Assembly (NCBI RefSeq): GCF_024448895.1
Contig: NZ_JAMOIC010000004.1
Coordinates: forward strand, 248,001 to 312,000
Source of the DNA: Stutzerimonas stutzeri
GTDB lineage: Bacteria > Pseudomonadota > Gammaproteobacteria > Pseudomonadales > Pseudomonadaceae
Reading direction: 5' to 3'
Length of the DNA: 64,000 nt
The notes under the pieces are model-generated. The model had not been told where the DNA came from. It worked only from the letters and a program-made list of their open reading frames with translations, and did not search any database. Of the stretch, positions 1 through 64,000 are shown one piece after another. How positions within the stretch are numbered: the stretch's first letter is position 1; each line of letters opens with the position of its first letter. A program made the position numbers and the translations under genes.

Positions 1-426
1 CTCGGCGTGCAGGTATCGATCGATCTGGCGCTCATCGAGTTGCCTGAAGTGCACGGTGTAACGTACGCAGTCGATCTGTGCAGACCCGGTTCGGCTGTCC
101 AGCAATACCAACCCGGTCAGAAAATCCAAGCTTTTTCCGCTGCACGCTTGCAGTTGCCGTTTGGCTCGGTCAAACGTGTGGGGTTTGCCTAGGATGCTGT
201 GCTCCAGCACGGCCACCTGATCTGATCCGATGATGAGGTGGTCTCGATGGCTTCCGGTCAATGCTTGAGCTTTTTCATAGGCCAGCCGGCGCACCAGTTG
301 GTCTGGCAGCTCGTCAGCACGTGCGGTTTCATCTATCTCCGGTGCGCTGCATTCGAATGCCAGCCTCAGGCGTGAGAGAAGCTCGCGTCGATAGCGAGAG
401 CTGGATGCGAGAAGCAGTTGGCGCAT
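1..426 (-). CDS. maf: Maf-family nucleotide pyrophosphatase (3' part missing)
   Basis: The protein starts at the ATG at 426 (MRQLLLASSSRYRREL) and runs off the left edge, so only about 142 N-terminal residues are visible. The N-terminal LLLASSS-RR segment, the ETARADELP stretch and the IIGSDQVAVL segment are typical of Maf proteins, which hydrolyse non-canonical or standard nucleoside triphosphates to monophosphates and have been linked to septum formation. Several paralogues exist; the position divergent from yceD-rpmF-plsX points to the YceF-type member, which favours 7-methyl-GTP in E. coli. It is transcribed away from yceD, with about 105 bases of shared upstream sequence. Confidence 0.88.
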   Translation of the reverse strand, partial: MRQLLLASSSRYRRELLSRLRLAFECSAPEIDETARADELPDQLVRRLAYEKAQALTGSHRDHLIIGSDQVAVLEHSILGKPHTFDRAKRQLQACSGKSLDFLTGLVLLDSRTGSAQIDCVRYTVHFRQLDERQIDRYLHAE

Positions 427-493
427 TTTCCTTCCTTTTATATGGGAGTCAGTTTTGACTGTCGGGGGAGCTAAATTATGGGGTTGAATTCCT

Positions 494-522
494 TTGACAG
501 TCGAGGAGCGCATCCCTAGAAT
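494..522 (+). promoter_or_regulatory. Predicted sigma-70 promoter of the yceD-rpmF-plsX-fab cluster
   Basis: A perfect TTGACA (494-499) and TAGAAT (517-522) are separated by 17 bases. Transcription should begin near 528-530, only a few bases before the yceD start codon at 532, leaving almost no 5' leader. No Shine-Dalgarno sequence lies between the -10 box and the ATG. Confidence 0.7.
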
Positions 523-531
523 GCCGCGCTT

Positions 532-1059
532 ATGTTGAAAGGACCAATACCTCCGCACGTTGATCCGCGCAAGCTCGCCGACCGAGCGGCTGCCCTTAAG
601 GGTGAGCTGCAATTGTCTGAGCTGAAGCGGCTTGTCGATCCTCTTGAGGACGATAAGGGTGTGGTGCACGTCAGTTTTGAGTTCGGGCGTGACGAGCAGC
701 GTGCTGTGGTTATCCACAGCGAGCTGGATGTTGAGGTAACCATGATTTGCCAGCGCTGTCTGGAGCCGGTTGTTCTTCCTATTCACAGCGAGTGCGATTA
801 TGCCGTTGTGAATGAAGGGTCGAGCAGTCAGCACCTGCCTAAGGGCTACGACGTGCTGGAAGTGGGAGAGGATCCTCTGGATCTGCTGGCGCTGGTTGAA
901 GAGGAGCTTCTGCTTGCTCTTCCGATTGTTCCACTCCATGACCAAGAAATTTGCCAGCCGCCGGCTGGGCCTGATGAGCCCGAGCCGAATGAGGACGAGG
1001 TATCGCGGTCCAACCCGTTCAGCGTACTGGCTCAGTTAAAGCGTGACCCAAACGTTTAG
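532..1059 (+). CDS. yceD: YceD family protein (DUF177), 23S rRNA accumulation factor
   Basis: This 175-residue acidic protein matches the YceD/DUF177 family: N-terminal PPHVDPRKLADR segment, central QRCLEPV motif near residue 76, and an acidic C-terminal half ending close to NPFSVLAQLK. YceD supports 23S rRNA accumulation and is found beside rpmF in most bacteria and in plastid relatives. It lies 12 bases upstream of rpmF, as in other gammaproteobacteria, so the two are almost certainly co-transcribed. The start at 532 is chosen because the N-terminal sequence from there is family-like, although no Shine-Dalgarno precedes it and the predicted promoter abuts it. Confidence 0.93.
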   Translation: MLKGPIPPHVDPRKLADRAAALKGELQLSELKRLVDPLEDDKGVVHVSFEFGRDEQRAVVIHSELDVEVTMICQRCLEPVVLPIHSECDYAVVNEGSSSQHLPKGYDVLEVGEDPLDLLALVEEELLLALPIVPLHDQEICQPPAGPDEPEPNEDEVSRSNPFSVLAQLKRDPNV

Positions 1060-1071
1060 GAGTTGATCCCA

Positions 1072-1254
1072 ATGGCTGTTCAGCAGAACAAAAAATCCCG
1101 TTCCGCCCGTGACATGCGTCGTTCCCATGACGCACTCGAGCCGAACGCCCTGTCCGTGGAAAAGAGCACCGGTGAAGTTCACCTGCGCCATCACGTTTCC
1201 CCGGAAGGTTTCTACCGTGGTCGTAAAGTGATCGACAAGGGCGCTGACGAGTAA
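1072..1254 (+). CDS. rpmF: 50S ribosomal protein L32
   Basis: The 60-residue protein [20 protein letters not shown]... is a clear bacterial L32, a small basic protein of the large ribosomal subunit. The ATG at 1072 is preceded by AGGAG at 1058-1062, which overlaps the end of yceD. An in-frame TTG at 1063 would only add three residues that the family lacks. The zinc-binding cysteines of some L32 proteins are absent, as is usual in gammaproteobacteria. It is followed after three bases by plsX. Confidence 0.97.
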
Positions 1255-1257
1255 ATC

Positions 1258-2328
1258 TTGTCTGTCCCGGTCATAGCGATCGATGCAATGGGTGGGGACT
1301 TCGGTCCCCACTGCATTGTCCCGGCCAGTCTCAAATGCCTGGCTGAAGTCCCCTCGCTGCATCTGGCCCTTGTCGGCCAATCCTCTATTGTTGAAGAACT
1401 CATCGCCCAAACCCAGGGTGTCGACCGCTCGCGCCTGAACGTTATTGATGCCGAAGAGGTGATCGGCATGGATGAGCGTCCTGCCCAGGCTTTGCGCACC
1501 AAGCCTCGTGCCTCCATGCGAGTTGCCCTTGAGCTCGTGCGTGATGGTCAAGCCCATGCCTGTGTCAGTGCGGGTAATACTGGGGCGTTAATGGCGCTCG
1601 CCAGGCAGATTCTCAAGACGCTGCCTGGGGTCGACCGGCCGGCGATGATGACTGCAATTCCCACTCTCAAGGGGCCATGCCTATTACTTGATCTTGGGGC
1701 TAACGTGGATTGCTCCGCCGAACAGCTCTATCAGTTCGCGGTGATGGGGTCGGTTGCGGCGCAAAGCTTCGGTATCGACCGGCCGCGTGTTTCTTTATTG
1801 AACATAGGCACCGAAGAAATCAAAGGAAATCAGCAGGTCAAGGCTGCGGCCTGCCTTCTGCAGCAAGCGGCCGATATCAATTACCAGGGCTTCGCCGAAG
1901 GCGACGGGCTGTTTCGTGGCGAGACCGACGTAGCCGTATGTGACGGATTTGTAGGAAACATTCTCCTTAAGTCCAGCGAAGGCCTTGCCCATATGGTTGC
2001 AGTTCGTGTCGAGGCGCTCTTCCGGCGATCATTGTTCTCGCGGCTGGTCGGGGTGCTGGCTCTTCCACTTTTGCGACAGCTGCGTGCGGACCTGCGTCCT
2101 GCGCAATACAACGGTGCCAGTTTTCTCGGCCTTCAGGGAATCGTCGTTAAAAGCCATGGCGGTGCAGGGGCGGAGGGTTTTCGTGCAGCTATCCTGCGAG
2201 CAGCGCAGGATCTAGAGCACAACTTGCCCGAGCAGCTGCACAGTCGGCTTGAGCATATGCTGGTGACCAGTCGGTCGATTAATGCCGGGAATGATGTGAC
2301 CGCCGCCGGCAGCTCGCCATCCAACTGA
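1258..2328 (+). CDS. plsX: Phosphate acyltransferase PlsX
   Basis: This 356-residue protein makes acyl-phosphate from acyl-ACP, the first committed substrate for PlsY in membrane phospholipid synthesis. The N-terminus [12 protein letters not shown] is the PlsX signature, and GNTGAL (about residue 107), [11 protein letters not shown] and VKSHGGA are further family motifs. The start is a TTG three bases after the rpmF stop; no in-frame ATG would keep the conserved N-terminus and there is no strong Shine-Dalgarno, so translation is probably coupled to rpmF. Its position before fabD links phospholipid and fatty-acid synthesis. Confidence 0.96.
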
Positions 2329-2387
2329 AATTCGATGCGCCTCAAGGGCGTTTTCTTCCAGACGAACAACCATAAGAGAGCGGTTTC

Positions 2388-3326
2388 ATGTCTGCATCAC
2401 TTGCATTCGTCTTTCCGGGTCAAGGCTCCCAGGCCGTTGGTATGCTGGCTGAGCATGGTGCCCACCAATCAATGATCATTGACACCTTTGCAGAAGCTTC
2501 GTCTGCGCTAGGCTACGATCTGTGGGAGCTCTGCCAGCAGGGCCCAGACGAGCGGCTGAATCAGACCGACAGAACCCAGCCAGCCATTCTTGCCGCTTCG
2601 ATCGCTCTCTGGCGGTTGTGGTTGGCGGAAGGTGGCGTGAAGCCGGCATATTTAGCAGGGCACAGCCTGGGCGAATACTCCGCGCTTGTGGCGGCGGGCA
2701 GTCTGCCATTTCACGATGCGGTAAAGTTGGTTGAGCTCCGTGGCCAGCTTATGCAGCAAGCGGTGCCTGTCGGTACTGGCGGCATGGCGGCGATCCTTGG
2801 TCTTGACGACGCTGACGTCCTGGCTGCCTGCGGCGAAGTGGCGCAAGGCGAAGTCGTTAGCGCTGTCAATTTCAATGCCCCGGGCCAAGTTGTGATCGCC
2901 GGCAGCGCTGCGGCTGTAGAACGGGCCATCGAGGCTTGCAAGGCAAAAGGTGCCAAGCGCGCCATGCCCCTGCCGGTCAGTGTGCCGTCGCATTGCGAGC
3001 TGATGCGTCCTGCAGCGGAACGCTTTGCCGACGCCATCAATCAGGCCGCGTGGCAAGCGCCTGAGCTCCCTCTGGTCCAGAATGTCAGCGCGGAGATCGT
3101 TTCCGATCTCGATACCCTCAGACGAAATCTTTTGGCTCAGCTCTACAGTCCGGTTCGCTGGGTGGAGACTATCGTTGTGTTGAATGGGGGCGGTGTTACC
3201 GAGCTGGTTGAATGCGGCCCCGGAAAGGTGCTCTCGGGTCTTAACAAGCGCTGCGTCAAGGGTATTAATACCTACAATCTGGACACCCCGGAAGCTTTCG
3301 CCGCCGCGCGCGGCGCACTGGTCTGA
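2388..3326 (+). CDS. fabD: Malonyl-CoA:ACP transacylase FabD
   Basis: This 312-residue cytoplasmic enzyme loads malonyl groups from CoA onto acyl carrier protein to feed fatty-acid elongation. Visible motifs are FPGQGSQ at the N-terminus, the nucleophile elbow GHSLGEYSAL with Ser93, and the VPSHCELM segment carrying the catalytic histidine near residue 201. Length and motifs are normal for gammaproteobacterial FabD. It lies between plsX and fabG with short gaps and no visible terminator, so it should be part of the same transcript. Confidence 0.97.
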   Translation: MSASLAFVFPGQGSQAVGMLAEHGAHQSMIIDTFAEASSALGYDLWELCQQGPDERLNQTDRTQPAILAASIALWRLWLAEGGVKPAYLAGHSLGEYSALVAAGSLPFHDAVKLVELRGQLMQQAVPVGTGGMAAILGLDDADVLAACGEVAQGEVVSAVNFNAPGQVVIAGSAAAVERAIEACKAKGAKRAMPLPVSVPSHCELMRPAAERFADAINQAAWQAPELPLVQNVSAEIVSDLDTLRRNLLAQLYSPVRWVETIVVLNGGGVTELVECGPGKVLSGLNKRCVKGINTYNLDTPEAFAAARGALV

Positions 3327-3340
3327 ACTAGGAGATATTT

Positions 3341-4084
3341 ATGAATCTGCAAGGCAAAGTCGCTCTGGTGACGGGTGCTAGCCGCGGTATTGGCCAGGCC
3401 ATTGCGCTTGAGCTTGGTCGGCAGGGTGCCATCGTGATTGGCACTGCGACTTCCTCTTCAGGCGCCGAGCGTATCGCTGAAACGTTAAAGGAAAATGGCA
3501 TCGAAGGTGCGGGTCTGGTGCTGGACGTCACAAGTGACGAGTCCGTAGCTACCACACTGGAGCATATTCAACAGCATCTCGGTCAGCCCGCCATCCTTGT
3601 CAATAATGCAGGCATCACCCGCGATAATCTGATGTTGCGGATGAAGGATGACGAATGGCATGACGTGATCAATACCAATCTCAGCAGCTTGTATCGGCTC
3701 ACCAAAGGCGTTTTGCGGGGGATGACGAAGGCCCGCTGGGGCAGAATTATCAGTATCGGTTCGGTGGTGGGTGCCATGGGCAACGCCGGGCAGGTAAACT
3801 ACGCCGCAGCCAAGGCCGGGCTTGAAGGTTTTAGCCGGGCATTGGCGCGTGAAGTCGGTTCGCGAGGCATTACGGTCAATGCGGTTGCACCTGGCTTCAT
3901 CGATACGGATATGACGCGTGAGCTGCCTGAAGCTCAGCGTGACGCATTGCTGGGGCAGATCCCTTTGGGGCGTCTCGGCCAAGCGGAAGAGATTGCCAAG
4001 GTTGTCGCTTTTCTGGCTTCGGACGGTGCTGCCTATGTCACGGGAGCAACGGTTCCGGTGAACGGCGGCATGTACATGAGCTAG
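3341..4084 (+). CDS. fabG: 3-oxoacyl-ACP reductase FabG
   Basis: This 247-residue short-chain dehydrogenase reduces 3-oxoacyl-ACP with NADPH in each fatty-acid elongation cycle. It shows the cofactor motif GASRGIG near residue 14, the NNAG motif, the GSVVGAMGNAGQ segment with the catalytic serine, the YAAAK active site (Tyr-x-x-x-Lys near 150-154), and the C-terminal GGMYMS typical of FabG. AGGAG at 3330-3334 precedes the ATG. It directly follows fabD and precedes acpP, the classical fab order, which separates it from the many other dehydrogenases of this fold. Confidence 0.97.
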   Translation: MNLQGKVALVTGASRGIGQAIALELGRQGAIVIGTATSSSGAERIAETLKENGIEGAGLVLDVTSDESVATTLEHIQQHLGQPAILVNNAGITRDNLMLRMKDDEWHDVINTNLSSLYRLTKGVLRGMTKARWGRIISIGSVVGAMGNAGQVNYAAAKAGLEGFSRALAREVGSRGITVNAVAPGFIDTDMTRELPEAQRDALLGQIPLGRLGQAEEIAKVVAFLASDGAAYVTGATVPVNGGMYMS

Positions 4085-4163
4085 CGTGACGCCAAGTCAT
4101 CATGCAGTAATGAAGGCTGGTCCGTTTCGTTATAAAACTGCGGTTTTGATATAGACAGATGGT

Positions 4164-4193
4164 TGAAAGCGGAGTCATGCTTGCCCGCTTTCA
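4164..4193. repeat. 9-bp perfect inverted repeat just upstream of the acpP -35 box
   Basis: TGAAAGCGG (4164-4172) and CCGCTTTCA (4185-4193) form a perfect inverted repeat with a 12-base gap that ends two bases before the predicted acpP -35 box. No T-tract follows, so it is a poor intrinsic terminator for fabG. It could be an operator, a weak transcript end for fabG, or chance. Confidence 0.5.
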
Positions 4194-4195
4194 GC

Positions 4196-4223
4196 TTGAA
4201 ATGCGGAAAACGCTTTCTATACA
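4196..4223 (+). promoter_or_regulatory. Predicted sigma-70 promoter of acpP
   Basis: TTGAAA (4196-4201) and TATACA (4218-4223) are separated by 16 bases. A start near 4230 gives a leader of roughly 44 bases before the acpP ATG. A dedicated strong promoter fits the very high demand for acyl carrier protein compared with the other fab genes. Confidence 0.75.
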
Positions 4224-4273
4224 CTACCGCGCAGACCAGCTGCCTGATTTTTCCATAGGAGTGAAAACAAGGT

Positions 4274-4510
4274 ATGAGCACCATCGAAGAACGCGTCAAG
4301 AAAATCGTTGCTGAGCAACTTGGCGTCAAAGAAGAGGAAGTCACCAACAGCGCTTCCTTCGTCGAAGACCTGGGTGCCGACTCCCTTGACACCGTTGAGC
4401 TGGTGATGGCTCTGGAAGAGGAATTCGAGACTGAAATCCCTGACGAGCAAGCTGAGAAGATCACCACTGTTCAAGAAGCAATCGATTACATCAACGCGCA
4501 CGCGCAGTAA
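4274..4510 (+). CDS. acpP: Acyl carrier protein AcpP
   Basis: This 78-residue acidic protein carries growing acyl chains on a 4'-phosphopantetheine arm. The attachment serine is Ser37 in GADSLD, and the flanking sequence from [19 protein letters not shown] is essentially invariant in the family. It sits between fabG and fabF, has its own predicted promoter upstream and a strong terminator downstream, and should be one of the most abundantly expressed genes in the window. Confidence 0.98.
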
Positions 4511-4535
4511 GTTGTAATCCTGCTTCGAACCAGTA

Positions 4536-4575
4536 AGCCGCACTGCTCCTAAACAGAGCAGTGCGGCTTTTGTTT
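4536..4575 (+). terminator. Intrinsic terminator after acpP
   Basis: AGCCGCACTGCTC (4536-4548) pairs perfectly with GAGCAGTGCGGCT (4556-4568) around a 7-base loop and is followed by a T-rich run. It probably ends most acpP transcripts and sets fabF expression apart. Confidence 0.88.
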
Positions 4576-4691
4576 GAGTTAGTTGTACCAGCTGGTCGTG
4601 CCGATTGGCCGATGTCTGTGAAGGCCCGGCTCGTTGTCCGTTGCGAATGCAAGCGGCGAAGAGTGTGGCGAATAATGCAAGGAGAATTGCT

Positions 4692-5936
4692 GTGTCGCGT
4701 AGACGCGTCGTAATCACCGGGATGGGCATGCTATCGCCGCTGGGTAACGATGTGCCAAGCAGCTGGCAGGGTATTCTCGCCGGCCGCAGTGGTATCGGCC
4801 TGATTGAGCACATGGATCTTTCCGCCTACTCCACTCGCTTTGGCGGATCAGTAAAGAATTTCGACGTTGAGCAGTATCTGCCAGCGAAAGAGGCGCGCAA
4901 GCTCGATCTCTTCATCCAGTACGGCCTGGCTGCCAGTTTCCAGGCGGTGCGTGATTCCGGACTGGAAATTACCGATGCCAATCGCGAGCGCATCGGCGTG
5001 GCCATGGGCTCCGGAATTGGCGGTCTGACCAATATTGAGAACAGCTGCAAGGCCCTCATCGAGCAGGGACCACGGCGCATCTCGCCGTTTTTCGTCCCCG
5101 GCTCGATCATCAATATGGTTTCGGGCTTTCTGTCGATCCATCTGGGGCTGCAAGGTCCAAACTACGCTATCGCTACAGCCTGTACGACTGGTACGCATTG
5201 CATCGGTATGGCCGCACGTAACATCGCTTACGGTGAAGCTGACGTCATGGTTGCAGGCGGTTCGGAAATGGCAGCAAGTGGTCTGGGAATCGGCGGCTTC
5301 GCCGCGGCCAGGGCGCTATCGACGCGCAACGATGATCCGGCTGCAGCAAGCCGGCCGTGGGACAAGGACCGGGACGGCTTCGTATTGTCCGATGGTGCTG
5401 GCGCACTGGTTCTTGAAGAGCTCGAGCATGCCAAGGCACGCGGTGCAAAAATTTATGCGGAGCTGATCGGTTTCGGCATGAGTGCAGATGCGTTTCATAT
5501 GACCTCGCCGCCGGACGATGGCGCAGGTGCCGCTCGTTGCATCCGAAACGCGATCGTGGATGCCGGCATAGATACCGCCCAGGTCCATTACATCAATGCT
5601 CACGGTACTTCGACACCGGCCGGTGACAAGGCTGAGGCGGCTGCGATCAGAACGGTGTTCGGCAGTCATGCTTATGATCTGTCGGTAAGCTCGACCAAAT
5701 CCATGGTGGGGCATCTGCTAGGTGCTGCAGGCGCAGTAGAGGCGATATTCAGTGTGCTCGCCATCCGCGATCAGGTGGCGCCGCCGACGATCAACCTCGA
5801 TGAGCCTGGTGAGGGCTGCGATCTCGACTTCGTACCGCATGTGGCAAAGCCCCGGACAATCGATGTCGCTGTCTCGAATTCATTTGGTTTCGGTGGTACC
5901 AATGGTTCGCTGGTATTCCGCCGGTTCACCGAGTGA
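4692..5936 (+). CDS. fabF: Beta-ketoacyl-ACP synthase II FabF
   Basis: This 414-residue condensing enzyme elongates acyl-ACP with malonyl-ACP. The catalytic triad is visible as Cys164 in TACTTG, His in HGTSTPAGD and His in GHLLGAAG, and the C-terminus [15 protein letters not shown] is typical. The GTG at 4692 is chosen because [12 protein letters not shown] matches the family N-terminus and AAGGAG lies at 4679-4684; the open frame extends upstream to 4605 without family-like sequence. It overlaps pabC by four bases. Confidence 0.96.
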
Positions 5937-6750
5937 CACTGAGCTGGGTGGACGGACAGCCCTCTGATGGGTTGTCTGTTCATGATCGAGGGCTCGCTTA
6001 CGGTGACGGCCTGTTTGAAACGATCAAGGTTGTAGACGGCCGTCCGGAACTACTAGATCGGCACCTCGACAGGTTGAAGCGAGGCTGCCGGACCCTGGCG
6101 ATTCCCTGCAATAGCGAAGCGCTACGCAGGCAGCTCACGGCTTTCAGCGTTGAGCTTGTCGACGGTGTGGCCAAGTTGATTGTCAGTCGCGGCGAGGGTA
6201 GACGGGGTTATGCCCAGCCCGACCCCGTTATTCCGCGAACCATCATTCTCGGGTCTCCCTTTCCAAACTATCCAGACGCTCACTCCACGCAGGGAGTGAA
6301 ACTTTACTCCTGCACGACTCGCCTTGCAGAGCAGCCACTTCTTGCCGGCCTCAAGCACCTCAATCGACTGGAACAGGTTCTCGCCCGTAGTGAATGGCAG
6401 GATCCCGCCTATGCCGAAGGATTGATGCGAGATATGTCCGGGCGCGTTATAGAAGGCGTCTTCAGCAACCTGTTTATTATCGAGTCTGGCAAGCTTTTGA
6501 CGCCTGCGCTTGATCGGTGCGGTGTCGCCGGAGTGATGCGAGAAGAGCTGCTGGAGAGGGCTGGCTTGATTGGAGTCGATACCCTGGTCACGGACATCAC
6601 GCTCGAACGCCTACTCGATGCTGACGAGGTGTTCATGTGCAACAGCTTGTATGGCGTTTGGCCTGTGCGGCAAATCGAGGCCTGTGTCTGGTCGGTGGGT
6701 CCGCTCACACGTAAACTTCAGCGTCTGGTAGCTGATCTGTCGAGCAACAC

Positions 6751-6754
<4 letters not shown>
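5933..6754 (+). CDS. pabC: 4-amino-4-deoxychorismate lyase PabC
   Basis: This 273-residue PLP enzyme of fold type IV converts 4-amino-4-deoxychorismate to p-aminobenzoate and pyruvate for folate synthesis. Recognisable parts are the [12 protein letters not shown] segment near residue 20, the [14 protein letters not shown] segment with the PLP lysine, and a VFSNLFI stretch; the alternative, a branched-chain aminotransferase-like protein, is less likely given the fabF-pabC-mltG order. The GTG start overlaps the fabF stop as GTGA, and the stop overlaps the mltG start in the same way, so translation is coupled on both sides. Confidence 0.93.
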
Positions 6755-9429
<2,675 letters not shown>

Positions 9430-9460
9430 AATCCACCGGAATTGTTGTTAGGAATACCGC

Positions 9461-9817
9461 ATGAGCTTGCCTGCAAACCTTGGTCCGCGTAACGGCATTC
9501 TGTCTCTGACGATCAAGGACAAGTCCGTGCTTTATGCGGCGTTCATGCCTTTCATCAAGCATGGCGGATTGTTCATCCCTACCAACAAGAGCTACAAGCT
9601 GGGCGATGAAGTGTTCATGCTTCTCAGCCTGATGGACGAGCCTGAGAAAATTCCGGTTGCAGGTAAAGTCGTCTGGATCACCCCCAAAGGCGCACAGGGC
9701 AATCGGGCGGCTGGGGTAGGTGTGCAGTTCAACGAGGGTGACTCGACCGCTCGTAACAAAATCGAAACCTATCTTGCTGGCGCAATGAAGTCCGATCGTC
9801 CCACCCACACCATGTAA
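9461..9817 (+). CDS. pilZ: Type IV pilus assembly protein PilZ
   Basis: This 118-residue single-domain PilZ protein is the founding type needed for type IV pilus biogenesis and twitching motility. The GILSLTIKDKSVLYAAFMPF start and the KVVWITPKGAQGNRAAGVGVQF segment match Pseudomonas PilZ. The canonical c-di-GMP motif RxxxR is not visible, consistent with the known inability of the Pseudomonas pilus PilZ to bind c-di-GMP. It lies between holB and tatD, the usual place. Confidence 0.95.
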   Translation: MSLPANLGPRNGILSLTIKDKSVLYAAFMPFIKHGGLFIPTNKSYKLGDEVFMLLSLMDEPEKIPVAGKVVWITPKGAQGNRAAGVGVQFNEGDSTARNKIETYLAGAMKSDRPTHTM

Positions 9818-9938
9818 CCCGGCGTACTGCTCGCCTATTCCCTTTTAGTTTCCCTCCTGCATTGCGCGGATCGATCCGGCGGCGACCTGCTGACCGTCTT
9901 TGCCTTACAATCACCGGCTTTTGGTTCGGATGATATTC

Positions 9939-10724
9939 ATGCTGGTCGACTCGCATTGCCACCTGGATCGTCTCGATCTCTCCGCACATGATGGCTGTCT
10001 CGACAAAGCCCTTGATGCTGCGCGTGAGTGTGGCGTAGGGCATTTCCTCTGTATAGGCGTGAGCGCTGATAACACCGCGGCAGTCAAGGCACTCGCGCAG
10101 CGATACAAGGATGTTGACTGTTCAGTTGGCGTGCACCCGCTGGATCTCAAGCCTGGTACCGAACCTGCGCTGGACTGGCTGCTCGGTGAGCTGGAGGCGC
10201 CCGGCGTAGTTGCGATTGGCGAGACGGGGCTCGATTACCACTATGAACCCGAGGCCGCGGAACTGCAGCAGGAGTCCTTTCGGCTGCATCTGGAGGCGGC
10301 GCAGATCTGCGGCAAACCAGTGATCGTCCATACTCGTGCCGCGCGGTCGGACACGTTGGACCTGCTTCGTGAGGCGGCTTTGACTCAGGCCGGCGTGCTG
10401 CACTGCTTCACCGAAGACTGGGACATGGCCAAGGCGGCACTGGACCTGGGTTTTTACATCTCGCTATCCGGTATCGTCACGTTTCGCAATGCTGATGCAC
10501 TGCGGGATGTGGCGCGTCGCGTTCCGGCGGATCGTCTGCTGGTGGAAACGGACTCACCCTACTTGGCACCAATTCCCTATCGGGGCAAATCGAACCTGCC
10601 GCAATACGTACGCGAAGTGGCCGAGTTCCTGGCTGACTTGCGCGGTGTCGATTTCGAAACCTTGGCTTCACAGACCACTGCCAATTTTAAACGGCTGTTC
10701 CCGCTGGCCCGCATCGGTTTCTGA
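9939..10724 (+). CDS. tatD: TatD-family metal-dependent hydrolase
   Basis: This 261-residue TIM-barrel protein belongs to the TatD/YcfH group of metal-dependent nucleases and hydrolases. Metal ligands are visible in DSHCHLD at the N-terminus, GETGLDYH near residue 90, HTRAA and ETDSPYLAP. Family members act as 3'-5' DNases, and the copy beside holB/pilZ is generally called YcfH. The ATG at 9939 gives the usual MLVDSHCH start; an ATG three codons upstream at 9930 is an alternative. A short hairpin just after the stop could end the cluster transcript. Confidence 0.9.
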   Translation: MLVDSHCHLDRLDLSAHDGCLDKALDAARECGVGHFLCIGVSADNTAAVKALAQRYKDVDCSVGVHPLDLKPGTEPALDWLLGELEAPGVVAIGETGLDYHYEPEAAELQQESFRLHLEAAQICGKPVIVHTRAARSDTLDLLREAALTQAGVLHCFTEDWDMAKAALDLGFYISLSGIVTFRNADALRDVARRVPADRLLVETDSPYLAPIPYRGKSNLPQYVREVAEFLADLRGVDFETLASQTTANFKRLFPLARIGF

Positions 10725-10906
10725 TTGCGGCCAGCCGTCGCAGGCTGGTCATACGCAAGCCAGGAACTCGGCGGGCATGTACAATCCGCGCCGCTTCGAG
10801 ATGCCTTCCGAGACGTCGAGCATCGACGCAACGGGTGCATTCGAATCCATGCGTCGCGGCTCCTGTTTTCGGCGACCACTCGTCACAACCCAGACAAGGT
10901 GACGTC

Positions 10907-12298
10907 ATGTCCAGCGAGACGCTGCACACGGGACCGCTTCAGCGCGGTTTGAAGAATCGGCACATCCAACTGATCGCACTTGGTGGGGCCATCGGCACTG
11001 GCCTCTTCCTCGGTTCGGCAGGCGTGCTTCGCAGTGCCGGGCCTTCAATGATTCTCGGCTATGCCATTGGCGGCATGATTGCCTTTCTGATCATGCGGCA
11101 ACTGGGCGAGATGATCGTCGAAGAGCCGGTCGCCGGATCGTTCAGTCATTTTGCTCACAAGTACTGGACACCGTATGCGGGCTTCCTTTCTGGCTGGAAT
11201 TACTGGGTGCTTTACGTTCTGGTGGGAATGGCCGAGCTGACGGCGGTCGGCAAATACGTGCAGTTCTGGTGGCCAGAGGTGCCTACGTGGGTAACCGCTG
11301 CGGCGTTCTTCGTGCTGATCAATCTGATCAACCTGGTAAACGTCCGAACCTTTGGCGAAACGGAATTCTGGTTCGCCATCGTAAAAGTGGGTGCCATCGT
11401 CGGCATGATTGCGCTGGGCCTGTACTTGTTGCTGAGCGGCAGCGGAGGCGAGCAGGCCAGCTTCAGCAATCTCTGGAGCCACGGCGGGTTCTTTCCCAAC
11501 GGCATCAGCGGGATGGTCATGGCGCTGGCGATCATCATGTTTTCGTTCGGCGGACTCGAACTGGTCGGAATCACCGCGGCAGAGGCGTCGGACCCGAAAA
11601 CGGTCATCCCGAAAGCCATCAATCAGGTCGTTTACCGAATTCTGATCTTCTACATCGGTGCGCTGAGCGTACTGCTCGCGCTATATCCCTGGGACAGTTT
11701 GCTCGAGACCCTTGGTGCTGCGGGCGACCCCTACAGCGGCAGCCCCTTCGTGCAGATCTTTTCTCTGATAGGGAGTGACACTGCGGCGCACATCCTCAAT
11801 TTCGTGGTGCTCACCGCGGCGCTATCGGTCTACAACAGTGGCGTGTACTGCAATAGCCGCATGCTGTATGGCCTTGCGGAGCAGGGTGATGCGCCGAAGG
11901 TGTTCATGAGCGTGAACCGTCGCGGCGTTCCGGTATTGGCGATCGCGCTCTCTGCGCTGGTCACCATGCTTTGCGTGCTGGTCAATTATCTGCTGCCTCA
12001 AGGCGCGCTTGAGCTGCTGATGTCGCTGGTGGTTGCGGCGCTGCTGATCAACTGGGCGATGATCAGCCTGGCACATCTGAAATTCCGCAAGTCAATGCAA
12101 ATGCAAGGTATCGAGCCGTCGTTCAAAGCCTTCTGGTATCCATTCAGCAACTACCTGTGCCTAGCCTTCGTGGCTTTGATCGCTGTCATCATGTTGTCGA
12201 TGCCTGGACTGCGTACCTCCATCATTGCCATCCCTTTCTGGGCGCTGTTCATCTGGCTGTGCTTTAAGCTAAGGCAGTTCAGCAAGCGCACCACTTAA
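10907..12298 (+). CDS. aroP: Aromatic amino acid permease, AroP/PheP type
   Basis: This 463-residue protein of the amino acid-polyamine-organocation superfamily has about 12 hydrophobic segments. The N-terminal LKRGLKNRHIQLIALGG-like segment, GAIGTGLFLGS, the EEPVAGSFSHFA motif, SGWNYWVLYVLV and the SFGGLELVGITAAEA stretch closely resemble E. coli AroP, a proton-driven importer of phenylalanine, tyrosine and tryptophan. The ATG at 10907 with AAGGTGA upstream fits best; the frame is open further upstream. PheP-like or broader specificity cannot be excluded. It stands alone after tatD. Confidence 0.85.
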   Translation: MSSETLHTGPLQRGLKNRHIQLIALGGAIGTGLFLGSAGVLRSAGPSMILGYAIGGMIAFLIMRQLGEMIVEEPVAGSFSHFAHKYWTPYAGFLSGWNYWVLYVLVGMAELTAVGKYVQFWWPEVPTWVTAAAFFVLINLINLVNVRTFGETEFWFAIVKVGAIVGMIALGLYLLLSGSGGEQASFSNLWSHGGFFPNGISGMVMALAIIMFSFGGLELVGITAAEASDPKTVIPKAINQVVYRILIFYIGALSVLLALYPWDSLLETLGAAGDPYSGSPFVQIFSLIGSDTAAHILNFVVLTAALSVYNSGVYCNSRMLYGLAEQGDAPKVFMSVNRRGVPVLAIALSALVTMLCVLVNYLLPQGALELLMSLVVAALLINWAMISLAHLKFRKSMQMQGIEPSFKAFWYPFSNYLCLAFVALIAVIMLSMPGLRTSIIAIPFWALFIWLCFKLRQFSKRTT

Positions 12299-12327
12299 GG
12301 TTGAGACGCTAGGCCTGCGCACCAGGC

Positions 12328-12358
12328 AAAAAAAACCCGGCGTCTAAGGAAGCCGGGT
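12328..12358 (-). terminator. Intrinsic terminator, minus strand
   Basis: On the minus strand ACCCGGC and GCCGGGT (12352-12358 and 12335-12341) pair around a 10-base loop and are followed by eight T residues (12335-12328). The T-run is on the minus-strand side only, so this serves the putative sRNA or the aminotransferase transcript rather than aroP. Confidence 0.85.
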
Positions 12359-12436
12359 CAAGACCATTAGGAGTAATGAGGTCACGTTCCTCGCTTCCTC
12401 AGCTGGCCGGGCATTGGGGGGATTGCGCGGCCAGTG
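12328..12436 (-). ncRNA. rgsA: Putative small RNA, RgsA-like by position
   Basis: The 227-base gap between aroP and the aminotransferase gene has a strong minus-strand terminator at its left end and a CAATACT element (complement of 12442-12448) that differs by one base from the sigma-S -10 consensus CTATACT. A start near 12436 predicts an RNA of about 109 nt, rich in GGA and AGGAA segments. In P. aeruginosa, as I recall, the sigma-S-dependent sRNA RgsA lies between tatD and a TetR gene, the same neighbourhood as here. Identity rests on position and these elements, not on a sequence comparison. It could instead be the 3' UTR of the minus-strand enzyme gene. Confidence 0.5.
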
Positions 12437-12525
12437 ACTGAAGTATTGGCCGGGATGAGCAAGTCTGCCGGCCGATTCGCCGCTTTTTAAAACGGATTTG
12501 GAATAGTTGCACGCGCCTTGATCGC

Positions 12526-13659
12526 TCACTTTGCGCCAAGGCTGCGGACGATTGCCAATGACTGCTCGATCACCTCGTATTCGGTGTAGAAATGCGGCGA
12601 TAGCCTGATACCGCCGCCCCGCAGCGCACAGACAATCTGCTCGGCCTTAAGCCTTTGGAACAGCTCCGGGTTTTCCCAGCCATTGACTCTGAAGGTCATA
12701 ATCCCGGCCCGGCGGTGCGGATCGGTGGGGCTCAGAATCTCCACCCCTCGCATGCCTGACAGCTCACGCTGAAAATGATCGATGCGCTCGCTCAGTCCCT
12801 TGCCTACGGCGCTCATACCAATCTCTTCCAACAGCGAAAGGCTGGCGTCCAACGCCATGGCACCGAGCAGATTCGGGCTGCCGCATTCGAAACGGCGCGC
12901 ACTTGCCGCTGGCTGCCAGTCACTGCGGTCGTAGTCGCCCGCATGCTCGAGCATGTGCCAGCCGTATTCGTGTAGCCGCAGCTGCTCACGCAGGTCGCTG
13001 CGGCAATAGAAGACACCAAGTCCTTCCGGGCCGAGCATCCATTTGTGGCCGTCCGCCATAGCGAACGCGCAGTGGTAGTTCTGGACATCGAAGGGCAGCG
13101 CGCCGATCTGCTGGATGGCATCGATGCAGAAGAGTACGCCGTGTTGATCGCAGCCTTGGCCAAGTCGTGCCAGATCGAGCCGTAAACCGCTGGCGTACTG
13201 CACGGCGCTGACCGCCAACAAGCGAACTTTGGGTCCACAGGCCGCCAACAGTGCGCCCTCCGGATCATTGCCCTTGAGGCTGACTTGAATGATCTCGACT
13301 CCCTGCGGCTTCAACGCTTCCCACACCACGCGGTTGGAAGGGAATTCCTCGTCACTGATGACGATCTGGTCACCTGGCCTCCAATCCAGGCCGAAAGCCA
13401 CGAACGAGAGCGCTTCGGAGGTGTTCTTGACCAGCGCCACATCGGCGGTGCTTGGGGCGTTGAGCAATCTGACGAGGCGCTCGCGCAGCCTGTTCTCGAC
13501 TGTGAGCCATTGCGGGTAGTCGCGTGCACCAATAGTCATGTTCTGCTGAGCGAACGCAATCACGGCCTCAGTTGCGCGGCGCGGCCATGGGGCAACAGAG
13601 GCGTGATTCAGGTATCGCAAGCCTTCGATTTGGGGAAATTCGTCACTCAATGTACTCAT
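12526..13659 (-). CDS. Aminotransferase class V-fold PLP-dependent enzyme
   Basis: This 377-residue protein has the fold of class V aminotransferases and cysteine desulfurases. YLNHASVAPWPRR at the N-terminus, KNTSEALSFVAFGL, the SDEEFPSN segment, the PLP-aspartate region FCIDAIQQIGALPFD and ADGHKWMLGPEGLGVFYC with the Schiff-base lysine are visible. There is no cysteine in the desulfurase active-site position that I can recognise, so it is unlikely to be a sulfur donor; substrate is unknown. The start at 13659 (MSTLSDEF) is preferred to an ATG six codons upstream because GGAA lies at a suitable distance. It is divergent from a TetR gene. Confidence 0.85.
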   Translation of the reverse strand: MSTLSDEFPQIEGLRYLNHASVAPWPRRATEAVIAFAQQNMTIGARDYPQWLTVENRLRERLVRLLNAPSTADVALVKNTSEALSFVAFGLDWRPGDQIVISDEEFPSNRVVWEALKPQGVEIIQVSLKGNDPEGALLAACGPKVRLLAVSAVQYASGLRLDLARLGQGCDQHGVLFCIDAIQQIGALPFDVQNYHCAFAMADGHKWMLGPEGLGVFYCRSDLREQLRLHEYGWHMLEHAGDYDRSDWQPAASARRFECGSPNLLGAMALDASLSLLEEIGMSAVGKGLSERIDHFQRELSGMRGVEILSPTDPHRRAGIMTFRVNGWENPELFQRLKAEQIVCALRGGGIRLSPHFYTEYEVIEQSLAIVRSLGAK

Positions 13660-13730
13660 GGGCGATGTTCCGTGCATTTTCTGACTAAATAGGCATAATC
13701 TTCTGCTTCGATTTCAACCCGCAGCCTCTT

Positions 13731-14351
13731 ATGCAAAATGAATCCCGTAAGGTCCGCGAATTTCGCCGTCGCGAACAAGAGATTCTCGATACGGCGCTCC
13801 AGTTATTCCTTGATCAGGGGGAAGACAGCGTCACCGTCGAGATGATCGCCGACAAGGTGGGAATCGGCAAAGGCACCATTTACAAGCACTTCAAATCAAA
13901 GGCCGAGATCTATCTCCGCTTGATGCTTGATTACGAGCGCGACCTGAATGAGCTCTTGCACTCACCCAGCCTGGATCAGGACAAGGAAGCGCTGTCCCGT
14001 GCTTACTTCGAATTCCGCATGGGTGACCCTCAGCGCTATCGCCTGTTCGACCGTCTCGAGGAGAAGGTCGTGAAGGGAAATCAAGTGCCGGAAATGGTCG
14101 AAGAGCTTCACCGCATCCGCGCGTCGAACTTCGAACACCTGACTCAGCTGATCAAGGGGCGCATCGCGGAAGGCAAACTCGAAGACGTACCACCTTATTT
14201 CCACTATTGCGCAGCCTGGGCGTTGGTGCACGGCGCTGTCGCGCTGTATCACTCGCCATTCTGGAGCAACGTCCTGGAAGATCAGGAAGGCTTCTTCCAG
14301 TTCCTGATGGACATCGGCGTACGGATGGGCAACAAGCGCAAGCGAGACTGA
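13731..14351 (+). CDS. TetR family transcriptional regulator
   Basis: This 206-residue protein has a typical TetR N-terminal DNA-binding domain: ILDTALQLFLDQGEDSVTV near residues 18-36 and helix-turn-helix VGIGKGTIYKHFKSKAEIY at about 44-62. The C-terminal ligand domain is not recognisable. Only 71 bases separate it from the divergent aminotransferase-fold gene, so one operator could serve both. A close relative seems to sit in the same place in P. aeruginosa (PA2957, from memory), suggesting a conserved regulator; its ligand cannot be read from the sequence. Confidence 0.93.
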   Translation: MQNESRKVREFRRREQEILDTALQLFLDQGEDSVTVEMIADKVGIGKGTIYKHFKSKAEIYLRLMLDYERDLNELLHSPSLDQDKEALSRAYFEFRMGDPQRYRLFDRLEEKVVKGNQVPEMVEELHRIRASNFEHLTQLIKGRIAEGKLEDVPPYFHYCAAWALVHGAVALYHSPFWSNVLEDQEGFFQFLMDIGVRMGNKRKRD

Positions 14352-14420
14352 TCCAGGTGGGGTGAGGCTGGGCATTTTGTCGCCATGTGCTTCGGAAAAC
14401 AGATGCGGCCGCGCTAAGGG

Positions 14421-15509
14421 TCAGATGCCCGTTGAGCAAAAGGGCTGACGTTTGGACCACAACTGTGCGTCGGGCAGCGATTCTCCAGGGTTCAGTAACG
14501 GAAGCCTCACAACCAGCTCAGTTCCTTTGCCGCTTCCCTCACTCTTGCCGGTCACCGTGCCACCGTGTGCCTCGACCAACTCGCGCACCACCGTGAGACC
14601 GATGCCCAGCCCTGCGCCGTCGAAACCAACCGCATTCACATCCTGTACGAATGGCTCGAAGATGAACGGTAGCGCTTTTGCTGTGATCCCGATGCCGTTG
14701 TCGCGAATGCTGATCTCCACTATGTCCCCTTCGGCAGTAGCCAATAGGCTGACCGAGCCACCGACCGGTGTGTACTTGGCGGCGTTACCTAACAGGTTTC
14801 CGAGAATCTGAGCGAGCCGCATGGGGTCACCGTTTATTGCCAGTACACCCTCAGGCAGTAATGTGCTCAAGTGTATGTCGCGCGCGATCATTGCCGGACT
14901 GCAGAGCTCCACAGCTTCTTGGATGGTCTCTACCATATCGACAACGCGACATTTGAGTCGGAACTTGCCGGTGCTGGCGCGCGCCAAGTCGAGCAGATCT
15001 TCTACCAGACGAGACATGTGGCGTACCTGCCCCTCGATCAAGGCCTGCATGCGCGGCAGCTCCTCACTTGGCGTACGCCCCAGACGCCCAGCAATCAGGC
15101 TGATAGGTGTCAGGGGATTGCGTAGTTCGTGAGCTACCAACGCGAGCACTTTTCTTTGCTGCTCCAGCGCGAATTCGGCCGAGGCTTGCAGGTCTTTTGC
15201 GCTCAAGGCGGCGGTAACCAATTGTTCGTTGGCTTCACGCATATCCAGACTTAGCTGCTGCTCTGCTTGTGTGAGCTGCGATCTCTCTGCATCCGACTGA
15301 GCTAGCAATGTCGCCAGAACCAATTGCTGGTTGGCCTCGATCAGTTGCTCCATCTGCTGACTGTCGACGAGCTGGGCGTTGGTGTCGTTCAGTTCTTTAT
15401 GCAATGCCGCCAGCACCGCGCGCGCCTCAACGGTTTGCTGTCCGAGCCGGAACAGTTCCTCGGAGGCGGTAGCCCTTGCTTGCGCGTTGTCGGCATTGAT
15501 CCTTTTCAC
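14421..15509 (-). CDS. Soluble histidine kinase without sensor domain, downstream of a KaiC-like ATPase
   Basis: This 362-residue protein has no membrane segment and no PAS, GAF or receiver domain. Residues 1-120 are a long Gln/Glu/Ala-rich predicted coiled coil. The H-box LALVAHELRNPLTPI holds the phospho-accepting His127; the N-box is GNAAKY near 241, G1 is DNGIGI at 270-275 and G2 GLGIGL at about 300-305, so the kinase core is complete. The start is a GTG at 15509 with GAGGAG inside the end of the upstream gene, 10 bases away. No response regulator is nearby; input probably comes from the ATPase encoded just upstream. Confidence 0.9.
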   Translation of the reverse strand: MKRINADNAQARATASEELFRLGQQTVEARAVLAALHKELNDTNAQLVDSQQMEQLIEANQQLVLATLLAQSDAERSQLTQAEQQLSLDMREANEQLVTAALSAKDLQASAEFALEQQRKVLALVAHELRNPLTPISLIAGRLGRTPSEELPRMQALIEGQVRHMSRLVEDLLDLARASTGKFRLKCRVVDMVETIQEAVELCSPAMIARDIHLSTLLPEGVLAINGDPMRLAQILGNLLGNAAKYTPVGGSVSLLATAEGDIVEISIRDNGIGITAKALPFIFEPFVQDVNAVGFDGAGLGIGLTVVRELVEAHGGTVTGKSEGSGKGTELVVRLPLLNPGESLPDAQLWSKRQPFCSTGI

Positions 15510-15519
15510 GAGTTTGTGT

Positions 15520-16981
15520 TCACTCCTCGTCCCCGCTTGGACGCCGTCGGGTAGGCCGGCCTCCGAGCAGACCTTCTTGATCCGACAGCATCTCTCCGAT
15601 CAGTAGTCCGTTATCGTCAATGCGATACAGGCGCAACTCATCCGAATGGCTGCTGGCGCGCACCTTGACCACCGCCATGATGCGCAACAAGCGGCTCTCC
15701 ACCTCGATATAGCACTGGACGATAATGGCGTCGGTGAGGAACGCCGTACCGTAAGGGCTGAATCGCAAGTCCGTGTAGCGATCTTCCAGCTCCGAAGTCA
15801 TCAGCACACTCACCCCAACAGAGGTCAGTGCGGTAACCATCCTTGAAAGCGATTCCCGATAGTCTTCGCGGAAGGTAGGTGCCAGCGCCAGTTCGAAGCC
15901 CGATAGTGAATCGATCACCACGCGGGTCGCCTTCAATCTGTCGATTTCGCTTAACAGCTGAGAAACGATTTCATCGATGGATAGGTCCGGGGCACGACTG
16001 TCGACCAAACCGACTTGGTCGTTCTTGATCAAATCGGCAAGGGTGGCATTTTGCGAGCGATTGGGTCGTTGTTCGAATACGGCGATGACCCCGGTTTCGC
16101 CATTGCGAACACCCTCTGCGAGGAAAGATGCAGCCAGAATGCTTTTACCAGAACCCGATGGCCCGGCCACGAGCAGTGAGTAGCCCCGAGGGAGGCCGCC
16201 GCCCAGCATATCGTCGAGCCGCGGTACGCCCATATTCAGGCGCTTCATAGGGAAGGTTCGCGGTGCCTCGACGGTACTGGACGCCGCGGGTGCAAATACC
16301 TTGATTCCTGAGCTGGCGATTCGGAAAGTGTGCAAACCAGGCAATGTCGGCTGGCCACGCATCTTCATGATTTCCATCTTGCGAACCATGGAATTGCGCT
16401 GAACGCTCTGGCGCAGCCAGATCAGCCCATCGGCCACGGTGAAAATCGGGTTGGTATCGGTTTCGGTGAAGTACTCACCAATCAGAAATGTCGTTGCCTG
16501 CCAAGTGGTCATCAGCATGCCGAGTTGCTGAACGAACTGCGGCAGATTGTTGTTCGGGTTGTTCTGGGTCTGGCTTGCCAGCACTACCGAACGGAACGAA
16601 TCGACGAACACCAGCGCGGGCGAATGACTTTCGACTTCGCTGACGATACGCCGCAGCACTTCGTCCAGGTCTCCGGCCAGGGTGTCGTCAGCCAGATTGA
16701 TGTAGCGGATCGACTGGTTGATCGCTTCGCTGTCGAAGAACTCGAACTGCTGTTGATAGCGCAGCATTTTCAGCGGTGGCTCGCCTAGCATCGTAAAAAA
16801 AAGTGCGGGGCGTTCGGGTGTTGCCAAGGCGAACATCATCTGATGTGCCAGGGTGGTTTTGCCACAACCTGGGGGGCCGGCGATCAGGTTGAACGAGAAC
16901 TCCGGCAACCCTCCGCCGAGCACTTCGTCCAACCCCGGCACACCGGTGGCCAGACGGTTTATAGTCGCTTTGGGTGCTCAT
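15520..16981 (-). CDS. Double-domain KaiC/RAD55-like ATPase, apparent frameshift near its start
   Basis: Two RecA-like domains are visible. Numbering from the GTG at 16941, Walker A motifs are GPPGCGKTT (22-30) and GPSGSGKSI (260-268), with Walker B-like LVFVDSF (110-116) and VVIDSLSGFEL in the second. TLPGLHTFRIASSGIKVF links the domains as in KaiC-family proteins. The natural start seems to be the ATG at 16981, overlapping the upstream stop as ATGA, but its frame leaves the KaiC frame: one extra base within AAACC (complement of 16956-16960) separates MSTQSDYK from RLATGVPGLDEVLGGG. Without it the protein would be about 486 residues. As written, only a GTG start at 16941 without Shine-Dalgarno is possible. 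No kaiA or kaiB is nearby. Confidence 0.85.
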
Positions 16982-17412
16982 GGCGATTTTTCCTGCGCAG
17001 GGGTTTCGCTCGAAATGGGTTTCCACACACCGCGAAGCAAGCGGGTGGTGAGCGAGGAACCAATAAGCGTGGTCAGCAGTTTGTGGAATGTAACTAGCAA
17101 CACTTCACCAAAAAACAGAGCTTCGGCTACGCTTTGCTCAACGAGCAGGGCCTGCAGAGCTGTCAGATCCAGAGAAGCCTGCAACTCGGCATATACGCTG
17201 GTGAGGTGCGGGTGGTTGGATAGGCAGAGGTGAAGGCTACGGCGATACAGCGCGGCAACGCCTTGCGGCCCGAGGATGGGCGCCAGTGCTGAGTCTATGT
17301 CCTGCAGTATGGATATGATCGTCTGTGCGACCGCTGCGGTGTTAGCGTCAGGGCCAACGCGACGCGTTAGAGAAGCTACGATCTCATTGCTCTCTTCGCT
17401 TGGCGTGGACAT
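16978..17412 (-). CDS. Unrecognised 144-residue protein heading the KaiC-like/kinase operon
   Basis: I do not recognise this family. The protein starts MSTPSEESNEIV, is rich in Leu and Ala with predicted helices (QTIISILQDIDSALAPILG, LTALQALLVEQSVAEALFFG), and ends in a Lys/Pro/Ser tail. A segment LLVTFHKLLTTLIGS is moderately hydrophobic but too weak for a confident membrane span. The ATG at 17412 is preferred to one 19 codons upstream because the extra N-terminus looks non-coding. Its stop overlaps the presumed start of the KaiC-like gene (ATGA), which argues that it is real and co-translated. A role as sensor, adaptor or regulator of the ATPase is only inference. Confidence 0.75.
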   Translation of the reverse strand: MSTPSEESNEIVASLTRRVGPDANTAAVAQTIISILQDIDSALAPILGPQGVAALYRRSLHLCLSNHPHLTSVYAELQASLDLTALQALLVEQSVAEALFFGEVLLVTFHKLLTTLIGSSLTTRLLRGVWKPISSETPAQEKSP

Positions 17413-17814
17413 GGCTCGCTCATACCTGATGGGGACTATGTTGATAGTACACCCTAAGAAAAAAAGCACAGACTTAACTGCCCCTCACGGTAGCTTCGTA
17501 TCTATTTCAGACAACATCGGTAGATAAAACGTCGCCAACATGGATGCGCTTCGCCGTTAGGCTCGTCGAATAAACCCGTCTATCCCGGCTCGGGTACATC
17601 AACTTTGCTGCTGGTGCTTTGGCGCCGCCTGTTTATTCGAATACCGTCGCGCCAATCGGACGCATGGGCGTGAGCTACGGTTTGCTTCGGAGGACAACGT
17701 ATCGAGCTGATGACACCGGCTTTCCCACACGATGGAAAACGGTACCGTCAGAACTGGCGTGTTTGCTGCATTGCTACGTCAATCGTCGGTTTTCCGTCAC
17801 GCCAGGAGCGAGAG
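17413..17814. other. Intergenic region between the KaiC-like operon and a lipoprotein gene
   Basis: This 402-base stretch separates divergent genes and should hold promoters for both, but I find no pair of boxes convincing enough to name. It contains a 10-bp inverted repeat at 17566-17640 and an A-run at 17458-17465. An open frame into 17710-17814 upstream of the lipoprotein start has no family-like sequence. No tRNA or recognisable RNA is present. Confidence 0.5.
17566..17640. repeat. 10-bp perfect inverted repeat with 55-base spacer
   Basis: TCGAATAAAC (17566-17575) and GTTTATTCGA (17631-17640) are exact reverse complements. Inside, CCCG and CGGG segments could form a second small stem. 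It lies in the upstream region shared by two divergent units. No flanking target duplication is evident, so a miniature transposon is not supported. Confidence 0.6.
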
Positions 17815-18417
17815 ATGAAAGTGTTTAGCCTTATCGTAGCCGCGCTCGTATTAAGCGGCTGCATGAAGGTAAGCGATATGGCCGAGGGTACACGCCATCA
17901 ACTTCGCGACGTCGGCATACTCGACCACAGCGAGACCGTGCGCTCGGCTTCGTGGCGCTTGCAGCCCGACTCCTTCATCTATATCGCACAGGGGCACTTC
18001 GTCCCGCCGGGGGATGCCTACCCGCGACCAAACGTTGTCGCAGAAGAAGCCTTCAAGGGGTTTGTCGAGTATTTCCCGCTGGTACGGCGCGCTCCTGATC
18101 CGGCCGGATTGGACGAGGCATTGAACCAGGCGGCGGTTGCTGGTGCCCATTACTTGCTGTACACCCGTTTTGCCGCTGCGGATGACCGCATAGGCAGTTT
18201 CGATGAACTCAATGATCAACGCGCGCTCGATCGCCTCGGTGTGGACACCAGCGTGGTGCAGCTGATGTTGTTCGAGACCGGGACTCGCTACCTGGTCGAC
18301 ACGGCACGAATCCGTAGCCGAGGCGGGCTGTGGAACATCTATGACGCAACGCCGCAACTCCTGTTGGGGCCGCCGTTGCGAGACTACGCCAGGCGCCTGA
18401 CGGGCCTGAGTCGCTAA
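17815..18417 (+). CDS. Conserved lipoprotein, DUF4823-like
   Basis: This 200-residue protein begins MKVFSLIVAALVLSGCMKVS, a clear lipoprotein signal with lipobox LSGC, so the mature protein starts at Cys17. The residue after it is Met, not Asp, suggesting outer-membrane targeting by Lol sorting. The rest (YIAQGHFVPPGD, AHYLLYTRFAAADDRIGS) resembles the Pseudomonas family of unknown function DUF4823, named from memory. AGGAG at 17804-17808 supports the start at 17815. It is nine bases upstream of a DUF1285 gene and likely co-transcribed with it. Confidence 0.8.
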   Translation: MKVFSLIVAALVLSGCMKVSDMAEGTRHQLRDVGILDHSETVRSASWRLQPDSFIYIAQGHFVPPGDAYPRPNVVAEEAFKGFVEYFPLVRRAPDPAGLDEALNQAAVAGAHYLLYTRFAAADDRIGSFDELNDQRALDRLGVDTSVVQLMLFETGTRYLVDTARIRSRGGLWNIYDATPQLLLGPPLRDYARRLTGLSR

Positions 18418-18426
18418 GGAGCACAC

Positions 18427-18993
18427 ATGAGTGATGCTGGAAAAGCCGAGAATCTGCTCGGCCAGATTCCACAAGAAAAAAATAAGGGCCTGCCACCTGT
18501 TCACCTCTGGAACCCGCCGTTCTGCGGCGATATCGACATGCGGATTGCGCGCGATGGCAGCTGGTTCTATCAAGGTACGCCCATAGGTCGTCCCGCCATG
18601 GTGCGGCTTTTTTCTACCGTGATTCGGCGAGACGGTGACGATTACTTTCTGGTGACGCCGGTTGAGAAGGTCGGCATCACTGTCGATGACGCGCCTTTCG
18701 TGGCGGTTGAGCTGATTGCCGAGGGCAGCGGCGAGGCTCAGGTTCTTCGCTTCGTCACCAATGTTGGTGATGAAACCGAAGCAGGTGAAGAGCATCCGAT
18801 GCGGGTCGAAATCGATCCCGAGACTCAGGAACCGGCGCCTTACGTACATGTTCGCGCCAACCTGGAGGCGCTGATCCATCGCAACGTCTTCTATCAGTTG
18901 GTTGAGCTGGCGGAGCCGCGCGAGATAGATGGCGCCAAGTGGCTGGGGGTATGGAGCCACGGTCATTTCTTTCCGATCGGCCGCGCCGAGTAA
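18427..18993 (+). CDS. DUF1285 domain protein
   Basis: This 188-residue cytoplasmic protein matches DUF1285 in its [18 protein letters not shown] start, the [13 protein letters not shown] motif and the [23 protein letters not shown] stretch. Structures exist for the family but no biochemical role is established. The gene follows the lipoprotein with a nine-base gap and AAGGAG before the ATG. The same pair appears together in other pseudomonads, as far as I recall. Confidence 0.88.
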
Positions 18994-19094
18994 TCTTCCA
19001 GCAGCGCTTACCCGGGCATTTAGCTAGCGCCTCTGGCCGCAGAGGTTAGAACCTCTGATTGGAGCGTCGGCTGCGGGTTAGTGGGCGAGGGAGC

Positions 19095-19466
19095 TCAATC
19101 CGTGCGCCAGACGATCTCCTCTTCGCCGCGCTCGCTGATGCTTATCCAACGATCAGCGTCTTCTACCGATTCTTCTTCCTGCCAGCCACCCGGTGCGCAG
19201 CGGATCTCGACTCCGAGTACCTGATGAGCGGCGCGGGCACAGGCGATGTCGTCATCCCAGGGTGTTGAATCGCTCTCGAGCAAAAGGCTGTGCCATTTCC
19301 CGACCGCCTTTGGCAACCATGTCACCGGAACCTCGCCGGCCCTGCATTTGAACGTCTTGCCCTTGGGCTCCCAAGGTGAACAGGCGCCCAGGGCCTGGGT
19401 CAGCCATTCGGTGACAGCCTCATGGCTGGCATCCCTGAGATAGATTTCGATGTCCGGTTGACGCAT
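19095..19466 (-). CDS. Conserved hypothetical protein, 123 residues
   Basis: I do not recognise a named domain. The protein is acidic and Trp-rich, beginning MRQPDIEIYLRDASHEAV, with the central FKCRAGEVPVTWLPKAVGKW and a C-terminal RWISISERGEEEIVW. It has no signal peptide or membrane segment. The codon pattern and the complete frame support a real gene. It lies 104 bases downstream of rlmA on the same strand and could be the last gene of the dapE-rlmA transcript. Confidence 0.75.
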   Translation of the reverse strand: MRQPDIEIYLRDASHEAVTEWLTQALGACSPWEPKGKTFKCRAGEVPVTWLPKAVGKWHSLLLESDSTPWDDDIACARAAHQVLGVEIRCAPGGWQEEESVEDADRWISISERGEEEIVWRTD

Positions 19467-19570
19467 GAGCGGTGGCCTTGTCGGGTAGTAGATGGCGTGA
19501 AGTGATCAGGAACCCATCGTGGAAGGGTGCCAGTGCTGTCGTGTGCATCGCATGCTTCAGAAGCTGGGTT

Positions 19571-20377
19571 TTACCTGTCTCTCTCGATCCAGTCGTAGCG
19601 TATCGCAACCCGCACCCGCAGTGGCGCGTTGACGACCGCCGTGCGGCGCTCTGCGCTCGCACGCCAGCCATGCGGCGTCATGGCCAGCAGATCGGCGCGA
19701 GCTTGGGCACTGTCCAGCTGCAATTCGAAAGATAAGGTCTCGCTATGGGCCAGATGCATGCCGTCCGGGATCAGGGTCAGGTGTTTCTCGTCATCGTATT
19801 CGCGGATCTCGTCGTACAGCAGGCCGCGCAGTTCCCAGAGGTGTTCGCGGGTCGGGCCCATGCGCAGCAGTCCGCCGCCGGGTGCGAGCAGGCGCCGGGC
19901 TTCATCCCAGTCCAAAGGGCTGAAAACACTCGCGAGCAGTTCGCAGCTGGCGTCGGCCATTGGCACGCGAGCCATGCTCGCAACCAACCATTCGACCTGC
20001 GGCGCACGTTTGCAGGCGCGTTTTACCGCTTCGCGGGAGATATCCAGCGCGTAGCCGTCCGCTTCCGGGAGTGCCTGGCCAATCTGTGCCGTGTAATAGC
20101 CTTCGCCACAGCCGATATCCAGCCAGCGTTTCGGAGCGCGCTCGGCTGCCAGCTGCGCCAGGCGCATAGCTAATGGAGCGTAGTGGCCGCCATCGAGAAA
20201 CCGCCGCCGTGCTTCAACCATGGCCTGGTTGTCGCCTGGGTCACGGCTATTCTTGTGCTGCACGGGAAGCAGATTGAGATAGCCCTGACGTGCCCGATCG
20301 AAACGATGGTTGGCAGGGCATGTCACGCCGTTGTCGAGGGCGATAAGTTCGCCCCGGCAGATTGGGCAGATCAGCAT
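19571..20377 (-). CDS. rlmA: 23S rRNA (guanine-N1)-methyltransferase RlmA
   Basis: This 268-residue protein has an N-terminal zinc finger (CPICRGEL...[18 protein letters not shown]) that binds rRNA and a SAM methyltransferase domain with motif [12 protein letters not shown] near residue 88. This layout is that of RlmA, which methylates N1 of G745 in helix 35 of 23S rRNA. The [17 protein letters not shown] segment is also typical. Its start overlaps the dapE stop by seven bases, so the two are translationally coupled. Confidence 0.93.
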
Positions 20378-21519
20378 GCGAGGAGGTTGACCAGGGTCTG
20401 GTAGTAGATCTCGGTCAGTAGATCGAGATCGCTGGCAAGGATATGTTCGTCCACTTGGTGGATCGTCGCGTTGACTGGCCCCAGCTCGACGACCTGGGTA
20501 CCGAGGGTCGCGATAAAGCGACCATCGGATGTGCCGCCGCTGGTGGATGGCGTGGTTTCGCGGCCGGTCACGCTGCGGATCGCTCTGGCCACGCCGTCGA
20601 GCAGGTCACCTGGTTCGGTCAGGAAGGGGAGGCCTGATAGTGCCCAGTCGACGCTCCAATCCAGGCCGTGCTTATCGAGTATCGCGGCGGTGCGTTGCTG
20701 CAGGCCTTCGACGGTGGATTCGGTCGAGAAACGGAAGTTGAACACCGCCTCCAGCGTCCCGGGAATGACATTCGTGGCCCCAGTGCCGGCGTTCAGGTTG
20801 GAAATCTGGAAGCTGGTCGGCGGGAAGAACGCGTTGCCATCATCCCAGTGTTCGGCAGCCAGCTCGGCCAATGCAGGTGCAGCCAGATGGATCGGATTGT
20901 TGGCCAGATGCGGGTAGGCCACGTGACCCTGTTTTCCGCGCACAGTCAACGTGCCCCCCAGTGAGCCGCGTCGACCATTCTTGACCACATCGCCGACCAG
21001 CTTGGTGCTCGATGGCTCACCGACGATGCACCAGTCCAGTCGCTGAGCGCGCTGGCGAAGGCGTTCGACAACCGCCTTGGTACCATGATGCGCCGGACCT
21101 TCCTCATCGCTGGTGATCAAAAAGGCAATCTGCCCCTTGTGACTCGGGTATTCGGCAGTGAAGCGCTCCACCGCGACGATCATCGATGCCAGGCTGCCTT
21201 TCATGTCTGCCGCGCCACGCCCGTGAAGCATTCCCTGTTCGTCGATGCGTGCAGCAAACGGTGGGTTCTGCCAGGCCTGCAGAGGGCCGGTCGGGACGAC
21301 ATCAGTGTGTCCAGCAAAGCACAATACGGGACCCTCGTTCCCGCGGATCGCCCAGAAATTCTCCACGTCTTCGATACGCATCGGCTCGATGGCGAACCCG
21401 CATGCGGCAAGGCGTTCGCTCATCAGCCCCTGGCAGCCTTCGTCCAGCGGTGTGACCGAGGGCCGATTGATCAGTTCGCAAGCGAGTTCGAGGGTCGGGG
21501 AGAGGGCGGCGGCGGTCAT
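20371..21519 (-). CDS. dapE: Succinyl-diaminopimelate desuccinylase DapE
   Basis: This 382-residue di-zinc M20-family enzyme converts N-succinyl-L,L-diaminopimelate to L,L-diaminopimelate in lysine and peptidoglycan precursor synthesis. Metal-site motifs are [21 protein letters not shown] and [12 protein letters not shown], and the NARFNFRF-type segment appears as FNFRFS. The C-terminal [11 protein letters not shown] is diagnostic of DapE. The ATG at 21519 is preferred to an adjacent GTG at 21522 because GGAG is better placed. Its partners dapD and dapC are nearby in this window. Confidence 0.96.
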
Positions 21520-21721
21520 CACGGCTCCGGGGCGGGCGGGGAAAGGGCGCCATATTAAAGCAAAACCCGGTTACTGCCGCGGGTCGAGTGGTGGCGCCAG
21601 CTTCACGTGTGCCGGCTTTGGTGGCGTATGCCATAGGCCGGCCGGCCGGTGGCAGAGCGCAGGCTCTGTTTTGGGGAGCATGAGCGCCTATAATTGCCCG
21701 TCGTTCTTCTTGGGTATCAGC

Positions 21722-22528
21722 ATGTCTTTCGACGATCAGCGCTTCGGCGGTATCGCACGCCTATACGGCAACCCCGGTCTCGAGCGCCTGGCCGCGGCGC
21801 ATGTTGCAGTGGTCGGCATTGGTGGCGTCGGTTCCTGGGCCGCCGAGGCGCTGGCGCGCAGTGGTGTCGGTGAGATCAGCCTGTACGACCTGGACGACGT
21901 TTGCATCACCAATACCAATCGGCAGGTTCATGCTTTGGAAGGCGCGGTAGGTAAACCGAAAGTCGACGAGATGGCTGCGCGGATCAAGGCGATCAACCCG
22001 CAGTGCGTGGTGCATGCAGTGGCCGACTTCGTGACTCGCGAAACCATGGCCGAGTACATCACCGAACAGATGGACTGTGTGATCGACTGCATCGACAGCG
22101 TGCCGGCCAAGGCGGCGCTCATCGCCTGGTGCAAGCGTCGCAAGATTCAGATCATCGCCACGGGCGGCGCGGGAGGGCAGGTGGACCCGACGCAGATTCA
22201 AGTTGCCGATCTGAACAAGACCTTCAACGACCCGCTGGCTGCAAAGGTGCGCTCGCTGCTGCGGCGTGAGTACAACTTCTCGCGTACGCCGGGTCGCACC
22301 TACAGCGTGCCCTGCGTATTCTCCACCGAGCAACTGCGTTATCCCAAGCCGGACGGTGGCGTCTGCCAGAGCAAGAGTTTCGTTGGTGAGGGCGTGAAGC
22401 TCGACTGCGCGGGCGGGTTCGGTGCGGCGATGATGGTCACGGCCAGTTTTGGTCTGGTGGCTGCGGCCCGTGCAGTGGACAAACTGGTTGCGGGGGCACG
22501 ACGTCCGGCGGAGCGTGTTCGGTCCTGA
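21722..22528 (+). CDS. tcdA: tRNA threonylcarbamoyladenosine dehydratase TcdA (CsdL)
   Basis: This 268-residue E1/ThiF-like enzyme cyclises t6A37 of tRNAs to ct6A using ATP. The nucleotide motif GIGGVGSWAAEALARSG, the LDDVCITNTNRQ segment and CIDSVPAKAALI are characteristic, and KPDGGVCQSKSFVGEGVKLDC near the C-terminus is specific to TcdA. The ATG at 21722 begins MSFDDQRFGGIARLYG. It faces csdE-csdA, which in E. coli supply sulfur and work with it; here the two units converge with only nine bases between them. Confidence 0.95.
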   Translation: MSFDDQRFGGIARLYGNPGLERLAAAHVAVVGIGGVGSWAAEALARSGVGEISLYDLDDVCITNTNRQVHALEGAVGKPKVDEMAARIKAINPQCVVHAVADFVTRETMAEYITEQMDCVIDCIDSVPAKAALIAWCKRRKIQIIATGGAGGQVDPTQIQVADLNKTFNDPLAAKVRSLLRREYNFSRTPGRTYSVPCVFSTEQLRYPKPDGGVCQSKSFVGEGVKLDCAGGFGAAMMVTASFGLVAAARAVDKLVAGARRPAERVRS

Positions 22529-22537
22529 GTGCCAGGC

Positions 22538-22951
22538 TCAGCCTGTCGACACCAGCTCACGCATCCGCTGCAGAACCGCACTCATTCCGTTGGCGCGGGA
22601 CGGCGACAACTGCCGCGACAGACCGAGCTGGGTGAACCACTCCGTGGCGTCGAGTTGCTGAAGCGCTTGCCCCTCCAGTCCATTTACCCGAACCAGCAAC
22701 ACGGCTAGCAAGCCGCGCAGCAAGCGCGCTTCGCTGGTGCCGCGGAAATTCAGGCGACCATCCTGGTGATCACTGACCAGCCAGAGCTTGCTATCACAGC
22801 CAGACACGAGGTTCGGCTCGCTGCGCTCGGCCTCGGCAAGGGGCTCAAGGCGGTCGCCCCATTGCATCAGCAACCGAGCGCGTTGCTCCCAGCCCGCGGC
22901 CTGCTGGAAGCTCTCCAGCGTTTCGGCGGCCGCTTCGGAAAGCGCGATCAC
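22538..22951 (-). CDS. csdE: Cysteine desulfuration protein, SufE/CsdE family
   Basis: This 137-residue SufE-fold protein accepts sulfane sulfur from its desulfurase partner. The VSGCDSKLWL segment contains the acceptor cysteine in the family consensus position, and the LLRGLLAVLLVRVNG and LGLSRQLSPSRANGM stretches are typical. It overlaps csdA by four bases, which identifies the partner as the adjacent desulfurase and supports CsdE over SufE; there is no suf cluster in the window. Confidence 0.93.
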   Translation of the reverse strand: MIALSEAAAETLESFQQAAGWEQRARLLMQWGDRLEPLAEAERSEPNLVSGCDSKLWLVSDHQDGRLNFRGTSEARLLRGLLAVLLVRVNGLEGQALQQLDATEWFTQLGLSRQLSPSRANGMSAVLQRMRELVSTG

Positions 22952-24150
22952 CGCAACACGTCCATCGCCTGATCGAGGGCGCCGAAGAAGCGCTCCAGAT
23001 CGACGCCATCGTTATACAGCCCGAGTGACACCCGGATAGCGCCGTCGACGCCTAGGGTTTTCATCAAGGGCTGCGCGCAGTGTGTGCCGCTGCGTACGGC
23101 GATGCCCTGTTCGGTGAGCAGGTGGGCCAGATCACCATGATGAATGCCCTCAACGGTAAAGCTGGCCAGCGCGGTCTGCGGCTCGGATAGCAGCTGCACC
23201 CCATCACGTGCCTGCAGGCCGGCGAGAAGCTTCATGTGCAGTGCCTGCTCGTGTCCCGTTACCGCAGCAGCGTCGAGCCTCGACAGATAATCGAGCGTGG
23301 CGCCCAGGCCGATGACACTGCCGATGGGCGGCGTGCCGGCTTCAAAGCCCAGTGGCGCAGCATGAAAATCCGCGCTCTGAAAATCGGCAACGCGTACCAT
23401 CTCGCCGCCGAATTGCCAGTGCTTGAGCTGCAACAATGACTCGCCACGGCCGTAGAGTGCACCGACGCCTTCCGGCCCATACAGCTTGTGACTGGAAAGC
23501 ACATAGAAATCGCAGTCGAGCGCCTGCATGTCGTGCCGTCCATGCACCACACCTTGAGCGCCGTCGACTATTGTCAGCGCGCCTTGTTGCCTGGCCATTG
23601 GCAGCAGTTCGGCCAGGGGTTGCCAGGTGCCGAGCACATTGGAAAGCTGGCTGACCGCGAGCAGCCGAGTGCGAGGACCGATCAGGTTGGCTGCAGCGTC
23701 CAGATCGATCACTCCTCGCGCGTCGAGCGGCAATACGACCAGCCTGGCTCCGCGCCGTCGCGCCAACTGCTGCCAGGGCAGAAGATTGGCGTGATGCTCC
23801 AGCGCACTGATCACGATTTCGTCATCGGTTTTGATCAGGTGCTCGAGCCCGTAGGCGAGGAGATTGAGCGCTTCAGTGGCACCCCGGGTAAAGACGATCT
23901 CAGTCGGGCAGGCTGCATTGAGCCACTGCGCTACCTTGATGCGGGCATCCTCGAAGGCGCGCGTCGCCCGTTCGGCTGGCAGATGCTGGGCTCGATGGAC
24001 GTTAGCGGTACCGCAAGTGTAGTAACCGGTAAGCGCGTCGATCAGCGCCTGCGGCTTTTGCGACGTGGCGGCGCTGTCGAGGTAGGTCTGCCCCTGACTT
24101 TCTAGGATTGCCAGGGCGGGGAAATCGGCACGCCAGGGGGAAAAAAGCAT
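22948..24150 (-). CDS. csdA: Cysteine desulfurase CsdA
   Basis: This 400-residue PLP enzyme releases sulfur from cysteine as alanine and a persulfide. Motifs are YLDSAATSQKP at the N-terminus, FTRGATEALN, the PLP lysine in SSHKLYGPEGVGALYG, and RSGTHCAQPLM with the catalytic cysteine, which marks the SufS/CsdA group II type. The protein GLU-rich C-terminus RFFGALDQAMDVLR is family-like. It is the first gene of csdA-csdE and lies downstream of dapD on the same strand across an 86-base gap with unusual repeats. Confidence 0.94.
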   Translation of the reverse strand: MLFSPWRADFPALAILESQGQTYLDSAATSQKPQALIDALTGYYTCGTANVHRAQHLPAERATRAFEDARIKVAQWLNAACPTEIVFTRGATEALNLLAYGLEHLIKTDDEIVISALEHHANLLPWQQLARRRGARLVVLPLDARGVIDLDAAANLIGPRTRLLAVSQLSNVLGTWQPLAELLPMARQQGALTIVDGAQGVVHGRHDMQALDCDFYVLSSHKLYGPEGVGALYGRGESLLQLKHWQFGGEMVRVADFQSADFHAAPLGFEAGTPPIGSVIGLGATLDYLSRLDAAAVTGHEQALHMKLLAGLQARDGVQLLSEPQTALASFTVEGIHHGDLAHLLTEQGIAVRSGTHCAQPLMKTLGVDGAIRVSLGLYNDGVDLERFFGALDQAMDVLR

Positions 24151-24165
24151 AGCGGTAAACCTTGA

Positions 24166-24223
24166 GCTGGAGGCAGGGAGCTGAAAGCGGCGCCGTTGTC
24201 CTCCAGCCCCCGGGCTTTCAGCT
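24166..24223. repeat. Two interleaved inverted repeats between dapD and csdA
   Basis: GCTGGAGG (24166-24173) pairs with CCTCCAGC (24200-24207), and AGCTGAAAGC (24179-24188) pairs with GCTTTCAGCT (24214-24223). The order is A-B-A'-B', so the two stems exclude each other unless they form a pseudoknot. It sits just after the dapD stop on the minus strand. It may be a REP-like intergenic element, a processing signal or a regulatory structure; I could not find a second copy in the window. Confidence 0.6.
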
Positions 24224-24236
24224 TCGAGCCATGCGG

Positions 24237-25271
24237 TTAGTTATGCGCGTGCAGCGCTTCGTTCAGCTCGATTGCGGACTTGTGCGTCTTGCATTCGACT
24301 GCGCCGGTCAACGAATTACGGCGGAACAGGAGGTCGGTCTGCCCCGCCAGCTCGCGCGCCTTGACCACCTTGACCAGTTCGCCTTGCTCGTCGAGCAGAT
24401 TCACCTTGGTGCCCGCAGTGATATACAGGCCGGACTCCACGGTGTTGCGATCACCCAGCGGGATGCCGATGCCGGCATTCGCGCCGATCAGGCAGCCTTC
24501 GCCCACCGAGATCACGATGTTGCCGCCGCCGGAAAGCGTGCCCATGGTCGAGCAGCCGCCGCCCAGGTCTGAGCCCTTACCGACGAACACGCCGGCCGAG
24601 ACGCGACCTTCGATCATTCCCGGGCCTTCGGTGCCAGCATTGAAGTTGATGAAACCTTCATGCATGACGGTGGTGCCTTCGCCCACATAAGCGCCGAGGC
24701 GAATACGCGCGCTGTCAGCGATACGCACGCCAGCTGGGACTACGTAGTCGGTCATCTTGGGGAATTTGTCGACCGAGACAACTTCCAGCAGGTAGCCCTT
24801 TAGGCGTGCTTCCAGCTGGCGCTCGGCCAATTCGCCAAGGTCAACCGCGCCCTGGTTGGTCCAGGCTACGTTGGGCAGCAACGGGAAGATGCCCGTCAGG
24901 TTCAGGCCATGAGGCTTGACCAGGCGATGAGAAATCAGGTGGAGCTTAAGGTATGCCTCCGGCGTGGAGGTCAGTGCGGAGTCATCTGCTAGCAGGGTGA
25001 CCACCAATGGACGCTGGCTTTCCGCAAGCCGGGTAAGCAGCGCGTGCTGAACGCTGTCAATGGATTTGACTGCATCAGCCAGCTGTGCCGCCTGAGTGGT
25101 GGTGATGCTGATTGCCTGGTTGCCGCCTTCATATTTCAGCAGCGGGGCGATGGCCGAGACGAGTTCGCCTGCGGGCCGCAGCATGGGTTGTGCGTAGAAC
25201 ACTTCGAGCCAGTTGCCCTGACGGTTTTGAGTGCCGACGCCGAACGCCACGCTGAATAGAGAGTTGCTCAT
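24237..25271 (-). CDS. dapD: 2,3,4,5-tetrahydropyridine-2,6-dicarboxylate N-succinyltransferase DapD
   Basis: This 344-residue enzyme succinylates tetrahydrodipicolinate in the lysine pathway. It is the long Pseudomonas-type DapD, not the 274-residue E. coli type: a large N-terminal domain precedes the left-handed beta-helix, visible as RLGAYVGEGTTVMHEGFINFNAG, GRVSAGVFVGKGSDLGGG and IGANAGIGIPLGD. The ATG at 25271 has an AAGGA upstream. With dapE and dapC nearby, three steps of the succinylase branch lie within 8 kb. Confidence 0.95.
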   Translation of the reverse strand: MSNSLFSVAFGVGTQNRQGNWLEVFYAQPMLRPAGELVSAIAPLLKYEGGNQAISITTTQAAQLADAVKSIDSVQHALLTRLAESQRPLVVTLLADDSALTSTPEAYLKLHLISHRLVKPHGLNLTGIFPLLPNVAWTNQGAVDLGELAERQLEARLKGYLLEVVSVDKFPKMTDYVVPAGVRIADSARIRLGAYVGEGTTVMHEGFINFNAGTEGPGMIEGRVSAGVFVGKGSDLGGGCSTMGTLSGGGNIVISVGEGCLIGANAGIGIPLGDRNTVESGLYITAGTKVNLLDEQGELVKVVKARELAGQTDLLFRRNSLTGAVECKTHKSAIELNEALHAHN

Positions 25272-25315
25272 GGGGAATCCTTTTAATCATTCGCGCTCGT
25301 TCAGGCGAGCGGGTA

Positions 25316-25687
25316 TCAGTTCTTGGCCGCCAGCTCGGCAGCGTAGGTATCTGGCTTGAAACCGATCAGCGTCTTTTCACCCAGATCGAGCACCGGGCGT
25401 TTGATCATCGATGGCTGCGCCAGCATCAACTCGATGGCTTTGGCCTGATCCAGATCGGATTTCTGCACATCGTCCAGCTTGCGGAAGGTGGTGCCAGCAC
25501 GGTTGAGTACGGTCTGCCAGCCATGTTCATTGCACCAGGCTTCCAGGTGGGCGCGGTCTATGCCGGCGCTCTTATAGTCATGGAATTCGTAGCTTAGTCC
25601 CTGCTGGTCGAGCCAGGTACGGGCCTTTTTCATCGTGTCGCACGCCTTTATGCCATATAGGCACAGACCTTTGTTTTGATCGGGCAT
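25316..25687 (-). CDS. ArsC/Spx-like reductase family protein (YffB type)
   Basis: This 123-residue thioredoxin-fold protein belongs to the ArsC-Spx family YffB group. CLYGIKACDTMKKARTWL has a single cysteine at the active-site position, FHDYKSAGID and the TFRKLDD region are typical, and PSMIKRPVLDL is the family C-terminal motif. Arsenate reduction is not established for YffB proteins. The start at 25687 is chosen because MPDQNKGLCLYG matches the family; the frame is open upstream. In E. coli yffB precedes dapE; here it precedes dapD, so the link to lysine genes is kept. Confidence 0.88.
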   Translation of the reverse strand: MPDQNKGLCLYGIKACDTMKKARTWLDQQGLSYEFHDYKSAGIDRAHLEAWCNEHGWQTVLNRAGTTFRKLDDVQKSDLDQAKAIELMLAQPSMIKRPVLDLGEKTLIGFKPDTYAAELAAKN

Positions 25688-25793
25688 GACAGGCTCCAGG
25701 CTCTCCGGACAAACTGGGCCGCGGATTATGCCACGATGAGGCGAAGCCTGCTGACAGCCGGCGGCGCCGCTACCACTCATGGCAGTTGTCAGC

Positions 25794-26120
25794 TCAGTTC
25801 GACGCAGCGTCAGCCTTGTGCAGCAGTTCTTCGATAGGCTGCGCACTGGTCGGGCGGATCAGCCGCCCAAGTTCCTCGCCATGTCGCATCAGAATCAGCG
25901 TTGGCCAGAGTTTGACGCGAAACGAGCGGCCAAGCGGACGGCCGGGGCCATCCTCGATCTTAAGGTGGCGAAGATCCCGGTCGGCCAGCACCTTTGCCAA
26001 TGGAGCCTGCGCCGCGCGGCAATGGCCGCACCAGGCGGTGCCAAACTCCAGCAACGTAACGCCTTCGAGCATATCCACATCGGCGCGTGTGGGTGCGTGA
26101 GCGGTATATGTTTCATTCAT
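25794..26120 (-). CDS. Thioredoxin family protein with CGHC active site
   Basis: This 108-residue cytoplasmic thioredoxin-fold protein has the segment LEFGTAWCGHCRAAQAPL, a CGHC active site more usual in PDI-like proteins than the CGPC of thioredoxin, and the cis-proline motif LWPTLIL. No signal peptide is present. The start at 26120 (MNETYTAH) is preferred to an ATG two codons upstream because CGGGA lies at the correct distance. It shares direction with the YffB-like gene 106 bases downstream. Substrate is unknown. Confidence 0.88.
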   Translation of the reverse strand: MNETYTAHAPTRADVDMLEGVTLLEFGTAWCGHCRAAQAPLAKVLADRDLRHLKIEDGPGRPLGRSFRVKLWPTLILMRHGEELGRLIRPTSAQPIEELLHKADAASN

Positions 26121-26263
26121 GGGCATTCCCGTATCTCCCCTGGCTGGCCGTACAGATGGGAGTCTTCAGTACGCCGAGCGGTTCAGCTGCTCATGTCCCT
26201 GTTCAGACCTTTTACCCTTGTGCTGTTGTCCACAGATGACAATCGCAACGATGAGGGGCATTC

Positions 26264-26509
26264 ATGGCACGCAAACATTTTGAAAATTACGAAGCCATAT
26301 CGTCGGCAGTACCGGCTGACGATGCGTTCGAGGCGGTGATCGCCGTCAAACGCCGCGGCACTGATGAGAATGCCCAGGTTTTCAAGGTAGCCAACGGTCG
26401 CCGCTACGACCTGGCGTCTGAGGCCGATGTGGCCGCCGAGGCGGCCTTGACCAAAGTGCGTGAGGTCAGCGAAGAAGGTGAGCTGATCTGGGAAGAAAAT
26501 GCGATCTGA
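26264..26509 (+). CDS. Small hypothetical protein, 81 residues
   Basis: I do not recognise a family. The protein MARKHFENYEAISSAVPADD... is cytoplasmic, acidic in its C-terminal third, and lacks cysteines and membrane segments. The coding frame has good codon structure, an upstream purine-rich GATGAGGGG, and is followed 11 bases later by another small gene, so the two likely form an operon. It is divergent from the thioredoxin-like gene. Confidence 0.7.
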   Translation: MARKHFENYEAISSAVPADDAFEAVIAVKRRGTDENAQVFKVANGRRYDLASEADVAAEAALTKVREVSEEGELIWEENAI

Positions 26510-26520
26510 CGGAGGTAGTC

Positions 26521-26664
26521 ATGAGCGAATCGGAAAAGCCGAACGTCGATGAAAACGACAAGCAGGACGAAACCAAGGCAGACATTCCGGAGCATATGAA
26601 GCCGGAGAATCTGGAAAAGCTGCGCGATTACGGCAAGGACATGATTCCGCCAGGCATTGCCTGA
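26521..26664 (+). CDS. Very small acidic protein, 47 residues
   Basis: This frame encodes MSESEKPNVDENDKQDETKA followed by a segment with HMKPENLEKLRDYGKD and ends in MIPPGIA. It is highly charged and probably disordered in its first half. GGAGG at 26512-26516 sits at an ideal distance before the ATG at 26521, which is strong support for translation. The gene is below common ORF length limits and could be missed by annotation. Function unknown; linked by position to the 81-residue gene. Confidence 0.7.
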   Translation: MSESEKPNVDENDKQDETKADIPEHMKPENLEKLRDYGKDMIPPGIA

Positions 26665-26699
26665 AGGACAACCGGACGCCATGGCGTCCGGCAGTTCAA

Positions 26700-27896
26700 T
26701 CAGAGCGTTTCGATGAAATGACGAATACGCTGGGCCGCTTCGATGCACTCGGCCAGCGGTGCGACCAGCGCCATTCGGACGCGGTTAGCGCCAGGGCTGA
26801 AACCATTGACGTTCCTCGACAGATACGAGCCGGGCACAACCGTCACATGTTCCTGGGCGAACAGCTCCCGTGTGAAACGTTGATCATCGACCGGTGTTCT
26901 TGGCCAGAGATAGAAGCCCCCGTCCGGGCGCTGCACATCCATCACCGGAGTGAGTATCTCAAGTACCGCGTCGAATTTTTCCCGATATAGCTGTCGGTTG
27001 GCCTGCACATGAACCTCATCGTCCCAGGCGGCGATGCTTGCCAGTTGCGTCTGCACCGGCATGGCGCAGCCGTGGTAGGTGCGATAGAGCAAAAAGGCTT
27101 TGAGAATATCGGCGTCGCCAGCAACGAATCCCGACCGCAGCCCCGGCAGGTTGGAGCGCTTGGACAGGCTGTGAAAGACAACGCAACGCTTGAAGTCGTT
27201 GCGGCCCAGCGCAGCGCATGCCGACAGCAGACCAGCCGGCGGTTGCGCCTCATCGAAATACAGCTCGCTGTAGCATTCGTCCGCAGCGATGACGAAATCG
27301 TGTTCGTCCGCCAGCGCGATAAGACGCTTCAGCACATCCATCGGCACCAGGGCGCCAGTAGGGTTGCCAGGGGAGCAGAGAAAGAGGATCTGGGTACGCT
27401 TCCAGATATCTGCTGTCACCGAATCAAAATCCGGATTGAAGCCGTTTTCCGGCCGACATGGCAGGTAATGAGGCGTTGCTCCTGCAAGTAACGCCGCACC
27501 TTCGTAGATCTGGTAGAAGGGATTCGGGCTGAGCACCAGTGCATCAGGATCGCGATTGACCACGGCCTGGGTGAAGGCAAAAAGGGCCTCCCGCGTACCG
27601 TTGACGGGCAATACGTGCCGTGCAGGATCAATGACGCCATTTGCCACGTCGAATCGCCGTTCACACCATCGCGCAATGGACTCCCGCAGCGCCGGGATGC
27701 CCAGCGTGGTGGGGTAGACCGAGAGCTGGTCGAGATTGCTGCTGAGCGCCTGCGCCACGAAATCGGGCGAGGGGTGTTTAGGCTCGCCGATCGACAGCGA
27801 AATCGGGCGCTTTTCCGCTGGCGGTCGGGCGTCGGCAAGCAGAGCGCGAAGTTTCTCGAACGGATAGGGCTGCAGCAAGGACAGGGCGTTATTCAT
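26700..27896 (-). CDS. dapC: Succinyldiaminopimelate transaminase DapC
   Basis: This 398-residue class I/II aminotransferase starts MNNALSLLQPYPFEKLRALL, typical of Pseudomonas DapC. The SIGEPKHP segment near residue 34, SPNPFYQIYEGAALLAG, CSPGNPTGA, the PLP lysine in FHSLSKRSNLPGLRSGF and an RVRMALV arginine motif near the C-terminus are visible. DapC transaminates N-succinyl-2-amino-6-ketopimelate with glutamate, linking the DapD and DapE steps. The upstream frame is open for 19 further codons without family-like sequence. Confidence 0.93.
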   Translation of the reverse strand: MNNALSLLQPYPFEKLRALLADARPPAEKRPISLSIGEPKHPSPDFVAQALSSNLDQLSVYPTTLGIPALRESIARWCERRFDVANGVIDPARHVLPVNGTREALFAFTQAVVNRDPDALVLSPNPFYQIYEGAALLAGATPHYLPCRPENGFNPDFDSVTADIWKRTQILFLCSPGNPTGALVPMDVLKRLIALADEHDFVIAADECYSELYFDEAQPPAGLLSACAALGRNDFKRCVVFHSLSKRSNLPGLRSGFVAGDADILKAFLLYRTYHGCAMPVQTQLASIAAWDDEVHVQANRQLYREKFDAVLEILTPVMDVQRPDGGFYLWPRTPVDDQRFTRELFAQEHVTVVPGSYLSRNVNGFSPGANRVRMALVAPLAECIEAAQRIRHFIETL

Positions 27897-27949
27897 GGTC
27901 GGGGATCTTCGAAGCGTCGATTGGCGCGCCAAAGCGCGCCCGGGTAAGT

Positions 27950-28609
27950 TCATTCGCCGCGCGCGCCGCCGTAAAAGGCGCAGCCACGCAAGGTCTGGTC
28001 ATCGAGTCGCAGCTCGGCTGTCAAATGGCTCACAGCCCCAGTTGCGTCGTCTACGCAGCGCTGCGGCGCCACCCACAGGTCAAGACGCTGGCTGTTCGCT
28101 TCGCTACTGAAGCTGGTTTGACCGCCTGGCAACTGCTCCTCGAGATAGGGGATCGCCAGGGGACTCTGACCTTGACGCTCGAGCAGCATGCCGCTGGTGG
28201 TGATGCGCACGTTCCATCCCGGTTCGTGCCCGGCGGCGCTCAGCTTCAGTTCGTTGAATTCGTGATCATTGCACCCCTGACCTTCGTTCTGCAGACGATA
28301 GACCTGGGTCAGATGCAATTCGCTGGCGCCGTCACTCCGTGTGTCCAGCCGTCCACGTACGTCGCCGAAAAGCGGCTCGCCGTCGGCCAGCATCATGGCG
28401 TCGTCCGGCAATCCAGTGCCTGCGCCGTCGAGCAATTCCACTTGCCGTTGCCCCTGACAGGTGCGCATCACCAGCGTGCCATCGTTACGTGTGATTTCGC
28501 CCTGCAGCCGCTCGGTCGCTTGCCGGGTGGGCTCAGTGCTCCAAGGCAATGATTGGCAACCGGCGAACAGGGGCAGCAGGGCGAACAGCAAGGTGCGGGA
28601 AGAGGTCAT
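27950..28609 (-). CDS. Putative lipoprotein with COG3650-type domain
   Basis: This 219-residue protein begins MTSSRTLLFALLPLFAGCQSLPW; the lipobox FAGC predicts lipidation at Cys18. The body contains NDHEFNELKLSAAGHEPGWN, a segment seen in COG3650-type putative lipoproteins, and paired cysteines (RTCQGQ, GCND, QRCVDD, RGCAFYGG) that could form disulfides in the periplasm. The residue after Cys18 is Gln, suggesting outer-membrane sorting. Function unknown. It is 53 bases upstream of the dapC-distal end and shares strand with the DUF3108 gene. Confidence 0.83.
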   Translation of the reverse strand: MTSSRTLLFALLPLFAGCQSLPWSTEPTRQATERLQGEITRNDGTLVMRTCQGQRQVELLDGAGTGLPDDAMMLADGEPLFGDVRGRLDTRSDGASELHLTQVYRLQNEGQGCNDHEFNELKLSAAGHEPGWNVRITTSGMLLERQGQSPLAIPYLEEQLPGGQTSFSSEANSQRLDLWVAPQRCVDDATGAVSHLTAELRLDDQTLRGCAFYGGARGE

Positions 28610-28665
28610 GAGCGGGCTCGGCGTTGCGGCGGGATTACTGCGCCAGCGGGCTGGCGCAGCCGGAG

Positions 28666-29376
28666 TCAGTCACCTTTTACGTTCTTGCCGGCAACAGTGC
28701 CTTCTTGCAGCATGATCTGGTATTCCTTCCCGTCCTTCTCGATCTGGTGCAGTCGGACCAGCAGGTAATCCCAGTCGGTGGCGAACCACAGAATGGTCTG
28801 GCGCTTGCTCTGAGTCGGGTCACGCACGCGCTCGACCTTGATCGCATCTACCTGTCCGGCCTTGGTATTGACCTTTTCTTCGCCGAGCACGCGGAAGTCG
28901 TATGTTTCGATCTCATCGCCATCGACGACTTGATAGCTCATGCTTTTCTCGCCAGTGGCCACGGCATGCTGTAGCGCGATCTGGTAAGTGGATTTGTCGA
29001 GAAGGCCTCGATTGAGCGGCAGTTTGACAGGGTCGCCACGGTCCTCGCCGACGACCTGTTTGGCCGACCAGTCGAAGTCATGCTTTATAGCCTTGCCCTT
29101 GCCGAGTCCGCTGCGCTTGAGGCGGTACTTCTGCGGGACGAGCGTTTCGCCCTCCACCTTGAAAGTGCTGCGTTCGTTCAGGCTGGCCACCAACATGGAG
29201 GCTTCGAAGTCCAGCTCCCAGGTATCGCCTTCAAGGTTCACCAGGCTCCGCTGGGCAGTGCCACTAACGGGCACCTGCTTCCAGTCTGCGGTATAGCTGG
29301 CGGAGAAGGGCTTGAGCTCAAGTGCCTGAACCGGCAGGGCCAGTACGGCAAGAGCGAGCAGCAAGGCGCAACGCAT
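28666..29376 (-). CDS. DUF3108 periplasmic protein
   Basis: This 236-residue protein has a Sec signal peptide (MRCALLLALAVLALPVQALE, cleavage after VQA or so). The mature part, ELKPFSASYTADWKQVPVSG with TYQIALQHAVA and WDYLLVRLHQIEKDGKEYQI, matches DUF3108, a beta-rich envelope family of unknown role. AGGAG eight bases before the ATG at 29376 fixes the start; the frame is open for 83 codons upstream into purN. It directly follows purN, as in P. aeruginosa from memory. Confidence 0.9.
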   Translation of the reverse strand: MRCALLLALAVLALPVQALELKPFSASYTADWKQVPVSGTAQRSLVNLEGDTWELDFEASMLVASLNERSTFKVEGETLVPQKYRLKRSGLGKGKAIKHDFDWSAKQVVGEDRGDPVKLPLNRGLLDKSTYQIALQHAVATGEKSMSYQVVDGDEIETYDFRVLGEEKVNTKAGQVDAIKVERVRDPTQSKRQTILWFATDWDYLLVRLHQIEKDGKEYQIMLQEGTVAGKNVKGD

Positions 29377-29384
29377 AAAATCTC

Positions 29385-30032
29385 CTAGAGTCTTAACAGG
29401 TGGCCGGTAGCCGGCAAGGGAGCGCCATCCAGCATCGCGCCTTGCTCGGCAAGGCGCAAGCGGCCATCGGCGAACCAGCGAACGGCCAGTGGGTAAATGA
29501 TGTGCTCGGCTGCATGCACCCGATCGGTGAGCGCGCCGATGCTTTGGTCGGCTTCGATCGTCAGCACTGCCTGGACCGCTACAGGGCCGCCATCGAGTTC
29601 CTCTGTGACGAAATGCACGCTGCAACCGTGCTCCCGGTCACCGGCTTCAAGCGCACGGCGATGAGTATCCAGGCCTTTGTACTTGGGCAGCAGAGAGGGG
29701 TGAATGTTGAGCAGGCGGCCTTGGTAGTGGCGCACGAAACCGGGGGTCAGGATGCGCATGAAACCGGCCAGCACGACGAGTTGCGGCTGATGCGCGTCGA
29801 TGGTCTCCATCAGGGCCGCATCGAAGCTTTCCCGATCAGCGAAGTCCCGGTGCTGCACCACGTGAGTGGCGATTCCAGCAGCCTGGGCCCGTTGCAGTCC
29901 TAGCGCCTCTGCTCGGTTCGAAACAACGGCACTAATGTGCAAGGGGTTGTCTTCGCCGAGGCTATCGATCAGGGCCTGCAGGTTACTGCCAGACCCTGAT
30001 ATGAGCACCACAACGTTGCAGGCAGCACTCAT
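29385..30032 (-). CDS. purN: Phosphoribosylglycinamide formyltransferase PurN
   Basis: This 215-residue enzyme transfers a formyl group from 10-formyl-THF to GAR in purine synthesis. VVLISGSGSNLQALID at the N-terminus, the LAGFMRIL segment, the catalytic NIHPSLLPKYKGLDTHRRAL region with Asn and His, and HFVTEELDGGP with the aspartate are all present. The ATG at 30032 overlaps the purM stop as ATGA. PurM produces the later intermediate AIR; the purM-purN pair is conserved in gammaproteobacteria. Confidence 0.97.
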   Translation of the reverse strand: MSAACNVVVLISGSGSNLQALIDSLGEDNPLHISAVVSNRAEALGLQRAQAAGIATHVVQHRDFADRESFDAALMETIDAHQPQLVVLAGFMRILTPGFVRHYQGRLLNIHPSLLPKYKGLDTHRRALEAGDREHGCSVHFVTEELDGGPVAVQAVLTIEADQSIGALTDRVHAAEHIIYPLAVRWFADGRLRLAEQGAMLDGAPLPATGHLLRL

Positions 30033-31090
30033 CAGTGACTTTTCAGGTTGTTCAGTACGACACGTTCGCCAGCATCGGCGGCTGAAGCGATCTGACCGAT
30101 TAGCCACGGGCTTTCGCCGGAACTGCGCAGGTTCGCGAGTACGTTCTCTACTTCGCCCTGGGCTACACAGATGACCATGCCCACGCCACAGTTCAGCACG
30201 CGGTGCATTTCATGTTCGTCGACATTGCCTTGCTGTTGCAGCCAGTCGAACACGGCCGGACGCTGCCAGCTGGCGACATCGATCACCGCCTGGCTGCCTT
30301 CTGGGAGTACCCGCGGGATGTTGTCCAGCAGGCCACCACCGGTGATGTGTGCCATGGCTTTCACGGCGCCTGTCTCTTTGATCAGCTTGAGTAGCGGCTT
30401 GACGTAGATACGGGTCGGCGCCATCAAGAGTTCGGTGAGCGGTTTGCCATCGATCTGAGTTGTCTCGATATCGGTGCCAGCGACTTCAATGATCTTGCGA
30501 ATCAGCGAATAGCCATTGGAGTGCGGACCGGACGAGGGGAGGGCGATCAGTGCGTCGCCGGCCGAGACCTTCGATCCGTCGATGATTTCGCTTTTCTCCA
30601 CTACACCCACGCAGAAGCCGGCGAGGTCGTAGTCCTCGCCTTCATACATGCCAGGCATTTCCGCGGTTTCACCGCCTACCAGCGAGCAGCCAGCCAGCTC
30701 GCAGCCGGCGCCGATACCGGTGACTACGGTGGCGGCGATATCGACGTTGAGCTTGCCGGTCGCGTAGTAGTCGAGGAAAAACAGCGGCTCTGCGCCGCAG
30801 ACCACCAGGTCGTTGACGCACATCGCGACCAGGTCTTGCCCGATGCTGTCGTGCTTGTTCAGGTTCAACGCCAGGCGCAGCTTGGTGCCCACGCCGTCGG
30901 TGCCAGAGACCAGTACCGGTTGCTTGTAGCCTGCAGGAATTTCGCAGAGCGCGCCGAAGCCGCCCAGCCCGCCCATGACTTCAGGACGCGCAGTGCGCTT
31001 GGCCACGCCCTTAATGCGTTCGACCAGCGCTTCGCCTGCGTCGATGTCGACGCCGGCGTCCTTGTAGCTGATGGAGGGTTGCTTGCTCAT
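30032..31090 (-). CDS. purM: Phosphoribosylformylglycinamidine cyclo-ligase PurM
   Basis: This 352-residue ATP-dependent enzyme closes the imidazole ring to give [23 protein letters not shown] at the N-terminus, [48 protein letters not shown] and [13 protein letters not shown] are the recognised motifs. It starts 323 bases from the divergent DUF2066 gene; a -10-like TAAAAT on the minus strand (complement of 31187-31192) lies upstream in that gap. Confidence 0.97.
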
Positions 31091-31413
31091 AATCCGGACC
31101 TGTGAGGAGAGTGCGGGGCGACCGGTGGGACAAGATTGTTGTCTCGATGCGGAGAGGGCGTCGGACCGGTCTGCGGAAAGCGCGCGATTTTATCAGGCTT
31201 GCCGCATAGCGACCATCCCGCGCACCTGGCCGTCGTATAAGGAGCACCGAAACCCTTTCAGCTTTTGCTGCGGCGCCCGCAAGGCGCCCGTACGGTGGTT
31301 GCCCCGCTTCAGACGCCTGTTTAAGGTATAACGCTTCACCCACCGTAGCCGTACTCGGTTGTCGCCACACGACCGACAGGCTCCCGATGACCGGCCAGCC
31401 AGCGAGTATCCGC
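31091..31413. other. Divergent intergenic region, purM / DUF2066
   Basis: This 323-base region must promote both genes. On the minus strand TAAAAT (complement of 31187-31192) followed by CGCGCGC looks like a -10 box for purM, but its -35 partner is weak. On the plus strand TATAAC at 31327-31332 could be the -10 for the other gene, also without a good -35. A PurR operator is not evident by eye. No RNA gene is seen. Confidence 0.45.
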
Positions 31414-32547
31414 ATGCGCTTTATTCCCCGTCTTCTAGCCCTGTGTTGCGCGGTCGTTTCCGCTCACGGCATGGCGGCGCCTCTCAGCGATCTATATAAG
31501 GTGCGCGAACCTGTGGCCAGCCAGCAGCCCGAAGAGCGGGAAGAGGCGCTGCGCAAGGCGCTCGATACCCTCGTGCTGCGTCTTACCGGGGAAGCCCAAG
31601 CGGACCAGGACGCTGTAGTACAACTGCGTAAGGACCCGCAACAGCTGGTCAGCCGTTATTCCTACGAAGACAATGCTGTAGTCGTAAGCTTCGACCCGAC
31701 AACTACCGAGCGCGCCCTTCGCTTAGCCGGCCTGTCATTGTGGGGCGCCGACCGGCCCAGCATTCTGACGTGGTGGCTGACGGAGTCGGCGGATGGCTCG
31801 CAGCTTGTCGGTGATGCCCAGGAGGGCGCCGCCACATTGCAAGCGGCTGCCCAACATCGCGGCTTGCCGTTGCGGCTTCCCCTGGCCGATCTCAGCGAGC
31901 AGCTCGCAGCCACCGCCGACACCGTCAGCGCCAAAGAACCGCAAGGGCTTCGCGAAATTTCCGACCGCTATGATGCGGATGGACTGCTCGCTGTGGTTGC
32001 CCAAAAGTCTGACGAAAACTGGGGAGCTAACTGGCGCCTTTGGGTGGGTGACAAGCAATCGCAAGGCAAAGTGAGCGGAGAAAGCCGGGCTGCCGTCGCC
32101 GACCAGGTGATGTTGGCCGTTAGTAGCTTTCTGGCTCCACAGTATCGGGTGGCGCCAGGCGCGACGTCGGAAATCACACTCGAAGTCCTCGGTGCCGATG
32201 TGTCGCGTTTTGCCGAGCTGGACCGTTTGCTGGAGCCATTCGGGGCGCAGTTGCAGCGTGTCGAAAGTGACCGGCTGGTGTATCGCCTGCGTGCAAGTCA
32301 GGATCAGCTCAAGGCACAACTCTCATTGGCGCGCTTGCAGGAAGTGCCCGCCGATGAGGTTGATGCCCAGACCAACAGCGGCGACGAGCCTGAAGTCGTG
32401 ACCGAGGCCGGTAGCGAAGATACGTCGGCCGGTAATGCCGCCTCTCAACCGGCTGACGATCAAGCTGCTGCAGATGCCCGGGTCGAGGCTGAGTCGCGGC
32501 AATCTCAGCCGGAGGATAGGGGTGAGGTGCTGCGCTACCGTTGGTAA
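31414..32547 (+). CDS. DUF2066 domain periplasmic protein
   Basis: From the ATG at 31414 the protein is 377 residues and begins MRFIPRLLALCCAVVSAHGM, a Sec signal peptide; an ATG nine codons upstream would place extra polar residues before it. LYKVREPVASQQPEEREEAL and the LVLRLTGE segment are typical of DUF2066. The last 70 residues are rich in Glu, Asp, Ala and Gln and probably disordered. The position upstream of a PerM-family protein and hda is conserved. Function unknown. Confidence 0.88.
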   Translation: MRFIPRLLALCCAVVSAHGMAAPLSDLYKVREPVASQQPEEREEALRKALDTLVLRLTGEAQADQDAVVQLRKDPQQLVSRYSYEDNAVVVSFDPTTTERALRLAGLSLWGADRPSILTWWLTESADGSQLVGDAQEGAATLQAAAQHRGLPLRLPLADLSEQLAATADTVSAKEPQGLREISDRYDADGLLAVVAQKSDENWGANWRLWVGDKQSQGKVSGESRAAVADQVMLAVSSFLAPQYRVAPGATSEITLEVLGADVSRFAELDRLLEPFGAQLQRVESDRLVYRLRASQDQLKAQLSLARLQEVPADEVDAQTNSGDEPEVVTEAGSEDTSAGNAASQPADDQAAADARVEAESRQSQPEDRGEVLRYRW

Positions 32548-32689
32548 GGTTGCGTATCAGCATGCCACCCTATCTGTGCCGCCGAAAATCCCACAAAACG
32601 GAGCGAGCGCCTGCATCTCGGGCGCTCGCGGCCGCTGATCTTCTTATCTGCAGTGGCCCTATGGATCGTACCAACCGGAGCACGGCGTC

Positions 32690-33784
32690 TTGAACATGAC
32701 CATCTCTCATACCAACCGCTGGCTCTGGCTGGCGGCGCTGTTGCTGCTTGGCTGGCTGATTTATCAGCTTTCTCCAATCCTTGCGCCGTTCCTTGTCGGG
32801 ATTCTGCTGGCCTATCTGGGGGACCCCTTGGTCGACCGGCTGGAGCGCTGCCGTATGTCCCGAACCTGGGGCGTGGTAGTGGTTTTTACGTTGTTCAGTC
32901 TGGTGTGTCTGGTGCTGCTTTTGGTGCTCGTGCCAATGCTGGGCAAGCAGCTCATGCATCTGTATCAGCTGGCGCCTCTGGGGCTCGACTGGCTCCAGCT
33001 GACGGCGCTGCCCTGGGTGCAGGTGCGCTTCGGTCTGGAGGATGAGTTCTGGCGTTTCGATCAGATCAAGAGTGCCTTTTCGTCGAATCTCGGCAGCACC
33101 AAGGATGTCGTGGCTGTGATTCTGAGCCAGGCGACCGCTTCGAGCATTGCGCTGCTGGCGTGGCTTGCCAATCTATTGCTCGTGCCGGTGGTCTGCTTTT
33201 ACCTGTTGCGCGACTGGGATCTGATCATGGCGAAGTTGCGGACACTGTTGCCGCGGCGTCGCGAGGAAACGGTCATGGCGCTGATGCGAGAATGTCATGA
33301 GGTGATCGGCGCCTTTCTCAGGGGCCAGCTGTTGGTAATGCTGGCGCTGGCCATCGTGTATTCGGCTGGACTGATGCTGGTCGGGGTCGAGTTGGGGCTA
33401 TTGATCGGTGTTCTCGCCGGCCTCGCGAGTATCGTGCCGTACATGGGGTTCGTGGTGGGCATAGGCGCTGCTGTGATCGCTGTGTTGTTCCAGTTTGGCC
33501 TGGAGCCCTACCCACTGCTGGGTGTCGCCGCGGTGTTTACCGTGGGTCAGATGCTCGAAGGCATGCTGCTGACGCCGCTGTTGGTCGGTGACCGGATCGG
33601 TCTGCACCCGGTAGCAGTCATATTTGCGGTGCTGGCGGGTGGGCAGCTGTTCGGGTTTACCGGCGTGCTGCTGGCGCTGCCAGTAGCGGCCGTGATCATG
33701 GTTCTACTGCGCCATGTTCATGATCTCTATAAACTCTCCGACCTTTACGCTGAGCCGCCGGTAGATCCCACTCGCCAACCATGA
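32690..33784 (+). CDS. AI-2E/PerM family membrane protein
   Basis: This 364-residue inner-membrane protein has about eight hydrophobic segments and a soluble loop between segments three and four, the PerM/YhhT (AI-2E transporter) layout. Motifs include LAPFLVGILLAYLGDPLVDRL, VPVVCFYLLRDWD, LRGQLLVMLALAIVYS and GDRIGLHPVAVIFAVLAGGQLFGF. Family members have been proposed as autoinducer or ion exporters, so substrate is open. The start is taken as the TTG at 32690 with GGAG nine bases before; an ATG at 32696 is the alternative. It overlaps hda by four bases. Confidence 0.9.
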   Translation: MNMTISHTNRWLWLAALLLLGWLIYQLSPILAPFLVGILLAYLGDPLVDRLERCRMSRTWGVVVVFTLFSLVCLVLLLVLVPMLGKQLMHLYQLAPLGLDWLQLTALPWVQVRFGLEDEFWRFDQIKSAFSSNLGSTKDVVAVILSQATASSIALLAWLANLLLVPVVCFYLLRDWDLIMAKLRTLLPRRREETVMALMRECHEVIGAFLRGQLLVMLALAIVYSAGLMLVGVELGLLIGVLAGLASIVPYMGFVVGIGAAVIAVLFQFGLEPYPLLGVAAVFTVGQMLEGMLLTPLLVGDRIGLHPVAVIFAVLAGGQLFGFTGVLLALPVAAVIMVLLRHVHDLYKLSDLYAEPPVDPTRQP

Positions 33785-34485
33785 AACCCATTCAGCTTCC
33801 CCTCGGTATCCGCCTTCGCGACGATGCCACATTCGCCAACTTCTACCCGGGCGCCAACGCTGCGGCGCTGGGTTATGTCGAGCGAGTCTGCTCGCCAGAG
33901 GCGGGCTGGTCCGACGAGTTGATCTATCTGTGGGGCAACACCGGTGTCGGGCGCAGTCACCTGCTGCAGGCCGCTTGCCTGCGCGTCGAGCAGCGCGGTG
34001 AGCGGGCGGTCTATCTGCCACTGGCCGAGGTGGCCGTATATGGTCCGGCGCTGTTGGACAATCTGGAGCAGAGCGAGCTGGTCTGTCTGGATGATTTGGA
34101 CGCAATTGCAGGCGATCCGATCTGGGAAGAAGCGTTGTTTCATCTTTTCAACCGCCTGCGCGACAGTGGCAGGCGTCTGCTGCTTGCTGCCGACGCTTCG
34201 CCACGCGAAATCGCCGTGCAACTACCGGATCTCAAGTCTCGCCTGAGTCTTGCGCTGGTGTTTCAACTGCAGGAGCTTTCCGACGAAGACAAGCTGCGGG
34301 CGCTGCAGCTTCGAGCTTCACGCCGTGGTCTGAACCTGCCGGATGATGTCGGGCGTTTCATCCTCACCCGCGGCGCCCGTAGCATGAGTGCGTTGTTCGA
34401 GCTTCTCGATCGGTTGGACCAGGCGTCGCTACAGGCTCAGCGCAAGCTGACCATCCCTTTTCTCAAAGAGACGCTCGGCTGGTAG
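33781..34485 (+). CDS. hda: DnaA regulatory inactivator Hda
   Basis: This 234-residue AAA+ protein resembles the ATPase domain of DnaA without its DNA-binding domain. Hda acts with the sliding clamp to stimulate ATP hydrolysis by DnaA after initiation. The N-terminal QLPLGIRLRDDATFANF contains a QLxL(P/G)-type clamp-binding motif, followed by WGNTGVGRSHLLQA (Walker A), LVCLDDLDAIAG (Walker B) and DLKSRLSLALVFQL (sensor region). Its ATG overlaps the PerM-family gene stop. Length is normal. Confidence 0.95.
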   Translation: MKPIQLPLGIRLRDDATFANFYPGANAAALGYVERVCSPEAGWSDELIYLWGNTGVGRSHLLQAACLRVEQRGERAVYLPLAEVAVYGPALLDNLEQSELVCLDDLDAIAGDPIWEEALFHLFNRLRDSGRRLLLAADASPREIAVQLPDLKSRLSLALVFQLQELSDEDKLRALQLRASRRGLNLPDDVGRFILTRGARSMSALFELLDRLDQASLQAQRKLTIPFLKETLGW

Positions 34486-34580
34486 TTCGTCTGGCATTGA
34501 GGGTGGACGTTCCACCTGTAATCTCTGAATCTAAAGCCCAGCCCAGCGCAAGCCGAATGAGTCACGTGCGTGCGACTTTC

Positions 34581-35939
<1,359 letters not shown>

Positions 35940-36097
35940 CAGGGGTTACTTCGCGCCAGTATTGGCGGCCATTCTACCCTTCAATCCGGCAAGGCCTGAA
36001 ACGCTGCTCGCAGACGACTGTCTGCCAAGGTAGGCTTTCGCTTGTCATAAGCCTGCGACGTAGGTCTCGACAATCGCAATGCCACCGAGGGGATGGA

Positions 36098-37318
36098 ATG
36101 CAGCAGCGGATCAAGGATTTTGTAGAGTTTGGCCGTTTTCTGGTGCAGCGCTTTCTGGCGGACCGCGGCCCACACAGCGCCGCCGCCTTGACCTATACCA
36201 CGCTGTTCGCGGTGGTCCCGATGATGACCGTCACCTTCGCCATGCTCTCGGCGATCCCCGCATTTCAAGGGGTGGGTGAGCAGATCCAGATGTACATCTT
36301 CAGCAACTTCATCCCTTCCACTGGCGCAACGATTCAGGAATATCTCGTCGCGTTCACCGATCAGGCGCGGCAACTGACTTGGTTCGGCGTGGGGTTTCTC
36401 ATGGCGACAGCACTGATGATGCTGCTCACCATCGAGAAAGCGTTCAATGTCATCTGGCGAGTGCGCCAGCCGCGACGTGGCATCTCGAGCTTTTTGCTGT
36501 ACTGGGCCATTCTCAGCCTTGGGCCTCTGCTGCTTGGTGCTGGCTTCGCCATGAGCACCTACATCACCTCGCTGTCGATGATTTCCGGCCCGCACGCGCT
36601 GATTGGCGCGCGTACTGTTCTGAAGGGGATGCCGCTGGTGCTCAGCGTCGCTGCGTTCACGCTTATCTATGCAGCAGTCCCGAACACCCGTGTGCCCTTG
36701 AGGCATGCTTTGGTTGGCGGCGTTTTCACTGCCGTGCTATTCGAGGCCGCCAAGCAGTTGTTCGGTCTATATGTCAGCTATTTCCCCAGCTATCAGCTGA
36801 TCTATGGTGCCTTCGCGGCGGTTCCGCTGTTCCTGCTCTGGGTCTATCTGTCCTGGATGATCGTGCTCTTTGGCGCGGAGTTGGTGTGTGGCATGTCTTC
36901 GTCACAGCAGTGGCGGCGGCGCTCGGTGCCGCGCCTGCTGGTCATGCTTGGTTTGTTGAGGGTGCTGTTCGAGAGCCAGCAGGCCGGGCGCGAAGTGCGC
37001 TTGCGTGATGCACATCGAAGCGGTTGGCAGCTACCGGAAGACGAGTGGGACGAAATCCTTGAGTTTTTCGAGCGCGAACAGCTCGTCTGCAGGACAGGCT
37101 CTTCGGGGTGGGTGTTATGCCGCGACCTGAATCACTACAGCTTCGATCAACTTATGCGCTGCAATCCCTGGCCTCTCTCGGGCAGGCAGGGTTTGCCCGA
37201 GCACTTGGACGAGCCCTGGTATCCCACGTTGCGGCAATCCCTTGAGCTGTTGCGCAAGGAACAGTCCAGTCTGTTTGGTGGCAGCGTGGCGGATTGGCTG
37301 CAGGCGCGGCGGGACTGA
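36098..37318 (+). CDS. YihY/BrkB family inner-membrane protein
   Basis: This 406-residue protein was once called ribonuclease BN by analogy, a function now assigned elsewhere. It has six predicted membrane segments in residues 30-275, with [25 protein letters not shown] at the start and [26 protein letters not shown] near the end of the membrane part, followed by a cytoplasmic winged-helix-like tail. The ATG at 36098 has GAGGGG upstream; the frame is open much further upstream. A transport or envelope role is proposed for the family but not proven. Confidence 0.92.
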
Positions 37319-37345
37319 ATCAGCCTAGTACAAGGAAAAGAGACG

Positions 37346-37801
37346 ATGAATCGACCATTAGGATTGCTCGGTCTGCTTGCCGGCCTGATATTGACCGGCT
37401 GCTCAGAGGATTGGGGCCCTGACCAGCACGGAGCTGCAGTCACCACTCAGCAATTGAATGATCAATGGTTGCTTATCAATTACTGGGCCGAATGGTGCGG
37501 CCCCTGTCGGACCGAGATACCTGAACTGAATGCACTGGATGAATCCAGGGATGACATTACGGTTCTTGGGGTGAATTTCGATGGGCTGCAGGGAGATGAG
37601 CTGTCTGAGGCGGCGAAAGCGCTGAGCATCGAGTTCAGGGTGTTGAGCGTCGACCCCGCCGAGCGGCTTGACCTGCCGCGCAGTGCGGTACTGCCGGTCA
37701 CCTACATCGTTGACGCTGATGGCAAGGTGCGGGATAGCCTGGTCGGCGAGCAAACGGCAGAAGGGCTGCTGGCTCGCCTGGAAAAGCTGCAGCAGAAGTA
37801 A
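37346..37801 (+). CDS. TlpA/DsbE-like thioredoxin-fold lipoprotein
   Basis: This 151-residue protein begins MNRPLGLLGLLAGLILTGCS with lipobox LTGC, so it is anchored in the envelope by a lipidated cysteine near residue 19. NYWAEWCGPCRTEIPELNAL holds the WCGPC redox motif and AVLPVTYIVD the cis-proline, as in TlpA-type thiol-disulfide proteins. It follows the YihY gene after 27 bases with AAGG before the ATG. Its partner is unknown; it converges with the lytic transglycosylase gene. Confidence 0.92.
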   Translation: MNRPLGLLGLLAGLILTGCSEDWGPDQHGAAVTTQQLNDQWLLINYWAEWCGPCRTEIPELNALDESRDDITVLGVNFDGLQGDELSEAAKALSIEFRVLSVDPAERLDLPRSAVLPVTYIVDADGKVRDSLVGEQTAEGLLARLEKLQQK

Positions 37802-37819
37802 TTGACCCGCGCTGGTGCG

Positions 37820-38392
37820 CTAGGGCCTCACGTACCAGAAGTCCTGCCAGAAGCCGATCACCTTCGCCGGGTAGTGATGCTTGCCGAGGCTCCCGTTGTA
37901 GCGTGCCAGAGCCCGGTTCATATCTCCGTTTTCCTTCTTCAGGTAATAGCTGAGGATGGTGCAGCCATAGCGAAGATTCGTGGCGTTATCGGTGAGATTG
38001 TCCTGTGGGCGCCCTAGCTCGGCTTTCCAGAAAGGCATCACCTGCATCATGCCTTGTGCGCCAACGCTGGAGATGGCGAAACGGTCGAAGCGACTCTCGG
38101 CGTGAATCAGCGCCAGCACAATGTCCGGTTTCAGCCCCGCCTTACTCGCTTCCTGATGGACCAGGCGTAACAGCGTCAAACGCTCCTGTGGATCTGAGAC
38201 ATATCGCTTCAGACGGGTCGACATGTCCAGCAGCCAGACTTCTGCGTCGAAGCGATCCTGAAAGCTTTCGGCTTCGGCTACGGTGCGCTGCATCAATGCA
38301 CGCAACTCCGGCTCTGGTGCCTGGCGAACGGCTGCGTACGCCGGCCAGGCGGCAATCAAAGCCAACAGCCCGAGGCAGAAAAGCACTTTCAT
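37820..38392 (-). CDS. Lytic transglycosylase, SLT domain
   Basis: This 190-residue periplasmic enzyme has a Sec signal (MKVLFCLGLLALIAAWPAYA) and a compact Slt-type domain: DIVLALIHAESRFDRFAISSVGAQGMMQVMP includes the catalytic glutamate in HAESRFD and the SxGAxGMMQ motif, with NLRYGCTILSYYL and ALARYNGS downstream. It cleaves the glycan strand of peptidoglycan with formation of 1,6-anhydromuramic acid. It lies 8 bases after a large lipoprotein gene, with which it probably forms an operon downstream of proS. Confidence 0.93.
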   Translation of the reverse strand: MKVLFCLGLLALIAAWPAYAAVRQAPEPELRALMQRTVAEAESFQDRFDAEVWLLDMSTRLKRYVSDPQERLTLLRLVHQEASKAGLKPDIVLALIHAESRFDRFAISSVGAQGMMQVMPFWKAELGRPQDNLTDNATNLRYGCTILSYYLKKENGDMNRALARYNGSLGKHHYPAKVIGFWQDFWYVRP

Positions 38393-38399
38393 GGTGCGT

Positions 38400-39347
38400 C
38401 TAGTCGTCTTCGCCCGGATCGCGAGCTTGGCGCCCAGCGTCCTGCATGAGGCTGTGAAGGAATTCCTGCTGCAGATCGGGATCGTTGCGGGTCAACTCGA
38501 TCAGGCTTAGCTCGAGCTCGCTGGCCTCTTCTTCGAGACCGAGCTCCGATAGGCGTTTGACACGATGCACCCACTCACTGACGTCATCGCCTTCCAGGTC
38601 ATTGAAGATTAGGTCGTGAGCTTCGAGAAGCTTGCCACGCAGGCTCCTGCTGACCAGCAGCATGGCGTCGGCACGAGTCGCGTCCTGCGGGTCCTCGACC
38701 TGAAGTTGAAGTTTGCCAACCTGGCTGATGTCCTGATCGGCGAAGGGTCCATCCAGCAGATTCAGGCGCAGCACACCATTACGGTCGGTGCTTAATTCAT
38801 GGGTTTGGTTGCCAGCCATTACCAGCACAGGACGGTCAGCCCAGGGCAAGCTGGAATACTCAAGCCGGGCGTCCCGACGCTGCTCGTCGATACTGGCCAA
38901 ATTCTGCTGCGAGCGACCGTTGGATTCCACGTTGACGAAGGGATTGAGGCCGGCGAAACCATAGCTGATCCAGTCGCGGGTGGCGCTTTCAGGCAGGTTG
39001 CCGAGCAATACGACATTCAGCACATTGGCGCCGACGCCCGCGACGACGGCGACAGCACCCATCGGGATCTCGTACAGCTCTCGCCATGGCTGGTACGGCG
39101 TATAGCGGTCATAGCGACGGGTTACCTCGAAGTCAGTGACTTCGAAAGTCTTCTGGTCGAGCACGCGAATACGGCGCTGTGGCAGCTCCAGCAGGGGAGC
39201 TCCCACTTCTATGCGCAGGCTGTGGTCTAGCAACTTGCGCTCGGTACGGGCTTCGTGTTCGCTGCGCTGAGGCAGCTGATTGGCGCAGCCACTCATGAAA
39301 AGCGCCACGCTAAGCGTGGCGCAGATTGAAACACTTCGGTTGAGCAT
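38400..39347 (-). CDS. Conserved lipoprotein of unknown function, 315 residues
   Basis: The N-terminus MLNRSVSICATLSVALFMSGC is a lipoprotein signal with lipobox MSGC. The mature part has a Tyr-rich segment RRYDRYTPYQPWRELYE, a Gly/Ala/Val-rich hydrophobic stretch (MGAVAVVAGVGANVLNVVLLG) that might touch the membrane, and a long acidic helical C-terminus. I do not recognise a named domain. The gene lies between proS and the lytic transglycosylase gene with 8-base gaps on both sides, so it is probably co-transcribed with them. Confidence 0.82.
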   Translation of the reverse strand: MLNRSVSICATLSVALFMSGCANQLPQRSEHEARTERKLLDHSLRIEVGAPLLELPQRRIRVLDQKTFEVTDFEVTRRYDRYTPYQPWRELYEIPMGAVAVVAGVGANVLNVVLLGNLPESATRDWISYGFAGLNPFVNVESNGRSQQNLASIDEQRRDARLEYSSLPWADRPVLVMAGNQTHELSTDRNGVLRLNLLDGPFADQDISQVGKLQLQVEDPQDATRADAMLLVSRSLRGKLLEAHDLIFNDLEGDDVSEWVHRVKRLSELGLEEEASELELSLIELTRNDPDLQQEFLHSLMQDAGRQARDPGEDD

Positions 39348-39355
39348 GATGTCCG

Positions 39356-41071
39356 TTAGCGATTGGCGCGAGAGTTGATGAACTCAATGATGTCAGCGGC
39401 GGGAATGGCCTGGCTTTCGGCATCTCTACGATGCTTGTATTCCAGTGTGCCATCGGCAAGTCCGCGATCGCCCACAACGATGCGGTGCGGAATCCCCACC
39501 AACTCCATATCGGCAAATTTGACGCCGGGGCTAGTCTTTTTGTCACGGTCGTCCAGCAGCACTTCGTAGCCGGCTGCGGTGAGTTCGGCATACAGGTTAT
39601 CGGTCGCTTCACGAACAGCCGGGTTATCGTATTTCATCGGGACCAGAGCGATCTGGAACGGGGCCAGCGCCTCGGGCCAGAGTATCCCGCGGTCGTCGTA
39701 GTTCTGCTCTATCGCCGCTGCCACGACCCGCGATACGCCGATGCCATAACAGCCCATGGTCAAAATGACCGGCTTGCCATTCTCACCCATTACGCTGCAG
39801 TTCATCGCTTCACTGTATTTGGTGCCCAGCTGGAAGATGTGACCAACTTCGATGCCGCGCTTGATGATCAGCGTGCCGAGTCCGTCTGGGCTTGGGTCGC
39901 CTGCAACCACGTTTCGAATATCCGCAACTTCCGGTAGCGGCAAGTCTCGCTCCCAGTTGACACCAAAATAATGCTTGTCTTCCTGGTTGGCGCCTGCCGC
40001 AAAATCGCTCATCAGCGCGACCGAGCGATCAATGATGCAGGCAATCGGCAGGTTCAGCGGGCCCAGAGAACCAGGGCCAGCGCCCATGGTGTCGCGTATC
40101 TCAGCCTCTGTCGCGAATACCAGCGGGCTTTCGACCTGTGCCAGATTCCCAGCCTTGATTTCGTTCAGTTCATGATCGCCACGAACGATCAATGCGACCA
40201 GCTGGCCTTTCTCAGTACCCCGCACAAGCAGGGTTTTGATGGTTTTTTCAATTGGAAGCTGGAATTGCTCAACCAAGGCTGCAATGGTCTTGCAATTCGG
40301 CGTATCCACCAGGCGCAGCTCTTCTGTAGCGGCGCCGCGCTCGGCCTCACGCGGGATCGCCTCGGCTTTCTCGATGTTCGCCGCGTAGTCGGAGCTGTCG
40401 CTGAAGGCGATATCGTCTTCGCCGGAGTCAGCCAACACGTGGAATTCATGCGAGCCAGTGCCGCCGATCGACCCGGTATCAGCTTGCACAGGTCGGAAGT
40501 TCAAACCCAGACGAGTGAAGATATTGCAGTACGCCTGATGCATGCGGTCATAGGTTTCCTGCAGCGACTGCTGGTCCGCATGGAAGGAGTAGGCGTCCTT
40601 CATCAGAAATTCACGGCCACGCATCAGCCCAAAACGTGGGCGGATTTCGTCGCGAAATTTGGTCTGAATCTGATAGAAGTTGATCGGCAACTGCTTGTAG
40701 CTGTTCAGCTCGTTGCGCGCCAGGTCGGTGATGACTTCTTCGTGGGTAGGACCAACACAAAACTCTCGGTCATGACGATCTTTCACTCGCAGCAGTTCGG
40801 GGCCGTACTGCTCCCAGCGCCCGGATTCCTGCCAGAGTTCAGCTGGCTGGATGGCAGGCATCAGTACTTCCAGCGCGCCGGCCTTGTTCATCTCGTCGCG
40901 AACGATGGCTTCGGCCTTGCGCAGAGCGCGCAACCCCATTGGCATCCAGGTATAGAGGCCCGAAGCCAACTTGCGAATCATCCCGGCTCGCAGCATCAGC
41001 TGATGGCTGATGACGACGGCGTCGGAAGGCGTTTCTTTGAGGGTCGAGAGCAGGAACTGACTGGTGCGCAT
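39356..41071 (-). CDS. proS: Prolyl-tRNA synthetase
   Basis: This 571-residue enzyme charges tRNA-Pro. It is the bacterial type with the editing INS domain inserted between class II motifs 2 and 3 (residues about 220-400). [20 protein letters not shown] at the N-terminus, motif 1-2 region with [20 protein letters not shown] and [25 protein letters not shown], and motif 3 [17 protein letters not shown] are visible. Upstream on the minus strand is a strong terminator that separates it from the porin gene. Confidence 0.97.
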
Positions 41072-41167
41072 GTGGCCGTTGTGTCCTTGCAGAGCGGAAT
41101 TTGGCTCGGCATTGTACGGCGGTCGCAGTGTGGCGTACAGAATGGTTAGGGAAAGGTGATTGGAGTG

Positions 41168-41204
41168 AAAAAAAGAAGCCCGGCGGGTGCCGGGCTTCTT
41201 TTTT
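41168..41204 (-). terminator. Bidirectional intrinsic terminator between porin gene and proS
   Basis: GAAGCCCGGC (41175-41184) pairs with GCCGGGCTTC (41189-41198), with A7 before and T6 after. On the minus strand it ends the porin transcript 29 bases after its stop, before proS begins. Confidence 0.9.
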
Positions 41205-41232
41205 AACGCGAGTTACAACTGAGTGACCTGGA

Positions 41233-42513
41233 TTACAGGATGCTCAGCGGGTACTCGACGATCAGGCGTACATCTGTGAGATCTGAGCTCTCGTAGACTG
41301 GCGCGTAATCCGAGTCCGACCAGTACTTGGCATGGCGGAGGCGAAGCGAAAGGTCCTTAGCTGCGCCTTCTTGTACGACGTACTTGGCTTCAACGTCCCA
41401 TTCGCGCTCTTCACCGGTACCGGTTGGGGTGCTGATGTCATAACCGCTGATGTAGCGGGTCATGAAGCTCAGGCCCGGCACACCGTATGAAGCCATGTTC
41501 AGATCGTAACGCGCCTGCCAGGACTTCTCGTCTTCACCGTTGAAGTCGGAGTACTGAACCGAGTTGGCAAGCCACACGGTACCGCCGCCATCCACGCCGT
41601 ATCCATAACCTGCGTCGCCGCTTGAGCGCTGATAAGCCACGGTGAGGCCGTGAGCACCAAAGCTGTATGTGCTAGCCAAGCTCCAGATGGTGTTGTCGCT
41701 ATCCGCAGCATCAACGTCGGACTTGTAGATGTTGAAATCGAAAGCCAGCGACTGATCAGCCCCAAGCTCCATGTTGTAATTGAGGTTGCCGTAGAACTTC
41801 TCGTAGTCCGCCGCCTCATGGACTTCTACGTCGGAGTAGTACAGAGAAGCGCTCAGCGCATCGCTGATTGCGTAAGTACCACCCAGGAGGTTGATGCTTT
41901 CAAGCGCGCCGCCGTTGGCGCTATCGCTGGCTGTGGCTGCTTGACCGTTCAGGCCTGTGAAGCGGCCAGCATTCAGTTCCAAGCCTTCGATTTCGCTGCT
42001 AGTAATCAGAGACCCTTCGGCGGTCTCGGGCAGAAGGCGGCTGTCATCTGTTGAGAATACGGGTAGAGCAACGAATTGGGTGCCGTACTTGAGCACGGTA
42101 TTGGATGCGCGGAACTTGATTGCGGCACCAGCTTCTGAGTAATCATCCTGAGCGCGGCCATCATCGCTTGTGGGGAACAGGCCGTTGCCGTTGCGGCCTC
42201 GGCCTGTGTCCAGCTTGACACCTAGCAGGCCAATGGCGTCGACACCGACGCCGATGGTGCCTTGGGTGAAGCCGGATTCGAATGTACCAATGAAGCCATG
42301 GCCCCATTCTTCACGATAGCTCTGTCCGCGCTCCTCAGTTCCGCCAGCGCCGTTATCACGGAAATCACGGTTCATGTAGAGATTGCGGTTCAGAATGGTC
42401 AGGCTGCTGCCTTCAACGAAGCCTTCCGATTCAGACTGGCTGGACGCCAGTGCCATTTGCGACGTGCCGGCCGCAACGGCCATGGCGATAACGCTCCACT
42501 TCATCACTTTCAT
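41233..42513 (-). CDS. oprD: OprD-family outer-membrane porin
   Basis: This 426-residue beta-barrel protein has a signal peptide (MKVMKWSVIAMAVAAGTSQMALA) close to that of P. aeruginosa OprD. The ESGFTQGTIGVGVDAIGLLG, GTYAISDALSASLYY and NSVQYSDFNGEDEKSWQARYDLN segments are family hallmarks, and the C-terminus RLIVEYPLSIL ends in a beta-signal without the usual terminal Phe, as in OprD. OprD channels import basic amino acids and peptides; others of the family take aromatic or other carboxylates, so the substrate is uncertain. Position beside proS matches oprD in P. aeruginosa. AAGGAG precedes the ATG at 42513. Confidence 0.9.
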   Translation of the reverse strand: MKVMKWSVIAMAVAAGTSQMALASSQSESEGFVEGSSLTILNRNLYMNRDFRDNGAGGTEERGQSYREEWGHGFIGTFESGFTQGTIGVGVDAIGLLGVKLDTGRGRNGNGLFPTSDDGRAQDDYSEAGAAIKFRASNTVLKYGTQFVALPVFSTDDSRLLPETAEGSLITSSEIEGLELNAGRFTGLNGQAATASDSANGGALESINLLGGTYAISDALSASLYYSDVEVHEAADYEKFYGNLNYNMELGADQSLAFDFNIYKSDVDAADSDNTIWSLASTYSFGAHGLTVAYQRSSGDAGYGYGVDGGGTVWLANSVQYSDFNGEDEKSWQARYDLNMASYGVPGLSFMTRYISGYDISTPTGTGEEREWDVEAKYVVQEGAAKDLSLRLRHAKYWSDSDYAPVYESSDLTDVRLIVEYPLSIL

Positions 42514-42975
42514 TCGTGATTGCTCCTTTGGTTTCAAATTGGTGCTTGCTTTCCAGCGTGCGCCGGAAAGAGGCATCTTTATTTTCGGTATACAAGCTCA
42601 ATTGAGTCCTTTGTTTGCCCAACTGGTAGAGACCAGCAGCAAGCCCTGGAATGTATCTCCGAGAATTACTGTGTAGCTGGGTAAACTAGCGCCAGCAAGC
42701 TTAACTCAGCTATTTCCGATTTTCCTCCCCCTCCCGCGGTGGTTTTTTACCTTACAGCAAGAAGTGTGCACAAATCGGAAACGCCGGCTTATGGGGAGAT
42801 TTTCACTCGGTGGGTGCCGCGGAGCGCGCCAAAGCTGGGCTGGGAAGCCGTGTGAGCGCACTGTGCTGGTGCGTCGGTCTTGCCAGCGATGAAGGTCTGC
42901 TGAGTTATTCTTTTTGCGAACGTTACCCCCGCCATGTGTGGTGGTTGATTTTCATCAAAAAATTGGAGAGCCGTT
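42514..42975. other. Intergenic region between porin gene and HIT gene
   Basis: This 462-base region is between divergent genes. It has a pyrimidine-rich CCTCCCCCTCCCGCGG stretch near 42725 and AT-rich patches near both genes. Frames at 42789-43019 (minus) and 42810-43058 (plus) have no recognisable product and I leave them out. ArgR or other regulator sites would be expected for an OprD-type gene but I could not identify one with confidence. Confidence 0.4.
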
Positions 42976-43398
42976 ATGTTCGTTCTCGATACACGCCTGG
43001 AGCAGGACACGCTGTTCATTGGGGACTTTGCATTGTGTCGGTTGTTGTTGATGAATGATGCGAGCTATTCCTGGTTCGTTCTCGTGCCCCGGCTTGAGGA
43101 GGTCAGCGAGGTTTTTCAGCTGAGCGCCGCGGATCAGCAGCTTTTATGGCAAGAGACGTCGGCATTTGCCGAGATAGTTAAAGATACCTTTGGTGCGGAC
43201 AAGATGAATATTGCGACCCTGGGCAATGTGGTCAGTCAGCTGCACGTTCACGTCATCGCTAGACGTCGGGATGATGCAGCATGGCCCGCACCGGTATGGG
43301 GCCGTCATCCTGCTAGCCCGTATGCTGCAGAGCAGGTCGAGGCAATCAAGCGGAAGCTCAAATTGGTACTGACCGACAACTTCACGTTCGCGGAGTGA
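42976..43398 (+). CDS. HIT-domain protein with variant histidine triad
   Basis: This 140-residue protein belongs to the histidine-triad nucleotide-binding superfamily, which hydrolyses or transfers nucleotidyl groups. The NIATLGNVVSQLHVHVIARR segment holds the active site, but the first histidine of HxHxH is replaced: the order is Gln-Leu-His-Val-His-Val. The FVLVPRL segment near residue 35 is also family-like. GGAG precedes the ATG at 42976. It is followed by slyX with no gap. Substrate unknown. Confidence 0.9.
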   Translation: MFVLDTRLEQDTLFIGDFALCRLLLMNDASYSWFVLVPRLEEVSEVFQLSAADQQLLWQETSAFAEIVKDTFGADKMNIATLGNVVSQLHVHVIARRRDDAAWPAPVWGRHPASPYAAEQVEAIKRKLKLVLTDNFTFAE

Positions 43399-43403
43399 GT
43401 GAT

Positions 43404-43610
43404 ATGGAGATTGAGCAGCGTATAGCTGATCTGGAAGCCCGCTTGGCATTTCAGGATGACACCATCCAGACATTGAATGATGTGCTTGTCGCGCAGCAGC
43501 GCAGCTTAGATCGGCTGCAGGCGCAGCTCGGTTTGCTGGCGAGGCGGCAGGAGGACATGCAAGGTAGGTTGGGCGGCGACGAGGATGAAGCACCTCCGCC
43601 GCATTATTGA
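43404..43610 (+). CDS. slyX: SlyX family protein
   Basis: This 68-residue protein (MEIEQRIADLEARLAFQDDT) is a short coiled-coil protein of the SlyX family, named for linkage to slyD in E. coli; its function is not established. The LEARLAFQDDTIQTLNDVLV heptads and the Pro-His-Tyr end (PPPHY) are diagnostic. The ATG at 43404 is preferred to a GTG at 43395 because GGAG at 43392-43395 is correctly spaced for the former and overlaps the latter. Confidence 0.93.
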   Translation: MEIEQRIADLEARLAFQDDTIQTLNDVLVAQQRSLDRLQAQLGLLARRQEDMQGRLGGDEDEAPPPHY

Positions 43611-43637
43611 TCAGAGTGTTTAGCGGAGGCGGGCGTA

Positions 43638-43668
43638 CTGCGGCAGGACTTGAACAGTCCTGCCGCAG
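43638..43668. terminator. 13-bp perfect hairpin between convergent slyX and cold-shock gene
   Basis: CTGCGGCAGGACT (43638-43650) pairs perfectly with AGTCCTGCCGCAG (43656-43668) around TGAAC. It has no T-tract on either strand, so termination may depend on Rho or the hairpin may protect 3' ends. Confidence 0.65.
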
Positions 43669-43672
43669 ATGA

Positions 43673-44311
43673 TCACTGACCTGGTTGAGCGGCGACGACG
43701 TCTTCGGCCTGTAGGCCCTTGTCACGCATCATGATGGTGAATTCGACACGCTGACCTTCGACCAGAACGCGATGGCCTTCACCGCGGATCGCCCGGAAAT
43801 GGACGAATACATCGTCACCGCTGTCCCGGGAAATAAAGCCGAAGCCTTTCGATGTGTTGAACCACTTGACGGTGCCTCTCTCGCGACCGGCGGCCGGCAC
43901 GACTGCATTAGCCTGCTGGGTTCTGCGCGGCGTCGATGCTGTATTGCGATGGGGTGTCACGGTAGCCTTGGATTGAGTCGTTGCAAGCTGCAGCAATACG
44001 GCGATCAGTGCGAGCACAAGGCTGGCGAGCGTCGCAGGTTGGTCGGCAAATTCCGACATTGGGATCAACAATACCGCGGCCTGTATTGCCGCAGCAGCGA
44101 TCAGCAATACGGATGCACCTAGCAGGATGGGGCGGTTCCGGCCATCGGTAGCCAGCTGCACGTTTGACGCGAACTGAACGTTCAGCAAACCAAGCAACAT
44201 CAAGCAAAGCGCTTCTGGCTGTACCAGAAATGGCGTTCCGCCAGTCAGGCTGGGGACGAATGACAGTACAAGGGCGGCGACGCCCGTTAACACATGGATG
44301 ATCTTAAGCAT
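43673..44311 (-). CDS. Membrane protein with C-terminal cold-shock domain
   Basis: This 212-residue protein combines four predicted membrane segments (about residues 4-20, 30-48, 60-82 and 88-106) with a Ser/Thr/Arg linker and a cold-shock domain (about 148-208). The CSD has RNP1 KGFGFI and RNP2 VFVHF in [18 protein letters not shown] and [11 protein letters not shown], so nucleic-acid binding should be intact. The start at 44311 ([10 protein letters not shown]) is preferred to an upstream ATG. A similar protein lies beside dps in P. aeruginosa, from memory. Membrane tethering of a CSD is unusual. Confidence 0.9.
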
Positions 44312-44547
44312 CGTTAATGGCTCACGGTTAAATAGCACGACTGAAAGCGGCAGGCATAAGGGCATGTTGAGAAGCTGAGCGGGAGAGTGGAGCGATCGCT
44401 CGTAATTGATGGTGCCCAGCCTGCGGCGCGCGCGAATTTAACAGTAAAGGAGGGCGCGGCTCAAATCGCTGCCTTTTAGAAAGGAAGAGGAAACGGCTGA
44501 CTCGCCTTGCTCGACTCATCAGATATGGAGGTGACAGCGTAAGTGAA

Positions 44548-44569
44548 ATAGCCGCGCGGGGGCGGCTAT
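44548..44569 (-). terminator. Possible hairpin terminator after dps
   Basis: ATAGCCGC (44548-44555) pairs with GCGGCTAT (44562-44569), 27 bases beyond the dps stop on the minus strand. Only a short T-rich segment follows on that strand, so activity is moderate at best. Confidence 0.5.
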
Positions 44570-44595
44570 CGGATCGGCGAGGCCATGCGGCAGCG

Positions 44596-45066
44596 TTACG
44601 CGGCCAGCAGGCTGCGCAGCATCCATGCAGTTTTCTCGTGGATCTGCATGCGCTGGGTCAGCAAGTCGGCAGTAGGTTCGTCGCTTACCTTCTCCAGAAG
44701 AGGGAAGATTCCCCGCGCTGTCCGTACGACCGCTTCCTGGCCTTCGACCAGCAACTTGATCATTTCATCAGCAGACGGAATGCCTTCCTGCTCTTTAATC
44801 GACGACAGCTTGGAGTAGGCCGCGTAGGTGCCTGGCGCAGGAAATCCCAGTGCGCGAATGCGCTCGGCGATGTCGTCCACGGCCACAGCGAGCTCGGTGT
44901 ACTGGGTTTCGAACATAGTGTGGAGCGTGTTGAACATCGGTCCGGTCACGTTCCAGTGGAAGTTGTGAGTCTTGAGATACAGCGTGTAGGTATCAGCCAG
45001 CAGGCGGGACAAACCTTCCGCGATTGCGGCGCGATCCTGTTCGGCAATACCAATGTCGATTTCCAT
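44596..45066 (-). CDS. dps: DNA-binding ferritin-like protein Dps
   Basis: This 156-residue protein forms dodecamers that oxidise and store iron and protect DNA in stationary phase. The ferroxidase ligands are in [10 protein letters not shown], and the [23 protein letters not shown] helix is a Dps hallmark. The ATG at 45066 ([11 protein letters not shown]) has GGGAGAGAACC upstream; an earlier ATG at 45099 would add a charged extension. It lies between the membrane cold-shock gene and aspS. Confidence 0.95.
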
Positions 45067-45438
45067 GGTTCTCTCCCGTTTTGATGAATTCAAAGGCATT
45101 TATGCCAGAAATTGAAGGCACATAGTGAAGCGGTAAACTGTCGCCAGCCTCGATGTTCGTTTGAAGGACTTGACCAGCTTCGGTTCAAAAGTGATCGCTA
45201 TCGTGTTGATTGCCTGAGGCTATCGGCGCCGGCTGCGTTGAGGCAATTATGCAGATATAATCCCGCGCTTGTATCGGGCGGCTCGTTTGTCTCAAGGGCC
45301 AGGCGCGCATCGATCCCCGCAGTTACCTGCCTGCGACCTCAGGCTAGCTGCTCAGTGTGCGCTGTTAATGGAGCCGTCTGTCCAATCGCGAGTCGAGCGA
45401 TCCTACGAATTTTCAAGATACGAGAAGCGAACCCCACC
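45067..45438 (+). promoter_or_regulatory. Region upstream of aspS with a TATAAT box
   Basis: This 372-base gap separates divergent dps and aspS. A perfect TATAAT at 45256-45261 is the best promoter element for aspS; no good -35 lies at 16-18 bases (CTGCGT at 45233-45238 is nearest). A start near 45268 would give a leader of about 170 bases. I see no T-box or riboswitch-like structure by eye. Confidence 0.5.
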
Positions 45439-47214
45439 ATGATGCGCAGCCACTATTGCGGCCAGTTGAACGAAAGCCTGGACGGCCAGGAAATTACTCT
45501 ATGCGGTTGGGTTCATCGCCGCCGTGACCACGGCGGGGTCATCTTCCTCGACATTCGTGATCGTGAAGGTCTGGCTCAGGTCGTGTTCGACCCGGATCGC
45601 GCGGAAACCTTCGCTGCGGCGGATAAAGTACGTAGCGAATACGTCGTCAAGATCATTGGCAAGGTGCGTCTGCGTCCGGCCGGAGCAGTCAACCCCAACA
45701 TGACTTCCGGTGCCATCGAAGTTCTGGGTTACGAACTGGAAGTATTGAATGAGGCAGAAACGCCGCCGTTCCCCCTCAATGAATACAGCGATGTGGGCGA
45801 AGAAACCCGCCTGCGCTACCGATTCATCGATCTGCGCCGTCCGGAGATGGCGGAGAAGCTCAAGCTACGTTCGAGCATTACCACCAGCATCCGTCGGTAC
45901 CTCGACGAGAATGGTTTTCTCGATGTAGAAACCCCCATTCTTGGCCGTCCGACACCTGAGGGCGCACGCGACTATCTGGTCCCAAGTCGTACCTATCCGG
46001 GTCACTTTTTTGCCTTGCCGCAGTCGCCGCAACTGTTCAAACAGTTGCTGATGGTGGCTGGCTTCGATCGTTACTACCAGATTGCCAAGTGCTTCCGTGA
46101 CGAAGACTTGCGTGCTGACCGTCAGCCGGAATTTACCCAGATCGACATCGAAACCAGTTTCCTCGATGAGTCCGACATCATCGGCATTACCGAAGGCATG
46201 GTGCGCAAGCTGTTCAAGGAAGTGTTGGGTGTCGAGTTCGGCGACTTCCCGCACATGCCTTTCGAAGAAGCGATGCGCAGGTATGGCTCGGACAAGCCAG
46301 ATCTGCGAATCCCGCTCGAGTTGGTTGACGTCGCAGACCAACTGCAAGAAGTGGAATTCAAGGTTTTCAGCGGTCCGGCCAACGATCCGAAATGCCGCGT
46401 CGCCGCACTTCGTGTGCCCGGTGGCGCCAGCATGCCGCGTAAGCAGATCGACGATTACACGAAGTTCGTCGGCATCTACGGCGCCAAGGGGTTGGCCTAC
46501 ATCAAGGTCAACGAGCGAGCCAAGGGCGTTGAAGGCCTGCAGTCGCCCATCGTCAAAAACATCCCGGAAGACAAGCTCAACGTCATCCTTGATCGAGTGG
46601 GTGCGGTCGATGGCGATATCGTCTTCTTCGGTGCTGACAAAGCCAAGATCGTCTCTGAAGCGCTCGGCGCGCTGCGCATCAAACTTGGCCATGACCTCAA
46701 GCTGCTGACTTGCGAGTGGGCGCCAATGTGGGTCGTCGACTTCCCGATGTTCGAAGAGAACGATGACGGCTCTCTGAGTGCGCTGCACCACCCGTTCACT
46801 GCACCCAAGTGCTCGCCTGCAGAACTCGAGGCCAATCCGGCCGGCGCGCTGTCGCGAGCTTACGACATGGTGCTTAACGGCACCGAGCTGGGCGGGGGTT
46901 CGATCCGTATTCACCGCAAGGAAATGCAGCAGACCGTGTTCCGCATCCTGGGCATTGATGAAGCGGAGCAGGACGAGAAGTTCGGCTTCCTGCTCGATGC
47001 GCTCAAGTTCGGTGCTCCGCCACATGGCGGCCTGGCATTCGGCCTTGATCGCCTGGTGATGTTGATGACTGGCGCGCAATCCATTCGCGAAGTGATCGCC
47101 TTCCCTAAGACTCAAAGTGCTGCGGACGTGATGACGCAGGCGCCGGGCTCAGTGGACGGCAAGGCATTGCGAGAGCTTCACATTCGCCTGCGCGAGCAAC
47201 CGAAGGCCGAATGA
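45439..47214 (+). CDS. aspS: Aspartyl-tRNA synthetase, bacterial type
   Basis: This 591-residue class II enzyme charges tRNA-Asp. The N-terminal OB domain ([32 protein letters not shown]) is followed by the catalytic core with [50 protein letters not shown], a GAD insertion domain (about 290-420), and [13 protein letters not shown] of motif 3. Pseudomonas AspRS is known to be non-discriminating and to form Asp-tRNA-Asn for GatCAB. The ATG at 45439 begins [10 protein letters not shown]; the open frame upstream is not family-like. Confidence 0.97.
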
Positions 47215-47224
47215 TGGCGTGCTG

Positions 47225-47253
47225 GAGCCCAGGGAAACCTGGGCTCTTGGTTT
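47225..47253 (+). terminator. Hairpin after aspS
   Basis: GAGCCCAGG (47225-47233) and CCTGGGCTC (47238-47246) form a perfect 9-bp stem capped by a GAAA tetraloop, followed by TTGGTTT. The weak T-tract suggests partial termination before yebC. Confidence 0.7.
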
Positions 47254-47290
47254 CAGCAAGAGAAAAGTTGATCAGAAAGGGAGGCAGTTA

Positions 47291-48037
47291 ATGGCTGGTC
47301 ATTCCAAATGGGCCAACATCAAACATCGCAAGGGTCGCCAGGACGCCAAGCGCGGCAAGATCTTCACCAAGATCATTCGCGAGCTGACTGTAGCGGCGAA
47401 GAGCGGACCGATACCTGCGGACAATCCGCGTCTGCGTCTGGCAGTCGATAAAGCCCTTGTCGCCAATATGACGCGCGACACCATCGACCGCGCCATCGCA
47501 CGTGGGGCCGGCACCAATGATGCCGACAATATGGCGGAGCTGACCTACGAGGGTTACGCGCCAAGCGGTGTTGCGATCATCGTCGAGGCCATGACCGACA
47601 ACCGTAATCGTACGGCGGCCGAAGTGCGACATGCCTTCAGCAAGCACGGCGGCAACCTCGGTACGGACGGCTCGGTCGCCTACATGTTCGATCGCAAGGG
47701 TCAGATCAGTTTCGCCTCGGGCGTAAACGAGGACGCATTGATGGAAGCGGCTCTTGAAGCTGGAGCCGACGACGTCGAGATGGGTGACGACGGATCGGCA
47801 TTGGTTTCCACCAGCTTTGCCGACTTCCACGCAGTGAACGAGGCGCTGACAGCGGCAGGTTTCAAGGGCGAGGAGGCGGATATAGCCATGATCCCCTCCA
47901 TTGCTGCTCCGCTTGGCGACGTCGAAACCGCGCAGAAGGTTCTGCGCCTGATCGATGCGTTGGAAGACCTGGATGACGTACAAAACGTCTACCACAACGC
48001 GGAAATATCAGACGAGATCCTGGAACAGCTGGACTGA
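47291..48037 (+). CDS. yebC: YebC/PmpR family regulator
   Basis: This 248-residue protein begins [20 protein letters not shown], the invariant YebC start, and contains [34 protein letters not shown] and [15 protein letters not shown]. Members act as transcriptional regulators (PmpR represses pqsR in P. aeruginosa) or as factors that relieve ribosome stalling at prolines. The GGAGG at 47280-47284 fits the ATG at 47291. The yebC-ruvC order is conserved widely. Confidence 0.95.
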
Positions 48038-48055
48038 TTGGCCTCAGATCCCGAT

Positions 48056-48088
48056 GCCGGAAGTGCCCTGTTGCGCTTCCGGCTTTTT
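48056..48088 (+). terminator. Intrinsic terminator after yebC
   Basis: GCCGGAAG (48056-48063) pairs with CTTCCGGC (48076-48083) around a 12-base loop and is followed by five T residues. It separates yebC from ruvC transcription at least in part. Confidence 0.82.
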
Positions 48089-48180
48089 ATCGCCTGATCC
48101 AGGACTGGGTTTTGACTCTGGCCGGAGCGTTGCGACCTCCCTATACTCACGCCTGGATAAATAAACAGTGCGGCAATGGC

Positions 48181-48705
48181 ATGACGCTCATTCTAGGGAT
48201 TGACCCTGGTTCAAGAATCACTGGCTATGGTGTGGTGCGAGATACGGGTCGCAGTTGCGAGTACGTAGCATCCGGTTGTATCCGCACCGGGAGCGGTGAA
48301 TTATCCGCCCGATTGCAGGCGGTGTTTGTCGGGGTCAGCGAAGTGATTCGTTTACATGGCCCGGTGACCATGGGCATCGAGCAGGTGTTCATGGCGCGCA
48401 ATGCAGATTCAGCACTCAAGCTCGGCCAGGCCCGTGGTGCAGCAATCGTCGCCGCGGCGGAACAGGGGCTGGAGATTGCTGAGTACACCGCTACGCAGGT
48501 CAAGCAGGCGATCGCCGGAACGGGCGGCGCGGACAAGCAGCAAGTGCAGATGATGGTCATGCACCTTCTCAAGTTGATTCAGAAACCGCAGATTGACGCG
48601 TCCGATGCCCTGGCGATCGCGCTGTGTCATGCCCATCATCGTCAAAGCCTTATTCCGCATGGGCTTGCTGGCGCCAAGCGAAGAGGCGGGCGCCTGCGGC
48701 TGTAA
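48181..48705 (+). CDS. ruvC: Crossover junction endodeoxyribonuclease RuvC
   Basis: This 174-residue nuclease resolves Holliday junctions. The RNase H-like active-site acidic residues are visible as Asp in [16 protein letters not shown], Glu in GIEQVFM, and Asp pair in [14 protein letters not shown]. The ATG at 48181 begins [11 protein letters not shown]; the open frame further upstream is not conserved. It starts the ruvC-ruvA-ruvB cluster. Confidence 0.97.
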
Positions 48706-48787
48706 TTCGTCGTCCCGATGCCGTCGTCGGGGAAGATAGTTGAACGCTACGGCCCGCTGTATGCCGGTCGAACGAGGACGCACCGCA

Positions 48788-49393
48788 GTGATTGGACGCT
48801 TACGTGGCACATTGGCGGAAAAGCAGCCGCCGCATCTGATACTTGAAGTCAATGGCGTCGGTTATGAGCTTGAAGTTCCCATGACCACTCTGTATCGGCT
48901 GCCCTCGGTGGGGGAGCCGGTCACGCTTCATACACATCTCGTTGTGCGCGAAGACGCGCATCTGCTGTATGGCTTTGCGGAAAAGCGCGATCGAGAGCTT
49001 TTTCGGGAGCTGATCAGGCTCAATGGTGTAGGCCCGAAGCTTGCCCTGGCACTCATGTCCGGGCTCGAGGTCGATGAGCTGGTCCGCTGTGTTCAGGCGC
49101 AAGATACATCTGTGCTGGTGAAGATCCCGGGTGTCGGCAAAAAGACCGCCGAGCGTCTGCTGGTCGAATTGAAAGATCGCTTCAAGGCTTGGGAGACCAT
49201 GCCGTCCATCGCCAACCTGGTGGTGGAACCCCGCGGGACTGTGGCAGTCTCAAGCGCCGAGACAGATGCGGTCAGCGCATTGATCTCCCTTGGTTTCAAG
49301 CCGCAAGAGGCGAGCCGTGCCGTATCCGCCGTGCAGGAAGACGATTTGAGCAGTGAAGACCTGATCCGCCGTGCGTTGAAGGGAATGGTCTAG
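48788..49393 (+). CDS. ruvA: Holliday junction branch migration protein RuvA
   Basis: This 201-residue protein forms the tetramer that holds the junction for RuvB. The OB-fold start [26 protein letters not shown], two helix-hairpin-helix motifs ([14 protein letters not shown] and [17 protein letters not shown]) and the C-terminal RuvB-binding domain ([19 protein letters not shown]) are present. The GTG at 48788 matches the family start MIGRLRG; the in-frame ATG upstream adds unrelated residues. Confidence 0.97.
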
Positions 49394-50445
49394 TGATCGA
49401 AGCCGATCGTCTCATCACCGGCACTGGCCGCGACCGCGAGGAGCAGTTCGATAGGGCTATCCGCCCGCTGAGCCTCGCTGACTATATAGGTCAGCCGGTC
49501 GTGCGTGAGCAGATGGACCTTTTCATTCGAGCCGCTCGCGCACGAAATGAGCCCCTCGATCACACGCTTATCTTCGGCCCTCCCGGGTTGGGCAAGACCA
49601 CACTGGCAAATATCATTGCCCAGGAGATGGGAGTATCCATCAAAAGTACATCGGGTCCCGTTCTTGAACGGCCTGGTGACCTGGCCGCGCTGCTGACCAA
49701 TCTTGAAGAAGGCGACGTGCTGTTCGTCGACGAAATTCATAGGTTGTCGCCAATCGTTGAAGAAGTGCTCTATCCGGCAATGGAGGACTTCCAGTTGGAC
49801 ATCATGATCGGCGAAGGACCGGCTGCCCGCTCGATCAAGCTCGACCTTCCATCTTTCACGCTGGTGGGCGCCACGACCCGCGCTGGGATGCTGACCAATC
49901 CGCTGCGTGACCGTTTCGGTATCGTGCAGCGCCTGGAGTTCTACTCGACGCCCGATCTTGCAACCATTGTCAGCCGTTCCGCCGGTATTCTCGGCCTGAC
50001 AATCGAGACGGAAGGCGCCGTCGAGATTGCACGCCGCGCCCGAGGGACCCCTCGGATTGCCAACCGCCTGCTACGCCGGGTACGTGACTTTGCCGAGGTG
50101 CGCAGCAATGGCGAGATCACCCGTACCACCGCCGACCTCGCCCTGAATATGCTCGATGTCGATGAGCGCGGGCTGGATCATCAGGATCGCCGCCTGCTGC
50201 TGACGATGATCGAAAAATTCGATGGAGGGCCTGTGGGTATCGACAGCCTGGCTGCTGCCATCAGCGAAGAGCGGCATACCATCGAAGATGTGCTTGAGCC
50301 TTATCTGATCCAGCAGGGCTACATCATGCGTACCCCGCGCGGCCGGGTCGTCACACGTCACGCCTACCTCCACTTTGGCTTGAACCTGCCAAAACGCATG
50401 GGTGATTCACCCACCCCAGACCTTTTCGGCAGCGAAACAGAGTGA
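49393..50445 (+). CDS. ruvB: Holliday junction branch migration ATPase RuvB
   Basis: This 350-residue AAA+ motor drives branch migration with RuvA. Walker [16 protein letters not shown], Walker [10 protein letters not shown], sensor motif [18 protein letters not shown], and the winged-helix end [13 protein letters not shown] with HFGL are typical. The GTG start at 49393 shares one base with the ruvA stop, so the two are translationally coupled. Confidence 0.97.
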
Positions 50446-50496
50446 CAAATATTTCTTTGTTTAACCCGATTGGCATTTGCAGGGCCTGGCACTAGT

Positions 50497-50940
50497 ATGC
50501 GCGCGGAATCACATGCTCAACCGTTCTCCCATCGGTGTCGTGTCTACTACGAAGATACCGATGCGGGAGGCATCGTTTACTACGTCAATTATCTCAAGTT
50601 CATGGAGCGGGCCCGTACCGAGCGGTTGCGCAGTCTGGGGTTTGCCCAGTCGCAGCTGGTGGGTGAAGACCTGCTTTTCGTCGTGCATTCGAGCGAGGCG
50701 CGATATCACGCGCCGGCGCGTCTCGATGATGAACTGCTGGTGACGGCCGAGGTGATTGAGCTCAAGCGTGCAAGCCTGCGTTTCATGCAGCAAGTGCGGC
50801 GAGCGAAGGATGATGTGCTGCTCTGCGAAGGGCAGTTTGTGGTGGCCTGCGTGCGCACCGAGAGTTTGAAACCCCGTCCCATTCCCGATGCGTTGCGTGC
50901 AGCGTTCGCCGGGGCGGGTCTACCCCCTGCAGGAGAGTAA
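50497..50940 (+). CDS. ybgC: Tol-Pal system-associated acyl-CoA thioesterase YbgC
   Basis: This 147-residue hot-dog fold protein hydrolyses acyl-CoA in other bacteria and is nearly always first in the tol-pal operon. [27 protein letters not shown] includes the active-site aspartate and glutamate region, and [14 protein letters not shown] is typical. The ATG at 50497 is chosen over a TTG nine codons upstream. It is followed by tolQ after two bases. Confidence 0.94.
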
Positions 50941-50942
50941 GC

Positions 50943-51635
50943 GTGGAAGCCAACGTCGATCATATGTCCATGTGGAGCCTGATCAGCAATGCCAGCTTTG
51001 TGGTTCAGCTGGTCATGCTCATTCTGGTGGGCGCCTCGGTGACCTCTTGGATCATCATTTTCCAGCGCGGCAACATGCTTCGCGCGGCAAAGCGCGCTCT
51101 GGATAGCTTCGAGGAGCGGTTCTGGTCAGGCATCGACCTCTCGAAACTGTATCGCCAGGCCGGTAGCAATCCCGATCCTGATTCCGGCGTCGAGCAGATC
51201 TTCCGGGCAGGATTCAAGGAGTTTTCCCGCCTCCGCCAGCAGCAAGGCGTCGATCCGGACGCAGTGATGGATGGCGTCAACAGGGCGATGCGCGTGGCGA
51301 TATCGCGTGAAGAGGAAAAGCTCGATCAAAGCCTGCCGTATCTTGCAACGGTAGGTTCCACCAGTCCTTACATCGGCCTGTTTGGTACCGTGTGGGGCAT
51401 CATGAACTCATTCCGTGGTCTCGCGCAGGTACAACAAGCGACTCTGGCGACCGTGGCACCGGGTATCGCTGAGGCCTTGATCGCGACAGCCATCGGTCTG
51501 TTCGCAGCGATCCCAGCAGTCATTGCCTACAACCGCTTCTCCGCTCGTGGCGAAATGCTCATCGGTCGTTATTACACCTTTGCCGATGAGTTCCAGGCGA
51601 TTCTCCATCGCAAAGTTCACACCACAGAAGACTGA
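50943..51635 (+). CDS. tolQ: Tol-Pal system inner-membrane protein TolQ
   Basis: This 230-residue protein forms the proton channel of the Tol energising complex with TolR. Three membrane segments lie near residues 18-40, 135-157 and 170-192; LIATAIGLFAAIPAVIAYN and YLATVGSTSPYIGLFGTVWGIMNSF carry the conserved residues of TM2 and TM3 that line the channel. The GTG start has AGGAG upstream inside the end of ybgC. Confidence 0.96.
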   Translation: MEANVDHMSMWSLISNASFVVQLVMLILVGASVTSWIIIFQRGNMLRAAKRALDSFEERFWSGIDLSKLYRQAGSNPDPDSGVEQIFRAGFKEFSRLRQQQGVDPDAVMDGVNRAMRVAISREEEKLDQSLPYLATVGSTSPYIGLFGTVWGIMNSFRGLAQVQQATLATVAPGIAEALIATAIGLFAAIPAVIAYNRFSARGEMLIGRYYTFADEFQAILHRKVHTTED

Positions 51636-51647
51636 GGCCCGCAGGCC

Positions 51648-52100
51648 ATGGCAAGAATTCGCAACAGACGCAAACCAGTCGCCGAGATGAACGTCGTACC
51701 TTACATCGACGTGATGTTGGTGCTGCTGGTGATCTTCATGGTGACGGCGCCCATGCTCAATCAGGGCGTGAAGGTCGATCTGCCAAAGGTCAGTAGCGAG
51801 GTGCTGCCGCAGGATAATGACGCCCGTGTCCTGACCGTCTCGATCAAGGCAGACAAGACCTATTTCTGGAACATCGGTAGCGAGGTTGACACCGATACCG
51901 TTCAGGATCAGGCGTTGACGCTTGAAGAGATGACCAAAGCCGTCACGGCAATCATGAATCAGAACCGTAGCCAGGGTAAGCAGGTACAGGTGTTCGTCCG
52001 GGGCGACAAGGCGGTGGACTACGGGTCTGTAATGTCTGCTATGGGTGGGTTGCAGGAAGCCGGTGTCGGTAACGTCGGCTTGATTACCGAGGCACCTTGA
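51648..52100 (+). CDS. tolR: Tol-Pal system protein TolR
   Basis: This 150-residue protein has one N-terminal membrane segment (about residues 18-40) with the essential aspartate in VPYIDVMLVLLVIFMV, which conducts protons with TolQ, followed by a periplasmic domain. The QGVKVDLPKVSSEVL and VFVRGDKAVDYGSVMSAMG segments are typical of TolR/ExbD. The stop overlaps the tolA start codon at base 52100. Confidence 0.96.
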   Translation: MARIRNRRKPVAEMNVVPYIDVMLVLLVIFMVTAPMLNQGVKVDLPKVSSEVLPQDNDARVLTVSIKADKTYFWNIGSEVDTDTVQDQALTLEEMTKAVTAIMNQNRSQGKQVQVFVRGDKAVDYGSVMSAMGGLQEAGVGNVGLITEAP

Positions 52101-53101
52101 TGCAGCAGCCGGAACGTTCCCGCTCAGAGAGCTTCTACTGGCCGACGATTTTGGCGGTGGGTTTGCATGTCATCCTGTTCGGGATGCTGTTCGTCAGCTT
52201 CGCCATGACACCGGAGCTGCCACCATCCAAGCCATTCGTCCAAGCCACTCTCTATCAGCTGAAGTCACAGAGCCAGGCGAAAACCCAGACTAATCAGAAA
52301 ATTGCGGGTGAGGCGCAGAAGACATCTGCAAAGCAGTACGAAGCGGAGCAGATGGAGCAGCGCAAGGTAGAGCAGCAAAAGCAGGTCGCTGCAAAAGCCG
52401 CGGAACAAAAAAAAGCTGACGAGGCTCGAAAAGCCGATGTAGCGAAGGCCGATGCTGCAAAGAAGGCTGCGGACGCCAAGAAAGCTGAAGAGGCCAAAAA
52501 GGCTGAGCAGAAGAAGCAGGCCGATATAGCCAAGAAAAAAGCAGCCGACGAAGCGGAAAAGAAAAAAGCTACCGAAGAAGCCAAAAAGAAGGCGGCTGAC
52601 GAGGCTGCAAAAAAGAAAGCCGCTGAAGATGCAAAGAAAAAAGCGGCAGCCGAAGCTGCGAAGAAAAAGGCTGCCGATGACGCGAAGAAGAAAGCCGCTG
52701 AGGCGGCACGCAAGGCATCCGAAGATAAGAAGGCTCAGGCGCTTGCTGAATTGTTGTCAGAGGATACTCAGCGTCAGCAGGCCATGGCTGATACGCAGGG
52801 CGATCAAACTTCCGGCAATTTCGATGATCTGATTCGCATTCGGGCAGCAGAAGGTTGGTCTCGTCCGCCCTCGGCTCGCAATAACATGTCGGTTTCTCTT
52901 CGCGTGAACATGTTGCCTGACGGGACCATTACGGCCGTTACTGTTTCACGTTCCAGTGGAGATGCACCGTTTGACAATTCCGCGGTCGCCGCGGTGAAGA
53001 ATATTGGTCGGTTGACTGAAATGCAGGGGCTCACCGCTCAGGAATTCCAGCCGTATCGCTCGTTCACGATGACATTCACGCCTGAGGATCTAGCGTTGTG
53101 A
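52100..53101 (+). CDS. tolA: Cell envelope integrity protein TolA
   Basis: This 333-residue protein spans the periplasm. One membrane anchor (about residues 14-36) is followed by a long Ala/Lys/Glu-rich helix from about 65 to 220 with repeating KKAADEAKKK-like units, and a C-terminal domain ([20 protein letters not shown] to the end) that binds TolB, Pal or phage and colicin proteins. The ATG at 52100 is preferred to an adjacent TTG. The A/K repeat makes the DNA prone to length change. Confidence 0.95.
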
Positions 53102-54399
53102 TCAATCACCTTCGAGGTTTAATCGTTCTTCTATTTTTTGTGTTCGGCAGCGCCGTAGCGCAAGAGAAGAACATTGTCGTTACCAGTGGCGCCGATCGCG
53201 CAATCCCGATCGCGGTCGTGCCGTTTGGGTGGCAAGGCGGAAGCGTCCTTCCAGAAGACATGGCCGATATCATTGGCAACGATATGCGCAACTCAGGCAT
53301 CTTCGAGCCTGTCCCCAAACAAAACATGATCAGCCTCCCGACACGCGGAAGCGAGATCATCTTCCGTGACTGGAAGGCGCTGGGTGCCCAATACGTCATG
53401 GTTGGCAATATCGAACCTTCGGGAGGCAAGCTTCAGATCCGTTACGAAGTTTTCAATGTGACCACTGAGCAGCAGGTAATGACCGGTACCGTCGGCGGTG
53501 GTCAGGATCAGTTGAGAGACATGGCTCACCACGCCTCCGATCAGGCGTTCGAGAAACTGACAGGTATCAAGGGCGCGTTTTCGACTCGACTGCTGTATGT
53601 GACCGTTGAGCGTCTTGGCGGGGCGAACACCCGATATACCCTGCAGCGTTCCGATTACGACGGCGCACGAGCAGTAACGCTATTGCAGTCCAGGGAGCCA
53701 ATCCTGTCGCCGCGCTACTCCCCAGATAGTGGTCGGATCGCTTATGTATCCTTCGAGCAGAAGCGCCCGCGTATTTTCATGCAGCACATTGATACCGGTC
53801 GTCGGGAGCAGATCACCAATTTTGAAGGGCTGAACGGCGCTCCTGCGTTCTCGCCGGATGGTAATCGCTTGGCTTTCGTCCTGTCCAAGGACGGTAATCC
53901 TGAAATTTACGTGATGGACCTTGGCTCTCGTCAGCTGCAGCGCCTGACTAATCATTACGCGATCGATACGGAGCCTTTCTGGGGTGCTGATGGTCAAACC
54001 ATCTACTTCACGTCGGATCGTGCAGGTAAACCGCAGATCTACAAGCAGCGTCTGGGCGGCAATAGCGCTGAACGCGTTACCTTCGTTGGTAATTACAATG
54101 CCAATCCAAAATTATCAGCGGACGAGAAGACGCTGGTAATGATTCATCGTCAGGACGGCTACACCAATTTCAAAGTGGCAGCGCAGGATTTGCAACGCGG
54201 TAATCTCAGGCTGCTTTCGGAAACGAGTTTAGATGAGTCGCCCACTGTTGCGCCTAATGGCACCATGCTAATCTACGCGACCCGCCAGCAGGGCCGGGGA
54301 GTCTTGATGCTCGTATCTATCAATGGTCGAATTAGGCTCCCGCTTCCTACTGCTCAAGGCGAAGTCCGTGAGCCATCGTGGTCCCCTTACCTGAACTGA
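53098..54399 (+). CDS. tolB: Tol-Pal system beta-propeller protein TolB
   Basis: This 433-residue periplasmic protein has a Sec signal ([22 protein letters not shown]), an N-terminal domain ([22 protein letters not shown]) and a six-bladed beta-propeller with repeated blades such as [39 protein letters not shown] and [13 protein letters not shown]. It alternates between Pal and the TolA complex. The GTG start overlaps the tolA stop by four bases. Confidence 0.97.
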
Positions 54400-54449
54400 T
54401 GCGGTATTAATGCTTTACCTAACCAAAAACACACCTGGGGTTGCTACAA

Positions 54450-54956
54450 ATGGAAATGCTTAAATTCGGTAAGTTTGCTGCGCTGGCTCTGGCTATGGCC
54501 GTTGCTGTTGGTTGTTCGTCCAAAGGTGGCGACGATTCAGGCGAAGGTTCTTCTGCCATCGACCCTAACGCCGGCTACGGCGCAGACAGCGGTGCTGTCG
54601 ACGGTAGCATGAGCGGTGAAGAGGCTGCCCTGCGCGCCATCACTACTTTCTACTTCGAATACGATAGTTCCGACCTGAAGCCAGAGGCCATGCGCGCTCT
54701 GGACGTTCACGCCAAGGACCTGCAGTCTGCTGGCAACCGTGTAGTCCTGGAAGGCCACACTGACGAGCGCGGCACTCGCGAATACAACATGGCTCTGGGC
54801 GAGCGTCGTTCCAAAGCAGTCCAGCGTTATCTGGTTCTGCAGGGCGTATCCCCTGCTCAGCTCGAACTGGTTTCCTACGGTGAAGAGCGTCCGGTTGCCA
54901 TGGGTAACGATGAGCAGTCCTGGGCTCAGAACCGTCGCGTCGAACTGCGCAAGTAA
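54450..54956 (+). CDS. pal: Peptidoglycan-associated lipoprotein Pal (OprL)
   Basis: This 168-residue outer-membrane lipoprotein binds peptidoglycan. The signal [24 protein letters not shown] has lipobox AVGC, and the OmpA-like domain contains [31 protein letters not shown] and NRRVELRK with the DAP-binding residues. The start at 54450 (MEMLKFG) matches P. aeruginosa OprL nearly residue for residue; an upstream TTG would add three residues. Confidence 0.97.
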
Positions 54957-54962
54957 TAAGCC

Positions 54963-55793
54963 ATGCTTAAGCACCGTTTCGCTCTAACGCTCATTGCACT
55001 TGGTCTTCCGTTTTTTGCGGGAGCTCAGGTTCCGGTTGTTGACTATGACTCGCAAGCCCAGGGTGGCTCGTCTGGGTCGGGTTATTCGTCCGGAGCGGAT
55101 GCTGGCGGTGCTTATGCTGGGGGCGGGGCTTCGGCTCCGTCTTCAGCGCAGGGCATGCTCTTCGTTCAGTTGCAGCAGATGCAGGAAGAGATTGCGCAGC
55201 TGCGCGGCATGCTCGAAGTGCAACAGAACGAAATTCAGAGCCTCAAAAGAGAGGGCCTGGAGCGTTATCAGGATTTGGACAGTCGCTTGTCGAATACCGC
55301 TTCGAGCGGATCGGCTAGCCAGAATTCTTCAGCTGCTGGCGCTATTGATGCCGGCGGTTCTTTGCAGTCACCGCCCTCCGGTGGCTCCACGCAACAGGCT
55401 GCAGGTGGTGAGTCGGCGGATCCCGAAAAGGAAAAACTGTACTACGATGCCGCTTTCGATCTGATCAAGGCAAAAGATTTTGATAAGGCCAGTCAGGCTT
55501 TCTCTGCCTTTCTTCGTAAGTATCCTCTCAGTCCGTACGCCGGCAATGCTCAGTATTGGTTAGGTGAAGTGAATCTCGCCAAGGGTGATCTCCAGGGTGC
55601 TGGCCAGGCTTTTGCCAAGGTCAGCCAAGCTTACCCGCAGCATAACAAAGTGCCTGATTCTCTTTACAAGCTTGCCGATGTCGAGGTTCGCCTTGGCAAT
55701 CGAGACAAGGCCAACGGTATCCTTCGGCAGGTCATTGCTGACTATCCGAATTCTTCGGCAGCACAGCTGGCCCAGCGACAGCTAAATCGGTAA
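54963..55793 (+). CDS. cpoB: Cell division coordinator CpoB (YbgF)
   Basis: This 276-residue periplasmic protein has a signal peptide (MLKHRFALTLIALGLPFFAG), a Gly/Ser/Ala-rich linker, a coiled-coil trimerisation region (QLQQMQEEIAQLRGMLEVQQ) and C-terminal TPR repeats from about residue 155 (YDAAFDLIKAKDFDKASQAF, AGNAQYWLGEVNLAKGDL). CpoB links Tol function with PBP1B activity at division. It closes the tol-pal operon, with a strong terminator 24 bases downstream. Confidence 0.95.
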   Translation: MLKHRFALTLIALGLPFFAGAQVPVVDYDSQAQGGSSGSGYSSGADAGGAYAGGGASAPSSAQGMLFVQLQQMQEEIAQLRGMLEVQQNEIQSLKREGLERYQDLDSRLSNTASSGSASQNSSAAGAIDAGGSLQSPPSGGSTQQAAGGESADPEKEKLYYDAAFDLIKAKDFDKASQAFSAFLRKYPLSPYAGNAQYWLGEVNLAKGDLQGAGQAFAKVSQAYPQHNKVPDSLYKLADVEVRLGNRDKANGILRQVIADYPNSSAAQLAQRQLNR

Positions 55794-55816
55794 ACGATGC
55801 TGTTGATGCTCAAATG

Positions 55817-55841
55817 ACCCGCCTTATGGCGGGTTTTTTTC
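55817..55841 (+). terminator. Intrinsic terminator of the tol-pal operon
   Basis: ACCCGCC (55817-55823) pairs with GGCGGGT (55828-55834) around TTAT and runs into seven T residues. It ends the ybgC-cpoB transcript before queE. Confidence 0.9.
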
Positions 55842-55910
55842 GTTAGAATTCCCACCCTTTTCCGCAACGGAGGCGGATGGCCTGTTTAGCCGTCACGCCC
55901 GTGGCCAGAT

Positions 55911-56558
55911 ATGCAAAATACCCTGCGAATAACAGAGATATTCTTTTCGCTGCAGGGGGAAACTCGTACCAGTGGCCTGCCCACGGTATTCGTTCGCCTG
56001 ACCGGCTGTCCCCTGCGCTGTCAATACTGCGACACCGCTTACGCATTTAGCGGTGGAGAGATTATGCCGCTCGAGGTGATCTTGCAGCAGGTCGCTTCCT
56101 ATAACCCCCGTTATATTTGCGTGACTGGTGGCGAGCCGCTGGCCCAGCCGAACTGTTTGCCCTTACTGCGACAGCTATGCGACGCGGGATACGAGGTGTC
56201 ACTGGAAACAAGTGGTGCGCTGGACATCTCCGATACGGACGCGCGCGTAAGTCGTGTTGTTGATCTGAAGACGCCGGGTTCCGCTGAGTCGGGCCGGAAT
56301 CTATACGACAACATCGGCCATCTAACCGCCAATGATCAGGTCAAGTTCGTCATCTGTTCTCGAGAAGACTACGACTGGGCTGTATCCAAACTTATCGAGT
56401 TTCGATTAGACGCCAGGGCGGGGGAGGTGTTGTTCTCGCCCAGCCAAGAACAGCTCGATGCTCGTGCGTTGGCCGAGTGGATCATCGCGGACAACCTTCC
56501 CGTGCGGCTGCAGCTCCAGCTCCACAAGATTCTCTGGAATGATGCGCCTGGCCACTGA
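55911..56558 (+). CDS. queE: 7-carboxy-7-deazaguanine synthase QueE
   Basis: This 215-residue radical-SAM enzyme makes 7-carboxy-7-deazaguanine for the tRNA base queuosine. [24 protein letters not shown] is followed by the iron-sulfur motif CRYC-type [12 protein letters not shown], then [10 protein letters not shown]. The start [13 protein letters not shown] is the first in-frame ATG matching the family. It precedes queC by 53 bases. Confidence 0.95.
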
Positions 56559-56611
56559 GCCTGCGGATGCATTCACCCTCGTCCAGAGTTCAGTATCAAG
56601 CAGGTGGGTCA

Positions 56612-57283
56612 ATGACTGACAAGAAAGCTGTAATCCTTCTTTCCGGAGGGCTCGATTCGGCCACCGTCGTTGCAATTGCAAGGGCGCAAGGGTATGCCTG
56701 CTACACCATGAGTTTTGATTATGGCCAGCGCCATCGCGCTGAATTACACGCGGCAGAACGTGTGTCCCGCCAGCTCGCGGTGCAGCATAAAGTCATTGGG
56801 ATCAACCTCGATGGCATAGGCGGGTCAGCGCTGACCGATAGCGCTATCGCTGTGCCTGAGCAGCTGGGTGAGGGCATTCCCGTGACTTATGTGCCAGCTC
56901 GAAACACGGTGTTTCTCTCGCTTGCGCTGGGCTGGGCAGAGGTGCTGGGTGCCCGGGACATCTTCATTGGGGTAAATGCCGTCGATTACTCCGGCTACCC
57001 TGACTGTCGGCCGGAGTTCATCGAGGCGTTCGAGCGCGTGGCAAACCTGGCGACAAAAGCTGGAGTTGAAGGTTTGAGCTTCTCCATCCGCGCTCCGCTG
57101 CAAGACATGAGCAAGGCTGAAATTGTAAAAACGGGTGTACAGCTGGGTGTCGATTATTCAATGACGGTGTCGTGCTATCAGGCTGACGATGACGGCCGTG
57201 CATGTCGGGTTTGCGATAGCTGCCGCCTCCGGGCAGCAGGTTTCGAGTCGGCAGGGATTGAAGATCCGACACGCTACTTCTAA
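56612..57283 (+). CDS. queC: 7-cyano-7-deazaguanine synthase QueC
   Basis: This 223-residue ATP-dependent enzyme converts the QueE product to preQ0. [17 protein letters not shown] has the pyrophosphate loop, and the C-terminal zinc site [20 protein letters not shown] has four cysteines. [20 protein letters not shown] is also diagnostic. The ATG at 56612 ([13 protein letters not shown]) has GGTGGG upstream. The queE-queC pair is conserved. Confidence 0.96.
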
Positions 57284-57303
57284 CATTTATTTAAAAAATC
57301 CGG

Positions 57304-57331
57304 TTGATTTAATCAATCAAATCAGTATCAT
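57304..57331 (+). promoter_or_regulatory. Predicted promoter of tRNA-Lys
   Basis: TTGATT (57304-57309) and TATCAT (57326-57331) with a 16-base spacer are followed by GCGCACCGC, a GC-rich discriminator of the type found in stringently controlled stable-RNA promoters. Transcription would start near 57338. Confidence 0.65.
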
Positions 57332-57343
57332 GCGCACCGCAAC

Positions 57344-57419
57344 GGGTCGTTAGCTCAGTTGGTAGAGCAGTTGGCTTTTAACCAATTGGTCGTAGGTTCG
57401 AATCCCACACGACCCACCA
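57344..57419 (+). tRNA. tRNA-Lys, anticodon UUU
   Basis: The 76-base sequence folds as a normal tRNA: acceptor GGGTCGT (57344-57350) pairs with ACGACCC, the D arm has TAGCTCAGTTGGTAGAGC, the anticodon loop CTTTTAA at 57375-57381 presents TTT at 57377-57379, the T arm carries GGTTCGAATCC, and the encoded 3' end is CCA. In P. aeruginosa, from memory, tRNA-Lys genes including the one after queC are attachment sites for integrative islands; no island is inserted here. Confidence 0.97.
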
Positions 57420-57422
57420 AAT

Positions 57423-57477
57423 TCTCCTTTGAAGGAGAAAGAAAAGCCGGAAGCCAGAAAGGCTCTCCGGTTTTTTT
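57423..57477 (+). terminator. Terminator after tRNA-Lys
   Basis: A first stem TCTCCTT/AAGGAGA (57424-57438) is followed by CCGG-AGCC / GGCT-CCGG (57447-57470) and seven T residues (57471-57477). The second stem should terminate the tRNA transcript. Confidence 0.8.
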
Positions 57478-57620
57478 ATGCCCGCAGTTTATAGTCATAT
57501 AAGAAAGAGCGAGCGGTGCGGTTATTAAGGTCGAATTCTCTACGACCTTGGTAGATGCCCCGAGCGTCTTCAAACGTACTAGACTCCGGTCTTCCGATTT
57601 CACAGTGGTTCGAGGCTCAA

Positions 57621-59117
57621 ATGTATTCTGATCGCATCCGCCTGTCCTCCCTGCATAGCAAGGTCATGAGCGCCGACGAGGCAGCTACCCACGTTCTCGA
57701 CGGCATGACTGTCGGCATGAGTGGTTTTACGCGCGCTGGCGAAGCCAAGGCCGTTCCTATGGCGCTGATCAAGCGTGCCAAGGACAACCCGCTGAAGATC
57801 AGCCTGATCACCGGCGCCAGCCTCGGTAACGACCTGGACGGATTGATGGCTGAGGCCGGGCTGCTGTCCCGTCGTATGCCGTTTCAGGCTGACGCAGGGC
57901 TGCGCAAGGCGATCAACAGTGGTGAGGTCATGTTTATTGACCAGCATCTCTCTCATACCGTTGAGCAGATGCGCAACCATCAGATCAAGAAGCCAGATAT
58001 CGCGATCATCGAAGCGGTTGCCATTACCGAGCAGGGCCACATCGTTCCCACCACGTCTGTGGGTAACTCAGCCAACTTGGCTCTGTTTGCCGACAAGGTC
58101 ATCATCGAGCTGAACCTGGCCCATAACCCTAACCTGGAAGGCTTGCACGACATTTACATTCCGGGTGAGCGTCCGAACCGTCAGCCGATCCCGCTTCTTA
58201 AAGTCGATGACCGTATCGGAACGGGCGCCATTCCGATTGATCCTGCCAAAATTGCAGCGATCGTAATCACCGATCAGCCAGATTCCTATTCAACCGTCAC
58301 GCCGCCGGACGATGAAACTCAGGCTATCGCAAATCATCTGATTCACTTCTTCAAGAAGGAAGTTGATGCGGGGCGTCTGAGCAACAGCCTAGGCCCGCTG
58401 CAAGCAGGTATCGGCAACATTGCCAACGCTGTGATGTGCGGCCTGATCGACTCTCCGTTCGAAAACCTGGTGATGTACTCAGAAGTCCTGCAGGACTCCA
58501 CGTTCGATTTGATCGACGCTGGCAAGATGGTGTTCGCGTCCGGCTGTTCCATCACGCTGTCCGAGCGCTGCAACAATCGCGTCTTCGGTAATCTGGAGAA
58601 GTACAAGGACAAGTTGATCCTCCGTCCGCAGGAAATCTCCAACCATCCGGAACTGGTGCGTCGTATCGGCATTATCGGCATCAACACCGCGCTGGAATTC
58701 GACATCTACGGCAACGTCAACTCTACCCACGTTGGCGGCACCAAGATGATGAATGGCATTGGCGGTTCGGGTGACTTCGCGCGTAACGCCCACATGGCCA
58801 TCTTTGTCACAAAGTCGATTGCAAAGGGCGGCAATATCTCCAGCGTCGTTCCGATGGTTGCCCATGTCGATCACACCGAGCATGACGTCAGCATTCTCGT
58901 GACCGAGCAGGGCCTTGCCGATCTTCGCGGCCTGGCGCCACGTGAGCGCGCGCGGGTGATCATCGACAACTGCGTGCATCCGTCTTACCGCGATGCGCTC
59001 AACGCCTACTTCGATGCGGCCTGCAAGAAGGGTGGTCAGACGCCACACCTATTGCATGAAGCCATGGATTGGCATACCAATCTCGAAGAGCGTGGTCATA
59101 TGCTCAAGGGCAAGTAA
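57621..59117 (+). CDS. Acetyl-CoA hydrolase/CoA-transferase family protein
   Basis: This 498-residue protein matches the family that includes succinyl-CoA:acetate CoA-transferase and ACH1. HVLDGMTVGMSGFTRAGEAKAVP at residues 27-50, GSASLGND-like GASLGNDLDG, the KEV-containing IHFFKKEVDAGRL, and GMYSEVLQD-type VMYSEVLQDSTFDLI with the probable active-site glutamate are visible. Activity as a transferase (succinyl-CoA to acetate) is more likely than hydrolysis. The start at 57621 is the first family-like Met; upstream sequence is the tRNA leader region. It stands alone between two terminators. Confidence 0.93.
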   Translation: MYSDRIRLSSLHSKVMSADEAATHVLDGMTVGMSGFTRAGEAKAVPMALIKRAKDNPLKISLITGASLGNDLDGLMAEAGLLSRRMPFQADAGLRKAINSGEVMFIDQHLSHTVEQMRNHQIKKPDIAIIEAVAITEQGHIVPTTSVGNSANLALFADKVIIELNLAHNPNLEGLHDIYIPGERPNRQPIPLLKVDDRIGTGAIPIDPAKIAAIVITDQPDSYSTVTPPDDETQAIANHLIHFFKKEVDAGRLSNSLGPLQAGIGNIANAVMCGLIDSPFENLVMYSEVLQDSTFDLIDAGKMVFASGCSITLSERCNNRVFGNLEKYKDKLILRPQEISNHPELVRRIGIIGINTALEFDIYGNVNSTHVGGTKMMNGIGGSGDFARNAHMAIFVTKSIAKGGNISSVVPMVAHVDHTEHDVSILVTEQGLADLRGLAPRERARVIIDNCVHPSYRDALNAYFDAACKKGGQTPHLLHEAMDWHTNLEERGHMLKGK

Positions 59118-59125
59118 GCCAACCG

Positions 59126-59164
59126 GAAGCCCGCCAACGCAAGTTGGCGGGCTTCTCGCTTTTC
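59126..59164 (+). terminator. Strong intrinsic terminator after the CoA-transferase gene
   Basis: GAAGCCCGCCAAC (59126-59138) pairs perfectly with GTTGGCGGGCTTC (59143-59155) around GCAA, followed by TCGCTTTT. Confidence 0.88.
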
Positions 59165-59358
59165 AGGCCAGTATTTCGTTATTCCCCTCTCTGCTTTCAT
59201 TTTTCTGAAAGCTTCGGATAGTATTCCGCCCCCTTGGGAAAGGGCAGGGGGGATGCTTCGCTCTTCGCGGCTCTCCTTGCTCACTACCTCCGTAAACTTT
59301 GCCTCAATGGCTATACTCGGCGATCCGTGCTCCGCCGTGCTTGCAGGAACTCGCGAAC

Positions 59359-60417
59359 ATGACGCAAATACCCGAACGCATCCTGGTTCAGGCGCACCTT
59401 GCTGCCAAGCAGCCGCACCCGCTGACGCCGGCCGATGAGCTGCGCTTGCGCGGTGAGATTGCGGCTGAGCTGAAAAAGCAGAATGCGGTACTGGTAGCGC
59501 ATTACTACACCGACCCAGTGATACAGGCCTTAGCCGAGGAAACCGGGGGATGCGTTTCCGATTCGCTGGAAATGGCCCGCTTCGGTAACGAGCATTCGGC
59601 ACAAACCGTCGTGGTTGCCGGCGTCAAGTTCATGGGGGAAACGGCTAAGATTCTCAATCCCGAGAAGCGCGTGCTGATGCCCACGCTTGAGGCAACCTGT
59701 TCGCTGGATCTGGGCTGCCCGGTCGAAGAATTCTCCGCGTTTTGCGACCAGCATCCAGAGCGCACCGTCGTCGTCTATGCCAATACTTCCGCGGCGGTCA
59801 AAGCGCGTGCGGATTGGGTCGTCACCTCCAGCTGTGCGCTGGAGATCGTCGAGAGTCTGATGGATAACGGTGAGAAGATCATCTGGGCTCCGGACAAGCA
59901 TCTAGGCAGCTACGTACAGCGTGAGACGGGTGCCGATATGCTGTTATGGGATGGCGCCTGTATCGTGCATGAAGAGTTCAAAGCGAAACAGCTGGAGGAC
60001 ATGAAAGCGCTGTATCCACATGCGGCCGTGCTGGTTCATCCCGAGTCGCCGGAATCTGTAATCTCCCTCGCGGATGCTGTGGGTTCTACCAGTCAGCTGA
60101 TCAAGGCGGCTCAGACGCTGCCGAACCCGATGTTCATTGTCGCCACCGACCGCGGCATCTTCTACAAGATGCAGCAGCTATGCCCTGACAAGGAGTTCAT
60201 TGAGGCACCGACTGCGGGAAGCGGCGCTGCGTGTCGTAGTTGCGCCCATTGCCCGTGGATGGCAATGAACACTTTGGAGCGGACGCTGGAGTGTTTGCAG
60301 GCGGGCAGCAATGAGATCTTCGTAGACCCAGCCCTCGTGCCTCGCGCAGTCAAGCCGCTCAAGCGCATGCTGGACTTCACCCAGGCGGCGCGCATCAGAC
60401 AGGCAGGAAATGCGTGA
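59359..60417 (+). CDS. nadA: Quinolinate synthase NadA
   Basis: This 352-residue iron-sulfur enzyme condenses iminoaspartate with dihydroxyacetone phosphate to quinolinate in NAD synthesis. [61 protein letters not shown] and [10 protein letters not shown] are recognised; the last includes cysteines of the 4Fe-4S site. The ATG at 59359 ([13 protein letters not shown]) is the family start. A CTATACT at 59311-59317 upstream resembles a sigma-70 or sigma-S -10 box. Confidence 0.96.
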
Positions 60418-60482
60418 TCTTCAGCCCAGCGCAGGTTGAATCCTGCGCTGGTTGCACGAGGTTTTCGCTGTAGAGAAAGGCT

Positions 60483-61913
60483 TCAGCGCAACATTTCCTC
60501 CACCATCCGCTTCTCGTCCATCAACGCCTTCTGTCTTGCATCGATGCGGGCGGCTGCCTGGAAATTGTCCGAGCGACGCTTGGCGAAATCCAGCTGTTCT
60601 ATCGCCTGATCATAGTCGCCGACCAGCGCGAAATACTCCGCGCGACCCTGGTGCAGGCCAATGATGTTCCCTGTGAGCCCCCGAATCTCCGATACCTGGT
60701 ACCAAATGTCTGGGTCCTTCGAACGGGCTTCGACCAGCTTATCCAGCTCACGCTCGGCTTCCTGCAGCTTGTTTTCTTTGATCAGCAGGTCGATGTGCGT
60801 TTGCCGCACCGGGTAGCTGCCCGGGTAGAGTTGGAGCAGTCGCTGAGTCCGCTTGCGCGCTGCGGCGAGCCGGTTGGCGGTGATGTCCAGTTCGACCTGC
60901 GCCAGATTGTAAATGGCGTTCTCGGGCTCTTTTGCCAGCAGTGGTTCCAGCTCTTTTGCAGCATCCGGAAGCTGTCCGCTTTTGATCTGTGCAAGCGCCA
61001 ACCCGTACCGAGCCGCGTCCAGTTCCTGATCCTCTGCGAGCATCGCGCGAAAGCGCTTGGCGCTGACGCCTGGCGTGCTTTCGAATTTAAGATCCACTCG
61101 AGCCCTCATCAACTGATAGCGAAGGCTGTCCTTGACCCCGCCGTCGGGATATTGCTCGGCGCGGTTATTGGTGTCCGCTATACGTGATTCGGTAACCGGG
61201 TGGGTCAGGAGGAATTCAGGGGGCTTCTGGTCGTAGCGGTACTGGCGCATCAGCCGACTGAACATCTGTGGCATGGCGCGGGGGTCATAGCCGGCTCGCT
61301 CCAGATTGACGATGCCTATCCTGTCAGCTTCCTGCTCGTTTTGCCGGGAGAAGCGCCGTTGCGCCTGGATGGCAGCCGCTTGTGTCGAGACGATAGCGGC
61401 GATCCCTGCGTCTCCTGCACCTGCCGCGGCTGCAACTACACCGGCGAGCATGGCCGCCATCAAGGGCAGTTGCATGCGCTTCTGAGCTTCGAGGCCGCGT
61501 GCGAAGTGACGCTGGGACAAGTGCGCCAATTCATGCGCCAATACTGAGGCGTATTCGGCTTCGGTCTGTGCGTGCAAGTACAGGCCGCCATTGACCCCAA
61601 TAATGCCCCCGGGCGCGGCGAAAGCATTCAGCTGTGGGCTATCGAGCAGTACGAACGCCAGACGACGGTCCTGCAGCTGGCTGGTCTCGGCCAGACGGTA
61701 CACGCTGCGCTCCAGATGATCCTTCAGCAAAGCGTCCGAGAGCTGCGGGACCTGGCCGCGCAGCAGGCTGAGCCAGGCGCGACCCAGTTGGTGCTCCTGC
61801 TCCGGCGAAACGATGCCTGAGCTGGAGTCGCCCAGGGACGGCAGATCATTGGCCATGGCCGGCTGCCCGATCAGGCATGCAAGCGTCAGTAGGGTAGGGC
61901 GCAGCAATTTCAT
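60483..61913 (-). CDS. bepA: M48-family metalloprotease, BepA-like, with TPR repeats
   Basis: This 476-residue periplasmic protein has a Sec signal (MKLLRPTLLTLACLIGQPAMA) and a zinc-protease domain with HELAH (127-131) and a third-ligand NEQEADRIG, followed by TPR repeats in the last 180 residues. This is the layout of BepA/YfgC, which degrades or helps assemble misfolded LptD and BamA clients. LNAFAAPGGIIGVNGGLY is a further family motif. It converges with nadA and is divergent from a TusA-like gene. Confidence 0.92.
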   Translation of the reverse strand: MKLLRPTLLTLACLIGQPAMANDLPSLGDSSSGIVSPEQEHQLGRAWLSLLRGQVPQLSDALLKDHLERSVYRLAETSQLQDRRLAFVLLDSPQLNAFAAPGGIIGVNGGLYLHAQTEAEYASVLAHELAHLSQRHFARGLEAQKRMQLPLMAAMLAGVVAAAAGAGDAGIAAIVSTQAAAIQAQRRFSRQNEQEADRIGIVNLERAGYDPRAMPQMFSRLMRQYRYDQKPPEFLLTHPVTESRIADTNNRAEQYPDGGVKDSLRYQLMRARVDLKFESTPGVSAKRFRAMLAEDQELDAARYGLALAQIKSGQLPDAAKELEPLLAKEPENAIYNLAQVELDITANRLAAARKRTQRLLQLYPGSYPVRQTHIDLLIKENKLQEAERELDKLVEARSKDPDIWYQVSEIRGLTGNIIGLHQGRAEYFALVGDYDQAIEQLDFAKRRSDNFQAAARIDARQKALMDEKRMVEEMLR

Positions 61914-62019
61914 CCAGACTGGCTCATGAGGGCGGGAGCGCTACTGTAGCCTTGTGCCTGGGTAACTGGCCAGAGGCCGTGGCAGGTCGGTATCCTGCGT
62001 ATCTTTAGAGGAGAAGGCC

Positions 62020-62271
62020 ATGACTCAACACAGCGTGTCCGATGCTGGCTGCGACGCTGAGCTGGACGCGGCAGGGCTACAGTGCCCGATGCCCCTGCTG
62101 AAGGCGAAGCTGGAGCTCAATCGCTTGGCGAGCGGGCAGATTCTGAAAGTCACAGCGACTGATCCAGGATCGCAACGAGACTTCCGCAGTTTCGCCGCGC
62201 TTGCAGGGCATACCCTTGTGCGGGAAGAAGTGGATCAAGGTCTTTATCAATACTGGTTGCGCAAGGCCTGA
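62020..62271 (+). CDS. TusA-like sulfurtransferase (SirA family)
   Basis: This 83-residue protein has the CPMP motif of TusA/SirA proteins in LDAAGLQCPMPLLKAKLELN, where the cysteine carries persulfide sulfur. The DPGSQRDFRSFAALAGH segment is typical. From memory the P. aeruginosa homologue PA1006 sits in the same position beside nadA and affects molybdenum cofactor and anaerobic growth. AGAGGAGAA precedes the ATG. It is followed by a PerM-family gene after 18 bases. Confidence 0.93.
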   Translation: MTQHSVSDAGCDAELDAAGLQCPMPLLKAKLELNRLASGQILKVTATDPGSQRDFRSFAALAGHTLVREEVDQGLYQYWLRKA

Positions 62272-62289
62272 AGGCCGGTAAGGAAATAC

Positions 62290-63366
62290 ATGCTCAAGGT
62301 GTTGCGTGGCTGGGTCCATCGCTATTTTTCTGATGAAGAAGCGGTGGTTCTGGCGGTATTGCTGGTGGTGGCTTTCTCTACCGTATTGACGCTGGGTCAC
62401 ATGCTCGCGCCCGTTCTGGCTGGCTTGGTACTCGCGTTTCTGATGCAGGGACTGGTCGGTGCGCTGGAGCGCGCACGCCTCCCGCATATATTGGCGGTTT
62501 GGTTGGTGTTCCTGATGTTCGTTGGGATACTCACCGTTTGCCTTCTGTTCCTGGTGCCGTTGCTTTGGCAGCAGGTATTGACGCTGTTTAACGAGTTGCC
62601 GCGAATGCTGGTCGAGTGGCAGTCCCTACTATTGCTGCTGCCGGAGCGCTACCCACAGCTGTTGACCGAGGAGCAGGTGCTGCGTGGTATCGATTTCATG
62701 CGTGGGGAGGTTGGGCGTTACGGGCAGTTGGTGTTGACGTCGTCACTGTCCAGTCTTCCGCTGCTGCTGAGTCTGATGATCTACCTGATTCTGGTGCCGA
62801 TTCTGGTGTTCTTCTTTCTTAAAGACCGTCAGCAAATCAGCGACTGGCTAAGCGGATACCTGCCACGTGAGCGCGCGCTTATCACCCAGGTGTCTCAGGA
62901 AATGAACATGCAGATCGCCAACTACATCCGCGGCAAGGCGATCGAGATCCTGATCTGTGGCGTGGTGTCATATGCGGTGTTTGCAGCGCTGGAACTGAAT
63001 TACGCGGCGCTGCTGGCAATGCTGGTGGGTATTTCGGTTGTCGTGCCCTATATCGGCGCCACGGTAGTCACCATCCCGATAGCACTCATAGGGTTGTTTC
63101 AGTGGGGGCTGGGTGACCAGTTCATCTACTTGATGGTTGCCTACGCAATCATTCAGGCATTGGACGGCAACGTACTGGTGCCGTTGCTGTTCTCCGAAGC
63201 GGTGAACCTACACCCCGTGGCGATCATTTGCTCAGTGCTGCTATTCGGAGGGCTGTGGGGCTTCTGGGGCGTGTTTTTCGCGATCCCGCTGGCGACCCTG
63301 TTCAAGGCGGTGCTTTATGCGTGGCCTCGTAGAGCGGCTGCAGTGCCAGAAGTCGAGAGACTTTAA
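62290..63366 (+). CDS. AI-2E/PerM family membrane protein (second copy)
   Basis: This 358-residue inner-membrane protein shows the PerM layout with about eight membrane segments: VLAGLVLAFLMQGLVGALERA, VPILVFFFLKDRQQI, IRGKAIEILICGVVSYAVFAAL and EAVNLHPVAIICSVLLFGGLWGFWG. The HPVA and GLWG motifs near the end are conserved in the family. It is a paralogue of the protein at 32690-33784. In other pseudomonads it follows the TusA-like gene, supporting a conserved operon. Substrate unknown. Confidence 0.92.
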   Translation: MLKVLRGWVHRYFSDEEAVVLAVLLVVAFSTVLTLGHMLAPVLAGLVLAFLMQGLVGALERARLPHILAVWLVFLMFVGILTVCLLFLVPLLWQQVLTLFNELPRMLVEWQSLLLLLPERYPQLLTEEQVLRGIDFMRGEVGRYGQLVLTSSLSSLPLLLSLMIYLILVPILVFFFLKDRQQISDWLSGYLPRERALITQVSQEMNMQIANYIRGKAIEILICGVVSYAVFAALELNYAALLAMLVGISVVVPYIGATVVTIPIALIGLFQWGLGDQFIYLMVAYAIIQALDGNVLVPLLFSEAVNLHPVAIICSVLLFGGLWGFWGVFFAIPLATLFKAVLYAWPRRAAAVPEVERL

Positions 63367-63372
63367 GGCAAG

Positions 63373-63399
63373 AAAAAGGCCGGTATCAACCGGCCTTCG
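63373..63399. terminator. Bidirectional terminator between PerM-family gene and bcp
   Basis: AAGGCCGG (63376-63383) pairs with CCGGCCTT (63390-63397) around TATCAA. A-rich sequence on the left supplies a T-run for the minus-strand bcp transcript; the plus side has a weaker T-rich tail. Confidence 0.75.
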
Positions 63400-63400
63400 C

Positions 63401-63874
63401 TTATTTGCTATGCAGTGCCTGAGCAGCCTGCAGGACAGCGTCAACGTGCCCAGGCACCTTGACGCTTCGCCATTCCTGGCGGAGCACACCTTGGCTGTCG
63501 ATCAGGAAGGTGCTGCGGTCGATCCCCATGTACTCCTTGCCGTATAGCTTCTTCAATTTGATTACATCGAATAGCTGACAAAGCTGCTCGTCCTTGTCGG
63601 AGATGAGCTCGAAGGGAAACGCCTGCTTGGCCTTGAAATTTTCATGGGTCTTCAGGCTGTCTCTGGAAATTCCAAAAACCAGCGTATTGGCGTCGCCGAA
63701 GGCGGTGTGAAGGTCGCGGAAACCCTGGCCTTGCGTGGTGCACCCTGGCGTGTTGTCTTTCGGATAGAAATAGAACACCGCCTGCTTGCCCTTGAGGGTT
63801 TCCAGGCTGACCAGGCAATCGCTGGTTGCTCGGGCCAGGAAGGGCGGAACGGGTTGGTCGATTTGCACTGCCAT
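63401..63874 (-). CDS. bcp: Thiol peroxidase, Bcp-type peroxiredoxin
   Basis: This 157-residue peroxiredoxin reduces peroxides using the cysteine in YPKDNTPGCTTQGQGFRDL (near residue 45). The resolving cysteine found five residues later in E. coli Bcp is replaced (C-T-T-Q-G-Q), so it may act as a 1-Cys enzyme or use another thiol. ISRDSLKTHENFKAKQAFPF is family-like. The second of two adjacent ATGs (63874) is chosen because AAGGA is eight bases away. It follows gcvR with a 16-base gap. Confidence 0.92.
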   Translation of the reverse strand: MAVQIDQPVPPFLARATSDCLVSLETLKGKQAVFYFYPKDNTPGCTTQGQGFRDLHTAFGDANTLVFGISRDSLKTHENFKAKQAFPFELISDKDEQLCQLFDVIKLKKLYGKEYMGIDRSTFLIDSQGVLRQEWRSVKVPGHVDAVLQAAQALHSK

Positions 63875-63890
63875 CATCTGCTTCCTTATA

Positions 63891-64000
63891 TCAAGGGTTC
63901 TGCGGGCGCCAAGGCTCGATCAAGGCATCGAGATTGAGAGCGTCGGCAAAGTCCAGGAACTGGTCACGCAGCCAGCTGATCTGCGTACCGGCCGGAAGCG
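63891..64000 (-). CDS. gcvR: Glycine cleavage system regulator GcvR (5' part missing)
   Basis: Only the last 35 or so codons lie in the window. They read through SWLRDQFLDFADALNLDALI and end EPWRPQNP before the stop at 63891-63893, which matches the end of Pseudomonas GcvR, an ACT-domain protein. The position upstream of bcp agrees with the gcvR-bcp order known from P. aeruginosa (from memory). The start and ACT domains are beyond the right edge. Confidence 0.8.
   Translation of the reverse strand, partial: LPAGTQISWLRDQFLDFADALNLDALIEPWRPQNP

Follow-up and report, generated by a model that had tools for sequence, protein, structure and literature searches.

A KaiC-like double ATPase of Stutzerimonas stutzeri encoded between a small helical protein and a coiled-coil histidine kinase: a candidate ATP-driven signalling module

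The role of KaiC relatives outside cyanobacteria is largely open. The window analysed here, which is the whole 64,000-nucleotide stretch of Stutzerimonas stutzeri DNA at positions 248,001 to 312,000 of contig NZ_JAMOIC010000004.1, contains an operon for a small protein, a KaiC-like ATPase and a histidine kinase, and raises the question of how such an ATPase would signal in this company. The features of the operon are listed below in window coordinates.

16978..17412, minus strand: small protein gene, 144 amino acids and a stop codon; modelled as all-helical, no family match
16978..16981, minus strand: ATGA overlap of the small gene and the ATPase gene; the ATPase starts at it in 77 of 80 named relatives, but in the window its ATG lies in another frame
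15520..16977, minus strand: KaiC-like double ATPase, 485 open codons and a stop codon; the GTG at 16941 is the first ordinary in-frame start
16855..16878, minus strand: Walker A motif of ATPase domain 1 (GPPGCGKT); Lys and Thr invariant in 85 of 85
16141..16164, minus strand: Walker A motif of ATPase domain 2 (GPSGSGKS); invariant in 85 of 85
15739..15744, minus strand: codons for Ala412-Phe413, aligned with the KaiC phosphorylation pair; Ala in 84 of 85, Phe in 84 of 85
14421..15509, minus strand: coiled-coil histidine kinase gene, 362 amino acids and a stop codon
15159..15506, minus strand: coiled-coil region of long helices, kinase residues 2-117; homologous to both sides of the GGDEF domain elsewhere
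14970..15158, minus strand: HisKA phosphoacceptor domain, kinase residues 118-180 (domain match)
14496..14831, minus strand: HATPase_c domain, kinase residues 227-338 (domain match)
17443..17454, minus strand: 12-base box GGGTGTACTATC upstream of the operon, kept in about half of the relatives
14350..17751, no strand assigned: stretch absent from the relative G055, which has a radical-SAM gene between the same flanks

The three minus-strand genes that the original prediction placed at 14421-17412 are present, and the reading frames confirm the 10-base gap that it put ahead of the kinase gene. The 4-base overlap that it claimed stands only in part: the ATGA is present, but here the ATG within it and the ATPase are in different frames.

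The ATPase chain consists of two PF06745 domains (6.2e-63, in two stretches), in agreement with the predicted double KaiC-like ATPase. The Walker A lysine, the Walker B aspartate and one glutamate per domain are invariant in all 85 ATPases aligned. In the same alignment, the 85 rows of which contain near-copies, the columns of the KaiC phosphorylation pair (presumably S431 and T432 in KaiC numbering) hold alanine in 84 rows and phenylalanine in 84 rows, and Ala-Phe together in at least 83. Because this pair is lost, the state of the ATPase is most likely its nucleotide occupancy and conformation, not Ser/Thr phosphorylation. The ATPase also scores under the cut-offs of both circadian KaiC equivalogs, NF006799 (216.7 against 408) and TIGR02655 (135.6 against 546.25). 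Searches of the genome detect neither KaiA nor KaiB, as had been claimed, and both controls found S. elongatus. The 2011 paper PMC3164672, cited from here on, is presumably that of De Luca et al. The lack of KaiA and KaiB is genuine yet not unusual; kaiC genes without kaiB beside a kinase were reported in 2011 in the part of that paper covered here (PMC3164672). The same genome contains two more KaiC operons (L019 and L020), in which, as in the window, a KaiC ATPase gene is tied to a two-component gene. Each of these ATPase genes overlaps its partner, which encodes a single receiver in one case and a hybrid kinase-receiver in the other. The two paralogues differ from the window ATPase in their phosphosite positions, which are S-A and S-Y, and the small-protein profile gives one match in the genome, at the window operon alone (10 of 54 candidates scored).

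The 144-residue protein, which had been described as unplaceable, indeed matches no family in Pfam and NCBIfam searches. None of 58 small-protein members matches any Pfam family at E 0.01, and hence none matches PF07688 or PF07689 (KaiA and KaiB). The predicted structure is all-helical, and comparison with the fold of the KaiA C-terminal domain gives weak helical-bundle matches only, none of them prominent. An internal repeat (residues about 35-57 and 105-127), plausible by eye, was rejected at a profile comparison probability of 0.89%. Neither the small partner nor the gain and loss of GGDEF was found described in the literature searched.

The third protein fits the claim that its coiled coil is its sole non-catalytic part, with HisKA and HATPase_c domains and long helices in the remainder. 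Both domains are present in all 56 kinase-only proteins, that of the window included. No SasA-type KaiB-like N-terminal sensor is detected in the window kinase, in which no Pfam domain precedes residue 118, and residues 2-145 are modelled as two long helices (pLDDT 76.6) and not as a KaiB-like fold. A GGDEF domain is likewise absent from the window kinase by Pfam domain search. The window kinase is collinear with the GGDEF-kinase of locus L092, with residues 5-93 matching 5-94 and residues 88-345 matching 285-542, and its N-terminal coil is matched by 18 of the 19 GGDEF proteins, the exception being L087. The coiled coil is favoured as the putative coupling part of the third protein, since the coil is retained and the catalytic part that follows it changes. 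In a quick tree with SH-aLRT support only, in which 34 of the 82 inner branches are open and the branch of the outgroup L017 is very long, the branch joining the 59 rows without GGDEF has a support of 90 and is unstarred. Selection of the GGDEF rows relied on the GGDEF motif itself, which leaves the RxxD count as the only independent one. Consistent with the claim that no response regulator is close, the PF00072 matches on the contig (23280, 41995, 117025, 319269 and 321968) all lie outside the 64-kb window at 248001-312000. Some 100 receiver domains are found in the genome as a whole, among them one next to another KaiC gene, at C1:288576.

Whether the ATPase usually lacks these partners was the check attached to the original prediction, which is not refuted. 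Among the named loci, which are the best 80 of 238 confirmed stretches, the small gene adjoins the ATPase gene in all 80, in one of them split in two pieces, and a readable third gene is present in 74. This third gene encodes a coiled coil and a histidine kinase in 55 loci and a protein with a diguanylate cyclase (GGDEF) domain in 19, and 17 of these 19 proteins contain a full kinase as well. Pseudomonas protegens FD6 (L071) is an example of a relative with an intact trio, and Lysobacter (L091) of one with a GGDEF form. The 80 loci were picked by ATPase similarity, with near-copies among them and some genomes represented twice; they are not independent, and low-identity relatives are sparsely sampled. 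In the broad sample of 398 phylum genomes, the small protein and the ATPase subtype match the same four genomes, the only positives, and are adjacent each time; scoring was limited to 10 and 4 candidate places per genome, and some copies may have been missed. Within the genus, the small protein is present in 6 of 56 genomes, and the same-genus ATPase matches of the family sample come from the same six. These sequence comparisons argue that the adjacency of the small gene and the ATPase gene is not due to chance, though the loci are ATPase-selected and redundant. The operon is a real, conserved module. In 43 loci selected for diversity, each frame cluster found in at least 9 loci overlaps the trio in all loci or all but one, where clusters merge overlapping frames and some members of the largest neighbour clusters fall outside the trio. 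The commonest neighbour outside the trio is a Crp-type regulator, in 8 of the 43.

Incomplete and variant copies are also present. In G261, one of the four phylum positives, the kinase is absent after the ATPase and the small gene is readable in its C-terminal half only. The third gene is missing or broken away from a contig end in 3 of the 80 loci (L074, L075 and L093), and it is truncated in the genus relative G033 (L023). The ATPase of the Caballeronia pSBC2-3 copy (L016) is broken, and no such third gene is read behind it. A Paracoccus plasmid encodes the small protein (a weak match, E 0.0006), the ATPase, an HWE-family kinase without a recognised sensor domain and an adjoining receiver-like gene under the Pfam cut-off (23.8 against 30.2 bits). 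G348 encodes the kinase and a receiver as one fused protein. The trio forms a mobile signalling unit found across several proteobacterial groups. The Caballeronia and Paracoccus copies are on plasmids, with insertion sequences nearby.

The operon was also predicted to be an inserted accessory module in a core region, and this is upheld by the six of 56 genus genomes with the small protein and by the flanking TetR gene, which is present in all 56. Four relatives have a shorter stretch at the operon site, with a radical-SAM gene in both of those inspected; the operon occupies a site where close relatives carry a radical-SAM gene. Visual inspection of the open frames at 10000-22000 shows no mobile element next to the operon. 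The upstream box GGGTGTACTATC is likely a promoter or operator, a case that is made by its position, which is repeated among relatives. The exact box occurs once in the genome, as does its reversed control, and with one mismatch allowed 0.26 chance matches are expected within the window.

These features are probably best explained, with some reserve, by an ATP-driven switch of the KaiC family that is read by a coiled-coil protein and has the small protein as its dedicated partner, where the interaction is one that we infer from the sequences. The unit would be a self-contained cytoplasmic signalling module. The double ATPase, probably a hexamer as judged from its family, would cycle with ATP binding and hydrolysis and shift its shape. 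The small helical protein, presumably translationally coupled just ahead of the ATPase, would bind the latter and be a regulator or adaptor dedicated to it. By itself or together with the small protein, the ATPase would then act on the third protein's coiled coil, and the coiled coil would set the activity that follows: in the window a histidine kinase, with a response regulator encoded elsewhere, and in other species a diguanylate cyclase and kinase. The gene order, the co-occurrence, the domains, the conserved ATP sites, the lost phosphosites and the retention of the coil with varying outputs are observed; binding, translational coupling, the direction of the signal, the stimulus and the physiological output are what we infer in this scheme. 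Proteins of tight operons need not touch. The original prediction already had the kinase reading the ATPase state and the small protein acting as an input or a brake, and it is partly supported; it missed the GGDEF forms, the lost phosphorylation pair and the frame change in this genome.

This switch may itself be damaged in the strain analysed. In 77 of the 80 named relatives (best 80 of 238) the ATG of the ATGA and the ATPase share a frame, whereas in the window the ATPase frame opens right after the stop codon of the small gene, and the GTG at 16941 lies within the conserved N-terminus. The ATPase is out of frame with the conserved ATG because the few codons that follow differ in length by one base, and the small gene and the ATPase share one frame, parted by a single TGA. 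It is somewhat doubtful, yet a serious possibility, that the operon is decaying in this strain, such that the frame change abolishes the ATPase and leaves a remnant of a module working elsewhere. The displaced ATG favours decay, as does the loss of the conserved residues INRLATG that a start at the in-frame GTG would entail. However, the remainder of the ATPase frame is open and constrained (388 identical codons, 71 synonymous and 15 replacement differences relative to G023), a one-base error is possible in an assembly of 78 contigs, and a non-standard start codon or stop read-through across the one TGA may be used.

Other functions can be weighed against the proposed switch. The ATPase and the small protein might form the functional pair, as an ATP-dependent remodelling or assembly machine, with the kinase as an upstream regulator or passenger and not the output. 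This pair is the most constant part, in 80 of 80 loci (best 80 of 238) and in the same 4 of 398 genomes, whereas the third gene comes in several types, is missing beside the G261 pair and is broken in 3 of 80 loci. We regard this arrangement as unlikely, with a readable third gene kept in 74 of 80 loci, a coil common to the kinase-only and 18 of 19 GGDEF forms, and a Paracoccus kinase that belongs to another family but is still encoded directly behind the ATPase. ATPase-based timing in principle requires no phosphosite, and the KaiC family, the retention of both ATP sites and the adjoining kinase would suit a device that keeps time. A timer of the hourglass or damped-oscillator kind, as suggested for the Ramlibacter KaiC and histidine kinase in the covered part of PMC3164672, is nonetheless very improbable here, where KaiA and KaiB are absent from the genome, A-F replaces the phosphorylation pair in at least 83 of 85 ATPases and the scores are far under both circadian equivalog cut-offs. 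According to the same part of that paper, KaiC homologues unable to phosphorylate two residues probably cannot sustain a cycle (PMC3164672). A circadian function is rejected because the phosphosites are lost, KaiA and KaiB are missing and the equivalog scores are low. Least credible of all is an anti-phage defence or conflict system. It would fit the patchy distribution and an ATPase with a small partner, but PADLOC gave only short P-loop/HATPase matches (best 43 bits, residues 28-85), for which this candidate was rejected, and the outputs are of the kinase and c-di-GMP type.

The proposed switch resembles the cyanobacterial KaiABC-SasA clock in its double-domain KaiC ATPase, both Walker A motifs and a histidine kinase as the likely reader; it differs in having no KaiA, KaiB or phosphorylation pair and in a kinase N-terminus that is modelled as long-helical, not KaiB-like. 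KaiC-like ATPases have been described as hubs of archaeal signal transduction, wired to diverse signalling outputs, whereas the unit described here is proteobacterial and has a single dedicated small partner and a single family of coiled-coil outputs. Bacterial kaiC genes next to histidine kinase or GGDEF genes were described in three contexts in 2011, and KaiC beside such genes is thus already known from the text covered (PMC3164672). As here, a KaiC-like gene without kaiA or kaiB is followed by a histidine kinase gene or has GGDEF or receiver genes nearby, and the phosphosite types of the third group include AF. Unlike here, the text covered describes no conserved small upstream protein and no coil-keeping protein family in which GGDEF comes and goes, and in the Rta_04330/04340 operon the residues are phosphorylatable and the comparison drawn for the kinase N-terminus is with SasA and KaiB (PMC3164672). 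KaiC homologues are also reported from environmental Pseudomonas (Terrettaz et al. 2023, via PMC11832031), and these may or may not be of the A-F subtype with the small partner.

The operon may tentatively, at somewhat less than even likelihood, represent a KaiC-family switch of a new class. Such a switch would need neither KaiA and KaiB nor a phosphorylation cycle to signal, would be controlled by an obligate helical partner that is undescribed in the literature searched, and would be wired through one conserved coiled coil to outputs that can be exchanged, namely histidine kinase, diguanylate cyclase or both. In this class, Pseudomonas would apparently have lost the cyclase domain, going from c-di-GMP and phosphorelay to phosphorelay only. 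The set of parts is small and fixed: an ATPase without phosphosites, a dedicated partner and a coiled-coil reader with an output that differs among related species. With it one can test the way in which an ATPase of the RecA/KaiC type hands its nucleotide state on to a kinase or cyclase, and natural pairs that differ in having a GGDEF domain offer a ready-made comparison. If true, this would link KaiC-family proteins to the way in which soil and plant bacteria control their lifestyle through c-di-GMP.

Three minus-strand genes occupy positions 14421-17412 of the window. They encode, as originally predicted, a 144-residue protein, a double ATPase of the KaiC-like type and a histidine kinase, and a gap of 10 bases separates the last two. 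A search for relatives in named genomes, with the ATPase as query, confirmed 238 stretches; the best 80, all with at least 76% identity in the best segment, were kept. The original prediction also placed a 4-base overlap between the first two genes. The sequence ATGA is present at the stop of the small gene, but its ATG, which is the ATPase start in 77 of these best 80 of 238 relatives, does not open the ATPase frame in the window. The window differs in length from the relatives by one base within the first codons behind this ATG, and therefore its ATPase frame begins directly behind the stop of the small gene, in the frame of that gene; the first ordinary in-frame start is GTG at 16941. This difference is possibly due to an assembly error. 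The remainder of the ATPase gene and that of the nearest relative, G023, share 388 identical codons and show 71 synonymous and 15 replacement differences, which indicates that the gene was constrained until recently.

The co-occurrence check proposed with the original prediction was carried out on the best 80 of 238 loci. The small protein adjoins the ATPase in all of them, with E values up to 0.001, and is in two pieces in one locus (L078). This set is redundant: certain genomes are counted twice, and close Pseudomonas make up many of the entries. An evenly drawn phylum sample of 398 genomes, which is less biased, was scored at the best 10 candidate places for the small protein and the best 4 for the ATPase per genome. 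The small-protein profile matches four genomes, the ATPase at E 1e-70 matches the same four, and the pair is adjacent every time. In one of the four (G261), the C-terminal half of the small gene alone is readable, and no kinase follows. The ATPase frame of this copy (L131, on contig C6) is open, and the copy is possibly a remnant. The small protein is present in 6 of 56 genomes of the genus sample, and these six are the same-genus matches among the 18 of 298 family-sample genomes with the ATPase. The distances of the two proteins correlate across 57 rows (r 0.91), which is what genes that travel together should show, and the small protein changes about 2.5 times as fast as the ATPase in these rows. 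Damaged copies are a shortened kinase in a genus relative (G033, L023) and a broken ATPase on a Caballeronia plasmid (L016). This plasmid, pSBC2-3 of Caballeronia sp. SBC2, carries the small gene and ATPase as a second copy amid transposition genes, with the ATPase split into two frames.

The proposal that the unit is an accessory module inserted in a core region is supported. A flanking gene on one side, assigned to TetR by eye, is present in 56 of 56 genus genomes, whereas the small protein is present in six and some relatives carry another gene at this place. The operon is missing in four of six genomes inspected (G055, G053, G032 and G027), in which about 950 bases separate the flanks, compared with 3.4 kb where the operon is present. 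In G055 and G053 this stretch reads as one protein, closely similar between both, and homology of G055 to the window ends at 14349 and restarts at 17752. Thus, the KaiC operon occupies the place of another gene, which in G055 is the following.
G055:C12:472663-473620 (L150), radical-SAM gene at the place of the operon (Pfam)
In G033 the operon is at a different chromosomal site.

Outside the trio, no widely shared gene is detected among 43 diverse loci: the frame clusters that recur in at least 9 of them all overlap the trio, in each of their loci or all but one. The commonest outside neighbour is a Crp-type regulator cluster (8/43), directly upstream in L076, L078, L080 and L081 and further away or downstream in L075, L089, L099 and L104. 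A GH94 glucan enzyme lies on either side of the operon in 6 of the 43, from different families; frames related to the protein of L080 are upstream in L075, L078 and L081 and downstream in L095 and L097. Both neighbours are found in L080.
L080 6148-7455, Crp-type regulator (cNMP_binding and HTH_Crp_2)
L080 5-6655, GH94/glucoamylase-domain protein of 2216 residues
The latter, which we take to be of the cyclic glucan synthase type, possibly ties the operon to osmotic stress.

A 12-base box precedes the operon by about 30-40 bases.
Window 17443-17454, minus strand, GGGTGTACYATC
A relaxed form of the box occurs within 250 bases upstream in 47 of the best 80 of 238 loci, exactly at -40 in 30 of these 47; of 1522 control windows, 1 contains such a form. 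In its exact form the box has a single occurrence in the window's genome, at the operon; a reversed control likewise occurs once.

The third gene varies. Among the best 80 of 238 loci, it encodes a coiled-coil histidine kinase like that of the window in 55 and a GGDEF form in 19, is cut by a contig end in three (L026, L090 and L101) and is broken or missing in three (L074, L075 and L093). HisKA and HATPase_c are both present in all 56 kinase-only proteins, including that of the window; 18 of the 19 GGDEF forms contain HisKA and 17 contain HATPase_c. Residues 5-93 of the window kinase match the N-terminal coil of the GGDEF form of L092 with 39.6% identity, and its kinase part at 285-542 is matched by residues 88-345 with 56.2%. 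These collinear matches indicate that one form has a GGDEF block flanked by two coil segments and that the other lacks this block. The N-terminal coil is matched by 18 of 19 GGDEF forms, the exception being L087, and the consensus lines show a similar (E)ANxQLVxAxLxAQ motif in both coil segments. RxxD is present at the position of the inhibitory site in 20 of 20 GGDEF rows examined, which were chosen by the GGDEF motif. In a quick ATPase tree, with a key branch support of 90, the GGDEF form is scattered across early branches and the kinase-only form falls mostly in one Pseudomonas and Stutzerimonas group. This distribution suggests that GGDEF was lost in this group, and independently in Luteibacter (L103). 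Other outputs are GGDEF alone in L098, a kinase-receiver fusion in G348, and the HWE kinase of a Paracoccus plasmid, behind which lies a receiver match under the curated cut-off. The window kinase is predicted to be sensorless, in agreement with the earlier claim: its model (pLDDT 76.6, pTM 0.55, less certain than that of the small protein) consists of two long helices running into the catalytic domains, without a sensor fold.

An 85-row ATPase alignment (80 named relatives, the window, two genus relatives and two plasmid copies) shows no variation at the Walker A Lys, the Walker B Asp and one Glu in each domain. The columns that align with the KaiC phosphorylation pair (S431/T432) contain A and F, each in 84 of 85 rows. 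ATP turnover is therefore likely kept, and KaiC-type autophosphorylation at this pair is likely not. The window ATPase scores well under both circadian KaiC equivalog cut-offs. A search of the window's genome (5.39 Mb, 78 contigs) finds neither KaiA nor KaiB, and the 64-kb window contains no response regulator, both as anticipated. This genome contains two more KaiC operons, at G000:C1:288576-290298 (L019) and G000:C4:41995-45103 (L020), one with a single receiver and the other with a hybrid kinase-receiver; the phosphosite positions of these paralogues are S-A and S-Y. The small protein could not be placed by the original prediction, and family searches give no match. Its AlphaFold2 model is all-helical (pLDDT 86.3, pTM 0.80), and no match stands out in fold searches with it.

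The 2011 Ramlibacter genome paper (PMC3164672) distinguishes three kaiC contexts. In one, a specific kinase follows KaiC and kaiB is lacking; in another group, KaiC lies near kinases, GGDEF proteins or receivers, and phosphosites are poorly conserved, for example AF. Pseudomonas KaiC has been studied in stress and biofilm (Terrettaz 2023, as cited in PMC11832031). The general kind of system is therefore already known. In a literature search of openly accessible text, neither the small partner nor GGDEF gain or loss inside the coiled-coil family is found described.

The KaiC-like ATPase is best read as an ATP-driven switch, the state of which would be handed on to the third protein at its coiled coil. 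That this coil is retained while the catalytic part varies is the strongest argument for it as the coupling part. The small protein may be a dedicated regulator or adaptor, most strongly because it is constant beside the ATPase.
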